From contig NZ_JAUNDY010000010.1 of the NCBI RefSeq assembly GCF_030525845.1, forward strand, positions 1 through 55,267: a stretch of 55,267 nt of DNA, written 5' to 3'. The position numbers and the translations under genes were made by a program. Positions 1-55,267 of this stretch are shown here, piece by piece (the stretch's first letter is position 1; each line of letters starts with the position of its first letter). Under the pieces are notes generated by a model that made no database searches, was not told the origin of the DNA, and saw only the letters and a list, made by a program, of their open reading frames with translations. This DNA comes from Moraxella sp. Its GTDB lineage: Bacteria > Pseudomonadota > Gammaproteobacteria > Pseudomonadales > Moraxellaceae.

Positions 1-52
1 AATCGTGCGATTTATCTCATTTTTAATTGCAAATACAAAAGTTCAACACGCC

Positions 53-964
53 CTAGGATAAACTCACAAAAAACACCATCAATATCGGCGAGATAAGATT
101 GGTAATAAACCCAAAACTAATCACTAACGGCACGATGGATACGCCCCCTGCCTGCGTCAGCGTCGGCAATGTAAAATCAAGGCTGGTAACTCCGCCAAGT
201 CCTATCGCTGCCGATGGCGAATGTTTCATGATAAACGGAATAAACAATAGTGCCAAGATTTCCCTGCCCAAATCATTTAGCAATGCCACGCTACCCCACA
301 CCGCTCCATAGGCATCTGTCATGATGGTACCAGACAAAGAATACCAACCAAAACCCGATGACAATGCCAATCCCTGACTGATTGACACGCCATCAAACAG
401 TAGTGCAAACACCACCCCAGATAGCAGGGTCGCCACCACAAAAATCACACTAATATGCAGACCTCTGCGGTTTAGTAGTGCTTGGCGTAAGCTGACCCCA
501 GACCCCCTAAGTGAAATCCCCACCAAAAATAGCAATACCATCAGCAGTATTGTGATGGTTATCTTGGGAGGATGATATGCTGACGGCAAAAATTTCGCAA
601 GCACAAAACCCACCGCCAAACACGTCATCTGAATAAGACTGCCGTGAATGCTGACGTGGGTTTTGGTCGCTGTGCTGTTTTTGGGACGATACGAAAAAGG
701 CGATAATCCATCAAAGACCCACAGCAACGCCAATCCAGAGCCAATGTTTAGCACCATCAGCACCGCCAGATATAAGGCGATGTTCGTCAGCTGTGTGTGT
801 AGGTTTTCTACCAAACCCAGCTCCAAACCAATGACCGCCAAAATCACAAACACCAAATAGCCCAAGCCACGCTCTGCAAGATGGGTGGATTTTTGGCTAT
901 TTGGCAAGAAAAATCCCACAAACATCGGCATGAGAATCAAAAACAGCGTGATAAGACCTTGCAT
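53..964 (-). CDS. lysO: LysO-type lysine exporter family membrane protein
   Basis: This is a hydrophobic integral inner-membrane protein of about 303 residues with roughly eight predicted membrane segments. It resembles the LysO/YbjE (DUF340) family, which exports L-lysine and toxic lysine analogues. The N-terminus MQGLITLFLILMPMFVGFF aligns with the start of E. coli YbjE, so I chose the ATG at 964, preceded by GGTGGG, over a GTG nine codons upstream. The family motif region around GFGWYSLSGTIMTD is present; in LysO such acidic residues in membrane segments matter for transport. The gene stands alone, followed on the same strand by nothing in the window and preceded by a zinc peptidase. Family assignment is fairly secure; the substrate is inferred from the family. 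Confidence 0.85.
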   Translation of the reverse strand: MQGLITLFLILMPMFVGFFLPNSQKSTHLAERGLGYLVFVILAVIGLELGLVENLHTQLTNIALYLAVLMVLNIGSGLALLWVFDGLSPFSYRPKNSTATKTHVSIHGSLIQMTCLAVGFVLAKFLPSAYHPPKITITILLMVLLFLVGISLRGSGVSLRQALLNRRGLHISVIFVVATLLSGVVFALLFDGVSISQGLALSSGFGWYSLSGTIMTDAYGAVWGSVALLNDLGREILALLFIPFIMKHSPSAAIGLGGVTSLDFTLPTLTQAGGVSIVPLVISFGFITNLISPILMVFFVSLS

Positions 965-1033
965 AGACCCACCAAAATACAAAAACACCACAAACGAAAT
1001 CTCTCGCTTGTCGTGTCAGCACATTAATAAAAG

Positions 1034-1061
1034 AGATTGCCGAGCAATAGTTCAGCAATCT
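1034..1061 (-). terminator. Possible terminator after the ypfJ-like gene
   Basis: AGATTGC and GCAATCT form a 7-bp stem with a 14-nt loop. On the minus strand the stem is followed by CTCTTTTATT. It lies just downstream of the zinc peptidase stop codon. The loop is long, so this is a weak call. Confidence 0.4.
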
Positions 1062-1099
1062 TAGAAATCATCGCATATCCACTTGGGGTTGATGGCATT

Positions 1100-1996
1100 T
1101 TAAATATTATTCACAGCAAAAGTATCACAAGATTGGATATCCCCAGATTCAAAACCTCGATAAAACCAACGTTTGCGTTGCTCACTGGTGCCATGCGTGA
1201 AACTATCAGGTACGCTATGACCATGTGCTTTGTGTTGTAGATAGTCATCACCGATTTTTTCGGCAGCGTCCAGTGCTTCCTCAATATCTCCTGATTGCAA
1301 AAAGCCAGTACGCTCATGGTTTTTTCTTGCCCACATGCCTGCAAAGCAGTCTGCTTGCAGTTCTTGGCGTACCGATAGACGATTGGCTGAGGCTTGGTCG
1401 ATACCCGCCTGAGCCTTGCGAACTTGACTTGATATGCCAAGCAAAGTCTGCACATGATGCCCCACCTCATGAGCGATGACGTACGCTTGTGCAAAGTCCC
1501 CCGCTTGCTCCCTGCTAGATAGTTGCGTGCTGTTGCCTTTTTCGCCACTGATACCCATTTGTCGCTTCATGTCCACAAAAAATTGTGTATCTAGGTAGAT
1601 TTTTTGGTCAGCAGGGCAATAAAAAGGTCCGCTGGCAGAGGTTGCCGACCCACAGGCAGACTGCACCGAACGAGTAAACATGACAAGCTTAGGTGGTTGA
1701 TATGTGCCGCCTAGTTTGGCAAAAATCGGCGTCCACACATCTTCGGTATCGGCAAGCACCGTTGCGACAAAATCATGACTTTCAATTTGGTCAGCCGTCT
1801 TTGTAGAAGATGTGGGCTGCTGAGTACTTTGGATTTGCTGGGTTACTCCAAGTGTCGTCTGAGGGTTGATACCAAACACCTTCCACAGCACCAACGCCAA
1901 AATAATACCACCAATGCTAATACCACCCGTTTTTTTCATGCCACCACCACGGCGGTCCTCTACATTGGTACTTTGTCTACGACCACGCCATTGCAT
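1100..1996 (-). CDS. ypfJ: YpfJ-family neutral zinc metallopeptidase
   Basis: This 298-residue protein belongs to the YpfJ/KPN_02809 family (Pfam Zn_peptidase). The N-terminus MQWRGRRQSTNVEDRR matches the conserved start of E. coli YpfJ, which fixes the start codon at 1996. A single membrane anchor lies at about residues 24-42. The zinc-binding motif HEVGHH spans residues 176-181, and the downstream ELQADCFAG segment supplies the third ligand, as usual in this fold. The catalytic domain should face the periplasm. The natural substrate is not known for this family. The gene is divergent from the carboxylesterase that begins at 2182. Confidence 0.9.
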   Translation of the reverse strand: MQWRGRRQSTNVEDRRGGGMKKTGGISIGGIILALVLWKVFGINPQTTLGVTQQIQSTQQPTSSTKTADQIESHDFVATVLADTEDVWTPIFAKLGGTYQPPKLVMFTRSVQSACGSATSASGPFYCPADQKIYLDTQFFVDMKRQMGISGEKGNSTQLSSREQAGDFAQAYVIAHEVGHHVQTLLGISSQVRKAQAGIDQASANRLSVRQELQADCFAGMWARKNHERTGFLQSGDIEEALDAAEKIGDDYLQHKAHGHSVPDSFTHGTSEQRKRWFYRGFESGDIQSCDTFAVNNI

Positions 1997-2181
1997 AATT
2001 ACCTCACACTAAAATTAACAAATCCAAAACCAAAGACCATCACGCACCATAGCCTACCGCTGGCAAAATATAAGCCAAAATAGCTATTTTTTATAAAAAT
2101 GACAAAAAACCAGTCAGCACTCACCAAAAGTTATGTATAATGATAAGCCAAACCAACATCACACACCCATACGGAGCTAAT

Positions 2182-2859
2182 ATGGATTCACTGCTACCTT
2201 TTGAGACCGTCATTCACAATCCAAAAAACAAGCCCATTACCCACGCCGTCATTTGGCTGCATGGCTTGGGGGCAAATGGACATGATTTTGTACCCATTGT
2301 ACCAGAGTTAGGTCTATCTGACGAGCTTGCGGTGCGGTTTATTTTTCCACACGCTCCGTCCATTGCTGTTACTGTCAATGGAGGCTATGTCATGCCTGCA
2401 TGGTATGACATCTTGGAGATGAACCTCGACCGCAAAGTAGACATCGACCAAATCCACGCATCAAGCGAACGCATTAATGACTTAATTGATGACCAAATCG
2501 CACAAGGCATTCCCAGCCAAAACATCATCATCGCAGGGTTTTCACAAGGTGGTGCTATCGCTTATCACAATGCCCTAACCAACACTCGTCCGCTGGCAGG
2601 GCTGTTGGCACTCTCCACCTATCTTGCCACCGCACAAGAGATTACCCAAATCCCCACCAATCACGCCATCTCCATCAATATCAATCATGGCAATTTTGAT
2701 GACGTCGTACCGTCCATCTTGGGCATGCAAGCCAAAGAAAAACTCATCAGCTTGGGGTTAACCCCAGAATTTCACACGTATGACATGGCTCATCAAGTAT
2801 GTATCCAGCAGATTAAAGACATCGGTGGGTGGATAAATAATCTATTTAACAAAAACTAA
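2182..2859 (+). CDS. Carboxylesterase/phospholipase, alpha/beta hydrolase
   Basis: This is a cytosolic serine hydrolase of about 225 residues in the phospholipase/carboxylesterase family (Pfam Abhydrolase_2), the family of Pseudomonas EstB and eukaryotic acyl-protein thioesterases. The oxyanion-hole motif WLHGLGANGHDF lies near residues 25-36 and the nucleophile elbow GFSQGG has Ser121. An Asp in GNFDDVVP and a His in MAHQVC complete the triad. I chose the ATG at 2182 because CGGAG sits five bases upstream; the earlier ATG at 2140 would add 14 residues that are not family-like. The stop overlaps the end of the convergent lipoprotein gene by four bases. The physiological substrate cannot be told from sequence. 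Confidence 0.88.
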   Translation: MDSLLPFETVIHNPKNKPITHAVIWLHGLGANGHDFVPIVPELGLSDELAVRFIFPHAPSIAVTVNGGYVMPAWYDILEMNLDRKVDIDQIHASSERINDLIDDQIAQGIPSQNIIIAGFSQGGAIAYHNALTNTRPLAGLLALSTYLATAQEITQIPTNHAISININHGNFDDVVPSILGMQAKEKLISLGLTPEFHTYDMAHQVCIQQIKDIGGWINNLFNKN

Positions 2860-3368
2860 CCACCAACAATATCAAGTGGCGTATCATCACACGCTACTTG
2901 ATAGATGGTATTTGCTCCCCGAAAAATATAGACCACGTAGGGACTATCCAAAAGCGGATTGATGTGATGGCTTGCACTCTTGACCTTAGCCAGCACCATC
3001 AGGCCATCTTGACGAGATAACACATGTTCTATGTCTGACTTATCCAGCGACAGAGCATTGACCCCAAAATACTCCCACGCCTTATCCACACTTATCTCAT
3101 CGAGCATTTCAGGTGCGTCCCATGTCGTGCTTGCCGTGCTCGGCTCTTTCATTTGCATGACAAAACGACCATCTTGCTGGCTAATCTTAATTTGAGCAAG
3201 TGCTGTTTTATCAATGGTATAACACCCTTCAAAATGAGCCGTATCCCCCACATTGGCCTCATCAACATTTGTATTGGTAGCACGACTACACGCACCAACA
3301 ACAAGACACAATATTGATACCGACAAAAGGGCAGATATTTTTATAAATGACAGCTGTTTTAATGACAT
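2856..3368 (-). CDS. Hypothetical lipoprotein
   Basis: I do not recognise this 170-residue protein. Residues 1-27 form a lipoprotein signal peptide with the lipobox VVGAC, so the mature protein should be lipidated on Cys27. The rest is soluble and acidic, with no transmembrane segment, and contains only one more cysteine pair candidate near the C-terminus (VACDDTP). It follows trmL on the same strand after a 40-base gap and may be transcribed with it. It ends tail-to-tail with the carboxylesterase gene, with a four-base overlap. No function can be assigned. Confidence 0.75.
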   Translation of the reverse strand: MSLKQLSFIKISALLSVSILCLVVGACSRATNTNVDEANVGDTAHFEGCYTIDKTALAQIKISQQDGRFVMQMKEPSTASTTWDAPEMLDEISVDKAWEYFGVNALSLDKSDIEHVLSRQDGLMVLAKVKSASHHINPLLDSPYVVYIFRGANTIYQVACDDTPLDIVGG

Positions 3369-3408
3369 AAATTTCTCAATACAGATGGCAGGTATGACAA
3401 TCTAGGCA

Positions 3409-3939
3409 TTATTCTGAGCGACTAGACAAACGATGATAACCAACGCTCTCCCCCACATCTCCCACAAAACCAAGCTGTCGCCATACCTCATATAGGCAAA
3501 TTGCTACACTGTTTGACAGGTTTAGACTGCGAGAATCAAAAAGCATGGGAAGTCTTAGCCAGTTATCCGCTCCAATATCATCACGCACATCGCTAGGCAA
3601 ACCGTCCGTCTCCGAGCCAAACACCAGTGCCACCGAGCCGTCTACTGCATTAAAATCATAATCATAAAACGGCTTGCTAAATTTGGTGGTCATCGCCACG
3701 ATGGTCTTCACCCCCTGCACAGCCAAGTACGCACGGCACGCCTGCCAATTTTCATGAACCTGCATGTCAGCGTATTCATGATAATCCAGTCCTGCACGTT
3801 TTAATTTTTTGTCGTCCAAATCAAACGCCAGTGGCTTAACAAGATGTAACTTCGCCCCAGTATTGGCACATAGACGAATGGCATTGCCAGTATTGTTGGG
3901 AATTTTTGGGGTATATAGAACGATGTGGATTTGCTTCAT
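3409..3939 (-). CDS. trmL: tRNA (cytidine/uridine-2'-O-)-methyltransferase TrmL
   Basis: TrmL is a SPOUT methyltransferase that 2'-O-methylates the wobble nucleotide 34 of tRNA-Leu isoacceptors, using SAM. The 176-residue length is typical for this minimal, one-domain family. The knot motifs are visible: NTGNAIRLCANTGA near residues 16-29, VFGSETDGLP near 111-120, and the family-defining LNLSNSVAI near 139-147. One of the expected substrates, a tRNA-Leu, is encoded in this same window at 27495, although that is probably coincidence. The gene lies 15 bases downstream of hemW on the same strand, so trmL, hemW and rhlB probably form one operon. Confidence 0.93.
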   Translation of the reverse strand: MKQIHIVLYTPKIPNNTGNAIRLCANTGAKLHLVKPLAFDLDDKKLKRAGLDYHEYADMQVHENWQACRAYLAVQGVKTIVAMTTKFSKPFYDYDFNAVDGSVALVFGSETDGLPSDVRDDIGADNWLRLPMLFDSRSLNLSNSVAICLYEVWRQLGFVGDVGESVGYHRLSSRSE

Positions 3940-3954
3940 GGGTCTAAAATCTAA

Positions 3955-5136
3955 TTATAAAAACGCACGCACCAGATGATTCACATAACGAAACCCCATC
4001 TTAGTCGGTGCCAAAATATCAGGGCGAAATACCATAAACCCTTGATGTTGTAGAGGAAGTAGCTCATTATCGATGGTACTAACAAGCAATCCTGTCCGCT
4101 CCTCAAAAGTGGTCGTGCTTACCCCATCTGCCAGACGTAGTGCATTCATCATGAATTCAAACGGCAAATCCTCTTCGGCAATCCGATGAAATTGTACCAT
4201 CTTTGGTGTTTTGTCATAAGATAAATAATCTTTGGGGAGGCGTGACTTGGCATAACGATACACCCCATCAGCATGCTCATCGTGATTGAGCAGTGTGATT
4301 TTGCCATGTCCGCCCGCACCGATTGCCAAATAGTCGCCAAACTGCCAATAATTCATGTTATGGCGACATGGCTTATCATCTGCTCCCACCCATGCCGACA
4401 CTTCATAATTGGTAAAGCCTGCCTGTATCAAGCATTCACGCCCCACATGTTCGATTTTTTCAAGTTCATCTTCGCTGGGTAAATCAGGCGGACTGCGATA
4501 AAATGCCGTATTTGGCTCGATGGTTAGCTGATACCACGAAATATGACTAGCCCCCAAAGACAATGCCGTCTCAATATCACGTCTTGCCATCTGATGGGTC
4601 TGCATGGGTAGTCCATGCATTAGGTCGACATTGATACGCTCAAACCCAGCACTTTTGGCATGACAAATAGCATTCATTGCCTCATCAGTACCATGCACCC
4701 TACCAAGTCGTGATAGTGCTTGATTGTCAAATGACTGCACACCCAGCGATAAACGGTTGATACCAAGCGATAAATATTCATCAAAGGGGGCATGTTCTAG
4801 CGTACCAGGATTGGCCTCTATGGTAATCTCAATATCAGAAACAAACTCAAAAATATCACGCAGTCCTGCAAACAGCACACGATACTCATGCACAGGCAGT
4901 AGTGATGGCGTTCCCCCACCGATAAAAATACTTTGAATAGCCCTGCCTTGCACAAAACCCACCTGAGACTTAGCATCAGCAAGTAGTGCCTTTACATACT
5001 CGGCAAAGGGGACGTGAGTAGGCAGGGTATGTGAATTAAAATCACAGTAATCGCATTTTTTGACACACCACGGAATATGAACATACAACGACAACGGTAT
5101 GTTTTTGGGGTCAAGCACTAAATTATGTTCATTCAT
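3955..5136 (-). CDS. hemW: Radical SAM heme chaperone HemW
   Basis: HemW is a radical SAM protein that binds heme and delivers it to respiratory proteins. It resembles, but is not, coproporphyrinogen dehydrogenase HemN. The 4Fe-4S motif CVKKCDYCDF (Cys24, 28, 31) follows YVHIPW, as in HemW rather than HemN. A glycine-rich SAM-binding segment (FIGGGTPSLL) follows, and the C-terminal HemN-type domain is complete. I chose the ATG at 5136; the frame also has a TTG at 5160. With the ATG, the start overlaps the end of rhlB by eight bases, which suggests translational coupling. A clear Shine-Dalgarno sequence is missing, consistent with coupling. Confidence 0.9.
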   Translation of the reverse strand: MNEHNLVLDPKNIPLSLYVHIPWCVKKCDYCDFNSHTLPTHVPFAEYVKALLADAKSQVGFVQGRAIQSIFIGGGTPSLLPVHEYRVLFAGLRDIFEFVSDIEITIEANPGTLEHAPFDEYLSLGINRLSLGVQSFDNQALSRLGRVHGTDEAMNAICHAKSAGFERINVDLMHGLPMQTHQMARRDIETALSLGASHISWYQLTIEPNTAFYRSPPDLPSEDELEKIEHVGRECLIQAGFTNYEVSAWVGADDKPCRHNMNYWQFGDYLAIGAGGHGKITLLNHDEHADGVYRYAKSRLPKDYLSYDKTPKMVQFHRIAEEDLPFEFMMNALRLADGVSTTTFEERTGLLVSTIDNELLPLQHQGFMVFRPDILAPTKMGFRYVNHLVRAFL

Positions 5137-6307
5137 TGGGCGATGTGCTATTTTCGTCAAATTGTACTAGGTCAAACTTCACACCCAAGTGCTTTTCAAT
5201 CAAGGGTAGATTAAAGGCATCGTCCTCACCCACTAAGCTGATAGACACGCCAGTTTGCCCTGCCCTACCTGTTCGACCAATGCGATGAACATAATCATCT
5301 GGAATCTCTGGCAAGGTGTAATTAATGACATGCGAAACATCATCGACATGTATGCCACGCCCTGCCACATCTGTCGCCACAAGGATATTTACCTCGCCCG
5401 CCTTAAAGCGTTTTAGGTAACGCTCTCTTTTGGCTTGTGCCACATCGCCTGATAACATGGTCAGCTCAAAATGCTTATGCAGATTATCATACAAGCGTCT
5501 TACTTGGTCTTTGCGATTGGCAAAAATGATGACTTTTTTAACGTCCTTATCCCCCAAAATTTGCTTAATGGCAGTTAATTTTTGGCGATTGGTCAGTAAG
5601 TAGAATTTTTGTGTGATGTTTTGGTTGGTGCGAGTTTCTGGGGCGATTTCCACAAAAGTCGGTTGATATAGCCAACGATACGCCAAATTCATCACATCGG
5701 CATTAAATGTCGCCGAAAATAGCAGACTTTGACGATGAGTGTTGGGTGGCATTTTGCGAATTAGGCGTTTGACATCAGGAATAAAGCCCATATCAAGCAT
5801 TCTGTCAGCCTCATCAAGCACCAACACTTCCACCCTATCTAAAAATAGCACGCCTTTTTGCACCCAATCAATGATCCGACCAGGTGTACCAATTAAAATA
5901 TCAAGCGGACGACGAGTAAGTTCACGTTCTTGCTTGTCATAGTCTGCACCGCCTGTCATGCAGATGGCATGCAAATCACTAAACCGAATCAACTCTCGAC
6001 AATCACTGTGAATCTGCTGTGCCAGCTCTCGTGTCGGTGCCAAAATCAACGCTCGTGGCTCGCCCAAATACCGCACCTCATCATGTGCAAAAGGGTAACT
6101 TAAAAGACGCTCAATGATGGTAATTAAAAAGGTTGCCGTCTTTCCTGTGCCTGTTTGTGCCTGTCCGATGGCATCTTGACCTGCCAGCGTATGTGGCAAA
6201 ATCTGTGCCTGAATGGGGGTCAGCTCTCCGAACCCCAGTGCCAAAACAGCTTTTTGAACAGAGGTTGATAATGGCAAGTCGTCAAATTTGGTAAATTGCT
6301 GAGTCAA
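5129..6307 (-). CDS. rhlB: DEAD-box RNA helicase, RhlB-like
   Basis: This is an ATP-dependent RNA helicase of 392 residues. All core motifs are present in order: the Q-motif region ELTPIQAQ, Walker A AQTGTGKT, PTRELAQQ, TPGR, the DEAD box in VLDEADRMLD, SAT in LFSATF, and HRIGRTGRAG near the C-terminus. The short length and absence of a long basic C-terminal tail favour RhlB over RhlE or DeaD. RhlB works in mRNA decay and, in many proteobacteria, with RNase E; that partner is not in this window. The gene leads a likely operon with hemW and trmL. The helicase identity is certain; the RhlB subgroup is less so. Confidence 0.85.
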   Translation of the reverse strand: MTQQFTKFDDLPLSTSVQKAVLALGFGELTPIQAQILPHTLAGQDAIGQAQTGTGKTATFLITIIERLLSYPFAHDEVRYLGEPRALILAPTRELAQQIHSDCRELIRFSDLHAICMTGGADYDKQERELTRRPLDILIGTPGRIIDWVQKGVLFLDRVEVLVLDEADRMLDMGFIPDVKRLIRKMPPNTHRQSLLFSATFNADVMNLAYRWLYQPTFVEIAPETRTNQNITQKFYLLTNRQKLTAIKQILGDKDVKKVIIFANRKDQVRRLYDNLHKHFELTMLSGDVAQAKRERYLKRFKAGEVNILVATDVAGRGIHVDDVSHVINYTLPEIPDDYVHRIGRTGRAGQTGVSISLVGEDDAFNLPLIEKHLGVKFDLVQFDENSTSPNE

Positions 6308-6355
6308 GGGATAATCCTATGAGTGTTAGATATCAAATTGAGCAAGAAATATTAG

Positions 6356-6757
6356 TCAGTTATCCAAATCATTAAAGCACGACAAAAAGGAAGCATTGAC
6401 CGCTTGACTGATAAAGCTCTCTTTATCTTCTCGGTCGTCATAGACAGGCATTTTGTAGATGACGCTTAGTCCATTATTCCAAGTCTCATCAATAAACGCC
6501 ACCAAATCTTGATCCTTAAAATTTTTTTCGATTTTTTTGAGTTCTTTGGCAAGATTTTTTTTGGCCTTTTCTTTGTCCACGCCATTTTGACGGTCAATCG
6601 CCATCTCATACACGCCACTACTGGCAAGCATGCAGATACCTGCGATTTCTTCTTGTCTAATTTCTTCATCAGCTGATAGCACCAATGCCGAATGTGCCAC
6701 ACCTGATATGCCTAGCACAGCAAGCAGGACAAATGTTTTTTGACGTAGTTTATGCAT
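6356..6757 (-). CDS. Small secreted protein of unknown function
   Basis: I do not recognise this protein of about 133 residues. I chose the ATG at 6757, with GGA six bases upstream, because it places a good Sec signal peptide at the N-terminus (MHKLRQKTFVLLAVLGISG then AHSA). A longer frame upstream would bury that signal. The mature part is charged and helix-rich, with a Lys-rich stretch (KEKAKKNLAKELKKIEK) that could form a coiled coil, and two cysteines that could form a periplasmic disulfide. It follows nudC on the same strand after 67 bases. Confidence 0.65.
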   Translation of the reverse strand: MHKLRQKTFVLLAVLGISGVAHSALVLSADEEIRQEEIAGICMLASSGVYEMAIDRQNGVDKEKAKKNLAKELKKIEKNFKDQDLVAFIDETWNNGLSVIYKMPVYDDREDKESFISQAVNASFLSCFNDLDN

Positions 6758-6824
6758 AATCATTCCAAAATAAAATATATCATATCTATGTTGCCTTGTG
6801 CTGGTTTGTGTTGCCAAGACCATT

Positions 6825-7676
6825 TTAAATGCGTAAGTCTTTTGGTGCAGACACATCTTTTTGTAGTGCTTTACAAATCAGAGAAAAAGCAATCGTACCC
6901 TTCTTAGGGATAGCAGGTAAATCATCACAATCAAAGAATCTAGCATGAACAAGCTCCTTTTCATCTATCATGATTTCTCCTGACTCATACTGTGCCAAAA
7001 ACCCCAACATAAGATTGGTGGGATAAGGCCACGCTTGACTTTGGATATAGCGAAGACCGCCCACTCTTAGACCTGTCTCCTCCATCACTTCTCGATGTAT
7101 CGCCATCTCCACACTCTCGCCCGCCTCCATAAAACCCGCAATCAGCCCATACATACCAGATGAAAGATGGCGACGATGTTTGGCGAGCAGGATTTGTGTT
7201 TTGCCTGTTTGAGGACAAAGACGAGTTATCGCAACAATCACGCAAGGCTGAATTTGTGGATAAAAACGTAATTGGCACGCAGGACAAATCATGGCATGCT
7301 CATGATGATGGACATAGGTTCTTGTCCCACATACGCCACAAAACTGATGAGTCTTTTGCCAAAGCAGAAGTTGAATGCCTGATGAAATTTCATGAGCCTC
7401 TTGCCAACTCATGGACGTAATGGCATGACGATAAGGAACAAACTCGCCCCCATCACAAATCAGCTCTCCCACCAAACGCCTATCTACCGCCCTAATGTGA
7501 TGATACTCATCATCAAAATGATGAAGCCTAACTACACCCAGCTGTCCATCTAGTACCGACCAATCCAACGCACTACCATCAAAGGCATGGGGCTTACCAT
7601 GAAAACAAAAAACACGCTCACCATCTAACACCCAAATCTTAGGTGTACTTGATGGTGGCGTATTTTTATGATTCAA
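6825..7676 (-). CDS. nudC: NAD-capped RNA hydrolase/NADH pyrophosphatase NudC
   Basis: NudC hydrolyses NAD(H) and removes NAD caps from RNA 5' ends. The 283-residue protein has the zinc ribbon (CGVCGTRT and CPACQLRF), the complete Nudix box GFMEAGESVEMAIHREVMEE ending in TGL, and the NudC signature SQAWPYPTN after it. These together separate NudC from other Nudix enzymes. Translation appears to start at a TTG (7674-7676), because AAGG lies six bases upstream and no ATG precedes the zinc ribbon in a sensible position. That RBS overlaps the stop codon of the upstream ChpA-like gene, so the two are probably translationally coupled. Confidence 0.9.
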   Translation of the reverse strand: MNHKNTPPSSTPKIWVLDGERVFCFHGKPHAFDGSALDWSVLDGQLGVVRLHHFDDEYHHIRAVDRRLVGELICDGGEFVPYRHAITSMSWQEAHEISSGIQLLLWQKTHQFCGVCGTRTYVHHHEHAMICPACQLRFYPQIQPCVIVAITRLCPQTGKTQILLAKHRRHLSSGMYGLIAGFMEAGESVEMAIHREVMEETGLRVGGLRYIQSQAWPYPTNLMLGFLAQYESGEIMIDEKELVHARFFDCDDLPAIPKKGTIAFSLICKALQKDVSAPKDLRI

Positions 7677-7685
7677 AGCAGCGCC

Positions 7686-9383
7686 TTATGCAACCAGCTG
7701 ATTTAAGCTGTTTTGGCTAATCAGAATGCTTTGCTCGTTACTTGGGCGATTTTCTTCAAAATTCTCAAATTCATAATCTGCCGACACCAACACATCAGCC
7801 CATGCGTTACTGATTCTGACAAGCTCACTGTCAGGCGAAGTTCTGATTTTATCAAGCAATCCATTATCCAAGCGACGTGCCAACAGATACAGCTGAGATG
7901 CCGTTGCTGATAAACGTAAGAACGCTGCCGCACCTGCCACCTGACGAATCATTTCAGCAGTATTTTGCAAGTGCAAAGCATCACGATTTTCATCCGCCAA
8001 ATAATCTGTGAGTGCTAACGTCGCTGCGGTAAGATTGCTTCTGGCTTCTTTGACTAGCGTCTCATAAGAAGTATCTAGTTGGTGCAAAGAAATCTCACGG
8101 TTATGTAGTGGCAACTTAACCGCACCAGGTGTATGGCTTTTTGCTAGGAAGATGGAGGCATTTTCTGCCACCAATAGCTTATCTAGGAACATATCTAGCT
8201 CTTCAAGCGTTGGATTTTGCCAATCAGCAACTTGTGCCGAAGCCTCAGTTAAGGCTTGGCTTGCGTCAGTTAATTCCAGCAAAAACATGGTTTTAGACAG
8301 CATGTCTAATTCGGTAGAGATGTCGCCAATGCTGACTGACTCACCAATTTCGCCCACACCATTAATGGCACGCACGAACTGATCTACTTTTTGTTTGATT
8401 TCTTCTATTTGTTCTTGGATAAGCTCATTAAGTGTATCAATAATCTCACGGTTTGGACCGAATAAGAAACGTTGCATTTCGCCAAATTTAGCATCGCTGA
8501 CTTTATTTAAGGCATACTTTTGATTTGCTAAGATGGCAAATTCTTTATCTTTGTTGCAAGCAAAACTTACCATTTCCGCAAAACGGCGATCCTCGATGGG
8601 TAGGTAATCAGAGAACTGCTGTTCTAGATACACCAAAATACGTTTTTTGGCGTGCGACAATGGCAGTTCACTTGCTACATTATGCGTGATGGTTTTTGCT
8701 GATTGCCAAAATAGGGTATCAGAATGTTCTGCAATCAATGCACATGCCTTTGCCATGCCATCAAGCTTTTGGCGGTCTGCCTCAGAGAGGGCATTTTCAT
8801 ACTCCAATATCACAGACAGACCCGCACGATACGCCTGAGTGAGAGCTCGACTGTTTAGTGATAACGAATTCAAAGAAGTATAATTTGCCTTAGGGTCAGA
8901 GATGATGACGCTATTGATGTTTTGTTTGAGGGTGGTTGCGTCCATTGCAGGCTGCCCCAAATGCTCGCCTAGTTTATTAATGATAGGCAACAGCAAGGCA
9001 GGTTCGGGTGTTTCTTTTAACAAAACAAATTCCACATAACGGTCAAGTAGCATGACCGCCTCTGAGATGTCCGTCATCAGCACTTCATTTTCGTCTTCAT
9101 CGCCATCTGCATTGGCGTGAAGCGTGGTATAAGCCTTAGATAAATATTCTGCCAACAAACTGGCACCATTAAAAGAGATAAGCTTAAAGACAGCAGAGAG
9201 CTGTGTTAGGTTATTTGCCGAGTCCAAAAGCAGTGGTGCTTGGTCAGGGTCATCATAAAACTCACGCAAATGCACCTCGGCATCTTTTAGCACCGAATTG
9301 ATTTCATTGTGCAAAATATGAAGTGATGACAAGTCAAAATTGGTTGCAGTTTTAGCTGATTGAGTCATAAAAGCCCTACTCAT
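7686..9383 (-). CDS. ChpA/PilL N-terminal-domain-like protein without kinase
   Basis: This 565-residue soluble protein resembles the N-terminal region of the ChpA/PilL type IV pilus chemotaxis histidine kinase, for example the segment with a conserved NGASLLAEYL-like motif at about residues 70-80. It has several helical-bundle repeats of the kind seen in degenerate Hpt domains. It lacks the H-box, the ATP-binding domain, the CheW domain and the receiver domain of full ChpA. A second possible start, the ATG at 9368, has TAGGG five bases upstream and may be the true start. The gene sits between the rnhA-dnaQ fusion and nudC, with no pil genes nearby. Function is unknown; the similarity is from reading the sequence. 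Confidence 0.6.
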   Translation of the reverse strand: MSRAFMTQSAKTATNFDLSSLHILHNEINSVLKDAEVHLREFYDDPDQAPLLLDSANNLTQLSAVFKLISFNGASLLAEYLSKAYTTLHANADGDEDENEVLMTDISEAVMLLDRYVEFVLLKETPEPALLLPIINKLGEHLGQPAMDATTLKQNINSVIISDPKANYTSLNSLSLNSRALTQAYRAGLSVILEYENALSEADRQKLDGMAKACALIAEHSDTLFWQSAKTITHNVASELPLSHAKKRILVYLEQQFSDYLPIEDRRFAEMVSFACNKDKEFAILANQKYALNKVSDAKFGEMQRFLFGPNREIIDTLNELIQEQIEEIKQKVDQFVRAINGVGEIGESVSIGDISTELDMLSKTMFLLELTDASQALTEASAQVADWQNPTLEELDMFLDKLLVAENASIFLAKSHTPGAVKLPLHNREISLHQLDTSYETLVKEARSNLTAATLALTDYLADENRDALHLQNTAEMIRQVAGAAAFLRLSATASQLYLLARRLDNGLLDKIRTSPDSELVRISNAWADVLVSADYEFENFEENRPSNEQSILISQNSLNQLVA

Positions 9384-9572
9384 TTTATAAGTCTATTAGT
9401 AGCCGTACATTTAATCATGTTTAGCAAAAATTAGCAAGTAGATTATGAAAATACCCACCAAATATCTGATAAACCATCAAAATTTTACCATCATAATAAA
9501 AATTGCCGCATCGTGATTTGGTGCATTATGCCAGCGTGTTTTTGGTCACACCAAATCACCTCAAACAAACAC

Positions 9573-11048
9573 TTACCCAAGCACCTGTTTACGCCATTCT
9601 TCATCGGCAGACCAGTTGTCTTTTGAGCAAATGATTTGTCCTGCCAAAGCACGCAAATCCTCAAACACAATCTCTCCTGCCCCCTCATCGCTGACGATTT
9701 GCTCCTCCTCCATATCCATCGCCACCTGACCGCTGGTCATGGCAAGATAGACCTCCAAGAGAATTTGAGAGTCCTTTAAAGCTCCATGATACGAACGGTC
9801 AATCTCTTGTCCGACATCTAGACGCTTAGAGAGAGCATCAAGTGTGTTTTTTTGCCCTGGATACATTTTTCGAGCAATCATCAATGAGTCAGTAACTTGC
9901 ACCACATCGGCAAAGTCTCCCAAACCCACTTTATTAAATTCACTACTCAAAAATTTCATATCAAAAGGAGCATTATGAGCGATAATCTCCGCCCCTTTCA
10001 TGAACTCATACACATAGGGGGCGACATCGGCAAATCTGGGCTTATCCACCAAAAATTCGTTATGAATGCCGTGAACGCTGATGACATCATCGTCCATGAC
10101 CTTATCGGGATTGAGATAAACGTGCAACTGAACGCCTGTCGGTTTACGCTTTACCATCTCCACAATACCAATCTCCACCACTCTATCGCCAGTATTTGGG
10201 TCAAAACCTGTGGTTTCGGTATCCATGATAAGCTGACGCTCTGGCTGATTTTGATTAACAGGGTCAGGCAACACCGCCCAAAACGGTTCACGAATCTCAT
10301 CGGTTCGTCCATCATAATCAGGGTTTTGATGGTCATGACGAACAAGCTTAGTAGATGACGATGATTTTTTCTTTTTGGGGGCAGGAACGGTAGCATCGAC
10401 ATTATCTTGCAAATACACTTGATTCACATCATGCTCATCAAAAACTTCGGTATCATCAGCCATGTTCGCCATCTCATAATAATAATCATCTAAGTCATTC
10501 ATCGTTTCTGTGGCATTATCCATCGTATCATTTGATGTAAAGTTGGCAAGATTTGGGTCAACAGGGGCATCAAGAGGGGATTTGGATATAAACGCCTCCC
10601 CAGACTCTCCCACCCCTAAATTCGCCAATGCGTCTGCTCGCTCATTGCCAGCATGTCCAGCATGACCCTTTACCCATTGCCAATCGATTTGACGAGATTG
10701 CACCAGCTCATCTAGGCGAATCCATAAATCCTGATTTAGCACAGGCTTACCGTCGGATTTTTTCCAGCCTCTTTTTTTCCAGCCCGCCAGCCACTCACTA
10801 ACCCCTCGTTGGACATAAGCAGAATCCGTCCAAATCTGTATAGAGACATCAGGTGGCGTACGCTCCAAAGCAGTGATGGCAGCCATCAATTCCATGCGGT
10901 TATTGGTAGTATCAGGGTCTCCACCCCATACTTCTAGCACATCGCCATTGGGGTAGATGACATGCACCCCAAAGCCACCTGCACTAACCTCTGATTGACC
11001 ATTTCCCTTGCACGCCCCATCGGTATAGGCGATAATATTGTTTGTCAT
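9573..11048 (-). CDS. rnhA-dnaQ: Fused ribonuclease HI and DNA polymerase III epsilon (proofreading) subunit
   Basis: This 491-residue protein joins two replication enzymes. Residues 1-145 are RNase HI, which removes RNA from RNA-DNA hybrids; the catalytic acids are Asp10, Glu53, Asp75 and Asp139. Residues 146-270 form an acidic, low-complexity linker with a short Lys/Ser-rich patch. Residues 271-440 are the DnaQ 3'-5' exonuclease, with DTET (Asp276, Glu278), HNAPFD (Asp363) and HGALKD (His421, Asp426). LAMTSGQVAMDM after it aligns with the E. coli epsilon clamp-binding segment LAMTGGQTSMAF. In E. coli rnhA and dnaQ are separate, divergent neighbours. The frame is continuous with no sign of a sequencing fusion. 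aroQ lies immediately upstream. Confidence 0.93.
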   Translation of the reverse strand: MTNNIIAYTDGACKGNGQSEVSAGGFGVHVIYPNGDVLEVWGGDPDTTNNRMELMAAITALERTPPDVSIQIWTDSAYVQRGVSEWLAGWKKRGWKKSDGKPVLNQDLWIRLDELVQSRQIDWQWVKGHAGHAGNERADALANLGVGESGEAFISKSPLDAPVDPNLANFTSNDTMDNATETMNDLDDYYYEMANMADDTEVFDEHDVNQVYLQDNVDATVPAPKKKKSSSSTKLVRHDHQNPDYDGRTDEIREPFWAVLPDPVNQNQPERQLIMDTETTGFDPNTGDRVVEIGIVEMVKRKPTGVQLHVYLNPDKVMDDDVISVHGIHNEFLVDKPRFADVAPYVYEFMKGAEIIAHNAPFDMKFLSSEFNKVGLGDFADVVQVTDSLMIARKMYPGQKNTLDALSKRLDVGQEIDRSYHGALKDSQILLEVYLAMTSGQVAMDMEEEQIVSDEGAGEIVFEDLRALAGQIICSKDNWSADEEWRKQVLG

Positions 11049-11049
11049 A

Positions 11050-11535
11050 TTACTCTTTGATTTGATATAAATTTCTTAAAAACCACGCCAACGCCATGTC
11101 GTAGCCCATATCCCCAAGCCCACAAATCACACCCACTGCCTTATCAGAAAAGTAAGAATGCGAGCGAAAAGGTTCACGAGCATGGACATTTGATAAATGA
11201 ACCTCAATAAAAGGCTTATCTGTTGCCGATAAAGCGTCACGAATCGCCACCGAAGTATGAGTAAAAGCCGCAGGATTAATGATAACCCCATCGAATTTTT
11301 TATCATCATCAGCAAGCACTCCAAGCTCACCAATAATATCCACAATCTGCCCTTCGTGATTGGATTGGATACTAATCAACTCCACCCCATGCAGATGAGC
11401 GGTATCCGATAAACGACGAACTATATCTTCAAGCGTGGTCGTGCCATAAATATGAGGCTCACGCTTACCCAAAAGATGTAAATTCGCTCCATTAATAAGC
11501 AATAATTTGCGATTTAATGTACTTTGATGTGTCAT
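11050..11535 (-). CDS. aroQ: Type II 3-dehydroquinate dehydratase
   Basis: AroQ performs the third step of the shikimate pathway, converting 3-dehydroquinate to 3-dehydroshikimate. The 161-residue protein has the family motifs: [20 protein letters not shown] near the N-terminus with catalytic Tyr30, [16 protein letters not shown] with the active-site Asn and His, and [18 protein letters not shown] with the second His. The first motif reads NGANLHLLG where most members read NGPNLNLLG, a mild substitution. It ends one base before the rnhA-dnaQ start, so the two are almost certainly co-transcribed and coupled. Confidence 0.95.
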
Positions 11536-11763
11536 GAGATAGATCCATCATTAAAACTTCTATTATAACAAAATTAAGGGGCTATTTGATGATTTTTTGT
11601 ATTCGTGTCAGTTTTAATTTGGTCTTGCATGGGTATTTTAGAACATTTGTATTCTTTCTAAATGATATGCTAACGATTTAAAATGCCAGCACGCCCTTAT
11701 CATCTTTTAGTCACCGCTTACACCCCAAAACAACCCAACAAACAACATGGGCGATTACATTCG
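11536..11763. other. Intergenic region without a recognised gene
   Basis: This stretch lies between divergent aroQ and the cold-shock gene. I see no convincing reading frame with a ribosome binding site, and no hairpin of note. It should carry the aroQ promoter on the minus strand. Confidence 0.5.
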
Positions 11764-11792
11764 TTTACACATGTTAAAAAACATGTTATACT
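11764..11792 (+). promoter_or_regulatory. Sigma-70 promoter of the cold-shock gene
   Basis: TTTACA (11764-11769) and TATACT (11787-11792) are separated by 17 bases, close to consensus. The expected start is near 11799, leaving a leader of about 84 bases before the cold-shock ATG. An inverted repeat fills the spacer. Confidence 0.75.
11769..11786. promoter_or_regulatory. Inverted repeat in the promoter spacer, possible operator
   Basis: ACATGTT, four A bases, AACATGT form a perfect 7-bp inverted repeat exactly between the -35 and -10 boxes of the cold-shock promoter. A dimeric repressor bound here would block RNA polymerase. The binding protein is unknown. Confidence 0.5.
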
Positions 11793-11800
11793 GCACGGTA

Positions 11801-11823
11801 AGCCTGATGAATTTTCATCAGCT
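11801..11823 (+). promoter_or_regulatory. Hairpin at the 5' end of the cold-shock mRNA leader
   Basis: TGATGA and TCATCA pair around ATTT, and AGC/GCT extends the stem with one bulged C. It lies within a few bases of the predicted transcript start. Such 5' hairpins often stabilise cold-shock mRNAs; the role here is inferred. Confidence 0.45.
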
Positions 11824-11882
11824 TGCTTGTTGTTAATCTATGCGTTGCACGATGGTGCAATGTCAGCTTTAAAGGATATGTT

Positions 11883-12095
11883 ATGTCTGTTCGTGAACAA
11901 GGTCAGGTTAAATGGTTCAATAACGCCAAAGGCTTTGGGTTTATCCAACGTGCCAGTGGCGAGGACGTGTTTGTGCATTTTCGTTCCATCATTGGTGATG
12001 GCTATCGCTCACTAAGAGATGGCGAGATGGTGGAATTTGTCGTTACCCAAAGCGATAAGGGATTGCAAGCAGAAGAGGTTAAGAGATTGGTGTAA
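11883..12095 (+). CDS. Cold-shock domain protein
   Basis: This is a 70-residue single cold-shock domain that binds single-stranded RNA and DNA and acts as an RNA chaperone. KGFGFIQ (RNP1) and DVFVHFRSI (RNP2) are both present after the typical GQVKWFNNAK start. I chose the ATG at 11883 because AAAGGAT lies a few bases upstream and the domain begins at once. It is monocistronic, with its own near-consensus promoter and a terminator. The sequence does not say whether it is cold-induced or constitutive, and the exact Csp name cannot be assigned. Confidence 0.95.
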   Translation: MSVREQGQVKWFNNAKGFGFIQRASGEDVFVHFRSIIGDGYRSLRDGEMVEFVVTQSDKGLQAEEVKRLV

Positions 12096-12145
12096 TCTCT
12101 TGATTTGACATTAAAATAACTCATTTTAAAATGGGTTATTTTTTT
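12081..12145 (+). terminator. Tandem hairpins and terminator after the cold-shock gene
   Basis: AAGAGATT/AATCTCTT forms a small hairpin across the stop codon (12081-12101). A second, long stem (12113-12142, about 12 pairs with one G-U) ends in a run of T bases and looks like a rho-independent terminator. Confidence 0.75.
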
Positions 12146-12231
12146 GACCAGTTTATGTCAAACATCATCTTTATTAATTTACAATAACCACACTTAAATA
12201 AGTTTTTTAATGACTAAAATAGGAAAATCAC

Positions 12232-13149
12232 ATGAAAAAACGCTACGTATTGTTATTATTACCCCTATTAACTGCTTGTCATCAAGAAAATCAATCTGTT
12301 TTGGAAGAGACGCAAATAAAACAAAAACCCATTTCCACAAAAATAGACGTGGTAGCACTTGATGAAAAACTCTCGCCAACACATAAAGAATTGAGCGTTG
12401 CAGAAATTAAATTTCACACCCATGCTTATACCTATCAAATGCCTGATGAGTTAAATGACTATTGCCATGCTCAAAATCCATCATCTGATGATGGCACCCA
12501 CCAAATGATGGATTTTTGTGCCAAGATTGGCATTGAGCTAACCCAAGTTGAACCCAAATGGATAGAGCAGATTATTAATAAAACCATCACAAATGATGAT
12601 AGCCATAAACTCATTAAATTCAAACAAACCCTTGATAATGCTATCATCAAATACACCCAAACCAAAACCAAACCCCAAATCAAACATTGGGATATATCTC
12701 CAAAAATGCTACCTAGCTTTAATCAAGTGGCACAGGTTGTTATTGATTCTGCCTACGATACTCATGCCGTGCGTATTAGACCACATCGTCAGTATTTGAT
12801 TTTTGACATGGATTTACAAAGTCAAATTTCTTTATATGACATTATTATCATTAATAAAGAAAACGAATTTTATGAATTGGCTCATCGTCATTTTAAAAAA
12901 TACCTCAAAGAAACTCTTAACCTAAAATCCCAAAAAGAAATCAAGAAATACGAACAAGATTGGCAATTTTTCTTATCCAAAAATTTTTATTTAAGTGATA
13001 AAGGGTTGGTGCTTACTTATCAGCCTAATGAACTTGCAAAGGTCGAGCAAGGTTTTGTTGAACTGACCCTGCCATTTGATGATGAACTTCATGCCCTCAT
13101 CAAGCCTCAATATCTGCCAACATCAACCCCCAAACAACCCAAAACTTAA
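12232..13149 (+). CDS. DUF3298-domain lipoprotein
   Basis: This 305-residue protein starts with a lipoprotein signal peptide with lipobox LTAC (MKKRYVLLLLPLLTACHQE), so it should be anchored in the envelope. The C-terminal half resembles DUF3298, the domain at the C-terminus of the anti-sigma factor RsiV: a helical W-F-x-F-L-S segment, then NFYLSDKGLVLTYQPNELAK and a GFVELTLPF-like strand. Proteins of this type include lysozyme-binding members, but no such activity can be claimed here. AGGA sits upstream of the ATG. It lies between the cold-shock gene and yceI and appears to be a separate transcription unit. Confidence 0.7.
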   Translation: MKKRYVLLLLPLLTACHQENQSVLEETQIKQKPISTKIDVVALDEKLSPTHKELSVAEIKFHTHAYTYQMPDELNDYCHAQNPSSDDGTHQMMDFCAKIGIELTQVEPKWIEQIINKTITNDDSHKLIKFKQTLDNAIIKYTQTKTKPQIKHWDISPKMLPSFNQVAQVVIDSAYDTHAVRIRPHRQYLIFDMDLQSQISLYDIIIINKENEFYELAHRHFKKYLKETLNLKSQKEIKKYEQDWQFFLSKNFYLSDKGLVLTYQPNELAKVEQGFVELTLPFDDELHALIKPQYLPTSTPKQPKT

Positions 13150-13203
13150 CGCAGTCTAATTTAGCTGGCTTGGCTTTGTAAAGTTATGTAATTAATGACT
13201 TAT

Positions 13204-13226
13204 CTGTCTTGACAGTGTGATATAAT
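13204..13226 (+). promoter_or_regulatory. Extended -10 promoter and dyad upstream of yceI
   Basis: TGATATAAT (13218-13226) is an extended -10 element. The perfect dyad CTGTC-TT-GACAG (13204-13215) ends three bases before it and could be a regulator site. TTGACA inside that dyad is too close to serve as the -35 box of this -10. Confidence 0.5.
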
Positions 13227-13264
13227 GCATACAGTAGAATATTAGGTTGTTTTTCGGAGATTTT

Positions 13265-13837
13265 ATGAAAAAACTCGCTCTTATTGCCTTAGTGGCATGT
13301 GGTACTGCTCACGCCGCCACTTATGAGATTGATCCTTATCATGCCAATGCACGTTTTGCCATTGACCATTTTAACACCAGCACCAACGTGGGTGGCTTTT
13401 ATAATTTGACAGGTCAAGTCAGCTTTGATAAAGACAGCTACACAGGCAGTCTTGATGTTACCATTCCCATCACAAGCCTACAAACAGGCTCTGAGCATTT
13501 TACTGACCACCTAAAATCAGCCGACCTATTCCACGCCGAAAAATACCCAAACATGAGCTTTAAGTCCACCAAGTTTCATGTCATCGGCAAGGGTAAAATG
13601 CGTAAACTCATCGCAGTAGAAGGCAACCTAACCCTACTTGGACAGACCCACCCTGTCCGCCTAAAAGCCAACAAATTCAACTGCTATGACAGCCCAATGC
13701 TAAAAACAGAAGTCTGCGGTGGCGATTTTAGTACCACCATTGACCGCACCAAATGGGGCATGGACTATCTGGTAGATGTGGGTGTCAGCAAAAACGTACG
13801 CATTGACATTCAAATAGAAGCCGCCAAAAAAGACTGA
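13265..13837 (+). CDS. yceI: YceI-family periplasmic protein
   Basis: YceI-family proteins have a lipocalin-like barrel that binds isoprenoid lipids in the periplasm. The 190-residue protein has a Sec signal peptide (MKKLALIALVACGTAHA) followed by the conserved start TYEIDPYHANARFAIDH. The later motifs LKSADLFHAEKYPNMSFKS and GNLTLLGQTHPV are typical. I chose the ATG at 13265, with GGAG upstream, over an ATG at 13247. Two cysteines near residues 139 and 152 could form a disulfide. It is probably monocistronic, with an extended -10 promoter and a shared terminator beyond its stop. Confidence 0.93.
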   Translation: MKKLALIALVACGTAHAATYEIDPYHANARFAIDHFNTSTNVGGFYNLTGQVSFDKDSYTGSLDVTIPITSLQTGSEHFTDHLKSADLFHAEKYPNMSFKSTKFHVIGKGKMRKLIAVEGNLTLLGQTHPVRLKANKFNCYDSPMLKTEVCGGDFSTTIDRTKWGMDYLVDVGVSKNVRIDIQIEAAKKD

Positions 13838-13851
13838 TTGCTCCGTCATAT

Positions 13852-13886
13852 CAAATACCCCGATCACAAATGACTGGGGTATTTTG
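13852..13886. terminator. Bidirectional terminator between yceI and lptB
   Basis: CAAATACCCC and GGGGTATTTTG form a 10-bp stem between convergent genes. It has T-rich flanks on both strands, so it can serve yceI and the lpt operon. Confidence 0.7.
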
Positions 13887-13887
13887 A

Positions 13888-14613
13888 TTACACCACAAAA
13901 TCTCGACCCAAATACACCGTTTGCACCAGCTCATTTTGCAAAATATCCTGTGGCGAACCCTGAGCAATGATAGTACCCTCCGAAACAATGTACGCTTTTT
14001 CACAAATAGAGAGGGTTTCACGCACATTGTGGTCTGTGATAAGCACACCAATACCACGCATCTTCAAAGCGGTAATCACGTCTTTGATATCCCCTACCGA
14101 AATGGGGTCAACCCCTGCAAAAGGCTCATCAAGCAAGATGAATTTTGGGTTACTGGCTAAGGCTCGTGCAATCTCACAACGACGACGTTCGCCGCCTGAG
14201 ACACTCATACCCAAAGAATGACGGACATGCTCCAAATGAAACTCACCCATGAGTTTTTCTAATTCGGCAAGCTGTTCGGTTTTGGTTAGGTCCTTTCGAG
14301 TTTGTAGAATAGCTAGGATATTTTGTTCGATGGTTAATTTGCGAAAAATAGAAGCTTCTTGGGGCAAATATCCAATGCCTGCTTTGGCTCTCTCATGCAT
14401 GGCTTTTTTGGATAAATCCACATCGCCGAGCATGACCTGACCTTTATCCATGGCGACCAACCCCACCACCATATAAAAGCTGGTGGTTTTGCCAGCACCA
14501 TTTGGACCAAGAATACCCACCACTTGCCCTTCATGAATTTCAAAAGAGACATCTTTAACCACCCAACGCTGTCCATAGCGTTTACCCAAATGACTCATTG
14601 ATAATACCGTCAT
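13888..14613 (-). CDS. lptB: LPS export ABC transporter ATPase LptB
   Basis: LptB is the cytosolic ATPase of the LptB2FGC machine that extracts lipopolysaccharide from the inner membrane. The 241-residue protein has Walker A GPNGAGKT (36-43), the signature [15 protein letters not shown], and Walker [14 protein letters not shown]. The [11 protein letters not shown] form of the signature is typical of LptB. Its start overlaps the lptA stop by four bases (ATGA), showing translational coupling. It is the last gene of a kdsD-kdsC-lptC-lptA-lptB operon. lptF and lptG are not in the window. Confidence 0.97.
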
Positions 14614-15134
14614 GGACGAATCCCTGTTTGGCTGTTTGAGTCGCTGGGTGGGAACACCAACTCGACACGCTGACCTCCACCAGCACTCGCCTCAACATCG
14701 CCCAATTTTAGGCTGTAGCGAATGGTGTTGCCCGCAAAACTTGCCCCTGCTTGTGTGAGTTTAGCATTACCCGTTAGCGTAATAATCCCTGTTACAGCAT
14801 TATAATCAATCTTATTTGCTTGACCCTTTGCCAGCCCCTTTTCTTGGGTTACAATCTGTTGCATGGTGGCAGGGCGACCTGTGGCAAGTGCCGTACGAAT
14901 ACTGCGTTTTTCATCAAGATTTAGCGTGATGTTATCAGCCGTGATTTTCAGCGTGCCTTGCTCAATGATGACATTACCAGAATACGTGGTAACACCTGTA
15001 CGCTCACTATATGTTGCTTTATCAGCAAGCAAGCGAATGGGTTGCGAGGCATCTGATAGCAGGGCGTGTGCAGGCAACGCCACAGCACCTACCGCCACGC
15101 ACACACAAGATACAAAGACATGAGAGATTTTCAT
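14610..15134 (-). CDS. lptA: LPS transport periplasmic bridge protein LptA
   Basis: LptA polymerises into the periplasmic bridge that carries LPS from LptC to LptD in the outer membrane. The 174-residue protein has a Sec signal peptide (residues 1-24, ending AHA) and the OstA-like beta-jellyroll, with [19 protein letters not shown] and [17 protein letters not shown] as typical repeats. There is a 134-base gap between the lptC stop and this start, longer than other gaps in the operon; I see no gene or clear signal there. The stop overlaps the lptB start. Confidence 0.94.
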
Positions 15135-15268
15135 AAAATTATCCGTGATTGAATTTTAAATTTATTAGCCACGCACCAAACCACTCTGACAAACCCCAAT
15201 GGTTGGGCGGTGTTTTATTGTGGTCATCAGGCAGTTTTACTTTAAAACCCCGACAAATAAAAAGCTAA

Positions 15269-15844
15269 TTAAAACAGTGGTTTATCTTGACGTACTGGCG
15301 GAGCAAACTGCACTTGAACACGATGAAATTCATACTCGCCCGTCTGCAAATCCGCCACAAATCCCTGTGCCACAAAACTATCCTCGCCCTGCACAACGAC
15401 AACTGATTCTGGGCTGCGTAGCTGACGAGTTTTGGTGTTTCCTGTCAGTAGTTTGCCTTGAATGAGCATGTCAGGCTTGCTCTCATCGCCCTTTCTTGTC
15501 AAGCTAAAACCCTCTTTTAGTACCAAATCCCCAGATTGCTCCGCCAGCTGTGCCAAAGATGAGCTTAGATGATAAGTCTCGCCATTAGGTGGTGTCCACT
15601 CCATCTTGATGTTAGTCATCTCATCTACACCCAGCTCATTTTTGGTCAGTCCGTCCGCCGTCAGCATGTATTCAACCTCCCCTGTGTCAGGATTGGTCTG
15701 TACCGCCCTAATGTCTTTTACTTCATAAGAAGCCGTAGGAGCAGTTGGTATGGCAGGTTCAATCTTGACATTTTCTTTATAAAAAAACCATACACCAACC
15801 ATGAGCATCATCACGCCCAATACGCTTAAAACTTTTGTATTCAT
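15269..15844 (-). CDS. lptC: LPS export inner-membrane protein LptC
   Basis: LptC is the bitopic inner-membrane protein that receives LPS from LptFG and passes it to LptA. The 191-residue protein has one N-terminal membrane anchor (about residues 7-22, VLGVMMLMVGVWFFYK) and a periplasmic jellyroll. Family features are YMLTADGLTKN and the motif near GKLLTGNTKTRQLRSPE. It follows kdsC after 12 bases. The low sequence conservation of LptC makes context important, and the context here is the canonical one. Confidence 0.92.
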   Translation of the reverse strand: MNTKVLSVLGVMMLMVGVWFFYKENVKIEPAIPTAPTASYEVKDIRAVQTNPDTGEVEYMLTADGLTKNELGVDEMTNIKMEWTPPNGETYHLSSSLAQLAEQSGDLVLKEGFSLTRKGDESKPDMLIQGKLLTGNTKTRQLRSPESVVVVQGEDSFVAQGFVADLQTGEYEFHRVQVQFAPPVRQDKPLF

Positions 15845-15856
15845 AAAGTCATTATC

Positions 15857-16378
15857 TTATGAAAATTGTGCGATGAACTTTTCATAACCACCTTTGCTTT
15901 TCAATAAAAGCTCGCAAACCTCACGCACCGCACCATGACCACCATATCTTGTGGTAATTATGTCCGCTACATTTTGTGTTTCGACACAGCCATTTGGCAC
16001 ACACACGCCCACACCAGCCTCACGCACCGCTTTTAAATCAGGCAAATCATCGCCCATGTACATACACTCATCAAGAGTCAAGTTGAGCTCATTTGCCAAA
16101 TCGGACAATGCTGTCAATTTATCGTCTCGACCTTGAACCACATACTCAACCCCAAGCTCTTTGGCACGTCTCTGTACCATCGGAGAGCTTCTGCCTGTAA
16201 TGATTGCCAAAGACACACCCAAAATCTCCTTGACCGCCTTTAAGCCCACACCATCTTGCACATAAAACGCCTTAACCTCCACGCCATCAGAACCGTAGAT
16301 GATTTGTCCATCGGATAAGATACCATCAACGTCCATCACAAAGAGTTTAATGCCTTGTAGTTTTTGGGTTAAATTCAT
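15857..16378 (-). CDS. kdsC: KDO 8-phosphate phosphatase KdsC
   Basis: KdsC removes the phosphate from KDO 8-phosphate during lipopolysaccharide core synthesis. It is a C0-type HAD phosphatase with no cap domain and works as a tetramer. The 173-residue protein has motif I DVDGILSDG, motif II in IITGRSS, and motif III/IV in YMGDDLPDLKA. I chose the ATG at 16378, because AGGAG is six bases upstream; the ATG at 16384 would directly abut that Shine-Dalgarno sequence. It follows kdsD after a few bases in the operon. Confidence 0.95.
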   Translation of the reverse strand: MNLTQKLQGIKLFVMDVDGILSDGQIIYGSDGVEVKAFYVQDGVGLKAVKEILGVSLAIITGRSSPMVQRRAKELGVEYVVQGRDDKLTALSDLANELNLTLDECMYMGDDLPDLKAVREAGVGVCVPNGCVETQNVADIITTRYGGHGAVREVCELLLKSKGGYEKFIAQFS

Positions 16379-16387
16379 CGCCATCTC

Positions 16388-17380
16388 CTACTTTACCCCT
16401 GCTTTTAGTACATCATGAATGCTGATAATCCCTGCTAACTTATTACAATCATCTAGCACCAACAGCTGACTAATGGACTTTTCATTCATAAGCGTCAAAG
16501 CATCAGAAGCCCGCATATCAGCGGTGGTGTGCTTAGGACTTTTGGTCATCAACTCACTCATTTGGATGGTTAGTTTTACTTCATCTGCCAGCTTACGGCG
16601 TAAATCCCCATCGGTAAAAATCCCCACCACTTTATCCTTGCCATCAACCACCACCGCAAGACCCAACCGCCCACCTGTCATGACTAGCAGGGCATCATTT
16701 AGGCTGGTATCCACCCTAACTATCGGCAGATTTTCGGTGTGCATGACATCTTTGACGCGTGTCAATAACTTACGCCCTAACGCTCCTGCTGGGTGAGATA
16801 AAGCAAAATCATTACTACTAAATCCCCGTGCATGCACCAACGCCACCGCCAATGCATCTCCTAATGCTAATGTCGCTGTCGTGCTCGATGTGGGTGCAAG
16901 CCCCAAAGGACAAGCCTCCTCAAAATTACCCAACGTCAAGGCGATGTCAGCGGATTTTGGCAAAAATCCTCGTCTGTCACGACTAATACTGATGAGCGGA
17001 ATGCCAAGCTGTTTTACCACAGGGATAAGCATGCGAATCTCATCAGACTCCCCAGAGTTTGAGATGGCAATCAAGACATCGCCCGATACCAGCATACCCA
17101 AATCGCCATGCCCTGCCTCGCCGGGGTGCATAAAAAACGATGGCGTACCCGTACTGGCAAAAGTCGCCGAAATCTTACGACCGATGTGTCCGCTTTTACC
17201 CATGCCTGTAACCACCACACGCCCCTGACACGCCAAAATGGTGCGACACGCTTGCGTAAATCTCTCATCAATCTCACACTTTAATAATTCCAATGCTTCT
17301 TGTTCGGTGCAAACGGCTTCTAACCCCATCGCAATAAAATCAATATCAGCATTGGGGGTTTTTGAGACATGGTATGGCAT
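16388..17380 (-). CDS. kdsD: D-arabinose 5-phosphate isomerase KdsD
   Basis: KdsD interconverts ribulose 5-phosphate and arabinose 5-phosphate, the first committed step of KDO synthesis. The 330-residue protein has an N-terminal SIS sugar isomerase domain (VTGMGKSGHIGRK and HPGEAGHGDLGM) and two C-terminal CBS domains, ending SIHDVLKAG. The ATG at 17380 is preferred over a TTG two codons upstream. It is the first gene of the minus-strand operon that supplies KDO and exports LPS. Confidence 0.95.
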   Translation of the reverse strand: MPYHVSKTPNADIDFIAMGLEAVCTEQEALELLKCEIDERFTQACRTILACQGRVVVTGMGKSGHIGRKISATFASTGTPSFFMHPGEAGHGDLGMLVSGDVLIAISNSGESDEIRMLIPVVKQLGIPLISISRDRRGFLPKSADIALTLGNFEEACPLGLAPTSSTTATLALGDALAVALVHARGFSSNDFALSHPAGALGRKLLTRVKDVMHTENLPIVRVDTSLNDALLVMTGGRLGLAVVVDGKDKVVGIFTDGDLRRKLADEVKLTIQMSELMTKSPKHTTADMRASDALTLMNEKSISQLLVLDDCNKLAGIISIHDVLKAGVK

Positions 17381-17503
17381 GGTCAAATCACATCAATCAC
17401 AAATTAAATTGTTATCATATCATATTTGGCGGATTTTTACTTTGATTTTTGTGAAAAACACACCCTTGGATAATCCCAAAAGAATATAATCAAAGCACCG
17501 ATT

Positions 17504-17527
17504 AAAAAAGCATGCCTTGTGGCATGC
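17504..17527 (-). terminator. Terminator of sthA
   Basis: On the minus strand GCATGCC-ACAA-GGCATGC forms a perfect 7-bp GC-rich stem followed by six T bases, ten bases past the sthA stop codon. Confidence 0.9.
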
Positions 17528-17536
17528 CTTGATTAA

Positions 17537-19099
17537 TTAAAATATTCTGTTTAGACCATTTAACGCCGCCACACGATACGCCTCTGCCATCGTAGGATAG
17601 TTAAAAGTGGTATTCACAAAATATTCAAGTGTATGACCGCACTTCATGACCGCTTGACCGATGTGGATAATCTCTGAGGCGTGGTTGCCATAACAGTGAA
17701 TACCCAAAATTTCCAAAGTTTCACGATGAAATAGGATTTTTAGAACACCCGAACGCTCGCCAATGATTTGTGAACGTGCCAAATGCTTAAAGAATGCCTG
17801 ACCCACTTCATAAGGAATTTTATCTCTGGTCAAGTCCTCTTCGGTTGCCCCAATACTTGAAATCTCAGGAATGGTATAAATCCCTGTGGGTACGCTACTG
17901 ACAAATTCAGCGTGTTTATCCCCCACCATAAATCCTGCGGCGTTTCGCCCCTGATCATAGGCGGCTGACGCCAAAGATGGCCAACCAATCACATCGCCCA
18001 CCGCATAAATATGCTCGGCTTTTGTGCGGTAAGTCTTATCCACCTCAAGCTGTCCACGACTGGTCGCTGTCAAGCCCACCGCTTCTAGATTTAGACCATC
18101 TGTGTTGCCCGAACGACCATTGCACCATAAAATCGCATCGGATTTGATTTTTTTACCACTCTTTAAGTGTAAAATCACACAATCGTCAAATGTTTCTAAA
18201 CGTTCAATTTCTTCGTTATTGCGAATACGCACGCCAAATTGACGAAAGTCATGGGAGAGTGCATCTGAAATTTCATTATCCAGATAGCTTAAAAGCTGGT
18301 CTTTGCCGTTGATTAAATCCACCACATAGCCAAGCCCTGCAAAGATGGAGGCGTATTCACAACCAATCACGCCTGCCCCATAAATGATGATTTTTCGAGC
18401 CACATAATCCATTTGCAAAATTTTATCCGAGTCAAAGACACGAGGGTGGTCAAAATCCAAAGAATCTGGACGATAAGGGCGTGAACCCACCGCAATCACA
18501 GCCTTTTCAAAGGTAACGGTTTTTGCGCCTTCGCCATGCACTTGCTCGACTTCTAGCGTGTTTTTATCAACAAAACGTCCCCAGCCTTGAATAATTTCCA
18601 CACGGTTACGCTCATAAAATAGCTTATGGGTGTTTACTTGACTGGTAATCACACGTCTGGCTTTACTTAGCACTTTATTTAGAGGAACTTGAAAATTATC
18701 CGTAAATGAGCTAAATAGTGGGTCTCGACGCATGGCAATGATGTTAAATACCGATTGACGCAGTGCCTTACTAGGGATGGTACCCACATGGGCACAGTTG
18801 CCCCCCACTTGGTCTCTGGGGTCAATCACCGCCACTTTTAGACCTGATTTGGCAAGTTTCATGGCGGCCGCTTCGCCAGCAGGACCAGCACCGAGTACTA
18901 CCGCATCATACTCAAAACCGTGTCTTGATTTGCGTTTTAGGGAATTGATGGCAATACGCTGACCATCTAGTGGACTGATGAGCAAATGGCTTGTATCATG
19001 CTCATCGTGGTGAGGCTTCACAGCTTCTTTTGTGGCACTTGGTGCATCTGCCGCAACCTCAGGTGCTTTTTGGGCGGGTTTTTCGGTGGTTTTAGTCAT
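17537..19099 (-). CDS. sthA: Soluble pyridine nucleotide transhydrogenase SthA
   Basis: SthA is a cytosolic flavoprotein that moves reducing equivalents between NADPH and NAD. The 520-residue protein has the FAD-binding [14 protein letters not shown], the segment [16 protein letters not shown] in which the redox-active second cysteine of related disulfide reductases is replaced, and the NAD-binding [12 protein letters not shown]. The C-terminal dimerisation domain is complete. It is about 55 residues longer than E. coli SthA: the N-terminus carries an Ala/Glu/Lys/His-rich extension with no other start codon before the FAD motif. AAGG lies ten bases upstream of the ATG. Confidence 0.92.
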
Positions 19100-19134
19100 T
19101 TCAATTTTACCTTATTATCAATAAATAGGACATC

Positions 19135-19494
19135 CTATTTTTGCTGTACTAATATCTCTTCTAATTGCCAAAATCCTGTGGGAGTATTTGTATTTCGGTC
19201 GATTTGTTGGCGAACTTTAATTTGGTAAGATACACCAACTTTTGCTTCAAAGCCTAGGATATCGTTATAGCCAATCCCAAAAATTTCATCATCAGCTCCC
19301 CCTGCTTTTTTGACAAGCAGACACTGCATCGGACTTGCTGAATTGCAAGCACCACGATAAGGCAACACTTCCAATATCTCGCTTGGCTGTAATGCCACAT
19401 CAGGAATATAACGTGGCTGTGGCTTAGGAGGCGTACTTTGACAAGCTACAAGACCCATCGCCAACACCACAGGCAATATTCTTAAAATTTTCAT
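19135..19494 (-). CDS. Small hypothetical lipoprotein
   Basis: I do not recognise this 119-residue protein. It has a lipoprotein signal peptide with lipobox LVAC (Cys18) followed by a Pro-rich spacer (STPPKPQPRY). Two more cysteines (ACNSASPMQC) could form a disulfide in the mature domain, which seems to be a small beta-rich fold. It lies between ppsR and sthA on the same strand, with 17- and 35-base gaps, so it may be part of the same transcript. Confidence 0.7.
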   Translation of the reverse strand: MKILRILPVVLAMGLVACQSTPPKPQPRYIPDVALQPSEILEVLPYRGACNSASPMQCLLVKKAGGADDEIFGIGYNDILGFEAKVGVSYQIKVRQQIDRNTNTPTGFWQLEEILVQQK

Positions 19495-19511
19495 ACTCTC
19501 TCACAATTTAA

Positions 19512-20393
19512 CTAACCAATCCGCCGTGCCAGCCCTGTAATCTGCAAAATACGAGTGGCAATTTCCTCAATACTCATCTCAGAGACGTTAAGGTTGGGGA
19601 TTTTTTGGGCGGTATAAATGGCTTGAATGGCTCGCTGTTCTTCTTGACATTGAGCGAGCGAAGCATAGCGACTGCCCGCTTTTCTTTCTTGGCGAATGCG
19701 TACCAATCGTTCGGTATCGATGGTAAGCCCAAACAACTTATGACGATACGGTTGTAATGCCTTCGGAAGGTTGCTACTATCCAAGTCATCTTCGGTCAAT
19801 GGATAATTCGCCGCTCGAATGCCAAATTGCAATGCCAAATACAGACTGGTTGGCGTCTTGCCAGAGCGAGACAACCCCACCAAGATGATGTCCGCCCCAT
19901 CGTAATGCGTGGTTCTCGCCCCATCGTCATTATCTAAGGCAAAATGCACCGCATCAATACGAGCCTTATAATCATCACTATCCACACGCCCATGTGCCAT
20001 GCCCGCATGAGGATTTGGCTCTTCGCCGATTTCGCCTGCAATGCGTGCGATTAACCCTTCATAGATATCCAGATTGGTTGCGTCCGCTTCATTGATGATA
20101 TTGCGAATCTCATCACTAACGATGGTATCAAAAACTAGTGGCTTTAAACCTGATGCCTGATGTGCTTCATTGATGCGTTTAACCGCCTCACGTGCCAGCT
20201 CATCGGTATCAACATAAGGAATGATTTTAATATCAAATTTGACATTGCCAAACTGACTAAGCAACGAGCGTCCCAGTGTCTCAGCGGTAATGGCGGTACC
20301 ATCAGAGATAAAAAACGCACTGCGAAGCATGGTAGAATTACCCTGCAAGGTAGAATGTACTTGCTCGGTGGGCGATGGATTGTGAACGTACAT
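19512..20393 (-). CDS. ppsR: PEP synthase regulatory protein (kinase/phosphorylase) PpsR
   Basis: PpsR (DUF299) phosphorylates and reactivates PEP synthase, using ADP for inactivation and Pi-dependent phosphorolysis for activation. The family N-terminus LRSAFFISDGTAITAETLG and the P-loop-like GLSRSGKTPTSLYLA are present. The ATG at 20393 has a strong AAGGGAT upstream and gives 293 residues; an internal ATG at 20330 matches the usual family start, so 21 leading residues are uncertain. Its target ppsA is 4.2 kb away and divergent. In E. coli the two are adjacent; here a peptidoglycan O-acetylation cassette lies between. Confidence 0.93.
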   Translation of the reverse strand: MYVHNPSPTEQVHSTLQGNSTMLRSAFFISDGTAITAETLGRSLLSQFGNVKFDIKIIPYVDTDELAREAVKRINEAHQASGLKPLVFDTIVSDEIRNIINEADATNLDIYEGLIARIAGEIGEEPNPHAGMAHGRVDSDDYKARIDAVHFALDNDDGARTTHYDGADIILVGLSRSGKTPTSLYLALQFGIRAANYPLTEDDLDSSNLPKALQPYRHKLFGLTIDTERLVRIRQERKAGSRYASLAQCQEEQRAIQAIYTAQKIPNLNVSEMSIEEIATRILQITGLARRIG

Positions 20394-20498
20394 GACTATC
20401 CCTTATCGTTTTCATCATCACATAAATTCCTTGCAGTATAGCACAAAAATAGCGAACTTTGTAGGTAAATTTGTATGCCTATCAAACCCATAATCAGC

Positions 20499-20526
20499 TT
20501 GCAATTTGCATAAAATTTGTTAAAAT
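20499..20526 (+). promoter_or_regulatory. Promoter of the O-acetylation cassette
   Basis: TTGCAA (20499-20504) and TAAAAT (20521-20526) are 16 bases apart. A strong AGGAAG ribosome site follows at 20564-20569, before the first cassette gene. Confidence 0.55.
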
Positions 20527-20574
20527 TTAGCGTTTTATAAACATTGTCTAATCACCAAAAAGCTAGGAAGCCAC

Positions 20575-22083
20575 ATGTTTTCTTTTTTATCCGTAGAGTT
20601 TGCTTTATTTTTCTTTGTATTCTTTTTGGTGTATTGGTCATTTAGAAAAAGACCTGACATTCAAAACATCATTTTGTTATTTGCAAGTTATTTTATCATT
20701 TATTTGATGGCAGGAATTGTTGCCATATCCGTATTATCACTATTTAGTGTACTCATTTTTATCATTGCCAAATTTATCATCACATCAAATTACAAAAAAT
20801 CATGGTTAATCACTGGTATTATCATTACACTTGCTAATTTATCCGTCTTTAAGTATTACGACTTTTTTAGAAACAATATCAGCCATGTCATGCAATCACT
20901 TAGCATGGATGAAAGTGGTTTATTGGCAAATATTATTTTTCCATTAGGGATTTCTTATTATTCATTTCAAGCCATTAGCTATTTGGTAACATTGTACCAA
21001 TACAACAAAAAACCAATCTTGGAATATGATGAGATTCCTCAATTATCATTTTGGCAAACCCTGACTTATTTTTCATTTTTTGCCACCATCTCATCAGGAC
21101 CCATCAGTCGAGTAAACCCAACAAAAGGATTACATGACATCGAAGGCAATAAATATGGCATGTACGAACAATTAAATACACCCTACCAACGTGATTTATT
21201 ATACCCCAAAATTGCTTTTGCACTCATTTTAGTTGCTCTTGCCAAAAAATGGTGGCTTTCAGGCTACTTGGCGGATAATTGGGTTAATCCTGTTTTTGCC
21301 AATCCCACAGGGTTTCACAGTCTAGAAATTTTGGCGGCGATTTATGGTTATACTTTGCAGTTGTTTTTGGATTTTTCTGGATATAGCGAAATGATGGTGG
21401 CATTTGGGCTATTGCTTGGATTTCGATTGCCAATGAATTTTAATGCCCCTTTATTGGCACATAATATCAGGAATTTTTGGGATAGATGGCATATTAGCTT
21501 ATCTACATGGATACGAGATTATATTTATATTCCATTAGGTGGAAGCAGAAAGGGCTTTCTTATCACGCAACTAAACCTCATTATTGCGATGGTGATATCA
21601 GGTATTTGGCATGGCTCAACATTAAATTTCTTCTTTTGGGGTCTTTTGCATGCCATTGCCATCGCCCTTCTAAATACAGGGGATTTAATCTGCCAAAAAA
21701 TAAAGCATTCCACAGAGAGAAATTTCTTGACTAATACTGGAAAAACTGGGAAAACAATAGGCGTGATTGCAACCATACACTTTGTAGTATTTGCTTTTGT
21801 ATTTTTTAGGGCGACCACTCTCAATGAAGCCATATTAATCTTTAATGCTTTGATATTTAACCACACCAATGTTTTATGGACAAATAACCCTTTGTATTTA
21901 CTAGCGATATTAGGATTATCTTGGCTGCTTTATCCCATATTTTATCGACGCAGAATGCACATCGCTCAGACAATCAATCAAATGCCATCTCTTTGGTTTT
22001 ATGCGGTATGTTTTTTATTATTTATGACAGTGGTTATTTTAGCACCATCTGGCATACCCGGATTTATTTATGCTAATTTTTAA
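20575..22083 (+). CDS. patA: MBOAT O-acyltransferase, PatA-like (peptidoglycan O-acetylation)
   Basis: This 502-residue polytopic inner-membrane protein belongs to the MBOAT family, in the branch of AlgI and PatA/PacA. These proteins move acetyl groups across the inner membrane to a periplasmic partner. The conserved block FWDRWHISLSTWIRDYIYIP has Trp305/His306, and SGIWHGS has the invariant His346. It is followed after 11 bases by a PatB-like SGNH protein and then by an Ape1-like esterase, the combination known from Neisseria and Campylobacter peptidoglycan O-acetylation. That context, more than the sequence, separates PatA from AlgI. AGGAAG precedes the start. Codons are more AT-rich than in the flanking ppsA. 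Confidence 0.82.
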   Translation: MFSFLSVEFALFFFVFFLVYWSFRKRPDIQNIILLFASYFIIYLMAGIVAISVLSLFSVLIFIIAKFIITSNYKKSWLITGIIITLANLSVFKYYDFFRNNISHVMQSLSMDESGLLANIIFPLGISYYSFQAISYLVTLYQYNKKPILEYDEIPQLSFWQTLTYFSFFATISSGPISRVNPTKGLHDIEGNKYGMYEQLNTPYQRDLLYPKIAFALILVALAKKWWLSGYLADNWVNPVFANPTGFHSLEILAAIYGYTLQLFLDFSGYSEMMVAFGLLLGFRLPMNFNAPLLAHNIRNFWDRWHISLSTWIRDYIYIPLGGSRKGFLITQLNLIIAMVISGIWHGSTLNFFFWGLLHAIAIALLNTGDLICQKIKHSTERNFLTNTGKTGKTIGVIATIHFVVFAFVFFRATTLNEAILIFNALIFNHTNVLWTNNPLYLLAILGLSWLLYPIFYRRRMHIAQTINQMPSLWFYAVCFLLFMTVVILAPSGIPGFIYANF

Positions 22084-22094
22084 AGGAATTTGTC

Positions 22095-23186
22095 ATGCAA
22101 ACCCACAATGAACATAAAAAAAATGATGCCAGTTATGACGACGATAATGAAAACGAAATGGATTATGATGACTTTAAATCATCATTGATGAGTGCGGTAT
22201 TATTTTTACTACTATCCATCACAGCAGGTGTTTGGATAATGCAAAAATCTATCAATAACTATTATTTACAAACTTATCATACGCCCAGTCCTTTGAGTAA
22301 AATAAACCACTCATGGTGGCAAATGGGCGAAAGAATTGGCGATGGCTTATATCGTTATCATGATAATGCTGTCAATTACATTGAACAATTTAACCAAAAC
22401 ATCATTAACAATTTTAATGATAATTATGCTTATACATCAGTATATAAAGCACAGTTATTGGAAAATGAAATAAAAGAAAAAATACGCCTCCAAAAAGAAA
22501 AAGAACTTCTTGACCAAAAAATCCTTGCTGACCAAAAACAATCGGAATTGACCCAATCTTTAACCATCAACAAAACCCAAAAAGTATTTTTTGCAGGGGA
22601 TTCTCTTATGCAAGGAATTGCCCCACACATGCAAAAATATTTACAAGGCTTGGGAATAGATTCCATCAACCTTAGTAAGCAAAGCACAGGATTATCCTAT
22701 CCAAAGTTTTTTGATTGGAACAACACCATTAAAAAAACCTTAGAATCTGATGAAAATATCAAAGTATTAATTATTATGCTCGGAGCAAACGACCCATGGG
22801 ACATGCCAGCCAAAAATGGCAAATACCTAAAATTTGAAAGCGATGAATGGATAGCTGAATATCAAATGCGTATGAGAGACATCATTGAGTTCTCCAAAAA
22901 TCGTCATGTTGGAATTATCTGGATTACCCCACCAAACATGAAAAAAGACAAATTAAACCACCAAATGATTCATCTCAATGACGTGATGGTTTCAGAGTTA
23001 AATAAACACAATATCCAAATTATTGATTCACGTCCAATTATGGGTGGCAGCAACAATCATTACAATGATTATCTTGAAAAAGATGGTAAAAAGATTAAAG
23101 TGCGTAGTGCCGATGGCATTCATTTTTCGCCTGAGGGACAACGCATTCTTGCCAAAGAAGTACAGTCTTACTTAATCATTAATTAA
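22095..23186 (+). CDS. patB: Membrane-anchored SGNH (DUF459) O-acetyltransferase, PatB-like
   Basis: This 363-residue protein has a short acidic cytosolic tail, one membrane segment at about residues 33-50, a predicted coiled coil (residues 110-150, rich in Lys/Glu/Gln) and a periplasmic SGNH domain of the DUF459 type. The nucleophile is Ser170 in FFAGDSLMQG, the Asn/Gly block is MLGANDPWDM, and the Asp-His pair is D340/H343 in DGIHFS. In PatB this domain transfers acetate to MurNAc O6 in peptidoglycan. The order MBOAT, SGNH, esterase supports this role. An alternative is O-acetylation of another surface polymer. Confidence 0.78.
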   Translation: MQTHNEHKKNDASYDDDNENEMDYDDFKSSLMSAVLFLLLSITAGVWIMQKSINNYYLQTYHTPSPLSKINHSWWQMGERIGDGLYRYHDNAVNYIEQFNQNIINNFNDNYAYTSVYKAQLLENEIKEKIRLQKEKELLDQKILADQKQSELTQSLTINKTQKVFFAGDSLMQGIAPHMQKYLQGLGIDSINLSKQSTGLSYPKFFDWNNTIKKTLESDENIKVLIIMLGANDPWDMPAKNGKYLKFESDEWIAEYQMRMRDIIEFSKNRHVGIIWITPPNMKKDKLNHQMIHLNDVMVSELNKHNIQIIDSRPIMGGSNNHYNDYLEKDGKKIKVRSADGIHFSPEGQRILAKEVQSYLIIN

Positions 23187-23207
23187 TTAATTCAAAAGAG
23201 GCAAATC

Positions 23208-24449
23208 ATGACATTATTTAATAAAACTTCCTCCAGCATACTGTTTTTGTCCTGTCTAAGCACCTTTGCTCATGCCAACCTTACCAACTTTGGCGACCCA
23301 AATACACACACGCTCACACAAGCCATGACCAACCATTCGGTGCATGTCGTACAACTAGGCGACAGCCACACCGCAGGCGACACCATGACGGACGCACTAC
23401 GAGATAGATTGCAAGGCGTGATGGGCGATGGCGGCATGGGCTGGGCGATGCCAATGTATTTTAGCGGTCAGCGAATGGCAAGATTTAGCTATGACAATGT
23501 GGATTTTTCCCCCATTTCTAGTCGCACCAACCAAAGTATCAGCTACACACTAGGAGGACTTGTCGCCACACCCCAAACAAATGGAGCAAGCCTCACCCTA
23601 AAACCCAAAAAAGGCAATGAACCCACCCAAAAAATTTGGGTAAGTATCCGCCAAAGCCCCAATGATGGTCGTTTCACAGGGGTGGACGCACGAGGCCATC
23701 AATTTATCCTAGAAGCCCCCCACAAAAACAACAGCTGGCAAATGGTTGTTGTAGATGCCATGCCTCCTTTTACCATTTATAGCGAAAATGCCACAAATTC
23801 CGCCATCGGTGGCTGGTGGGCGTTCAATCCAAGCGGACGTGGTGCAGTCGTATCAGCATTAGGCATTAACGGAGCAGAATTATCACATTGGAGTCGCTGG
23901 AATACAAATGCATGGAAAAACGAACTTGCCATCATCAGCCCCAATCTCATTATCCTCGCCTACGGCACAAACGAAGCATACAATAATGTATCCGTCGACA
24001 TCGTACGCACAACACTTACCGAAAAAGTTCGTCAAGTCCGCACCGCAAGCCCACGTTCAGCCATCATGATTTTGGGTGCTCCTGAATCCCTAAAAAGCAC
24101 CAATGGCGGTTGTGGTACACGCCCTACTCATCTATCTGAAATACAAATCGCCCAACAACAAGTCGCCCAAAACGAACGTACCCTATACTGGGATTGGCAA
24201 TCTGCTATGGGTGGATCATGCACCATGAAATCCTGGATAAATCAAGGACTTGCCAATAAAGACGGCGTACATTTCTCCAAATCTGGCTACCAAAGATTGG
24301 GATATCAACTTGCCAATGATTTGCTCTCTTTACAAACACAAAACGCCCCCATCACGTACAATATCGGACAAACCCAAAGCACGTCCACTTCTCATGCTAA
24401 CGCTAATGGGCAAGGCAGGGGTTTTATCCGCATTGAAAGAGCGAAATAA
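23208..24449 (+). CDS. ape1: Periplasmic SGNH peptidoglycan O-acetyl esterase, Ape1-like
   Basis: This 413-residue secreted protein removes O-acetyl groups, if it acts like Neisseria Ape1, allowing lytic transglycosylases to work. It has a Sec signal peptide (residues 1-23, ending AHA), the nucleophile block VQLGDSHTAGD with Ser53, a carbohydrate-binding-like insertion at about residues 90-200, LAYGTNEAY as block III, and the Asp-His pair D352/H355 in DGVHFS. The long form of the GDSH block with TAGD is characteristic of Ape1-type esterases. It lies 21 bases after patB, in the same operon, and before a strong terminator. Confidence 0.8.
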   Translation: MTLFNKTSSSILFLSCLSTFAHANLTNFGDPNTHTLTQAMTNHSVHVVQLGDSHTAGDTMTDALRDRLQGVMGDGGMGWAMPMYFSGQRMARFSYDNVDFSPISSRTNQSISYTLGGLVATPQTNGASLTLKPKKGNEPTQKIWVSIRQSPNDGRFTGVDARGHQFILEAPHKNNSWQMVVVDAMPPFTIYSENATNSAIGGWWAFNPSGRGAVVSALGINGAELSHWSRWNTNAWKNELAIISPNLIILAYGTNEAYNNVSVDIVRTTLTEKVRQVRTASPRSAIMILGAPESLKSTNGGCGTRPTHLSEIQIAQQQVAQNERTLYWDWQSAMGGSCTMKSWINQGLANKDGVHFSKSGYQRLGYQLANDLLSLQTQNAPITYNIGQTQSTSTSHANANGQGRGFIRIERAK

Positions 24450-24483
24450 CCTCACAACAGCGGTTTATATTTTTGAGTATTGC

Positions 24484-24523
24484 AAAATGGGTGTATTTAT
24501 TTAAAAAATATACCCATTTTTTT
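24484..24523 (+). terminator. Terminator of the O-acetylation cassette
   Basis: AAAATGGGTGTAT pairs with ATATACCCATTTT (one G-U pair) and is followed by a run of T bases. It separates ape1 from the ppsA promoter. Confidence 0.85.
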
Positions 24524-24534
24524 ATAAAATAAAA

Positions 24535-24563
24535 TTGAGTATTGGTAAATTAGCCGTTATAAT
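24535..24563 (+). promoter_or_regulatory. Promoter of ppsA
   Basis: TTGAGT (24535-24540), a 17-base spacer and TATAAT (24558-24563). AAGGG lies six bases before the ppsA start codon. Confidence 0.8.
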
Positions 24564-24596
24564 TTAGCAAATTTTTCACATTAATAAGGGTGTTTT

Positions 24597-26957
24597 ATGG
24601 CACAAGTCATTCCATTTAGCAAACTTGGCAAACATGATGTAGAGATTGTCGGTGGTAAAAACTCATCTCTTGGCGAGATGATTAGTAATTTGGCAAATGT
24701 GGGCGTGTCCGTGCCAAATGGTTTTGCGACTACCGCAGAAGCATTCAACCGCTTTTTGAATGAAACAGGACTGCTTGACAAAATCAATGCCGAGCTTAAA
24801 GGGCTTGATGTGGACGATGTCGAAAAATTAGCCGAAGTTGGTGCTAAGGTACGTGGCTGGGTTGTTGACCAAGAACTCCCCAAAGACCTAGAAGATGAAA
24901 TCCGCACTGCTTATGCTGAGCTGACAGGCGGTCAAGACGTGGCGGTGGCGGTGCGTTCGTCTGCGACTGCTGAGGACTTGCCTGATGCGTCTTTTGCAGG
25001 TCAACAAGAGACATTCCTCAACATTCGTGGCATTGACAATGTGCTGATTGCCATTAAAGAAGTCTTTGCCAGTCTGTACAATGACCGTGCGATTGCCTAT
25101 CGTGTTCATAAAGGCTTTGAACACGCAGGCGTGGCACTCTCAGCGGGCATTCAGCGAATGGTACGCTCAGAGACGGGCACCTCTGGTGTGATGTTTACGC
25201 TTGATACTGAGAGTGGCTTTAATGAAGTGGTATTTATCACCGCAAGCTACGGTTTGGGCGAAATGGTGGTGCAAGGGGCGGTCAATCCCGATGAATTTTA
25301 TTTGTCCAAAAAACTCCTTGCCGAAAATCGCCCTGCGGTGGTTCGCCGTAATCTTGGTTCAAAACACATCAAAATGGTCTATGGCGATGAAGGTAGCACC
25401 AAACGCTCCACCAAGATTGTCGATGTCGATAAAGCCGACCGCAATCAGTTTGCTCTGACCACCGATGAGTTGACTCGTCTTGCCAAACAAGCCCTCATCA
25501 TCGAAAAACACTACGGCTGTCCGATGGACATCGAATGGGCAAAAGACGGCGACACAGGCGAACTCTTTATCGTCCAAGCTCGCCCAGAAACGGTCAAATC
25601 CCGCCAAGACAAAACCAGCATGGAGCGTTATGTCATCAATAGTAAAGGAGCAAAAGTCCTTTGTGAGGGTCGCTCTATTGGTCAGCGTGTGGGAGCGGGC
25701 AAAGTGCGTATCGTTACCAATCTAAATGAAATGAGCAAGGTAGAAGAGGGCGATGTGCTGGTGTCCGACATGACCGACCCAGACTGGGAACCTGTGATGA
25801 AACGAGCCAGTGCCATCATTACCAATCGTGGTGGTCGTACCTGCCATGCGGCGATTATCGCTCGTGAGCTTGGCGTGCCTGCGATTGTGGGTTGTGGTAA
25901 TGCCACCGAACTGCTCACAGACGGCCAAGAAGTTACCGTCTCCTGTGCTGAGGGCGATACAGGCTTTATTTATGATGGCATTTTGGATTTTGAGGTGCAA
26001 AAAAATTCTGTCGCCACCATGCCAGAGCTTGGCTTTAAAGTGATGATGAACGTGGGTAATCCTGACCGCGCCTTTGACTTTGCTCAAATTCCAAACGAAG
26101 GCGTGGGCTTGGCTCGCCTTGAATTTATCATTAACCGCATGATTGGCGTACACCCCAAAGCCCTACTCAATGTTGATACCCTGCCCCAAGAAACCAAAGC
26201 CCAAGTCTTTGAACGAATCGCAGGTTATAACTCGCCTGTGGAATTTTATATCAACAAACTCATCGAAGGTATTTCTACCCTTGCGGTGGCGTTCCGTGAT
26301 AAGCCTGTCATCGTGCGCATGAGTGATTTTAAATCCAATGAATACGCCAACCTCATCGGTGGTAAGCTCTACGAACCGCACGAGGAAAACCCCATGCTAG
26401 GTTTCCGTGGGGCGAGCCGTTATATTTCGGAAAATTTCCGTGATTGCTTTGAGCTTGAATGCCGTGCGTTGAAGTATGTCCGAGATGACATGGGACTGAC
26501 CAATGTCAAAATTATGATTCCTTTTGTGCGTACCACAGGCGAGGCAAAAGCGGTTATTGAACTGCTTGAAAAAAATGGCTTAAAGCGTGGACAAAATGAT
26601 TTAGAAATCATCATGATGTGCGAATTGCCAACCAACGCTCTCTTGGCTGATGAATTTTTGCAATACTTTGATGGTTTCTCCATTGGCTCAAACGACCTAA
26701 CGCAATTGACGCTTGGTCTTGACCGTGATAGTGGTATTGTCTCGCATCTATTTGATGAGCGAGACCCTGCGGTCAAAAAACTGCTTGGTATGGCGATTGA
26801 GGCGTGCCGCAAGCAAGGTAAGTATGTCGGTATCTGCGGTCAAGGGCCGTCCGACCACCCAGACCTTGCCAAATGGCTCATGGAACAAGGCATCAGCTCA
26901 GTATCGCTAAACCCTGATACAGTGTTGGATACTTGGTTGTTCTTAGCGAATAAATAA
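24597..26957 (+). CDS. ppsA: Phosphoenolpyruvate synthase PpsA
   Basis: PpsA makes PEP from pyruvate and ATP for gluconeogenesis. The 786-residue protein has the N-terminal ATP-binding domain ([11 protein letters not shown] and [20 protein letters not shown]), the phosphohistidine domain [15 protein letters not shown] with catalytic His417, and the C-terminal PEP-binding domain ending at a [10 protein letters not shown] motif with the catalytic Cys. A regulatory threonine lies next to the His (RTC), the usual PpsR target. It has its own promoter, separated from the upstream cassette by a terminator. ppsR lies upstream on the opposite strand, beyond the cassette. Confidence 0.97.
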
Positions 26958-27021
26958 AACATATGGGGACAGCACGATGCTTGTCCCCATACTTACGTTT
27001 TACGCAACACGGAATAATGAT

Positions 27022-27396
27022 ATGATGAAATTTTTAACAATAGTAACTTTTGCCCTATTGCCACTCTCAGCTCTCGCCAATCAAGTGTACTTTCAAAGCC
27101 CATCTGGTAATATTTATTGCGAAGGTGGAAACGGTAGCGTTGGGTGCTTTATTTTTGAAACCAATCAAGGCGTCAATGATGGTTGTGCTTACATTATTGA
27201 AAGCGGTGCTAGCAAAGCTCGCCGAGTATGCGGTGCAGATGGTTCAAATGATGATGAGCCAGTTACCACCTTGCATTACGGCAAGTCCATCAACGGTAAG
27301 GGCTGGACTTGCACCAGTCAGCAGGTAGGCATGCGGTGCGTAAACAAAGCAGGCAAAGGCTTTCAGTTAAGTCGTGCCAAACAAAGCTTATTTTAA
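27022..27396 (+). CDS. Small Cys-rich secreted protein, DUF6636-like
   Basis: This 124-residue protein has a Sec signal peptide (MMKFLTIVTFALLPLSALA) and a mature domain that begins VYFQSPSGNIYC, a motif like that of DUF6636 (F-x-S-P-S-G-N-I-x-C). Six further Cys residues suggest three disulfides in the periplasm. No catalytic residues can be named. I chose the ATG at 27022, with GGAA upstream; the next codon is also ATG, so the start may be 27025. It follows ppsA after 64 bases on the same strand and may share its transcript. Confidence 0.65.
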   Translation: MMKFLTIVTFALLPLSALANQVYFQSPSGNIYCEGGNGSVGCFIFETNQGVNDGCAYIIESGASKARRVCGADGSNDDEPVTTLHYGKSINGKGWTCTSQQVGMRCVNKAGKGFQLSRAKQSLF

Positions 27397-27430
27397 AAAG
27401 CATAAATTTAAAAAAAATTGCAAAAACCCC

Positions 27431-27458
27431 TTGACTAAATTTTAAAATCAGCTATAAT
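27431..27458 (+). promoter_or_regulatory. Promoter of tRNA-Leu
   Basis: TTGACT (27431-27436), a 16-base spacer and TATAAT (27453-27458). Transcription would start about 30 bases before the tRNA. Confidence 0.85.
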
Positions 27459-27494
27459 ATGCACCCATAGCAAGCAACAATGCTAACCACTCAT

Positions 27495-27580
27495 GCCAGT
27501 GTGGTGAAATTGGTAGACACGACGGATTCAAAATCCGTTGCCTAATAAGCGTGTCGGTTCGAGTCCGACCACTGGTACCA
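27495..27580 (+). tRNA. tRNA-Leu (anticodon CAA)
   Basis: This 86-nt class II tRNA has the acceptor stem GCCAGTG/CACTGGT, the anticodon stem ACGGA/TCCGT with loop TTCAAAA (anticodon CAA, reads UUG), a long variable arm, the T-loop GGTTCGAGTCC, and an encoded CCA end. The first acceptor pair is G-U. Its 3' end is the likely integration site for the integrase gene that follows. Confidence 0.96.
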
Positions 27581-27582
27581 TC

Positions 27583-27685
27583 TATTTTTCCGCTTACGTT
27601 CGTGGAAGTTCACAAAACCCCTAAAAATCAATATTTTAGGGGGTTTTTTAATGCCTTATTTTTCCGTTTTCGTTCGCAAAAGTTC
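27583..27685 (+). repeat. Pair of 29-nt direct repeats, likely integrase arm sites
   Basis: Copies at 27583-27611 and 27657-27685 start with TATTTTTCCG and share CGTTCG and AAGTTC; they differ at 5 of 29 positions. They lie between the tRNA 3' end and the integrase gene, where tyrosine integrases usually bind arm-type sites. Confidence 0.6.
27614..27649 (+). terminator. Terminator of tRNA-Leu
   Basis: CCCCTAAAA and TTTTAGGGG pair around a 7-base loop, with A-rich and T-rich flanks (GGTTTTTT). It lies between the two direct repeats. Confidence 0.85.
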
Positions 27686-27686
27686 G

Positions 27687-27715
27687 TTGCAATCCGCAAA
27701 TAATGACAGTACAAT
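27687..27715 (+). promoter_or_regulatory. Promoter of the integrase gene
   Basis: TTGCAA (27687-27692), a 17-base spacer and TACAAT (27710-27715). The -10 box overlaps the left arm of a perfect inverted repeat. Confidence 0.6.
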
Positions 27716-27748
27716 TAACAGTATGAGATTTTTGCATACTGTTAATTG
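27712..27748. promoter_or_regulatory. Perfect 14-bp inverted repeat over the integrase promoter
   Basis: CAATTAACAGTATG, nine bases, then CATACTGTTAATTG. It spans the -10 box and the expected transcript start, and it stops one base before the AAAAGG ribosome site. The position fits an operator for a dimeric repressor better than an mRNA hairpin, because the transcript would start inside the left arm. Confidence 0.65.
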
Positions 27749-27761
27749 AAAAGGCTGTTCT

Positions 27762-28988
27762 ATGGCTCGCCAAACCCTACCCCTTACAAGCACTCAAATA
27801 GACAAAGCCAAGCCCAAAGATAAACTCTATCGCCTGTATGACGGCGGTGGACTTATCTTGAACATCACCCCGACTGGGGGCAAATACTGGTACTTGCAAT
27901 ACAAGCACCCCATCAACCAAAAATCGCAAATGCACAAATTGGGCGATTACCCCACCCTATCGCTTGCAGACGCTCGCAAGGCTTGCCAAGACTGTCATAA
28001 GTTACTTGCTCAATACATTGACCCCAAAACCCATTTCAGACAATTGAAAAAAGAACGAAAACGCTTAGCAAAAAACACCTTTGGTTGGATTTGTGCGGCG
28101 TGGGCAGACAAACAAAACTGGAAAGACAATACAGCAAAAAGGCGACAATACCGCCTCAATTTATTTAACGAACGTTTTGGGCAAACGCCCATTGACAAAA
28201 TCACCACCGCCGACTTGATAGACTTATTGCAAGACATAGAACGCACCCACCGCCAACGCAACGACCCCACCAAACCTAGTGATATGGCAGACAGGTGCAG
28301 GGGGCATTTGATTGACATTTTTGCGTGGGCAACCTTGCACGGCTATTGCAAGCAAAATCCGATGAGCGACATCGCCAACGCCAAAACTAGCCATGTACTT
28401 ACCGTTGTTAAATACGGTAATCGCAAAGCATTAGTAAAGCCGTCCGAATTTGCACACTTACTCAAAGATATTTTTGATGATAATACGATGGACAGCCACA
28501 CTCGTCATAATATGCTACTGCTTGCCTACACCGCTGTGCGAAATGGCGATATTCGGGCGATGAAGTGGGTGGATTTAGACTTGGACAACGGCAAATGGGA
28601 ACTTATCCCCATCAAGGGGCAAAGTAATAGCGGGATAAAAATGGTTGAAAAAATGACCGTCCCTCTATCCCGTCAAGTCATCAAAATTTTACAAAAACAG
28701 CACGAACTCACAGGGCATTTACCTCATGTGTTCGCCAAAGACACCAAAGACGGCTATATATCAGATGGAGCGACCTCCACCGCCCTAAAACGCTTGGGCT
28801 ACGGCGGATTACACCAGTCGCACGGATTTCGGTCATCTGCCAAAAGCATTCTGATGGGTGAGCTGGATTATAGCGATTTGATTACAGAAATGATGTTGGG
28901 ACACCAAGTCAAGGGGGATAATCCCTATATGCGAGCGGATTTGTACACCAAGCGGTGCGAACTTATGCAGACGTGGGCGGATTATTGA
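27762..28988 (+). CDS. int: Tyrosine-type site-specific integrase (P4-like)
   Basis: This 408-residue recombinase would integrate and excise a mobile element at the tRNA-Leu gene. The N-terminus (YDGGGLILNITPTGGKYW and HKLGDYPTLSLADAR) is the DUF4102 arm-binding domain of P4-like integrases, followed by a core-binding SAM-like domain at about 105-210. Catalytic residues are visible: Arg260, His354-x-x-Arg357 (HGFR), His381 in LGH, and Tyr389 before RADLYTKR; it ends MQTWADY, as family members do. The frame is complete, so the enzyme could be active. No other intact element gene is nearby. AAAAGG lies before the ATG. Confidence 0.93.
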   Translation: MARQTLPLTSTQIDKAKPKDKLYRLYDGGGLILNITPTGGKYWYLQYKHPINQKSQMHKLGDYPTLSLADARKACQDCHKLLAQYIDPKTHFRQLKKERKRLAKNTFGWICAAWADKQNWKDNTAKRRQYRLNLFNERFGQTPIDKITTADLIDLLQDIERTHRQRNDPTKPSDMADRCRGHLIDIFAWATLHGYCKQNPMSDIANAKTSHVLTVVKYGNRKALVKPSEFAHLLKDIFDDNTMDSHTRHNMLLLAYTAVRNGDIRAMKWVDLDLDNGKWELIPIKGQSNSGIKMVEKMTVPLSRQVIKILQKQHELTGHLPHVFAKDTKDGYISDGATSTALKRLGYGGLHQSHGFRSSAKSILMGELDYSDLITEMMLGHQVKGDNPYMRADLYTKRCELMQTWADY

Positions 28989-29124
28989 TGACTTGGCAAG
29001 AGGTAAGGACACAACGCATTACAAGGGCGTATATCGTGAAAAACCAAGCGACATCTTACAAGCATTAATCAATATGATGGGCAAAGATGAATTGATGAGA
29101 ATTTTGCAAAACAATAAAATTTAG
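28987..29124 (+). pseudogene. C-terminal fragment of an unknown protein
   Basis: An open frame, without a usable ATG, encodes a plausible tail (HYKGVYREKPSDILQAL then MMGKDELMRILQNNKI). It begins at the end of the integrase gene and ends before a terminator-like hairpin. It reads like the last 45 residues of an accessory protein whose start is lost. The family is not recognised. Confidence 0.35.
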
Positions 29125-29134
29125 CCAATAGCAT

Positions 29135-29162
29135 AAAAAACCGCCCCAAAGGACGGCTTTTA
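29135..29162 (+). terminator. Terminator-like hairpin
   Basis: AAAACCGCCC and GGACGGCTTT form a stem with one mismatch around CAAA, ending in T bases. It lies after the fragment downstream of the integrase. Confidence 0.6.
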
Positions 29163-29222
29163 TCGGTTTATCGGTCAAAATCAGGCATGACCCTGCAAAG
29201 TACCCACCAAGACAATGGTTAA

Positions 29223-29423
29223 AAGTCCTGCTTTTTCGCCTTTGGCAGGCGGAGTGGTTACTTTGAGCTGGACATCAGAAATTGGGGTGAATATTTTGGT
29301 GATGAAAATGAGTATGACAGCGAAATTTGGCGGTTAAGGGGTAGAATAGCTGATACATTGGGCTTTCGTGCGGTCAGCTATGTGGACAATATGGGGTTTG
29401 TGAATTATTTGGTTGTTAGGTAG
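29223..29423 (+). pseudogene. Fragment of an unknown accessory protein
   Basis: A 66-codon frame without a start codon encodes a protein-like, acidic then basic segment (FELDIRNWGEYFGDENEYD, then IWRLRGRIADTLGFRAVSY and VDNMGFVNYLVVR). Its composition looks coding, unlike the A-rich DNA after it. It is probably the C-terminal remnant of a gene from the decayed element. Family not recognised. Confidence 0.4.
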
Positions 29424-29462
29424 GAATATAAAAGAAATTATCTGACCCTACCTAAGCCACAA

Positions 29463-29915
29463 ATGAAAGGGTGTTGCACCCAGTGCAAGAAGTTAATGAA
29501 GGGATTTATTGCAAAAATGAGCGAGATTTTTCGCGGCGGGCATCACTATTTTGCACCCCAAGAATTTATAATACCAAAAAGTAAAATCAATAATGCCATT
29601 GCCTTACAAGCCAATCTGAGTAGGGTGCTATTAATAAACCTCAATGATTTACCATCAACACATGGGAAAATACTGTCTTTCGTTTAAAGTTCAACCAAAA
29701 AACTCTCTAAATTTTTATCAATATCAGCACGCCATTTAAAAAGTAGCATAAAGGCTCAATCAGTAAAGCAAATAAATAACAGAAAAGCCTGCCAAATAAA
29801 AGCCAAAATCATTGCTTTGTACGAAACACTAAATATAGGGGTAGTAGCACATCTAATAGCAAAATTTGACAAAGCAGAAAAGCGACATTTACCAGAAAAC
29901 AGTCAAATACAACAA
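29463..29915 (+). other. Degenerate A-rich segment with two weak open frames
   Basis: A 74-codon frame at 29463-29687 (MKGCCTQCKKLMKGFI) is followed in another frame by an 81-codon frame without a start at 29688-29933 (with KIIALYETLNIGVVAHLIAK). Neither has a clear ribosome site or a family I recognise. The segment is probably decayed mobile-element DNA. Confidence 0.35.
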
Positions 29916-29975
29916 AGCTGTGTCAGCTCCTAGTTAGATTGCCAGCAAGCAACCCATCTAATAACCAACACAGCT
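29916..29975. repeat. Nested inverted repeat
   Basis: AGCTGTGT (29916-29923) pairs with ACACAGCT (29968-29975), and inside it TTAGAT (29934-29939) pairs with ATCTAA (29956-29961). The whole is 60 bases. It could be an RNA structure, a recombination site, or the ends of a lost element. Confidence 0.4.
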
Positions 29976-29994
29976 ATAACAAAATACTCCAAAC

Positions 29995-30025
29995 AACCCC
30001 TATAAGGTTTAATAGGTTAGGGGTT
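29995..30025 (-). terminator. Possible terminator of gap
   Basis: AACCCCTA and TAGGGGTT form an 8-bp stem about 85 bases past the gap stop codon. On the minus strand it is followed by GTTTGGAGTATTTTG, a weak T tract. Confidence 0.4.
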
Positions 30026-30109
30026 CAGGTGCGTAATTTGAGGCTAACTCCTTTAAAATCTATGATTTACTTGGTTTTAATCACAAATGAACGCACCCCG
30101 AACAGTCAA

Positions 30110-31444
30110 TCAGTTACTCGCCATCACTTCCGCCACTCTGATGACTTGGGTGCTATACCCCATTTCGTTATCATACCACACATAAAGGGTGGCACGGTTG
30201 TCGCTAGCAATGGTCGCTTTGGCATCAAAAATCGCCACTTTTTCAGAACCTAAAAAGTCGGTAGAAACGGCTTCTGGACTGTCTGAGTAGTCAATTTGCT
30301 CTTGCCACTCGATACTTTGTGATTTGGCTTTGATAAAGGCATTCAACTCATCGGCTGAACCCACTGCTTTTTCAAAGTTAAGATTCAAAATTGCCAATGA
30401 CACGTTCGGTGTTGGCACACGAATGGCATTACCCGTCAATTTGCCTTTGAGCTCAGGAATAGCTTTGGATACCGCAGAGGCTGCCCCTGTGGAAGTCATG
30501 ACCATGTTGAGTGGTGCAGCACGTCCACGACGGTCGGATTTGTGATGGTTGTCCACCAAGTTTTGGTCGTTGGTAAAGGCGTGGACGGTTTCCATGTGTC
30601 CACTCTCAATACCATAAGTGTCATGCAAGACTTTAAGTGTTGGCGTGATGGCGTTGGTGGTACAGCTTGCTGCTGACACGATGGTGTCCGTACCGATGGT
30701 ATCGTGGTTGACACCATAGACCACGTTTTTGATGTCGCCTTTGGCAGGGGCGGTCAGTAGTACTTTTTTCACGCCTTTGCTTGCCAAATGCTTGCCAAGT
30801 CCTGCTTCATCTTTCCATTTGCCAGTATTGTCAATCACGATGGCGTTATCAATACCATGAGCGGTGTAGTCCACTTCCGATGGGTCAGAGGCATAGATAA
30901 ACTTGATAAAACGACCGTTGACAATAATACCACTATTGGCACTATCAATTTCCACCGAACCATCAAACCAACCATGCACGCTATCACGCTCTAAGAGTGA
31001 ACCACGCTTGGCAAGGTCGCCTTCGCCTGCTGGACGCACGACAATGGCTTTAAGCTGTAAGCCCTTATCGCTGGCAGGACGGCTCATGAGCAAGCGAGCC
31101 AAAATTCGTCCAATACGACCAAAGCCATAGAGCACCACATCGGTGGCAGGGACTTCTGCACCGCTGGCAAAATCGCTGGCTTTTTTGCCTGCTTTGACTG
31201 CCTGACCCAAATCAACGGTGGTATTAGCCACAGTCAACTCTTTGGCAAGTGCCAAGGTCTGTGCCACATCAAGCCCTGCTTTGGCATGCTTTGCCAAGAT
31301 GTCCGATACCGACAAAGAAACACGCTCGCCAAAAAACAAGACATTCACGTTTTGGGCAGATAATTTAGCAAGGGCAACCAGTAGCTCGGTGGCAACGGCT
31401 TCGCTTGCTTGACGTTTGGCAAGATGGTTTTGATAGATACTCAT
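30110..31444 (-). CDS. gap: Glyceraldehyde-3-phosphate dehydrogenase, long form
   Basis: This enzyme oxidises glyceraldehyde 3-phosphate to 1,3-bisphosphoglycerate, or the reverse in gluconeogenesis. The NAD-binding start is YGFGRIGR at residues 106-113, and the catalytic Cys261 is in SAASCTTNAITP. The C-terminal WYDNEMGYS motif is present. A helical extension of about 100 residues precedes the Rossmann fold, as in the long Gap of Pseudomonas and Acinetobacter. The protein is therefore 444 residues rather than about 335. AGGA lies eight bases upstream of the start. The gene borders the decayed element on its 3' side. Confidence 0.94.
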   Translation of the reverse strand: MSIYQNHLAKRQASEAVATELLVALAKLSAQNVNVLFFGERVSLSVSDILAKHAKAGLDVAQTLALAKELTVANTTVDLGQAVKAGKKASDFASGAEVPATDVVLYGFGRIGRILARLLMSRPASDKGLQLKAIVVRPAGEGDLAKRGSLLERDSVHGWFDGSVEIDSANSGIIVNGRFIKFIYASDPSEVDYTAHGIDNAIVIDNTGKWKDEAGLGKHLASKGVKKVLLTAPAKGDIKNVVYGVNHDTIGTDTIVSAASCTTNAITPTLKVLHDTYGIESGHMETVHAFTNDQNLVDNHHKSDRRGRAAPLNMVMTSTGAASAVSKAIPELKGKLTGNAIRVPTPNVSLAILNLNFEKAVGSADELNAFIKAKSQSIEWQEQIDYSDSPEAVSTDFLGSEKVAIFDAKATIASDNRATLYVWYDNEMGYSTQVIRVAEVMASN

Positions 31445-31474
31445 GGTAATGTCCTTTTATAAAAAGATGGAATA

Positions 31475-31522
31475 ATAGCCATAAAACGGCTAGATTTTAA
31501 AATAAATTAGACGTCTTGACAA
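31475..31522 (-). promoter_or_regulatory. Promoter and leader hairpin of gap
   Basis: On the minus strand TTGTCA (31522-31517), a 17-base spacer that contains AGACGTCT, and TAAAAT (31499-31494). TAGCC-GTTTTAT-GGCTA follows in the leader. AGACGTCT resembles a MetJ half-site, but one copy next to gap is not evidence of MetJ control. Confidence 0.6.
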
Positions 31523-31588
31523 GTTATATTAAATTAAAAAATATATCCATTTTTTAAATAAATAAATATTCACCAACCACCCTTATCA

Positions 31589-32578
31589 TCACAAAAACGC
31601 CCGTATCCCTGCCACCGCCACCGCCCCATGTTGGTATGCTGTCTCCACATCAGACGGACTAAGTCCACCCAATGCAATCACAGGCGCGTCCGCAATTTCT
31701 GCCAAATGAGCAAAATCCTCCCACCCCAAATGTGGTGCATTTGGGTGCGTTTGGGTAGGCAAAACAGGCGAAATCATCACCGCCATGACGGGGTGAATTT
31801 TTGCCAATGCGTTGATTTTTTGGATACTTTTTTCATCATGACAACTGGCAATGACTGGCAAATTAGGTAAGGTTTGCGATGATAAATCTAGTGTCATCAG
31901 CTCATTTTGGGTCAATCGCACCGCCGTGATGCTGGAATTATCAACAATGTCTTGTAAAGACACCACCAACCTTAAATCAGCTCTTTGTGATGACAAAGTA
32001 TGGATAAGTTTGGCATTGGTTTGGTGGTCTGCCTGTGTACGCACCATCAGCGTACGTCCTTTGGGCAAAGATAAATAAAAATCCAACCAGTCGGTTTGTT
32101 TTTCAAATTCACTCAATGGACGACTGATGGTGATGACAGACGGCAAGGCAAGCCAGTTTAAAATGGGGGCATTGGCGGTGGGAAAACGCTCAGTTTGACT
32201 TAAAATCCCCTTATCATAAAAACCAATGTGCTGACCGTCATTACCTACTTTTTTATCTTTAAAATCAAGATATTGCTCATCATTCAGCCAAATTTGATAG
32301 ACAAATAACCGCACGATTTTATCGCCATAATCATGACCAATCCGCCCAAGTTTGGTTGCCACATTGTGAGAAATATCAAGCCCCAATTCCTCGCCCACTT
32401 CTCGGATTAGGGCATGATTGGGGGTTTCACCCTGCTCGATTTTACCGCCCACAAATTCTAATTTACCGCCTTGATGTTGGTGGTCTAGGCGTGTCGCCAA
32501 CAAAAAAAGTTCGCCATAGCGAAGGACTGCCACCGCCACAGGGACGATTTTGGGGGTATTTGTTGATTTTGTCGTCAT
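31589..32578 (-). CDS. Nudix hydrolase fused to a ThiE/TenI-like domain
   Basis: The N-terminal part of this 329-residue protein is a MutT-like Nudix domain with the box GGKIEQGETPNHALIREVGE followed by ELGL; it is likely to hydrolyse an oxidised nucleotide such as 8-oxo-dGTP. The C-terminal part (about residues 160-329) resembles the thiamine-phosphate synthase/TenI barrel, ending PVIALGGLSPSDVETAYQHG and AVAVAGIRAFL. The same fusion occurs in other gamma-proteobacteria. The start at 32578 has AAAGG upstream; a longer frame to 32626 has no support. Whether the barrel is catalytic is unknown. Confidence 0.85.
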   Translation of the reverse strand: MTTKSTNTPKIVPVAVAVLRYGELFLLATRLDHQHQGGKLEFVGGKIEQGETPNHALIREVGEELGLDISHNVATKLGRIGHDYGDKIVRLFVYQIWLNDEQYLDFKDKKVGNDGQHIGFYDKGILSQTERFPTANAPILNWLALPSVITISRPLSEFEKQTDWLDFYLSLPKGRTLMVRTQADHQTNAKLIHTLSSQRADLRLVVSLQDIVDNSSITAVRLTQNELMTLDLSSQTLPNLPVIASCHDEKSIQKINALAKIHPVMAVMISPVLPTQTHPNAPHLGWEDFAHLAEIADAPVIALGGLSPSDVETAYQHGAVAVAGIRAFL

Positions 32579-32654
32579 AAAAATACCTTTGGTCTGAAAA
32601 TACGTAAATTTTGCCAAATTTTGCAATTTATATTTGCAATCTTTATAAAATTTG

Positions 32655-32746
32655 TTATCATATTATCAAATGATAATTTTTATTGTTTGTAATTTTTTTA
32701 TATTTACATAAAATTATCATTTTTAGCCAATATTTATTATCAGCTA
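32655..32746 (+). promoter_or_regulatory. Fur-box-like repeats upstream of hemP
   Basis: ATTATCA-AA-TGATAAT (32662-32677) is a perfect dyad of the GATAAT-type hexamers of Fur boxes, with TTATCA at 32655 and AATTATCATTTTTA near 32711. Fur control of hemP is usual in proteobacteria. The exact box is not certain. Confidence 0.5.
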
Positions 32747-32796
32747 GACGGCTCGGAAAAATATCCGCATCCCGTCCAAACACAAGGAATATCGTC

Positions 32797-32964
32797 ATGA
32801 CCATGACCATTGCCCGTTATTTTAGCAACCGTGAAGCAACTCGCTTGCCAACTTTGCACTCACAAAACCTATTTGCCCTGACTAAGGAAGTCCGCATCGA
32901 ACATCAAGGAGAGGAGTACCGCTTGCGTTTGACTCGCAATAACCGCTTAATTTTAACCAAATAA
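32797..32964 (+). CDS. hemP: Hemin uptake protein HemP
   Basis: HemP/HmuP is a small cytosolic protein linked to heme uptake gene expression under iron limitation. The 55-residue protein ends with the family signature: RIEHQGEEYRLRLTRNNRLI then LTK. I chose the ATG at 32797, with AAGGAAT upstream; the longer frame from 32683 includes the regulatory region. It is divergent from the Nudix gene and ends before a terminator, so it is monocistronic. No heme receptor gene follows, which is unusual. Confidence 0.92.
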   Translation: MTMTIARYFSNREATRLPTLHSQNLFALTKEVRIEHQGEEYRLRLTRNNRLILTK

Positions 32965-32977
32965 CCCGTCGTCACAA

Positions 32978-33002
32978 AAAAGCACCTAATATGGGTGCTT
33001 TT
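32978..33002 (+). terminator. Terminator of hemP
   Basis: AGCACC and GGTGCT form a stem with flanking A and T runs, 14 bases after the hemP stop codon. Confidence 0.85.
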
Positions 33003-33066
33003 GTTTTTGGTGAGTTTATTAAGACTTCGCTTCGGTTTTATGGCAAATGTTGCATCGCACCACACA

Positions 33067-36000
33067 TCAAAACTTCCAACGATAAATCATATCCACCATT
33101 TTTTCGGTGGCTGATACCGCCTCAACATACACACGTCGAGTGAGCTGATACCGCATAGACAGCTCAGTTTTGGCGTTAAACACACCCACCCCATAGCGAA
33201 TGTACAAATCAGGCGTAATATAACCTGTGATATTGACATGCGTGTCATTTGAGTTGCCGGAGGCATCTACCGTCAAACTTTCTAGACCCAACGCACTACC
33301 AATTTGATTGGTTAGTGAACGAGTGCCTGACAGTCCTAGACTTAGACCTGCTGCTGCAAGATTGTTAGCAACCTGCGAGCGAAAACCCTGCTCGGAGATT
33401 TGACTATCCGCAGAGGGATCCAATCGACCCGTTACAATGGCATTCATCGCTTGTTGCTCGGTCAGTCCCGCATTATTAAAAACGCTAATCTCTGGCGAGC
33501 TTGCCACGCCCTTAATACGTAGCCCCACCGTTTGACCCTCCACTTCTTTTTGAGCCTCCATGGATAGGCGTGGATTTAGCAGGTCGCCATTAAAGCGGAT
33601 TTGGGCGTAGTTAATTTCTAGATTTTGTCCCACACCATCGATTTTGGTGCGCTCAGACACCTGTATCACACCACGAGCCTGCATGCTACCCTGCCCGCTT
33701 TGGGTAAGAAACAATGCCCCAGCCAATGGCACCTTTGCCCCAAAACCACGAAACACCACATCATCACCCAAATCCAGTCCAATATTTGCATTGATGCTCC
33801 ATGGGGCAGATGCCGATAAAACCTTTGAGGCATCGCCAAGCATACCACGGTCAAGCACCGAAACATCAGTAGACTCTGCCACTACATCATCTTGTGCTTG
33901 TGGCGGACGAATGATGGCACTAGGAACGGCAAGCACACCTTTGATGTCCACATAACGTGATAGTGGTTTGACCACCACCTCAACCTCAGGACTGATTTGA
34001 GCAACCATCACTGGCGGTGAACTGATGGCTAAGTCATTGGCAGAAATATCAAATTTAGCTTGAAGTTCATTTTGCCAGTCTATTTTACCTGTCAGTTTAC
34101 CCGTGCCTTGCCCTCCCATAAAGCGACCCACCAAATCCGCTTGCGTGCCAGAAATGGTAGCATCTAGCTCAATGTTGGTTAAATCCATCGGTACACCCCT
34201 AACAGCCACTCGCCCATTTGTCATCTCGGCATTGCCATAAAATAGTGGGCGACTAAGCGTACCCCCCAACCCCCCTTGCAGGGTCGCCATACCCGATAAA
34301 GCACTAAAACTTGGCAAAAACGGTCTAAGTACAGACAAATCAATATCGGTTGCCACCATTGCCCCTGATATAGGCTTATCTTCTTTAAAAGGATTGACGA
34401 TCACATCAACATACCCCTCTCCGATAACACCTGCCACATCGGCACGAAGTTTTAGACCTGCTGGCGTGCTTTGGGCGATGAGCGAAACCCTCTCATAGGG
34501 CACTTCCACATAGCCTGTGTCATCGGCATATAAACCAACTCGCCCATTATCTGAATACAATACTGCTTGGATTTGAGGATAGGCATTGCCCTTTTTGTGG
34601 CTGACTTTGGCTTTACCATTTAGTTTGGAACGCCAAAAAATACCTGTAGGTAAGGCGGGAGATAGCACGGCTGTATCTAGGTTTTGAACAACCACATCGG
34701 CGTGTATTTTTTCATCGGGCAAATAAGTGAATGTATCGTTCAAGCACACCACTCCCACATCGCTGATGCGAGTTTGGGTGGTTTGCCAGCAGTGCGGTGC
34801 TATTTTTAGGCTTTTGTCCAAGCCCACACTAAACTGCGTAGGCTGTCTTTGGGAAAGTAGCCCAAAACGTGTCTCCATACGACCCTCGCCAAGCACCCCC
34901 TCATACACCCCCAACCTCTCGTCAAAGCCCCCCGCTACTTTGGCACGTACTTCAACATTGGTATTTTTGGTGGTAATGGCAAGTTCATGCTGACTTTGAG
35001 TACCCTTAAAATCAACCCTTGCTGATTTTAGTACACGCCCCATCGCAATGACATCAGAGACTTCCACAAGAAACTGACTGGGCGAATTTCCCAGATTAAC
35101 CACTTTACCCACCACATTTGCCTTTTGCAGGATGATATCTGCCGTACGCACGTCATTGGCATTAATGTCCACATAGATTGTCGGCAGTGCTCTACGGTCA
35201 TCAACCAAAACCAACCCCCCCTTGATAGCACCACGTGTGGTTGGCATGATTTGGCTTAAATCTGTCAAATTTAGGGTGGTGGTTAGATTTTTTTCGGTGC
35301 CATGCATGTTCATGATGTTATCGCCTAAGCGAAATTGCACGCGATTGGCGTTTAATTCATGGATAAATTGACGTGTTTTTTGGGTGTTTTTATCAAGCTG
35401 TTTTTGAAAATCCGTCAAACTTTGCAAATCAAAACTCTCAGGTGTATTTTTTAGACCGTGTAAATACCCCCTAAAATCTTTCGGCAAACTAAACTTCGCT
35501 GACAGCGACCCTGTGGCAAGCACCTTTTGTCCACGCAGATGACCTGACATATCAAGCTCATTAATGGCAACTTGCTGAACATCATCTCCCCACGCACCCA
35601 CAGTAGCAAAATTACCCGTCAAATCACTGTCCATGCCCTGCACAAGCCCACCCAAGTCAAAATGCTTAGTCTGTGCCACCAAATCCCACGCCATTTGTTG
35701 AGCATCAAGATGACCTGACACAGACAGAGACGAAGGTTCATCGGATGTTGTGCCAGCATAAGTCAGGTTGTGAAGCTTAAATCGTTGATTTTCTCCCGCC
35801 AAATCAAGTACCAGTGTACCCTCTGGAAGTTTGGCGTGCGACACCTTGCCATTAAAGTTGGCAGTCATGTTGGTAAGTTTATCATCTTTGTAAGCACCCA
35901 CGCTTTTGATGTCGCCAGAGATTTTTGCAAGCAAGGCATGATTATCACTAAAAATGACCGTATCTAGTCCATCAAGATTGGCATCAATATCCCAGTCAAT

Positions 36001-38076
36001 TCCACCAGCAAAGCCCACCTTACCTTCGCCTGTCAATCTACCATTGGGCGAATGCAAGGAAAGTGTCTTAATGTCCACATGGTTGGTATCGCCCCCCATC
36101 ACAAGATTCACATCACTGACGCCAAGTTTGGGTAAAAAATCCTGCCTAAGCTTGCCACGCACACTCATCTCAAAACCATCTAATGCAGCATCAAGCAAGG
36201 TAACTTTGGTTTTTGCTTGTCCGTTTAGAGAAATGGTATTGGAGGTTTGTGCATTGCTTAGGGTCGCTGTCAAATCAGAACGCACCACCTCAATGTCGTG
36301 GAGTTGTTTTTGGCGGTTTTGGGGGGTTGTCTGGGTTAGCATTCGCCCTGTCAGCAGTGCATTTCCTTCAATCAGCTCAATCGGCGCATTCAAATAATCC
36401 TTGGTTAAAACACCTGTACTACTCACATCAAATTGCCAAGTTAATGGTTCTTTTGCATGAGCAAGGTCAATTTGCCCCTTGCCTGACAAATCACCCATCT
36501 TGCCTTGATAACCAAAATCATTAATATGAATTCTATGACCATCAACCACCATCTGCACCTGATAGTCACCACTAGGGGCGGTGGAGAGCTTATCAATATT
36601 TGCCTTAGCATCGATGCGTGTCTGCTTATCTAAGATGATGCTTGCCGACCCATGCGGACTGTTAATACCATCCAAATGAGGCACACCCTCTCGCACAAGG
36701 TTTTGCCAATTGGCATTAATATGCCAAGGGGCGTGAGATTTTCCTTGATGTTGGGATAGGTCTGCCAAAACACGTTCGCCGTCTTTTTGGGTCAAATCAA
36801 ATTCTAAACGTGTCTCGTTTTTATCTTTATCCAAATAAAAATAACGAAAATCCAACGCACCCGTCAGCGTCTGCGGCAAATAGGCTTGATATTCACGGTA
36901 CTCACGAGGCATAAAATCACGCACATGAACGCCCTCCCCCACCGCTTTGGCGTGCAGTACAAATTCATCAGACCAATCCATATCCCCATGAGCATATAGC
37001 TGACCGCTGGCAGTATCAGCAGTCAATGACACCACCTCCATGCCATCATGAGTGATGATACCTCGACCATAATACCGACCAGTCGGTATGTATTTTCCTG
37101 TCAAATCGGTATTGACACGCAGTTCAATCCGTGAAACCACGCCATCAGCCGTAATAACCCCATCTGTGATGGTCATATTTTGCTCATTGGCATATGGCAA
37201 AACTGCATTTGGCACGTACAACTTAGCACTAAATGGTACGCCTTTATCCAAACTTTGCACGCTAAACTCGCCATGTATATCATGTTTATTGTATTGACTA
37301 ATAACCGTGCCATAGGTGCGTTTTAAAGTGCCATAGGCTTTGGCGTGCAAGACATCAAAATACGCCTTTTCAATGACAGGGATTTGGACGGCAGCGGTAA
37401 CATTAAGCGGATAATCCCCCTGCAAATCAATCTTACCATCAGCTCCGCTGATTGACACCATGCGATTGACATCTAGCGACACCCCAGAGACTTCTGCGTG
37501 GGTTTTTGACCACTTACCGTCTGCTAGGGCAATGTCATATAAATAAAAGGCTTCTTGGTCTATTTGTTGGTAGCTGACGACATTTGCCCTAATATTTTGT
37601 AGGCGAAGCGTCATGGGGATATTTAATGTGGGGTACTCAAAAGGGCTGTCCGTAGGTGGTTTTTCGTTGATAATATCAAGACGGTCAATGTGAGCTTTTG
37701 ATAAATGAACCTGCCCTGCCAATAGCGAACGCCAGCCAAGCTGTATGTCAGCATGATTCACCAAAATCTGCATGTCTTCATTTGGTGCGATGACAACATC
37801 AGCAACCTGTACGCCACGATAAAGTGTGCCATCTTGATAAGTTAGCGTAACGCCTGTGCTTTTAATGATTTTTTCTAATACAAACCTCGTACCTGCTTCA
37901 CTGGCAATAAAGCCCCACACACCCAAAAACACCACCACAAACATCAAAAACACGCCAAGCACAAACCGTCTTAGTGGTGCAAACCTTGTGGATTGAGGAG
38001 GATTTAAGGGCAAATCTGCCTCGTTGCCACCAGCTTTGGCGACATCGTCATGATGATTATGTGGCTGATTTGTCAT
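33067..38076 (-). CDS. tamB: Translocation and assembly module subunit TamB
   Basis: TamB spans the periplasm as a long beta-taco and, with TamA, takes part in outer-membrane protein assembly and phospholipid transport to the outer membrane. The protein is 1669 residues, well above the 1259 of E. coli. One membrane anchor lies at about residues 35-55 (LGVFLMFVVVFLGVWGF), then repeated beta strands form the groove. The conserved DUF490 domain ends with VSATEKMVDMIYRWKF. It is downstream of tamA after 151 bases on the same strand, so it lies in the same operon or close to it. Confidence 0.95.
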   Translation of the reverse strand: MTNQPHNHHDDVAKAGGNEADLPLNPPQSTRFAPLRRFVLGVFLMFVVVFLGVWGFIASEAGTRFVLEKIIKSTGVTLTYQDGTLYRGVQVADVVIAPNEDMQILVNHADIQLGWRSLLAGQVHLSKAHIDRLDIINEKPPTDSPFEYPTLNIPMTLRLQNIRANVVSYQQIDQEAFYLYDIALADGKWSKTHAEVSGVSLDVNRMVSISGADGKIDLQGDYPLNVTAAVQIPVIEKAYFDVLHAKAYGTLKRTYGTVISQYNKHDIHGEFSVQSLDKGVPFSAKLYVPNAVLPYANEQNMTITDGVITADGVVSRIELRVNTDLTGKYIPTGRYYGRGIITHDGMEVVSLTADTASGQLYAHGDMDWSDEFVLHAKAVGEGVHVRDFMPREYREYQAYLPQTLTGALDFRYFYLDKDKNETRLEFDLTQKDGERVLADLSQHQGKSHAPWHINANWQNLVREGVPHLDGINSPHGSASIILDKQTRIDAKANIDKLSTAPSGDYQVQMVVDGHRIHINDFGYQGKMGDLSGKGQIDLAHAKEPLTWQFDVSSTGVLTKDYLNAPIELIEGNALLTGRMLTQTTPQNRQKQLHDIEVVRSDLTATLSNAQTSNTISLNGQAKTKVTLLDAALDGFEMSVRGKLRQDFLPKLGVSDVNLVMGGDTNHVDIKTLSLHSPNGRLTGEGKVGFAGGIDWDIDANLDGLDTVIFSDNHALLAKISGDIKSVGAYKDDKLTNMTANFNGKVSHAKLPEGTLVLDLAGENQRFKLHNLTYAGTTSDEPSSLSVSGHLDAQQMAWDLVAQTKHFDLGGLVQGMDSDLTGNFATVGAWGDDVQQVAINELDMSGHLRGQKVLATGSLSAKFSLPKDFRGYLHGLKNTPESFDLQSLTDFQKQLDKNTQKTRQFIHELNANRVQFRLGDNIMNMHGTEKNLTTTLNLTDLSQIMPTTRGAIKGGLVLVDDRRALPTIYVDINANDVRTADIILQKANVVGKVVNLGNSPSQFLVEVSDVIAMGRVLKSARVDFKGTQSQHELAITTKNTNVEVRAKVAGGFDERLGVYEGVLGEGRMETRFGLLSQRQPTQFSVGLDKSLKIAPHCWQTTQTRISDVGVVCLNDTFTYLPDEKIHADVVVQNLDTAVLSPALPTGIFWRSKLNGKAKVSHKKGNAYPQIQAVLYSDNGRVGLYADDTGYVEVPYERVSLIAQSTPAGLKLRADVAGVIGEGYVDVIVNPFKEDKPISGAMVATDIDLSVLRPFLPSFSALSGMATLQGGLGGTLSRPLFYGNAEMTNGRVAVRGVPMDLTNIELDATISGTQADLVGRFMGGQGTGKLTGKIDWQNELQAKFDISANDLAISSPPVMVAQISPEVEVVVKPLSRYVDIKGVLAVPSAIIRPPQAQDDVVAESTDVSVLDRGMLGDASKVLSASAPWSINANIGLDLGDDVVFRGFGAKVPLAGALFLTQSGQGSMQARGVIQVSERTKIDGVGQNLEINYAQIRFNGDLLNPRLSMEAQKEVEGQTVGLRIKGVASSPEISVFNNAGLTEQQAMNAIVTGRLDPSADSQISEQGFRSQVANNLAAAGLSLGLSGTRSLTNQIGSALGLESLTVDASGNSNDTHVNITGYITPDLYIRYGVGVFNAKTELSMRYQLTRRVYVEAVSATEKMVDMIYRWKF

Positions 38077-38227
38077 GATAAAGCTGTCTTTTTATGTGTG
38101 TTTGGAATGTGTTTAAGGATAGTAGCAGACTTAAAACATCTGAGGTCTTTGGACAATCATAAGGTATATCTTAAATTTATCAAAGCGGTACATTAAACCA
38201 CATTCCACACCGATTTTCAATTTATGA

Positions 38228-41044
38228 TTAGCGAAATGGCGAACCAATAAAAAAGTGCAACTTAATGGAAGTATCAGGCTCATTAATGCCAGTCGCCACA
38301 TCAAGTCGCACTTGCCCCACAGGAGAGGCATAACGCACGCCCACGCCTGCACCGATTTTGGTGTCGTTTTTAAAATTCTCATCATAGGCATTACCCACAT
38401 CAGAAAACAAAGCAAGCCTAAGCCCCTCCAACACCTCGTAGTTGTACTCAGCACTTGCCACCGCCAAAGCCTGACCGCCCATCAAATAGCCCTTATCAGA
38501 TAAAGGTGATAGACTGTCGTGATTGTAGCCACGAATGCTTTGGTCGCCCCCTGCAAAAAACCGCAGTTTATAAGGCACATCACCAAAATCATCTGCCCAC
38601 AAATAGCCCATATTGATGCTACCAATCAGCTGATGTTTGCGATTTTTGCCATAGGCGTTATCGCCAAAACTGTACACGCCACTTAGCCCCGCTCGCAAAA
38701 TCGCCATGTTGGTATCGGTCAGTAATCCTTCTTTGGCAAGCTCCAAAGAATAGTACTGGCGGTAGCCTCGCATGGGGTTTGCTAGGTTATCTGCCTTGAT
38801 TTTATTCATGGCATAGCCCAAAAGCAATGCCTCTTGGGTGGGACGACCACTTTCAAATTTGACAGGCAAGTCCTGCCATGTCTCACGTGGTGCTTGGGTT
38901 TGGAGCTTATCCAAGCGATAACGAAGTGAATAAGTGCGATTCCAGCCATTTTCTTTGATGATATTACGGCTTATCCCCGTCTCTAAGGTCTGGCTAGATA
39001 GCTTAAAATTACCAATGCCTTGATTGATTTTTTCGTCAGAATACCTCAGCGAGGCTTTTAACTTGTCATTTAATGGGTGCGACATCGGACGTGTGATGTA
39101 TACCTCCGCCCCTTTGGTTTTTTGGGAGATGCTAGTATCTATGCCTGCTTGCATGCCATCACGATTAAGCAGATGATGCTCCACTTTGGTTAAAAGTCTC
39201 GCCCCATTATCAGACCCCCAACCCACACCGATTTGGGCATCTCTTGGTTTATCGGACAGCACAAAAATGTACAATGGTACTTTTTTATCCTGATAAACCT
39301 CCTCGCCCAACTTGCGTCCTGCCAACACAGGTGGTTCTTCGCCGTCTGCCAGAGTTGGCAACACATCGCCTGACTCATCAGGCAGTATCATCTTGGCGAC
39401 ACTACTAACCGCATCGGAGATACGCCCCAAAATGCTTTTTGATTTGGCACTACTATCCACCACAAGCAAGCGGTCATCTGGGGCTTGGTATAGCTGTTCG
39501 GCTTTTTGTTTGACAAGCGAGAGCTTATCGCTGATTAACTCACTTGTGGTAAAATCAATAGGGTCAATTGTGGCAACCACGCCCTCTCCCAAATCCACCA
39601 CCTCCGCCATGCCGGTATCCGCCTCGCTAGGCAAGCTCTCAAACGTGATACGTTCTTCGTTTTGACTGGGGAATACAACTTCGGTATTTACCGCATTAAA
39701 ATACCCTGTTGCCAAAAGGTTGTTACTAAGGTTACGCACAGCGGTGCGATTATAAGCATCTCCCATATTAAACGTAACCAATTTACGCAACACCTCAGGC
39801 TTGACAGGCAATTTATCAGGGTCAGCGGTCAGTTGGCGTGTATCAGGGTCAATGGTAAAAAACACCACTTCATCAAATAAATACTGCTCGCCTGTGTCAT
39901 AGACCAAACTCACATCTGCCACGTTATCAGGCAAGACCACATCTACCGAATGGTTGAGCCACCGCCCATCAAAATAGCCATGCTCGCCACTAGTCTCATC
40001 AATAAGGCTTTTATTCGCCTCGTATTTGCCATGATGAAAAACCCCTCCTTGTCCAAGCGGTGCATTTACTACGGCATTGGTATATACTAGATTGTCAGCA
40101 CCCTGTCCACGCACATCAATGACCGACATATCCACCATCACAGGCTTGCCCACATCGTGCATGACAAGGTTTATCTCCCCCGCCGCCTCTCTTTCAATGC
40201 TAAAACTAATGTCATAATAACCAACCGCCCTCGCTGCACTAAGCACCGTCTGCCTAAGACGTGCCACAGACTCACGAAAATCAAGTACGCTATCTGCTTC
40301 GATTTCTTGCAATGCGCTGCGAATGTTGGCAAAAGGCTCGGTATTTAGGAGGGATTTTGGGATTTTTTCGGTGTTGTCGGTCGCTTTGAGGTTTTGTTGT
40401 TGTTTTTGCTCCATCTTGGCACGAAGTTTTGCAAACCCATCTAGGTCGCTAACCGCCGTATCCCAGTCTAATCGCTCACCACCTTGATAAAAATTCACTT
40501 TTAGACGCTCGCTAGCTGCCATGCCGTCATTAAATAAATGATTATACGCACGCCTAAAAAGATTGGGCTGTTTAAGCTCGTCCACCACATGATTGGTGGA
40601 AGTTGGCACAGGCTGTTCTTCATACTGATAATCTGGTAAATAATCATCAACATCAAGCGTCTGAACCTGCCCATCGTCGATTTTGGCGACCATCTGCTCA
40701 TAAGTAGGCAAGCTAGACAACGCCACCTCATCAAGCCCTGTTGGGGTCTGCCCCCCATCGATGATGGCGATGTTTCCCTGCTCAATCTTAGCAAATTCAT
40801 CTTCTCGGCTAGTGTCATCGTATTCTACATCAGCAACCTGATAAAAATAACCATCTGTATCAGCCTGTTCTAATTTTTGCTCGATTCGCTCTATGGTGGA
40901 CATGCCAGAGGCGGTCATATCCTGCCAATCATCTAAGTTAGTCGATTGTGTATATGTTATCGCCTCGTCAGCGAACAAAGGCGTACTAGCCCCCATCGCA
41001 GACATCAAGCACAAAGATAACGCAGTTTTGGCAAATTGAGACAT
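38228..41044 (-). CDS. tamA: Outer-membrane assembly protein TamA with large insertion
   Basis: TamA is an Omp85-family outer-membrane protein, the partner of TamB. The 938-residue protein has a signal peptide (about 1-26), POTRA domains in the first two thirds, and a C-terminal 16-strand barrel with GGDQSIRGYNHDSLSP and a terminal FIGSPFR strand. E. coli TamA is 577 residues. The extra length is an acidic N-terminal region of about 200 residues and an insertion of about 130 residues between TEVVFPSQ and VPLYIFVLSDKPRDAQIG, which interrupts the last POTRA domain. tamB follows on the same strand. Confidence 0.93.
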   Translation of the reverse strand: MSQFAKTALSLCLMSAMGASTPLFADEAITYTQSTNLDDWQDMTASGMSTIERIEQKLEQADTDGYFYQVADVEYDDTSREDEFAKIEQGNIAIIDGGQTPTGLDEVALSSLPTYEQMVAKIDDGQVQTLDVDDYLPDYQYEEQPVPTSTNHVVDELKQPNLFRRAYNHLFNDGMAASERLKVNFYQGGERLDWDTAVSDLDGFAKLRAKMEQKQQQNLKATDNTEKIPKSLLNTEPFANIRSALQEIEADSVLDFRESVARLRQTVLSAARAVGYYDISFSIEREAAGEINLVMHDVGKPVMVDMSVIDVRGQGADNLVYTNAVVNAPLGQGGVFHHGKYEANKSLIDETSGEHGYFDGRWLNHSVDVVLPDNVADVSLVYDTGEQYLFDEVVFFTIDPDTRQLTADPDKLPVKPEVLRKLVTFNMGDAYNRTAVRNLSNNLLATGYFNAVNTEVVFPSQNEERITFESLPSEADTGMAEVVDLGEGVVATIDPIDFTTSELISDKLSLVKQKAEQLYQAPDDRLLVVDSSAKSKSILGRISDAVSSVAKMILPDESGDVLPTLADGEEPPVLAGRKLGEEVYQDKKVPLYIFVLSDKPRDAQIGVGWGSDNGARLLTKVEHHLLNRDGMQAGIDTSISQKTKGAEVYITRPMSHPLNDKLKASLRYSDEKINQGIGNFKLSSQTLETGISRNIIKENGWNRTYSLRYRLDKLQTQAPRETWQDLPVKFESGRPTQEALLLGYAMNKIKADNLANPMRGYRQYYSLELAKEGLLTDTNMAILRAGLSGVYSFGDNAYGKNRKHQLIGSINMGYLWADDFGDVPYKLRFFAGGDQSIRGYNHDSLSPLSDKGYLMGGQALAVASAEYNYEVLEGLRLALFSDVGNAYDENFKNDTKIGAGVGVRYASPVGQVRLDVATGINEPDTSIKLHFFIGSPFR

Positions 41045-41170
41045 AACAAATCACAGTACTCACTCAAAATCACGCTTATTATACAAATCTTTTAAAAATA
41101 TTCCCATTGTTTTTTGCCATTTTTACCAAATACTGCTATCATAATCAAAATTCAAAACATTACTTTTATC

Positions 41171-42487
41171 ATGTCCTCTCAATTCTCCTTATTTAAGACA
41201 CGCCGATTTGGTGCCATGTTTGCCACGCAGTTTTTGGGTGCGTTTAATGACAACGTCTTTAAGCAAGCACTCATTTTAGTACTCACTTATACTGCTGCCG
41301 CCAAAATCGGTGCATCAGTGAGTTTATTAAACAACCTTGCTGCCATGCTGTTTATTTTGCCTTATTTTTTATTTTCGGCATTAGCAGGACAAATTGCAGA
41401 TAAATACGAAAAATCACGGCTGACACGTGGCATTAAGTTACTTGAAATCATCATTATGACGCTATCGGCAGTTGGATTTATTTTTGAGGTTTATACGCTA
41501 TTATTTGTGGCGCTATTTTTAATGGGGACACATTCGACTTTTTTTGGACCGATTAAATACGCCTATTTGCCAGAGGTCATGCATAAAGATGAGCTGGTGG
41601 GTGCCAATGGATTATTTCAAACGGGTACAAGTCTTGCTATTTTAACAGGCATGATGCTTGCAGGTGTACTAACCCAACTGGATAATTCCTTGATGTGGAT
41701 TGCGTTTATTACATTGATGATTGCAGTTTTGGGATTTATCGCCTCTTGCTTTTTACCAACCGTACCACCGCATGCACCCAATCTAAATATTAATTATAAT
41801 ATATTTCAAACCAGCTTTAATCTGATTAAATATCTATACAGCCTGCCATTATTGTACTTTATTATTTTGGGAAACAGCTGGTTTTGGTTTTATGGGGCGA
41901 CATTTCTAACCCAAACCCCAGAATTTAGTAAAGTGATTTTACATGGCAATGAATCTGTGGTTATTTTGTTATTAACCCTATTTTCGGTAGGCACAGCCAT
42001 TGGCTCGCTACTTTGTAAGACTCTTACCAAAAATCAAATCAGCCTAAAACTTCTACCCATTGGCATGATTGGTTTGAGTATTTTTGCTATTGATTTGTAT
42101 TTATCCTTAAATGGCATTCATATCCCTGCCACCAGCGATGGCACGACATATAACATCAGTCAACTTATCAATATTGATGGCAGTATCAGAGTATTTGCTG
42201 ATTTATTTTTATTAGGGCTTTCTGGCGGTATTTATATCGTACCATTATACGCCTGCATGCAAGCCTATTCCCCCATCAATCATCGCTCTCGTATCGTTGG
42301 GGTCAATAACATCTTCAATGCTCTGTTTATGGTAAGCTCTGCTATTTTCTCTATTGTTATTTTGGCGGTATTTCAATTATCCATTCCACATTTATTTCTG
42401 ATTACAGGTATTTTAAATGCGGTGTTTGGTTTGTTTTTATACAAAAAATTAATGCAACATCAAAATAGCATGGAAATTTCTACCTAA
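41171..42487 (+). CDS. MFS transporter, LplT-like lysophospholipid transporter
   Basis: This 438-residue inner-membrane protein resembles LplT and the N-terminal MFS half of Aas-type proteins, which flip lysophospholipids inward for re-acylation. The typical start RFGAMFATQFLGAFNDNVFK and the motifs GQIADKYEKSRLTR and FFGPIKYAYLPEV are present. I chose the ATG at 41171; a TTG at 41114 would add a non-family leader. No acyltransferase or acyl-ACP synthetase gene is next to it. It is divergent from tamA, which is also connected with phospholipid homeostasis. Confidence 0.82.
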   Translation: MSSQFSLFKTRRFGAMFATQFLGAFNDNVFKQALILVLTYTAAAKIGASVSLLNNLAAMLFILPYFLFSALAGQIADKYEKSRLTRGIKLLEIIIMTLSAVGFIFEVYTLLFVALFLMGTHSTFFGPIKYAYLPEVMHKDELVGANGLFQTGTSLAILTGMMLAGVLTQLDNSLMWIAFITLMIAVLGFIASCFLPTVPPHAPNLNINYNIFQTSFNLIKYLYSLPLLYFIILGNSWFWFYGATFLTQTPEFSKVILHGNESVVILLLTLFSVGTAIGSLLCKTLTKNQISLKLLPIGMIGLSIFAIDLYLSLNGIHIPATSDGTTYNISQLINIDGSIRVFADLFLLGLSGGIYIVPLYACMQAYSPINHRSRIVGVNNIFNALFMVSSAIFSIVILAVFQLSIPHLFLITGILNAVFGLFLYKKLMQHQNSMEIST

Positions 42488-42506
42488 ATTAAAATTTGAG
42501 GCATTT

Positions 42507-43874
42507 TTATTTTTCGTCATTATCATGGTTTTTGGGGATATAATAAATATAAAAACTTAAAAATATCGCCATTAGACCCACCCACAGCAAATAAAGTGCA
42601 GGGGCAAGTGGAAAATAAAATGTCGCAAAGCCCAACATGGCTGGCAATCCACCAGATACCAGCACATAAGTCGTGCTGTGCGTCAGGGCAATGCTTGTCA
42701 GGCGAATTCTACTTGGAAATAAACGAATCAATATTGTGGGTAGTGCAGCAATAAAACCACCAGAAAATCCAAGTAAGGCAAACCAAAGTAGCATAAGATT
42801 GCTACCAAATTTTAATTTTACAAAAAATAGTGAAGTCTGAAAAATCAGCAAAACCCCACCAACAATCATCACTTTACCAGCATTTACCCTATCAACCAAA
42901 TATCCATAAAACAAACTACCAATTATCATAAAAAATATACTAATCCCCGATCCAAAGATTAAAATACTCTCAGAAACCACAAAACCAACGTTTAATAAAT
43001 CTGGCAAAATCATGGCAATAACCACAAAAATACTCAGCATTATCCACGAGGTCGCCACCGCCAACACAATACTGGCAAGGTGGTTTTTGTTGATAATTTG
43101 ACTGATGGGCGGTTTGACATTATTATCATAAAAAATGTTATTTTCCACCAAATCCTGTATTTGTCTAGATGTCAGACCGTTTAAATTGACAGAATGTTGG
43201 GCGTATTCTTCTTGGGCGTATGAATGTGCAGAAATAGGCAATCTTTGAAAAAATTTAAATAAAATCAAAAGCCCCGCCGACAGCACGCCACCCACCAAAA
43301 ACGGTATCCGCCAACCATAATCCAACATGACAGCATGACTAAGATAATTTTCAAAAAACGCAGTAAGCATCTTTAAGGAAAGCACGCTTACCAAAATCCC
43401 AGCCACCACAATACCACAACCAAAACCCACATGTCGCTTAGGCAACTGCTCAGTAACCAGTACTAACGCCGAAGGAATTTGACCGCCAAACGCCAACCCC
43501 TGTCCAAAGCGTGCCATCAAAAACAAAATCGGTGCTACCACACCAATGTCTGCATATACTGGCAAAAACGCAATGATGAGCGTAAATACCGTCAACCCCA
43601 GCAAACTCAAAAACATGACCGCTTTTCGCCCATAAAGGTCGCCATACTGCCCCAATAAAAATCCCCCCACAGGATTGGCAATGTACGCCCCCAAAAACAG
43701 CCCCACCGTCTGAATGAATGATAGCCACGCCAAATGGCGACCCCCAAAAAAGTTTTGAACAATCAGCTCTTTAAAATAAAAAACAAGTGCATAATCAAAA
43801 AACGCCATCATACTGATGAGTGTTGTCATCACGGTTAGGCGAATATAGTGCGTGGGCGAGGAGGTATTTGACAT
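42507..43874 (-). CDS. MFS transporter, metabolite:H+ symporter (MHS) family
   Basis: This 455-residue protein has 12 predicted membrane segments and the MHS-type motifs: YGDLYGRKAVMFLSLLGL after segment 2, and MARFGQGLAFGGQIPSALV in place of the RxxQGxxxGGE motif. The Gln in place of the usual Glu of the GGE is a small oddity. Family members such as ProP and ShiA import organic acids, osmolytes or shikimate. The substrate cannot be deduced. It converges on the LplT-like gene. Confidence 0.82.
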   Translation of the reverse strand: MSNTSSPTHYIRLTVMTTLISMMAFFDYALVFYFKELIVQNFFGGRHLAWLSFIQTVGLFLGAYIANPVGGFLLGQYGDLYGRKAVMFLSLLGLTVFTLIIAFLPVYADIGVVAPILFLMARFGQGLAFGGQIPSALVLVTEQLPKRHVGFGCGIVVAGILVSVLSLKMLTAFFENYLSHAVMLDYGWRIPFLVGGVLSAGLLILFKFFQRLPISAHSYAQEEYAQHSVNLNGLTSRQIQDLVENNIFYDNNVKPPISQIINKNHLASIVLAVATSWIMLSIFVVIAMILPDLLNVGFVVSESILIFGSGISIFFMIIGSLFYGYLVDRVNAGKVMIVGGVLLIFQTSLFFVKLKFGSNLMLLWFALLGFSGGFIAALPTILIRLFPSRIRLTSIALTHSTTYVLVSGGLPAMLGFATFYFPLAPALYLLWVGLMAIFLSFYIYYIPKNHDNDEK

Positions 43875-43941
43875 AAGTATTATTTATATAGATGGCAGAA
43901 TTTTCACAGAATAAATCAAGGCAAGGCAATCATCAAAAATC

Positions 43942-45417
43942 TTATAAAAATCCATCAATGGGAAGTAGGCTGGCAACATCAATGCTAAGTTTTTTTAGGG
44001 TGCTGGTGTTAGGCTCGCGCTCCAAAATGACCAGTCTGCCATCTTGGAGTGTGTGCCATTGTAGTTTGCCGTCCACCAAATGCACTCTATAAGCATGACG
44101 TAGCAGTCCATCATCACTCTCGCTGGTATTGCCCAATGCGTGATGAAGTTGATACGCCAAGTCTTTATCGTAAATAACCACGCCAAGCTCGGTATTGATA
44201 TTGGCAGAGCGTGGGTCGATGTTGTACGAGCCAATAAAGACCTTGTCATCATCTACGGCGAAGGCTTTGGCGTGCAAACTGCTTGTCAGAGGAGGGGTTT
44301 GGGCTGCATTTAGTTCATAGAGCCTAATCCCTGCCGACAACAACGCCTCTCGCCAATGTCCATAGCCTGCATGCACTATCTTGACATCTGTGGACGCCAG
44401 TGAGTTGGTTAAAACGCTAATGCTAACCCCATCATTGGCAAGTGCCATCAAGGCTTGCACACCCTCTTTGGTGGGGGCGAAATAAGGCGAGATGATACTA
44501 AGACGCTTTTTGGGCGTAGCCAGTTCCTCACGCAGTTGGTTTACCAGATAGCCTTGTTTGTTGTGGCGTTTTTTGTTTTTATGCAGTTTGGAGGCATCGT
44601 CCACCAAAAACTTCATTGCCACAAATCGGTATGGTACGTTTTGATGGGATAATGCCTCCACGATGGTACTGCCATTCATCAGCTCACGATGACGTGTCGT
44701 GTCATGCTCGCCATCAAACACCCCCTCATCATAAGACGACAAAGCCTCAATGTCATAAGCATGAGCAGACTGCCAATATTCATTAAAGCTTTGGGTAATT
44801 TCGTCCACCACATCGCCTGTGAGCAATACATCTAAGTCAATAAAACGAAAATCTTGATAATTATTTAGGTATTCATCACCAATATTCCTACCGCCGATGA
44901 TGCTGGTATGATTATCAAAGGTCATGCTTTTGTTATGCATGCGGATATTGATGCGTCTAAGAGAAGTGAGGTAGTTGATGGGCTTATAACGACGATAGGT
45001 AAAAGGATTTACCACACGCACAGCGATGTTTGGGTGTTTGGCAAAGGCACTTAGATGTTTATCCAAAGCGGTGCTGCCATTTAAATCATCAAGTAGTAGT
45101 CGAATCAACACGCCACGCTCTGCCGCTTGCCATAGGCTTTGAAGCATAAGATGCCCCACTTCATCGTCCTGCCAAATATAATACTGCACATCAATGGTGT
45201 GCTTTGCCATATCCGTTAATATACTGCGAGAGGCGAGTGCATCTGCCCCAGTGGCAAGCGTATAATAACCTGACACGCCATCAGAATGAGTGTCGATGGT
45301 CTGGTGTATGCTTTGAGTTTTTTGGGTTAAAAACTCACTTTTTGGCAAGTGCGATACAGACGGCAAAAACTGGCACGCAGTCAATAGCCCACATGCCAGC
45401 ACCAAACACATACGCAT
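43942..45417 (-). CDS. clsC: Phospholipase D family lipoprotein, ClsC/YmdC-like
   Basis: This protein of about 491 residues has a lipoprotein signal peptide (CLVLACGLLTAC) and two HKD motifs: RMHNKSMTFDN with GGRNIGDEY, and SSLHAKAFAVDD with GSYNIDPRS. Both are intact, as needed for phosphatidyltransferase activity. The arrangement matches ClsC, which makes cardiolipin from PE and PG. E. coli ClsC needs YmdB; no such gene is seen here. Three start codons compete (GTG 45423, ATG 45417, ATG 45411). I chose the middle one, without a strong ribosome site. Confidence 0.85.
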   Translation of the reverse strand: MRMCLVLACGLLTACQFLPSVSHLPKSEFLTQKTQSIHQTIDTHSDGVSGYYTLATGADALASRSILTDMAKHTIDVQYYIWQDDEVGHLMLQSLWQAAERGVLIRLLLDDLNGSTALDKHLSAFAKHPNIAVRVVNPFTYRRYKPINYLTSLRRINIRMHNKSMTFDNHTSIIGGRNIGDEYLNNYQDFRFIDLDVLLTGDVVDEITQSFNEYWQSAHAYDIEALSSYDEGVFDGEHDTTRHRELMNGSTIVEALSHQNVPYRFVAMKFLVDDASKLHKNKKRHNKQGYLVNQLREELATPKKRLSIISPYFAPTKEGVQALMALANDGVSISVLTNSLASTDVKIVHAGYGHWREALLSAGIRLYELNAAQTPPLTSSLHAKAFAVDDDKVFIGSYNIDPRSANINTELGVVIYDKDLAYQLHHALGNTSESDDGLLRHAYRVHLVDGKLQWHTLQDGRLVILEREPNTSTLKKLSIDVASLLPIDGFL

Positions 45418-45447
45418 TATCACAGATAAGCACTCAAAGTGTTTGAA

Positions 45448-46170
45448 TTATTCTTGCAGATAACCAATCAAACGCAAAAACTCAATGTACATCCACACTA
45501 ATGTGGCAAGTACGCCAATGCCGTAATTCCATTCAAAATCTTGGTTTACGCCATACATCACGCCATCTTCGATGTTTTTAAAATCAATCAGTAAAAAGAA
45601 TGAAGCAATCAGCGTGGTAAAAACACTAAACCCAATGGCAATCATGCCACCATCGAATAAATAAGGAATGGTACTGCCAAAAACCAGTCTCATAATCCAT
45701 TGAATAGCATACACCACAAAAATAGCAATGGAAGCTGACACCACCAACGAGCGAAACTTCTGCGTAACCTTGATAATACCTGTAACGTATAACGTCAGCA
45801 TGACCGCAGCCGTAACAAAGGTCGCCGACAGAGCCAGTAATGGCACACTAGGCGCTTTATAAAAAGCAAATGCCGAAGCCACGCCCAAAACCACGCCCTC
45901 CAAAAGAGCATACGGCACAGCAAGAGCCTTAGACAAATGAGGCTTAAAGGCACACGTCAAGCCAATGCCCATTGTAGCAAGCATCGCCACAACAAACAGC
46001 CCAATTAAAGCCCCTGCCGACATGCCACTAAGCAAAGCATAAAAAAACAACCCAAAACCAGCCGTCGCAGAAAGACCGAGCAGTAGTGCCGTCTTTTTTA
46101 TCACGCCAGCGACCGTCATGGGAACACCGCCCGTCATTAGCTCGGTACGACTTACGATAGGATTTGCCAT
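45448..46170 (-). CDS. Bax inhibitor-1/YccA family membrane protein
   Basis: This 240-residue protein has seven predicted membrane segments of the BI-1/TMBIM type. The family members YccA and YbhL modulate FtsH and possibly ion leak. The C-terminal pattern IDFKNIEDGVMYGVNQDFEWN followed by WMYIEFLRLIGYLQE is typical of the YbhL-like bacterial subfamily. It is followed closely by the ClsC-like gene on the same strand (30 bases), suggesting co-transcription. Function in bacteria is poorly known. Confidence 0.9.
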   Translation of the reverse strand: MANPIVSRTELMTGGVPMTVAGVIKKTALLLGLSATAGFGLFFYALLSGMSAGALIGLFVVAMLATMGIGLTCAFKPHLSKALAVPYALLEGVVLGVASAFAFYKAPSVPLLALSATFVTAAVMLTLYVTGIIKVTQKFRSLVVSASIAIFVVYAIQWIMRLVFGSTIPYLFDGGMIAIGFSVFTTLIASFFLLIDFKNIEDGVMYGVNQDFEWNYGIGVLATLVWMYIEFLRLIGYLQE

Positions 46171-46400
46171 AGTATTCCTTAGTTAATTCGTTAAATATAG
46201 CATGACTTTTTACTATAACCCACCAAAAAAATCAAGTATTTTTTAAGAACTTTACAAATCATCACATTTTTGCTCAGACATATTTTATTTTGTGATGAAG
46301 TCCCAACAATCATTTATTATCATGATGTTTTTTTACTTGCGGTTCGTACCAACTTTATGTATCATGAATGCTTTAAAACTCACAGGATTTGTCGCCAGTC

Positions 46401-47381
46401 ATGACGCAAGCAATCATCTCCTCTGTTCCCTTCAATCCCCAAAAAAGCCACTTTAAACGCATTGGGCTGATGGGGCGTGCTGGCAAAAAAAGCATCATTA
46501 CCACCCTAAACGACCTCATCGCCCTACTACTACGCTGGGGACTGGACATTGTCATTGACACCAGTACAGCCAGTATTGAGGGGGTGCATATACATTCCGA
46601 CCAAGCCAGCGATACCATTAAAGTTATTCCCAGAAGTCGCATGGGCGAGCATTGTGATTTGATGATTGTGGTGGGTGGCGACGGTTCTATCCTGCAAGCA
46701 GGGTCACTACTGGCAGGAACTGGCGTGCCTGTACTCGGTGTCAATCGTGGACGCTTGGGGTTTTTGGCCGATGTCAATCCCGACCAACTAGAAGTAGAGC
46801 TGTCAGAGATTTTTTTGGGCGAATTTCACGCCGATAAGCGTTTTTTATTAAAAATGCAAATACTCGGTCATACTCACGATGGCAGCCCTCACGTTTTTCA
46901 CGAAAGCTACGCCCTAAATGATGTCGTGCTACACGCTGGCAAATCTGTGCATACCATTGATTTTAAATTACAAATTGACGACATCGATGTGTATCGACAA
47001 CACGCCGATGGATTGATTGTTGCTACACCCACAGGCTCGACCGCCTACTCCTTATCAGCTGGCGGTCCTATCATTCATCCCAGTCTTGATGCCATTTGCC
47101 TTGCTCCCATGCACCCACACACCCTATCTAGCCGACCGATTGTGGTATCAGGCACCAGCAAAATCGCCATCAAGGTGCACAAAGACAACCGCACACAACC
47201 GATGGTTAGTGCCGATGGCGAAGCAAGTGTCCCCCTTGACAGCAACCAAACCCTGCTTATTACCAAACACGACAAGTCATTTACCCTACTGCACCCTTTG
47301 GACGTGGATTTTTATCAGGCGTGTCGCACTAAGCTTAATTGGAGTTTGTATTCTGAGGAATTCTCACTGGATAATGAATGA
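46401..47381 (+). CDS. nadK: NAD kinase
   Basis: NadK phosphorylates NAD to NADP with ATP or polyphosphate. The 326-residue protein has the GGDGSIL motif with the catalytic Asp, the LGVNRGRLGFLADV segment, YALNDVVLH, and the second nucleotide-binding motif TPTGSTAYSLSAGGPI. It is about 30 residues longer than E. coli NadK. The ATG at 46401 is preferred over a TTG at 46389 near AGGA. A possible promoter is TTTACT (46332) and TATGTA (46356). It is divergent from the BI-1 gene. Confidence 0.95.
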   Translation: MTQAIISSVPFNPQKSHFKRIGLMGRAGKKSIITTLNDLIALLLRWGLDIVIDTSTASIEGVHIHSDQASDTIKVIPRSRMGEHCDLMIVVGGDGSILQAGSLLAGTGVPVLGVNRGRLGFLADVNPDQLEVELSEIFLGEFHADKRFLLKMQILGHTHDGSPHVFHESYALNDVVLHAGKSVHTIDFKLQIDDIDVYRQHADGLIVATPTGSTAYSLSAGGPIIHPSLDAICLAPMHPHTLSSRPIVVSGTSKIAIKVHKDNRTQPMVSADGEASVPLDSNQTLLITKHDKSFTLLHPLDVDFYQACRTKLNWSLYSEEFSLDNE

Positions 47382-47666
47382 CCATCATCGAATGATAGAC
47401 TTGCAATATTTGATAAATTTGACAGTTGCACTAATGCTTTTCACAAGAATTTTCCCCATCGCAACCAGTATTTTTTTATTTTTACCAATTTTTAAACAAA
47501 ATCATCATGACTTTCCACTGGGTAATTATTTTAAAATAGATGTTTACACCATTATTTAATATCATAAGGCAAAAACAAAAAAAAGAACATTACAGATTTT
47601 TGGAAGTTGATTTAATAAAAAACAAAACCCAGCCTTAGCTGAGTTTTATTCTTTAATCGCCAACAA
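47382..47666. terminator. Intergenic region with the terminator of the flavin reductase gene
   Basis: Between convergent nadK and the flavin reductase gene. AAAACCCAGC pairs with GCTGAGTTTT (47624-47647), with T-rich DNA after it on the minus strand, so this hairpin ends the mes operon. I see no gene here. Confidence 0.7.
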
Positions 47667-48140
47667 TCAAACACTATGATACCCACGATTGCGATAAATC
47701 AACGCCTTTTCATCATTACCCTGACGAATACCGACAATCTCACAAATCAAAATGGCGTGCGTGCCGACTTGTTTAATGTCTGAGATCTTACAATCAAAGC
47801 CAATCAAGGCATTGCTTAGCATTGGCGAACCTGTCGTCAAAGTCGTCCAGCTTGCTTTGGCAAAACGCTCTTCGGAAGTGAGTGGCGACGCAAAGGCATT
47901 GGACAGTTCGGACTGCTCAGCGGTTAGTGTATTGACCGCAAGCACGCCATTTTTGACAAAATTGTCATAAAAACGAATGCCTGCATTCATACATACCAAA
48001 AGCGTGGGCGGTGAGTCGGTTACGCTACACACCGCAGAGGCGGTAAAGCCATAACGACCATGCTCGCCATCGGTGGTTACGACGTGGACGGCGGTGGCAA
48101 GCTGTGCCATTGCGTCCTTAAACGCTTGTATTTCTACCAT
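47667..48140 (-). CDS. Flavin reductase family protein
   Basis: This 157-residue protein is an FMN-binding split-barrel flavin reductase (HpaC/RutF type) that would reduce free flavin with NAD(P)H. The conserved start FKDAMAQLATAVHVVTTDGE, the TASAVCSVTDSPPTLLVCMN block and the C-terminal GYHSV are present. I chose the ATG at 48140, with GGGGCGGA upstream. It starts 11 bases after the MesD stop, so it is co-transcribed with a methionine synthase. A reduced flavin could supply electrons to MesX or MesD, an inference. Confidence 0.87.
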   Translation of the reverse strand: MVEIQAFKDAMAQLATAVHVVTTDGEHGRYGFTASAVCSVTDSPPTLLVCMNAGIRFYDNFVKNGVLAVNTLTAEQSELSNAFASPLTSEERFAKASWTTLTTGSPMLSNALIGFDCKISDIKQVGTHAILICEIVGIRQGNDEKALIYRNRGYHSV

Positions 48141-48151
48141 ATCCGCCCCAA

Positions 48152-49183
48152 TTATTTGCCAAGTTCTGCACGCAAAATGCTCGCTCCTTGTGCAAGAGCA
48201 TTCAATTTGCCGCGAGCCACGGTGCGAGATAGCGGAGCCATACCGCAGTTGGTGCAAGGGTAGAGATTTTCAGCGTCCACGAATTTGAGTGCTTTACGCA
48301 AAGTGTCCGCCACTTGCTCTGGCGTTTCGATTTCATTGGTCGCCACATCAATCGCCCCAAGCATGACTTTTTTGCCACGCACCAGCTCAATCAAATCCAT
48401 TGGCACTTTGGAGTTTTGGCATTCTAGCGAAATGATGTCAATTTTGGATTTTTGTAGGAGCGGGAAACTCTCTTCGTATTGACGCCACTCTGAGCCAAGC
48501 GTTTGTTTCCAATCAGTATTTGCCTTAATGCCATAGCCATAGCAAATATGTACGGCGGTTTGGCATTTTAACCCTTCTACCGCACGCTCTAAGGCGGCAA
48601 TACCCCAATCGTTTAGCTCATCAAAAAACACATTAAAGGCAGGCTCATCAAACTGGATAATGTCCACGCCAACCGCTTCTAGTTCTTTGGCTTCTTCATT
48701 CAAAATTTTGGCAAATTCCCACGCCAGCTTCTCACGGCTTTTGTAATGTCCGTCATAAAGCGTGTCAATCATTGTCATCGGGCCAGGCAACGCCCATTTG
48801 ATGAGTTTATCCGTATGCCCACGCAAAAATTTGGCATCGTCCACAAATACTGATTTTGGACGAGAGACATCGCCTACCACGCTTGGCACGGACGCATCAT
48901 AGCGGTTGCGAATACGGACGGTTTCTCGTTTGTTAAAGTCCACCCCGTCCAAATGCTCAATAAAAGTCGTTACAAAATGCTGACGGGTCTGCTCACCGTC
49001 ACTGACAATGTCAATACCTGCATTCACTTGCTCGGCAAGCGAGACCAAAAGAGCATCTTGTTTGGCTTGTAATAATTCTTCGCCTTCAAATTTCCAAGGC
49101 GACCATAACTTTTCAGGTTCGGCAAGCCAAGACGGTTTTGGCAAACTGCCCGCGGTAGAAGTGGGAAGTAAAATGTTGCTCAT
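48152..49183 (-). CDS. mesD: MetE-core, folate-independent-type methionine synthase MesD
   Basis: This 343-residue protein corresponds to the C-terminal catalytic barrel of cobalamin-independent methionine synthase MetE. It keeps all four zinc/homocysteine ligands: His212 and Cys214 in VHICYG, Glu254 in SLECQ, and Cys313 in TNCGMAP. It lacks the N-terminal MetE domain that holds methyl-tetrahydrofolate polyglutamate. With the DUF1852 gene upstream and a flavin reductase downstream, it matches the MesD family, as I recall shown in Acinetobacter to make methionine with MesX in an oxygen-dependent manner and without folate. The methyl donor is not known. GGAA precedes the start. Confidence 0.85.
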   Translation of the reverse strand: MSNILLPTSTAGSLPKPSWLAEPEKLWSPWKFEGEELLQAKQDALLVSLAEQVNAGIDIVSDGEQTRQHFVTTFIEHLDGVDFNKRETVRIRNRYDASVPSVVGDVSRPKSVFVDDAKFLRGHTDKLIKWALPGPMTMIDTLYDGHYKSREKLAWEFAKILNEEAKELEAVGVDIIQFDEPAFNVFFDELNDWGIAALERAVEGLKCQTAVHICYGYGIKANTDWKQTLGSEWRQYEESFPLLQKSKIDIISLECQNSKVPMDLIELVRGKKVMLGAIDVATNEIETPEQVADTLRKALKFVDAENLYPCTNCGMAPLSRTVARGKLNALAQGASILRAELGK

Positions 49184-49333
49184 AATTTATTCCAATTTAA
49201 AATATTTTCTACAAAAGTTTTAAAAATTTATTTATAGAAAATTTAATGTTAAAATTCTTACTTATTATATCCAAAAAATTTAAAAATTAACAGATATTTT
49301 TTAAATTTAATAAATATAATTTGTCCTAAAATT

Positions 49334-49366
49334 AAATCAGCCGAGCTTATTATCATCGGCTGATTT
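49334..49366 (-). terminator. Hairpin between mesX and mesD
   Basis: AAATCAGCCGA and TCGGCTGATTT form a perfect 11-bp stem just past the mesX stop codon. The T tract on the minus strand is weak, so it may be a partial terminator that lowers mesD expression. Confidence 0.65.
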
Positions 49367-49381
49367 TATGAATGCAATCTA

Positions 49382-50356
49382 TTATTCATTTACCCAAGCG
49401 GTTAAAATATCTTGGTATGGTTTAATAAATTGCTCTTGGGTAAGTTTGCCTTGTTTGATAGCAAGTTCAGTACGCTCAACACGGTCATATTCAACACGAG
49501 TTAGCGAATAATCATCATAAGTCAAACTACCCTTATAAGTTTGACCTGCCACCGAATTGGCATTATAAATCTCTGGACGATAAATCTTTTGGAAAGCTTC
49601 CATAGTTGCAATGGTACCGATAAGTTCCAAATTGGTATAATCGTTTAACAAATCTGCCGTTTCATCATAATAAAACGCATAAGGGGCAACCGAACCTTGT
49701 GGCATAAAGTAACGCACTTTTAAGCCCATTTTGGCAAAATATTCATCAGTCAATGAATAATCATTTTGCACATATTCCACGCCTAAAATGGGGTGGGTGT
49801 TGGTGGTGCGATGATAAGTGCGAGTGGTCGCCACACTTAGGCATAATACAGGTGGCTTTTCATTACGAGCTTTGTATTCTGGCGAATCAAGCAAATATTT
49901 GTATAATTTACCGTGCAAATCGCCATAGCCTTTTGGTACAGTAAATTCTGGTTTGTCTTTATTATAATCAAGCAATAATACACTAAAATCATAATCACGG
50001 ACAAATGACGAAAAACTATTACCAATAATGCCGTCAATTTTTTTGCCAGTTTTATTATCAATAATATAAGTTTTTAACCATTCAAGACCAGAAAAATATT
50101 CGCCCTTGCCTGCCACGTCAATATCAATGGAGACAATTTCCAATTTGACCGAATAGCGGTCGGCATTTGGATTGTCCCAACGTGCCAAATCATTAAAGCG
50201 GTTGTTAATCATCGCAATGGCATTTAATAAATTTTGTTTGCGGTTTTCGCCACGAGCTAAGTTGGCAAAGTTGGTGGTTAGGCGAGTGCTTTGGGCGGGT
50301 TCATAATTTTCGTTAAAATCCAGCGTATGCACTTTGCATTTGAAGTTTGCAGTCAT
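49382..50356 (-). CDS. mesX: DUF1852 protein MesX, partner of MesD
   Basis: This 324-residue cytosolic protein belongs to DUF1852, named MesX because it is needed with MesD for methionine synthesis in Acinetobacter. The conserved N-terminus starts with MTANFKCKVHTLDFNENYEP, and the tail has YDDYSLTRVEYDRVERTELA. No cofactor motif is obvious from reading. A strong Shine-Dalgarno AAGGAGAG lies eight bases upstream of the start. It precedes mesD by 198 bases that contain a hairpin and AT-rich DNA. The family assignment comes from memory plus the adjacency to the MetE-core gene. Confidence 0.85.
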   Translation of the reverse strand: MTANFKCKVHTLDFNENYEPAQSTRLTTNFANLARGENRKQNLLNAIAMINNRFNDLARWDNPNADRYSVKLEIVSIDIDVAGKGEYFSGLEWLKTYIIDNKTGKKIDGIIGNSFSSFVRDYDFSVLLLDYNKDKPEFTVPKGYGDLHGKLYKYLLDSPEYKARNEKPPVLCLSVATTRTYHRTTNTHPILGVEYVQNDYSLTDEYFAKMGLKVRYFMPQGSVAPYAFYYDETADLLNDYTNLELIGTIATMEAFQKIYRPEIYNANSVAGQTYKGSLTYDDYSLTRVEYDRVERTELAIKQGKLTQEQFIKPYQDILTAWVNE

Positions 50357-50577
50357 GAGAACATCTCTCCTTCTGTTTAAGATGGATATATTAAATCACA
50401 TTTTTAACATGAAAAAAATTGAAGTTTTTTAAAAGTTGGTTGAAAAAAATTCAATTTTAAAAAAAACATATATTTTTCAATGAGTTAAATTTTATTTTTG
50501 CGATAATTTTTTTTAAATGCATGATTAATTAACCAAAACCAACTCACGTTACTCCGCCAGTCAGCACCCATCCTAAG

Positions 50578-51246
50578 CTAAGAAAATAACCTTCCACCCT
50601 TTTTTGTCGCCTCTTTAAAGGCTGTCCGAGCTTCACAGCGATTGAGCCACCGCTCCACATTCGCCCAAGCATCAATACCGCCCCGACTTTGTAGGGCTTT
50701 TACCGCAAAATAAACTTGAATGTCCGCCCCTGTAAAATCCCCTGCAAGCCATTCTTCGTCTTTTACATGATTGTCCAATACGCCAAAACTTTGGGCGATA
50801 TTGCCCTTAATCATTAAGTTTTCTACCTTATCAGCGATGGCTTTGGCGACAGGGCGAACGATAAGGGGGGATTTGGTGGCGACTTTACTCATGACAAGAC
50901 GCATTACCAAGGGGGGCATCATCGTACTTTCGCCAAAATGTAGCCAAAACGCATAATCCTCCCAATGCTCATCGCTTGGCAAAAAATACTGGTCGGTGTC
51001 ATAATATTTTAATAAATATTCAATGATAAAACCTGATTCTACTAAGGTTTTCCCACGAGCTTCGTCCACCAAAATGGGGGCTTTACCCATCGGATGAATG
51101 GACTGCATTTCATCGGGGGCAAGGTGGTTTTTGTTGCGGTTATGCGAAATGACTTGAAAGGGCGTACCATAACGAGCCTTTAATTCACACAATAACCATA
51201 AAATACGAAAAGAACGAGAATGGTTGAGATGGTGGAGGGTGAGCAT
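50578..51246 (-). CDS. Glutathione S-transferase family protein
   Basis: This 222-residue protein has the N-terminal thioredoxin-fold domain of GSTs (LTLHHLNHSRSFRILWLLCE, with SRS as the possible catalytic Ser, then MGKAPILVDE and TLVESGFIIEYL) and the all-helical C-terminal domain with GADIQVYF. I chose the ATG at 51246, with AAAGG upstream; the longer frame from 51273 lacks that. Substrate unknown. It lies between the amino-acid permease and mesX on the same strand, but a 221-base gap separates it from mesX. Confidence 0.87.
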   Translation of the reverse strand: MLTLHHLNHSRSFRILWLLCELKARYGTPFQVISHNRNKNHLAPDEMQSIHPMGKAPILVDEARGKTLVESGFIIEYLLKYYDTDQYFLPSDEHWEDYAFWLHFGESTMMPPLVMRLVMSKVATKSPLIVRPVAKAIADKVENLMIKGNIAQSFGVLDNHVKDEEWLAGDFTGADIQVYFAVKALQSRGGIDAWANVERWLNRCEARTAFKEATKKGGRLFS

Positions 51247-51315
51247 GAAATTGACCTTTTGATATTTGGACAATCATAGCATATTTTGATGATAAATGCG
51301 ATAAAAATAAAAATT

Positions 51316-51349
51316 ATTGTCATTTTAATATGGTGATTAAAATGACAAT
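51316..51349 (-). terminator. Terminator of the amino-acid permease gene
   Basis: ATTGTCATTTTAAT and ATTAAAATGACAAT form a perfect 14-bp stem with a 6-base loop, 13 bases after the permease stop codon. AATTTTTATTTTTATC follows on the minus strand. Confidence 0.75.
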
Positions 51350-51362
51350 GTTACATTTTACA

Positions 51363-52745
51363 TTACTTATTTTTAAACAAAGTCCAATACACACCACACA
51401 AAATCGCCACCCACACAGGAACAAACTGCAATCCTCTTAATGTGTCCTCACTTTGGGAAAATAAATATAAAACCCAAATAAAGAAAATGATGGTTAAAAC
51501 AGACAACACTTGACCAAAAGGCATTTTATAAATTGAGGATTGGTGTAATTGTGGTGCTGTTTTTCGGTATTTAAGATAAGTGATTAAAATCAATCCCCAA
51601 ATTAATAAAAAACAAACCGATGATACCGTACTAATGAATACAAAAGCCTGCATCACACTATCTGTACCATATAATAACAAAAACGATAATGATAAATATA
51701 GCGATGAATAAATCACGCCATTAATGGGTACACCAAATTTATTTAATTTGCTTAGTATTTTTGGGGCGTTTTTTTGCATGGATAAACCATAAGCCATTCT
51801 CGCCGATGAATATAGACCGCTATTGGCACTTGAAATGCCTGCCGATAATGCCACAAAGTTAATCACGCCAGCAATCGCTCCAAAACCCAATAATCCAAAT
51901 AACTGCACAAAAGGACTGACCCCAACTTTAATGTCGCCCAGTGGAATGGTCATTAAAATCACCGCCAATGCCCCTACAAAAAACAACGCTACTCGCAATG
52001 GGATTTGATTGATGGCTTTGGGTAAATTCTTTTGTGGATTGTCAGTTTCTGCGGTTGCCGTACCAACAAGTTCTGCCCCTGCATTAGCCTGCACCGCTAA
52101 TTGAAATGCCGCAAAAAATCCAGCCAATCCTTGTGGCATAAAATTTTCAGGTTTAAATAAATGAGTGATACTTGCTGGATTTTCGCCAACTTTTATGCCT
52201 GCAATCACCAAAATTATGCCCGTAACAATAATGGCAATCATGGTAAACACTTTAATTAACGTTAGCCAACTTTCTGCCTCCCCAAACCATTTGACCGCAA
52301 GACAGTTAATAAAAACAATTAAGCAGATATTAAAAGTTGCAGGCAACCAAAGTGGTACATCAGGGTACCAAAACTGCACATAGCCAGTAATGGCAACTGT
52401 ATTGGCAATGGCGATAATGAGCCAGCACAGCCAATAACTCCACCCCACCACAAATGCAGGCAATCTCCCTAAATAATGCTCAATCACGTCAATAAATGAG
52501 CGAAAATTTGAATTGGATAACAATAATTCCCCCATCGCTCTCATGACAAAAAACACAAACAACCCAACCAAAGAATATACAATTAATACCGAAGTACCTG
52601 CAAGACTGATTGTTTTACCTGCCCCAAGAAAAAATCCCGCTCCAATGACCCCACCAATAGAAAGTAATTGCAAATGTCGAGCTTGTAATTGGCGTTTCAT
52701 TTTTGGATAATTTGATGGATTATCTATTAAATTATCGGTTGGCAT
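51363..52745 (-). CDS. Amino-acid permease, APC superfamily
   Basis: This 460-residue protein has 12 predicted membrane segments of the amino-acid transporter (AAT) group. The segment-1 motif SIGGVIGAGFFLGAGKTIS and the AxxAE-like GAELVGTATAETDNPQKNLP are typical. Relatives in this group import aromatic amino acids, proline, D-alanine/glycine or GABA, and the sequence does not decide the substrate. It sits between TauD and a GST in a sulfur-oriented region, so a sulfur-containing amino acid is possible but unproven. Confidence 0.87.
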   Translation of the reverse strand: MPTDNLIDNPSNYPKMKRQLQARHLQLLSIGGVIGAGFFLGAGKTISLAGTSVLIVYSLVGLFVFFVMRAMGELLLSNSNFRSFIDVIEHYLGRLPAFVVGWSYWLCWLIIAIANTVAITGYVQFWYPDVPLWLPATFNICLIVFINCLAVKWFGEAESWLTLIKVFTMIAIIVTGIILVIAGIKVGENPASITHLFKPENFMPQGLAGFFAAFQLAVQANAGAELVGTATAETDNPQKNLPKAINQIPLRVALFFVGALAVILMTIPLGDIKVGVSPFVQLFGLLGFGAIAGVINFVALSAGISSANSGLYSSARMAYGLSMQKNAPKILSKLNKFGVPINGVIYSSLYLSLSFLLLYGTDSVMQAFVFISTVSSVCFLLIWGLILITYLKYRKTAPQLHQSSIYKMPFGQVLSVLTIIFFIWVLYLFSQSEDTLRGLQFVPVWVAILCGVYWTLFKNK

Positions 52746-52894
52746 TTTGCTGACCTCTCATTAACTATTGAATATTTTTTAATTATAATTGAATTTTAGT
52801 ATATATATAAATAACCGTTTTTATCATGGTTATGCAAAATATTCATAAATAATTTAATTAAAATCCACCATAAAATTTAATGAATTTTAAAAGT

Positions 52895-52926
52895 AAAAAT
52901 ACCACCCTGTTATGAGTGGCATTTTT
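52895..52926 (-). terminator. Terminator of tauD
   Basis: AAAAATACCAC and GTGGCATTTTT form a stem with one mismatch around a 10-base loop, 20 bases after the tauD stop codon. Confidence 0.7.
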
Positions 52927-52946
52927 AAACAATCATGCGTTTTTGT

Positions 52947-53795
52947 TTATGCAACTTTTTCTTTATAAAACGGCTCATCGCCAATCACCGTTGCACGGTG
53001 CATAATACGATGAGCATCGCCATAATCAAATAATGCCTTATGCTGAGTCGCCCTATTGTCCCAAATTACCACATCGCCTTCCGCCCATTTGTGGCGGACG
53101 ACAAAGTCATCTTTGATACTGTGGGCGAACAATTTGTCCAAAAGTTCACGGCTTTCGTTCTCACTAAGTCCGTCAATGTGGCTGGTAAAGCCTTCGGTAA
53201 CAAATAAGCACTCTTTGCCCGTCTCAGGGTGGGTGCGGACGACAGGGTGTGATAAGGGTGGATTATTGGCAATGGCTTTTTGCAATTTTTCATCGTCTGC
53301 CTGACTTTGTCCAAAGCGTTCGGCAGGGAAGGATAGGCGAATGTCGTGGGTGGCGGTTTTGCCCCGCAAAAAGTCTTTGGTGTCATCGTCTAAGGCGTCA
53401 AATGCTGAGCTTAGGCTCGCCCACAAGGTGTCGCCCCCAACAGGTGGGATTTTGACCGCACGAAGGACACAGCCAAGCGGGGGCGTTTTGCTAAAAGTAA
53501 CATCGGTGTGCCAAAGCTCGTTGTCTCGTAGGTCGGTTTGGTGGCTGTCAAGGACAATCACTTCTTTGACATCAGGCACGGTGGGGAACACAGGGTGAAT
53601 GTGCAGTTCGCCAAAGGTGCGGGCAAGGGCGACTTGCGACTCGCTGGTCAGATTTTGCCCTTTAAAAAATAGCACTTGGTGCTTTAATAGAGCGTCTTTA
53701 ATCGCTTGGTTATCGCTGTCTGTGAGCTGGTTTAAATCCACGCCAGAGACGGTCGCACCAATGGTAGGCTTAATGGGGGTAACGGTTAGAGTCAT
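52947..53795 (-). CDS. tauD: Taurine dioxygenase TauD
   Basis: TauD uses Fe(II), 2-oxoglutarate and oxygen to split taurine into sulfite and aminoacetaldehyde, supplying sulfur. The 282-residue protein has the iron ligands His96-x-Asp98 in LWHTDVTF and His252 in NRATQHKAL, and the 2-oxoglutarate-binding Arg267 in RIMHRATV. I chose the ATG at 53795, with AAGGAAAT upstream. A possible -10 box, TATAAT on the minus strand at 53832-53827, lies just before it. It follows a sulfate-type ABC ATPase rather than the usual TauABC importer. Confidence 0.9.
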   Translation of the reverse strand: MTLTVTPIKPTIGATVSGVDLNQLTDSDNQAIKDALLKHQVLFFKGQNLTSESQVALARTFGELHIHPVFPTVPDVKEVIVLDSHQTDLRDNELWHTDVTFSKTPPLGCVLRAVKIPPVGGDTLWASLSSAFDALDDDTKDFLRGKTATHDIRLSFPAERFGQSQADDEKLQKAIANNPPLSHPVVRTHPETGKECLFVTEGFTSHIDGLSENESRELLDKLFAHSIKDDFVVRHKWAEGDVVIWDNRATQHKALFDYGDAHRIMHRATVIGDEPFYKEKVA

Positions 53796-53952
53796 TTTTA
53801 TTTCCTTGCAATGGGTTGGTAAATGTATTATAGGAAATGACAATAACTTGATGAAATATTGTTTTTGGTTTTTATTATTCTATTTTTTCATAAAAAAACA
53901 CATGGAATTAGGTTATTCCATAATTTAACATGAATAATGCCAATTTTATTAA

Positions 53953-53987
53953 AAAACCGCTTATTCATAATTAGAATAAGCGGTTTT
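53953..53987 (-). terminator. Bidirectional-type terminator after cysA
   Basis: AAAACCGCTTATTC and GAATAAGCGGTTTT form a perfect 14-bp stem with a 7-base loop. It is 39 bases past the cysA stop codon and separates it from tauD. Confidence 0.9.
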
Positions 53988-54026
53988 AACTAATTAAAAC
54001 GAGGCGATTTTATGATTTAATAATCA

Positions 54027-54755
54027 CTAAATCTGCCAATCTTCCGCCCCAATCTCCAAAAATTCTTTCACAAACGCACTTTGCGGATTACGCACCAGCT
54101 CAACAGGCGTGCCAACCTGCTCCACCACGCCGTGATTCATCACCACAATTTCATCGCTAATCGCTGCCGCTTCTTCTTGATCGTGCGTTACCATAATGCT
54201 GGTGACACCAAGCTCGTGCTGAATGTCTTTTAAAGAACCACGCAGTTCCTTTCGCACCTTAGCGTCCAACGCCCCAAACGGCTCATCAAGCAAAAGTAGC
54301 TTGGGGCTAGTTGCAATCGCCCGTGCCAAAGCAATGCGTTGGCGTTGTCCGCCTGACAATTCGTGCGGATATTTGCCATAAGTGGCAGGCAGTTGCACCA
54401 TTTCTAGTAGTTCTTTGACCCGTTTTTCAATGCTTGCCTTGTCCTTTTTTTGTAATTCCAAGCCAAAAGCAATGTTTTGGGCAACGGTTTTGTGGCGAAA
54501 CAGGGCATAACTTTGAAACACAAAACCGATCCCCCGTTTTTGCACAGGCACATTGGTTACATCTTGTCCGTCAAACAAAATTTGCCCACTATCGGCAATT
54601 TCAAGCCCTGCAATGATACGCAATAAAGTCGTTTTACCACAACCAGAAGGCCCAAGTAGCGTGGTTAATTTGCCTGTGGGGACGCTGATATTGATATTGT
54701 CAAGGGCGACAAATTGATTAAAGCGTTTGTTAATTTGAATAATGTCAATGCTCAT
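54027..54755 (-). CDS. cysA: Sulfate/thiosulfate-type ABC transporter ATPase CysA, short form
   Basis: This 242-residue ATPase powers an oxyanion importer. Walker A GPSGCGKT (35-42), the Q-loop region [17 protein letters not shown], the signature [14 protein letters not shown] and Walker [20 protein letters not shown] closely follow E. coli CysA. It ends right after the nucleotide-binding domain, whereas E. coli CysA continues to 365 residues with a regulatory C-terminal domain. No frameshift is visible after the stop. It is preceded by CysW (119-base gap) on the same strand. Aliphatic sulfonate import (SsuB-like) is an alternative role. Confidence 0.83.
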
Positions 54756-54874
54756 ATTTTTTCACTAAGTTTTTAAATTAAAAAGTTTATTCATAAAATG
54801 ATAAAATTGGTATTAAGTTAATTCGCCCCTACAAATTCCGATTAAGTTTTGGATTTGTTGAGAATTAAAAAATA

Positions 54875-55267
54875 TTAACTTTTGGTCTTTTTGGTCATCA
54901 AAGTTTGAATTGCCAAAGTAACCAGTGCCAATAACGCTAATAAACTACTCATTGCAAAAGCGGTAGTAAACGCATAATCGTTATAAGCCACTTCAATCAA
55001 AAGTGGCATTGTATTGGTTTGCCCACGAATATGCCCAGACACCACCGACACCGCCCCAAACTCGCCCATTGCCCGAGCATTGGTTAAAATAATGCCGTAC
55101 AATAACGCCCATTTGATATTGGGTAAGGTAATGTGCCAAAACACTTGCCAGCCATTCGTCCCCAAACTAAGCCCCGCCTCTTCTTCGCTGTCGCCTTGTG
55201 CTTGCATTAAAGGAATCAACTCACGGGCAATAAACGGAAAAGTAACAAATAAAGTCGCCAAAACAAT
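54875..55267 (-). CDS. cysW: Sulfate ABC transporter permease CysW, partial (C-terminal part)
   Basis: The frame runs off the right end of the window, so only about 130 C-terminal residues are seen. The permease EAA loop ([20 protein letters not shown] and [11 protein letters not shown]) and the following [19 protein letters not shown] are characteristic of CysW/CysT. The C-terminus has a final membrane segment and a basic tail (TKKTKS). It lies upstream of the short cysA on the same strand, as expected for a cysTWA operon. Confidence 0.88.

Follow-up and report, generated by a model that had tools for sequence, protein, structure and literature searches.

The window, a stretch of 55,267 nucleotides from a Moraxella sp., contains three adjacent genes on the minus strand, transcribed in the order mesX, mesD, flavin reductase, see Table 1. 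An initial annotation, made from the sequence alone, had described them as a MesX-MesD-flavin reductase operon for methionine synthesis, and all three are indeed open reading frames of the expected families. Only 11 bases (48141-48151) separate mesD from the reductase gene, exactly as annotated, while the spacer between mesX and mesD is 198 bases long. Because this spacer holds a terminator-like hairpin and a TATAAT-like element, the term operon is safe only for mesD plus the reductase.

Table 1. Genes and candidate regulatory signals at the mesX-mesD locus of the window.
Feature	Position	Strand	Remarks
mesX (DUF1852, PF08908 'Putative oxygenase MesX')	49382-50356	minus	324 aa; open reading frame and Pfam match
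mesD, folate-independent core methionine synthase	48152-49183	minus	343 aa; PF01717 only, residues 6-332
Flavin reductase (PF01613)	47667-48140	minus	157 aa; ATG start at 48140
Terminator-like hairpin directly 3' of mesX	49334-49366	minus	fold z -3.63 and covariation in Moraxella
Candidate -10 region of a mesD promoter, TTTTTGGATATAATA	49263-49277	minus	TATAAT-like; predicted from sequence
Terminator-like hairpin and T-run 3' of the flavin reductase	47616-47655	minus	predicted from the fold of 47600-47666, -23.9 kcal/mol

MesD matches the NCBIfam model NF006589 with 678.9 bits (cut-off 392). In the Pfam search it consists of the catalytic domain of MetE (PF01717) alone, and the N-terminal folate-binding domain (PF08267) is absent, i.e., it is not a two-domain MetE, as the initial annotation had stated. 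The zinc ligands proposed there, His212, Cys214, Glu254 and Cys313, are numbered correctly and are invariant in all 157 aligned MesD rows. The same holds for S13, E64 and D179 of the homocysteine site, which map to Ser22, Glu73 and Asp188 of 3RPD through the MesD-3RPD alignment, with a presumed offset in numbering. 3RPD, a solved MesD named Methionine synthase (B12-independent), aligns with 633.6 bits over residues 3-341 and has both the zinc and the homocysteine residues in common with the window protein; the two differ in sequence divergence only, with no functional difference indicated. MetE, in contrast, shares PF01717 but carries PF08267 in addition, and its solved chains reach up to 78 bits.

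MesD and MesX were named from Acinetobacter baylyi by Price et al. 2021 (PMC7857596). According to the parts of that paper which deal with these genes, MesD requires MesX and oxygen, while metF, 5-methyl-tetrahydrofolate and B12 are not required, and E. coli strains deleted for metE or metF are rescued by mesD plus mesX only under aerobic conditions. The same parts describe the pairing of MesX and MesD in 395 of 399 proteomes and a putative flavin reductase that is often encoded nearby, name another reductase in Sphingomonas, and give, by way of example, an oxygenase reaction that uses reduced flavin. The identification made in the initial annotation is correct, and its core, including the link to a flavin reductase, is already published there (PMC7857596). 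The annotation also proposed that MesX is fed by reduced flavin or oxygen; this is plausible, although not new, since it was already suggested in 2021. In the open-licence literature that was searched, no paper was found that identifies the substrate or methyl donor of MesX or solves its structure.

The A. baylyi genes ACIAD3524-3523-3522 (Price et al. 2021) belong to the same three families, and the corresponding locus of strain DSM 14961 (L061) has the same order as the window. Compared with this locus, the window MesX is 64%, the reductase 57% and MesD 84% identical; the last value, measured against the L061 mesD as a stand-in for ACIAD3523, is above the approximately 55% expected of a MesD encoded beside DUF1852, as this one is. 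There are also differences. In A. baylyi the gap between mesX and mesD is 20 bases without a hairpin, while in the window it is 198 bases with one. Further, the window MesX and MesD belong to a lineage shared by Moraxella and Pasteurellaceae, unlike the A. baylyi system, and neither MetH nor MetF was found in the window's genome.

MesX is a full-length member of PF08908, with 548.9 bits against a curated cut-off of 25 and coverage of profile positions 1-322 of 323. No other Pfam family matches it at E<=10, and no solved relative was detected by sequence at E<=10, neither with the single protein nor with a 66-row profile. An AlphaFold2 model of the protein is confident (pLDDT 89.4, pTM 0.89), and a Foldseek search of this model against 350,542 PDB chains gave zero matches at E<=0.001. 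In these searches MesX matched no known flavin or oxygen enzyme, by sequence or by fold. About 85 positions, counted by hand, are fully invariant in 141 rows, including C172, H148, H188 and E194. It can be speculated that MesX is not the methyl supplier but protects or activates MesD as a redox or metallation partner, the methyl group of MesD coming from a small donor, and the lack of a recognised catalytic family or fold match for MesX would agree with such a role. We find this very improbable: the invariant residues look like those of an active site, and the strict pairing in 395 of 399 proteomes (PMC7857596) also argues against it.

Two other ideas about MesX were examined and rejected. MesX matches a PHROG family, but among 50,697 phage records only 2 have it, both of them Acinetobacter contigs labelled phage MD-2021a, and a search of viral contigs gave 2 loci, which does not agree with a phage origin. 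Nor does another methyltransferase replace mesD beside an orphan mesX, as the two loci of Pseudoalteromonas luteoviolacea that have no mesD next to mesX carry it elsewhere in the genome (75% identity). In a third locus without mesD, L079, the contig ends just after mesX, and the L079 genome, a MAG, gave no mesD match.

The third protein matches PF01613 with 129.5 bits (cut-off 27), and from this family match it is predicted to be an NAD(P)H:flavin reductase, as a two-component flavin-dependent monooxygenase would need for one of its components. PF01613 is shared with the HpaC/RutF-type flavin reductases, and the closest solved chain is 2R0X (251.4 bits over 1-157). However, the window reductase falls below the NCBIfam equivalog cut-offs of both RutF (204.7 against 254.75) and HpaC (154.9 against 205.95), and its presumed partner is MesX and not an aromatic hydroxylase.

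In 39 of 40 Moraxellaceae loci, but in only 6 of 53 loci outside the family, mesD is followed on its own strand by a reductase gene. The profile behind these numbers was built from 44 sequences among the loci studied here, so many of the matches arise by construction, and one pair, L045 and L136, which is taken as the same genome, is counted twice in the 39 of 40. The family count is made up of 26 of 27 named Moraxellaceae loci and all 13 Moraxella loci, the sole miss being L079, where the contig ends after mesX. The order mesX, mesD, reductase is seen in all 13 loci fetched from the genus (again with L136 taken as the L045 genome). Among the 47 loci outside the family without such a reductase in the flank, three (L047, L048 and L056) are on contigs that end less than about 200 bases from mesD. 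Three of the six reductases outside the family (L074, L085 and L099) are diverged forms, 28-30% identical, and at this same place they look like independent recruitments. When only 1.5 kb flanks are considered, 26 of 30 family loci show the reductase and the four misses may be cut off. At the genome level, some match to the window reductase (rows 24-72% identical) exists in 16 of 20 MesX genomes, picked mostly for absence of the adjacent gene, while Vibrio sinaloensis, Pseudoalteromonas flavipulchra, Vibrio harveyi and a Shewanella sp. (G428, G430, G431 and G432) have none. The initial annotation had looked to conservation of the reductase beside mesD, and this conservation is seen within Moraxellaceae but not outside it. 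Because the reductase is near-universal beside mesD in Moraxellaceae, rare elsewhere and unmatched in four of the 20 MesX genomes, it probably helps by supplying reduced flavin but can be exchanged for another reductase. A reductase of the window type is not strictly needed in E. coli, because mesD and mesX alone rescue the metE or metF mutants (PMC7857596).

The adjacency could also be explained by descent only, the reductase being a neighbour kept in Moraxellaceae for general FMN reduction or for a sulfur-scavenging flavoenzyme, without a role in methionine synthesis, and MesX using other cofactors. Its near confinement to one family, the four genomes without a match and the sufficiency of mesD plus mesX in E. 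coli (PMC7857596) all agree with this, although in the last case a host reductase could stand in. On the other side, a 2026 study (PMC12892962) reports, in its expression data, that added B12 lowers expression of the DUF1852 gene in two A. baumannii strains, with log2 values of -8.33 (AB5075) and -8.07, and in AB5075 also that of a flavin reductase two locus tags away (log2 -2.52), which from the locus tags would be the neighbour of mesD. The diverged reductases at the same place in three further loci, and the other reductase named in Sphingomonas (PMC7857596), also point to a functional link. We therefore consider a reductase without a role in methionine synthesis rather unlikely. Several observations still speak against a flavin-fed module, besides the loci and genomes without such a reductase: MesX resembles no known flavin or oxygen enzyme, the two fold changes in AB5075 (-8.33 and -2.52) differ greatly, the hairpin between mesX and mesD suggests separate transcription, and 59 of 77 MesX genomes in the family keep MetF.

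None of 200 shuffles folds as well as this hairpin. Of 14 Moraxella loci (the window and L125-L137), 12 have it at the corresponding position, as does Rappaport israeli (L049), while L125 and L134 do not. Twelve rows were aligned, leaving out these two, L132 (a near-copy of L131) and L136 (regarded as a duplicate of L045); the inner stem is out of register in L127 and L049. In this alignment 95.1% of the cells are paired, which is reached in 3 of 500 shuffles, and the pairing falls to 46% or less when the partner is slid by one to three columns. Four of the 12 pairs are changed on both sides (reached in 24 of 500 shuffles), and a covariation score this high occurs in 1 of 500. Several relatives have a T-run and a TATAAT right after the hairpin, and the TTTTTGGATATAATA of the window is similar to the TTTTTTGGTATAATG that several relatives have in this spacer. 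The TTTTTGGATATAATA-type pattern is weak alone, with 3 matches in the window against 0.93 expected, a number reached in 4 of 100 shuffles. We suggest that the hairpin is likely the mesX terminator, with a separate promoter for mesD plus the reductase. General scans of the window gave 5 sigma-70 sites (10.2 in shuffles) and 4 terminators (3.7 in shuffles), the latter not listing this hairpin, probably due to its long loop. Control by a B12 riboswitch is not supported, as the Rfam matches consist of a single tRNA in the window and another in the loci of 11 relatives.

The window's assembly (G000) is a draft in 44 contigs, 93.65% complete. A profile search of it gave no match to MetF (PF02219), the N-terminal domain of MetE (PF08267), the activation domain of MetH (PF02965) or PF02574, and the single PF01717 match is the window mesD, accompanied by one MesX. 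Synthesis of homocysteine is plausible, because two full-length PF01053 enzymes are present. A complete metE or metH as the sole active route, which the initial annotation had raised against its own reading, does not apply as far as this 93.65%-complete draft shows. The mesX-mesD module thus appears to be the only methionine synthase in this genome, and MetF, MetE and MetH seem to be lost. Draft gaps can hide genes; still, MetF, the MetE N-terminal domain and the MetH activation domain are also absent from the single-contig relatives G010, G045 and G058, the last having one PF02574 protein of 309 aa.

Within the genus, 14 of 22 genomes contain MesX. Of these 14, none has the N-terminal domain of MetE, two (G071, a single-contig genome, and G094) keep MetF, and three (the same two and G086, in a short frame of 272 aa) have the MetH activation domain. 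Nine lack the MetE N-terminal domain, the MetH activation domain and PF02574, although four of these (G010, G081, G089 and G100) have further weak PF01717 matches. Among the eight genomes without MesX, MetE is found in five, MetF in the same five and MetH in four. Uncorrected for kinship, Fisher tests between the two groups give p 0.002 for MetE and p 0.052 for MetF, while the contrast for MetH (3/14 versus 4/8) is not significant at p 0.34. In the whole family, MesX is present in 77 and MetF in 94 of 119 genomes. MesX and MetF are clearly not mutually exclusive in the family, as 59 of the 77 MesX genomes keep MetF, and MetF loss is therefore lineage-specific; the 18 without it are 12 in the genus and 6 of the 63 outside.

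The absence of MetF in several MesX lineages fits a methyl donor other than 5-methyl-tetrahydrofolate. Alternatively, MesX might be a disguised folate enzyme, in which 5,10-methylene-tetrahydrofolate is reduced with FMNH2 from the reductase and the methyl group is presented to MesD. MetF and the folate half of MetE would then become redundant together, and the need for oxygen would be indirect. Flavin-reduced methylene-tetrahydrofolate chemistry exists in ThyX and TrmFO, and the lack of MetF in 12 of 14 MesX genomes of the genus and in 6 of the 63 from the rest of the family is what would be expected if MesX replaces MetF. However, the same loss is equally expected from any non-folate donor, and MesX resembles no other Pfam family at E<=10. 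Moreover, anaerobic rescue failed in E. coli (PMC7857596), where reduced flavin should not be short. We regard a folate-dependent MesX as improbable.

The window MesX is 94% identical to that of Moraxella oblonga and 79-83% to those of Mannheimia, Lonepinella, Ursidibacter, Actinobacillus indolicus and Rappaport israeli, but only 62-65% to named Acinetobacter and Psychrobacter loci. In a quick MesX tree of 142 rows (from 166 loci after dropping short, stop-bearing and identical ones), the rows of these Moraxella, Pasteurellaceae and Cardiobacteriaceae species fall into a single set of 21 with SH-aLRT 98; in the related-locus set of 80, L113 (stop codon) and 14 further loci were left out of the alignment. 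This tree and the others were built quickly, and SH-aLRT is the sole branch support they have. The AU test rejects a grouping that unites Moraxella with the remaining Moraxellaceae, both for MesX (p 5.5e-10, 65 rows) and for MesD (p 0.003, 63 rows); the reductase gives p 3.9e-5, but with only 5 outside rows, so we do not rely on it. The grouping of the mesX-mesD lineage with Pasteurellaceae and not with Acinetobacter and Psychrobacter points to horizontal transfer. The AU test does not reject a single clade of Moraxella MesX (p 0.158), and it is therefore not possible to name donor and recipient. In L051 and L054, a second pair from Pasteurellaceae, MesX is only 66-68% identical. On visual inspection, Rappaport israeli and Moraxella L127 have almost the same mesX-mesD spacer along much of its length, which suggests a recent transfer of that stretch. 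In the MesD tree, R. israeli lies on a long branch outside the Moraxella-Pasteurellaceae set, while its MesX lies inside, so its mesX and mesD need not share one history.

Taken together, we suggest, with a probability of roughly 0.6 for the whole, that the locus encodes a MesX-MesD module which methylates homocysteine through an oxygen-requiring MesX step, the reductase supplying reduced FMN. MesD would bind homocysteine as a zinc thiolate and then methylate it. Because MesD is without the folate-binding half, the methyl group would reach it from or through MesX in the oxygen-requiring step, with neither 5-methyl-tetrahydrofolate nor B12 as its source. The reductase would most likely make the reduced FMN that MesX uses with oxygen. 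It would be one of several exchangeable reductases and for this reason be linked to mesD mainly in Moraxellaceae.

The additions made here to the published system are modest: a natural case of the absence of MetF, MetE and MetH, an estimate of how loose the link between the reductase and mesD is, a history of transfer, a probable regulatory hairpin and a confident MesX model without a clear PDB match. The 2021 study did not name the methyl donor of MesX-MesD, and the exchangeable reductase together with the MesX model without a clear PDB match narrow the biochemical options. A bolder proposal, which we hold tentatively and at somewhat less than even odds, is that MesX represents a novel class of enzyme, one that uses oxygen, generates methyl groups and has a fold so far absent from the PDB. 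Such an enzyme would free whole lineages from 5-methyl-tetrahydrofolate, and in the window's genus MetF, MetE and MetH would vanish after mesX and mesD had become established through horizontal exchange with Pasteurellaceae and Cardiobacteriaceae. Genomes without detected MetF, MetE, MetH and PF02574 are natural knock-outs, in which any de novo methionine should depend on MesX, and this makes them clean hosts in which to trace the methyl donor with isotopes.

The genes upstream of mesX in the window include a TauD-family dioxygenase, which scores above the NCBIfam cut-off for taurine dioxygenase, and an ABC transporter ATPase, both separated from mesX by genes for a GST-like protein and for a permease of amino acids. 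The region holding the dioxygenase and the ATPase (see table) reads as a sulfur-scavenging neighbourhood.

Coordinates of features in the window
Feature	Position	Location
TauD-family dioxygenase and ABC transporter ATPase	52947-54755	~2.6 kb upstream of mesX
ATCAGCCGAT-like word	49355-49364	inside the hairpin span after mesX
ATCAGCCGAT-like word	6668-6677	elsewhere in the window
ATCAGCCGAT-like word	38625-38634	elsewhere in the window

Among the relatives' loci, 29 of 93 have a permease-like cluster near mesX/mesD, labelled TauE/SafE-type by eye (e.g., L057, L073, L093 and L113), and the side on which it lies varies between lineages. These permeases may be linked in function to mesX/mesD. In several loci of Alcaligenaceae, Lysobacteraceae and Alteromonadaceae (e.g., L056, L065, L083, L104, L119, L121 and L124), a LysR-type regulator, judged by eye to be MetR-like, lies upstream of mesX and is encoded on the other strand.

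In Bowmanella yangjiangensis (genome G439, contig C24, locus L069) the mesD match is split in two with an internal stop in both pieces, and the adjacent mesX aligns from end to end. In the MesX-bearing Moraxella genome G086 (contig C21), the MetH domains are split over short frames of 465 and 272 aa, and MetH here looks as though it were decaying. G052, a single-contig, 100% complete genome of the window's genus, is likely a methionine auxotroph, as a whole-genome search gave no match to any of the seven families searched, i.e., MesX, MetE-N, MetH activation, MetF, PF01717, PF02574 and PF01053.

Words resembling ATCAGCCGAT with at most one mismatch have 12 matches in the whole window, compared with 2.73 expected, a count in which both strands were scored, so that two palindromic sites enter twice. 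The hairpin 3' of mesX may be a member of a repeated terminator-like family of the host genome.

Plasmids do carry mesX: homologues are present in 209 of 72,556 plasmid records, including 71 from Pantoea and 28 from Acinetobacter, although some of the Acinetobacter records listed are of chromosome size.
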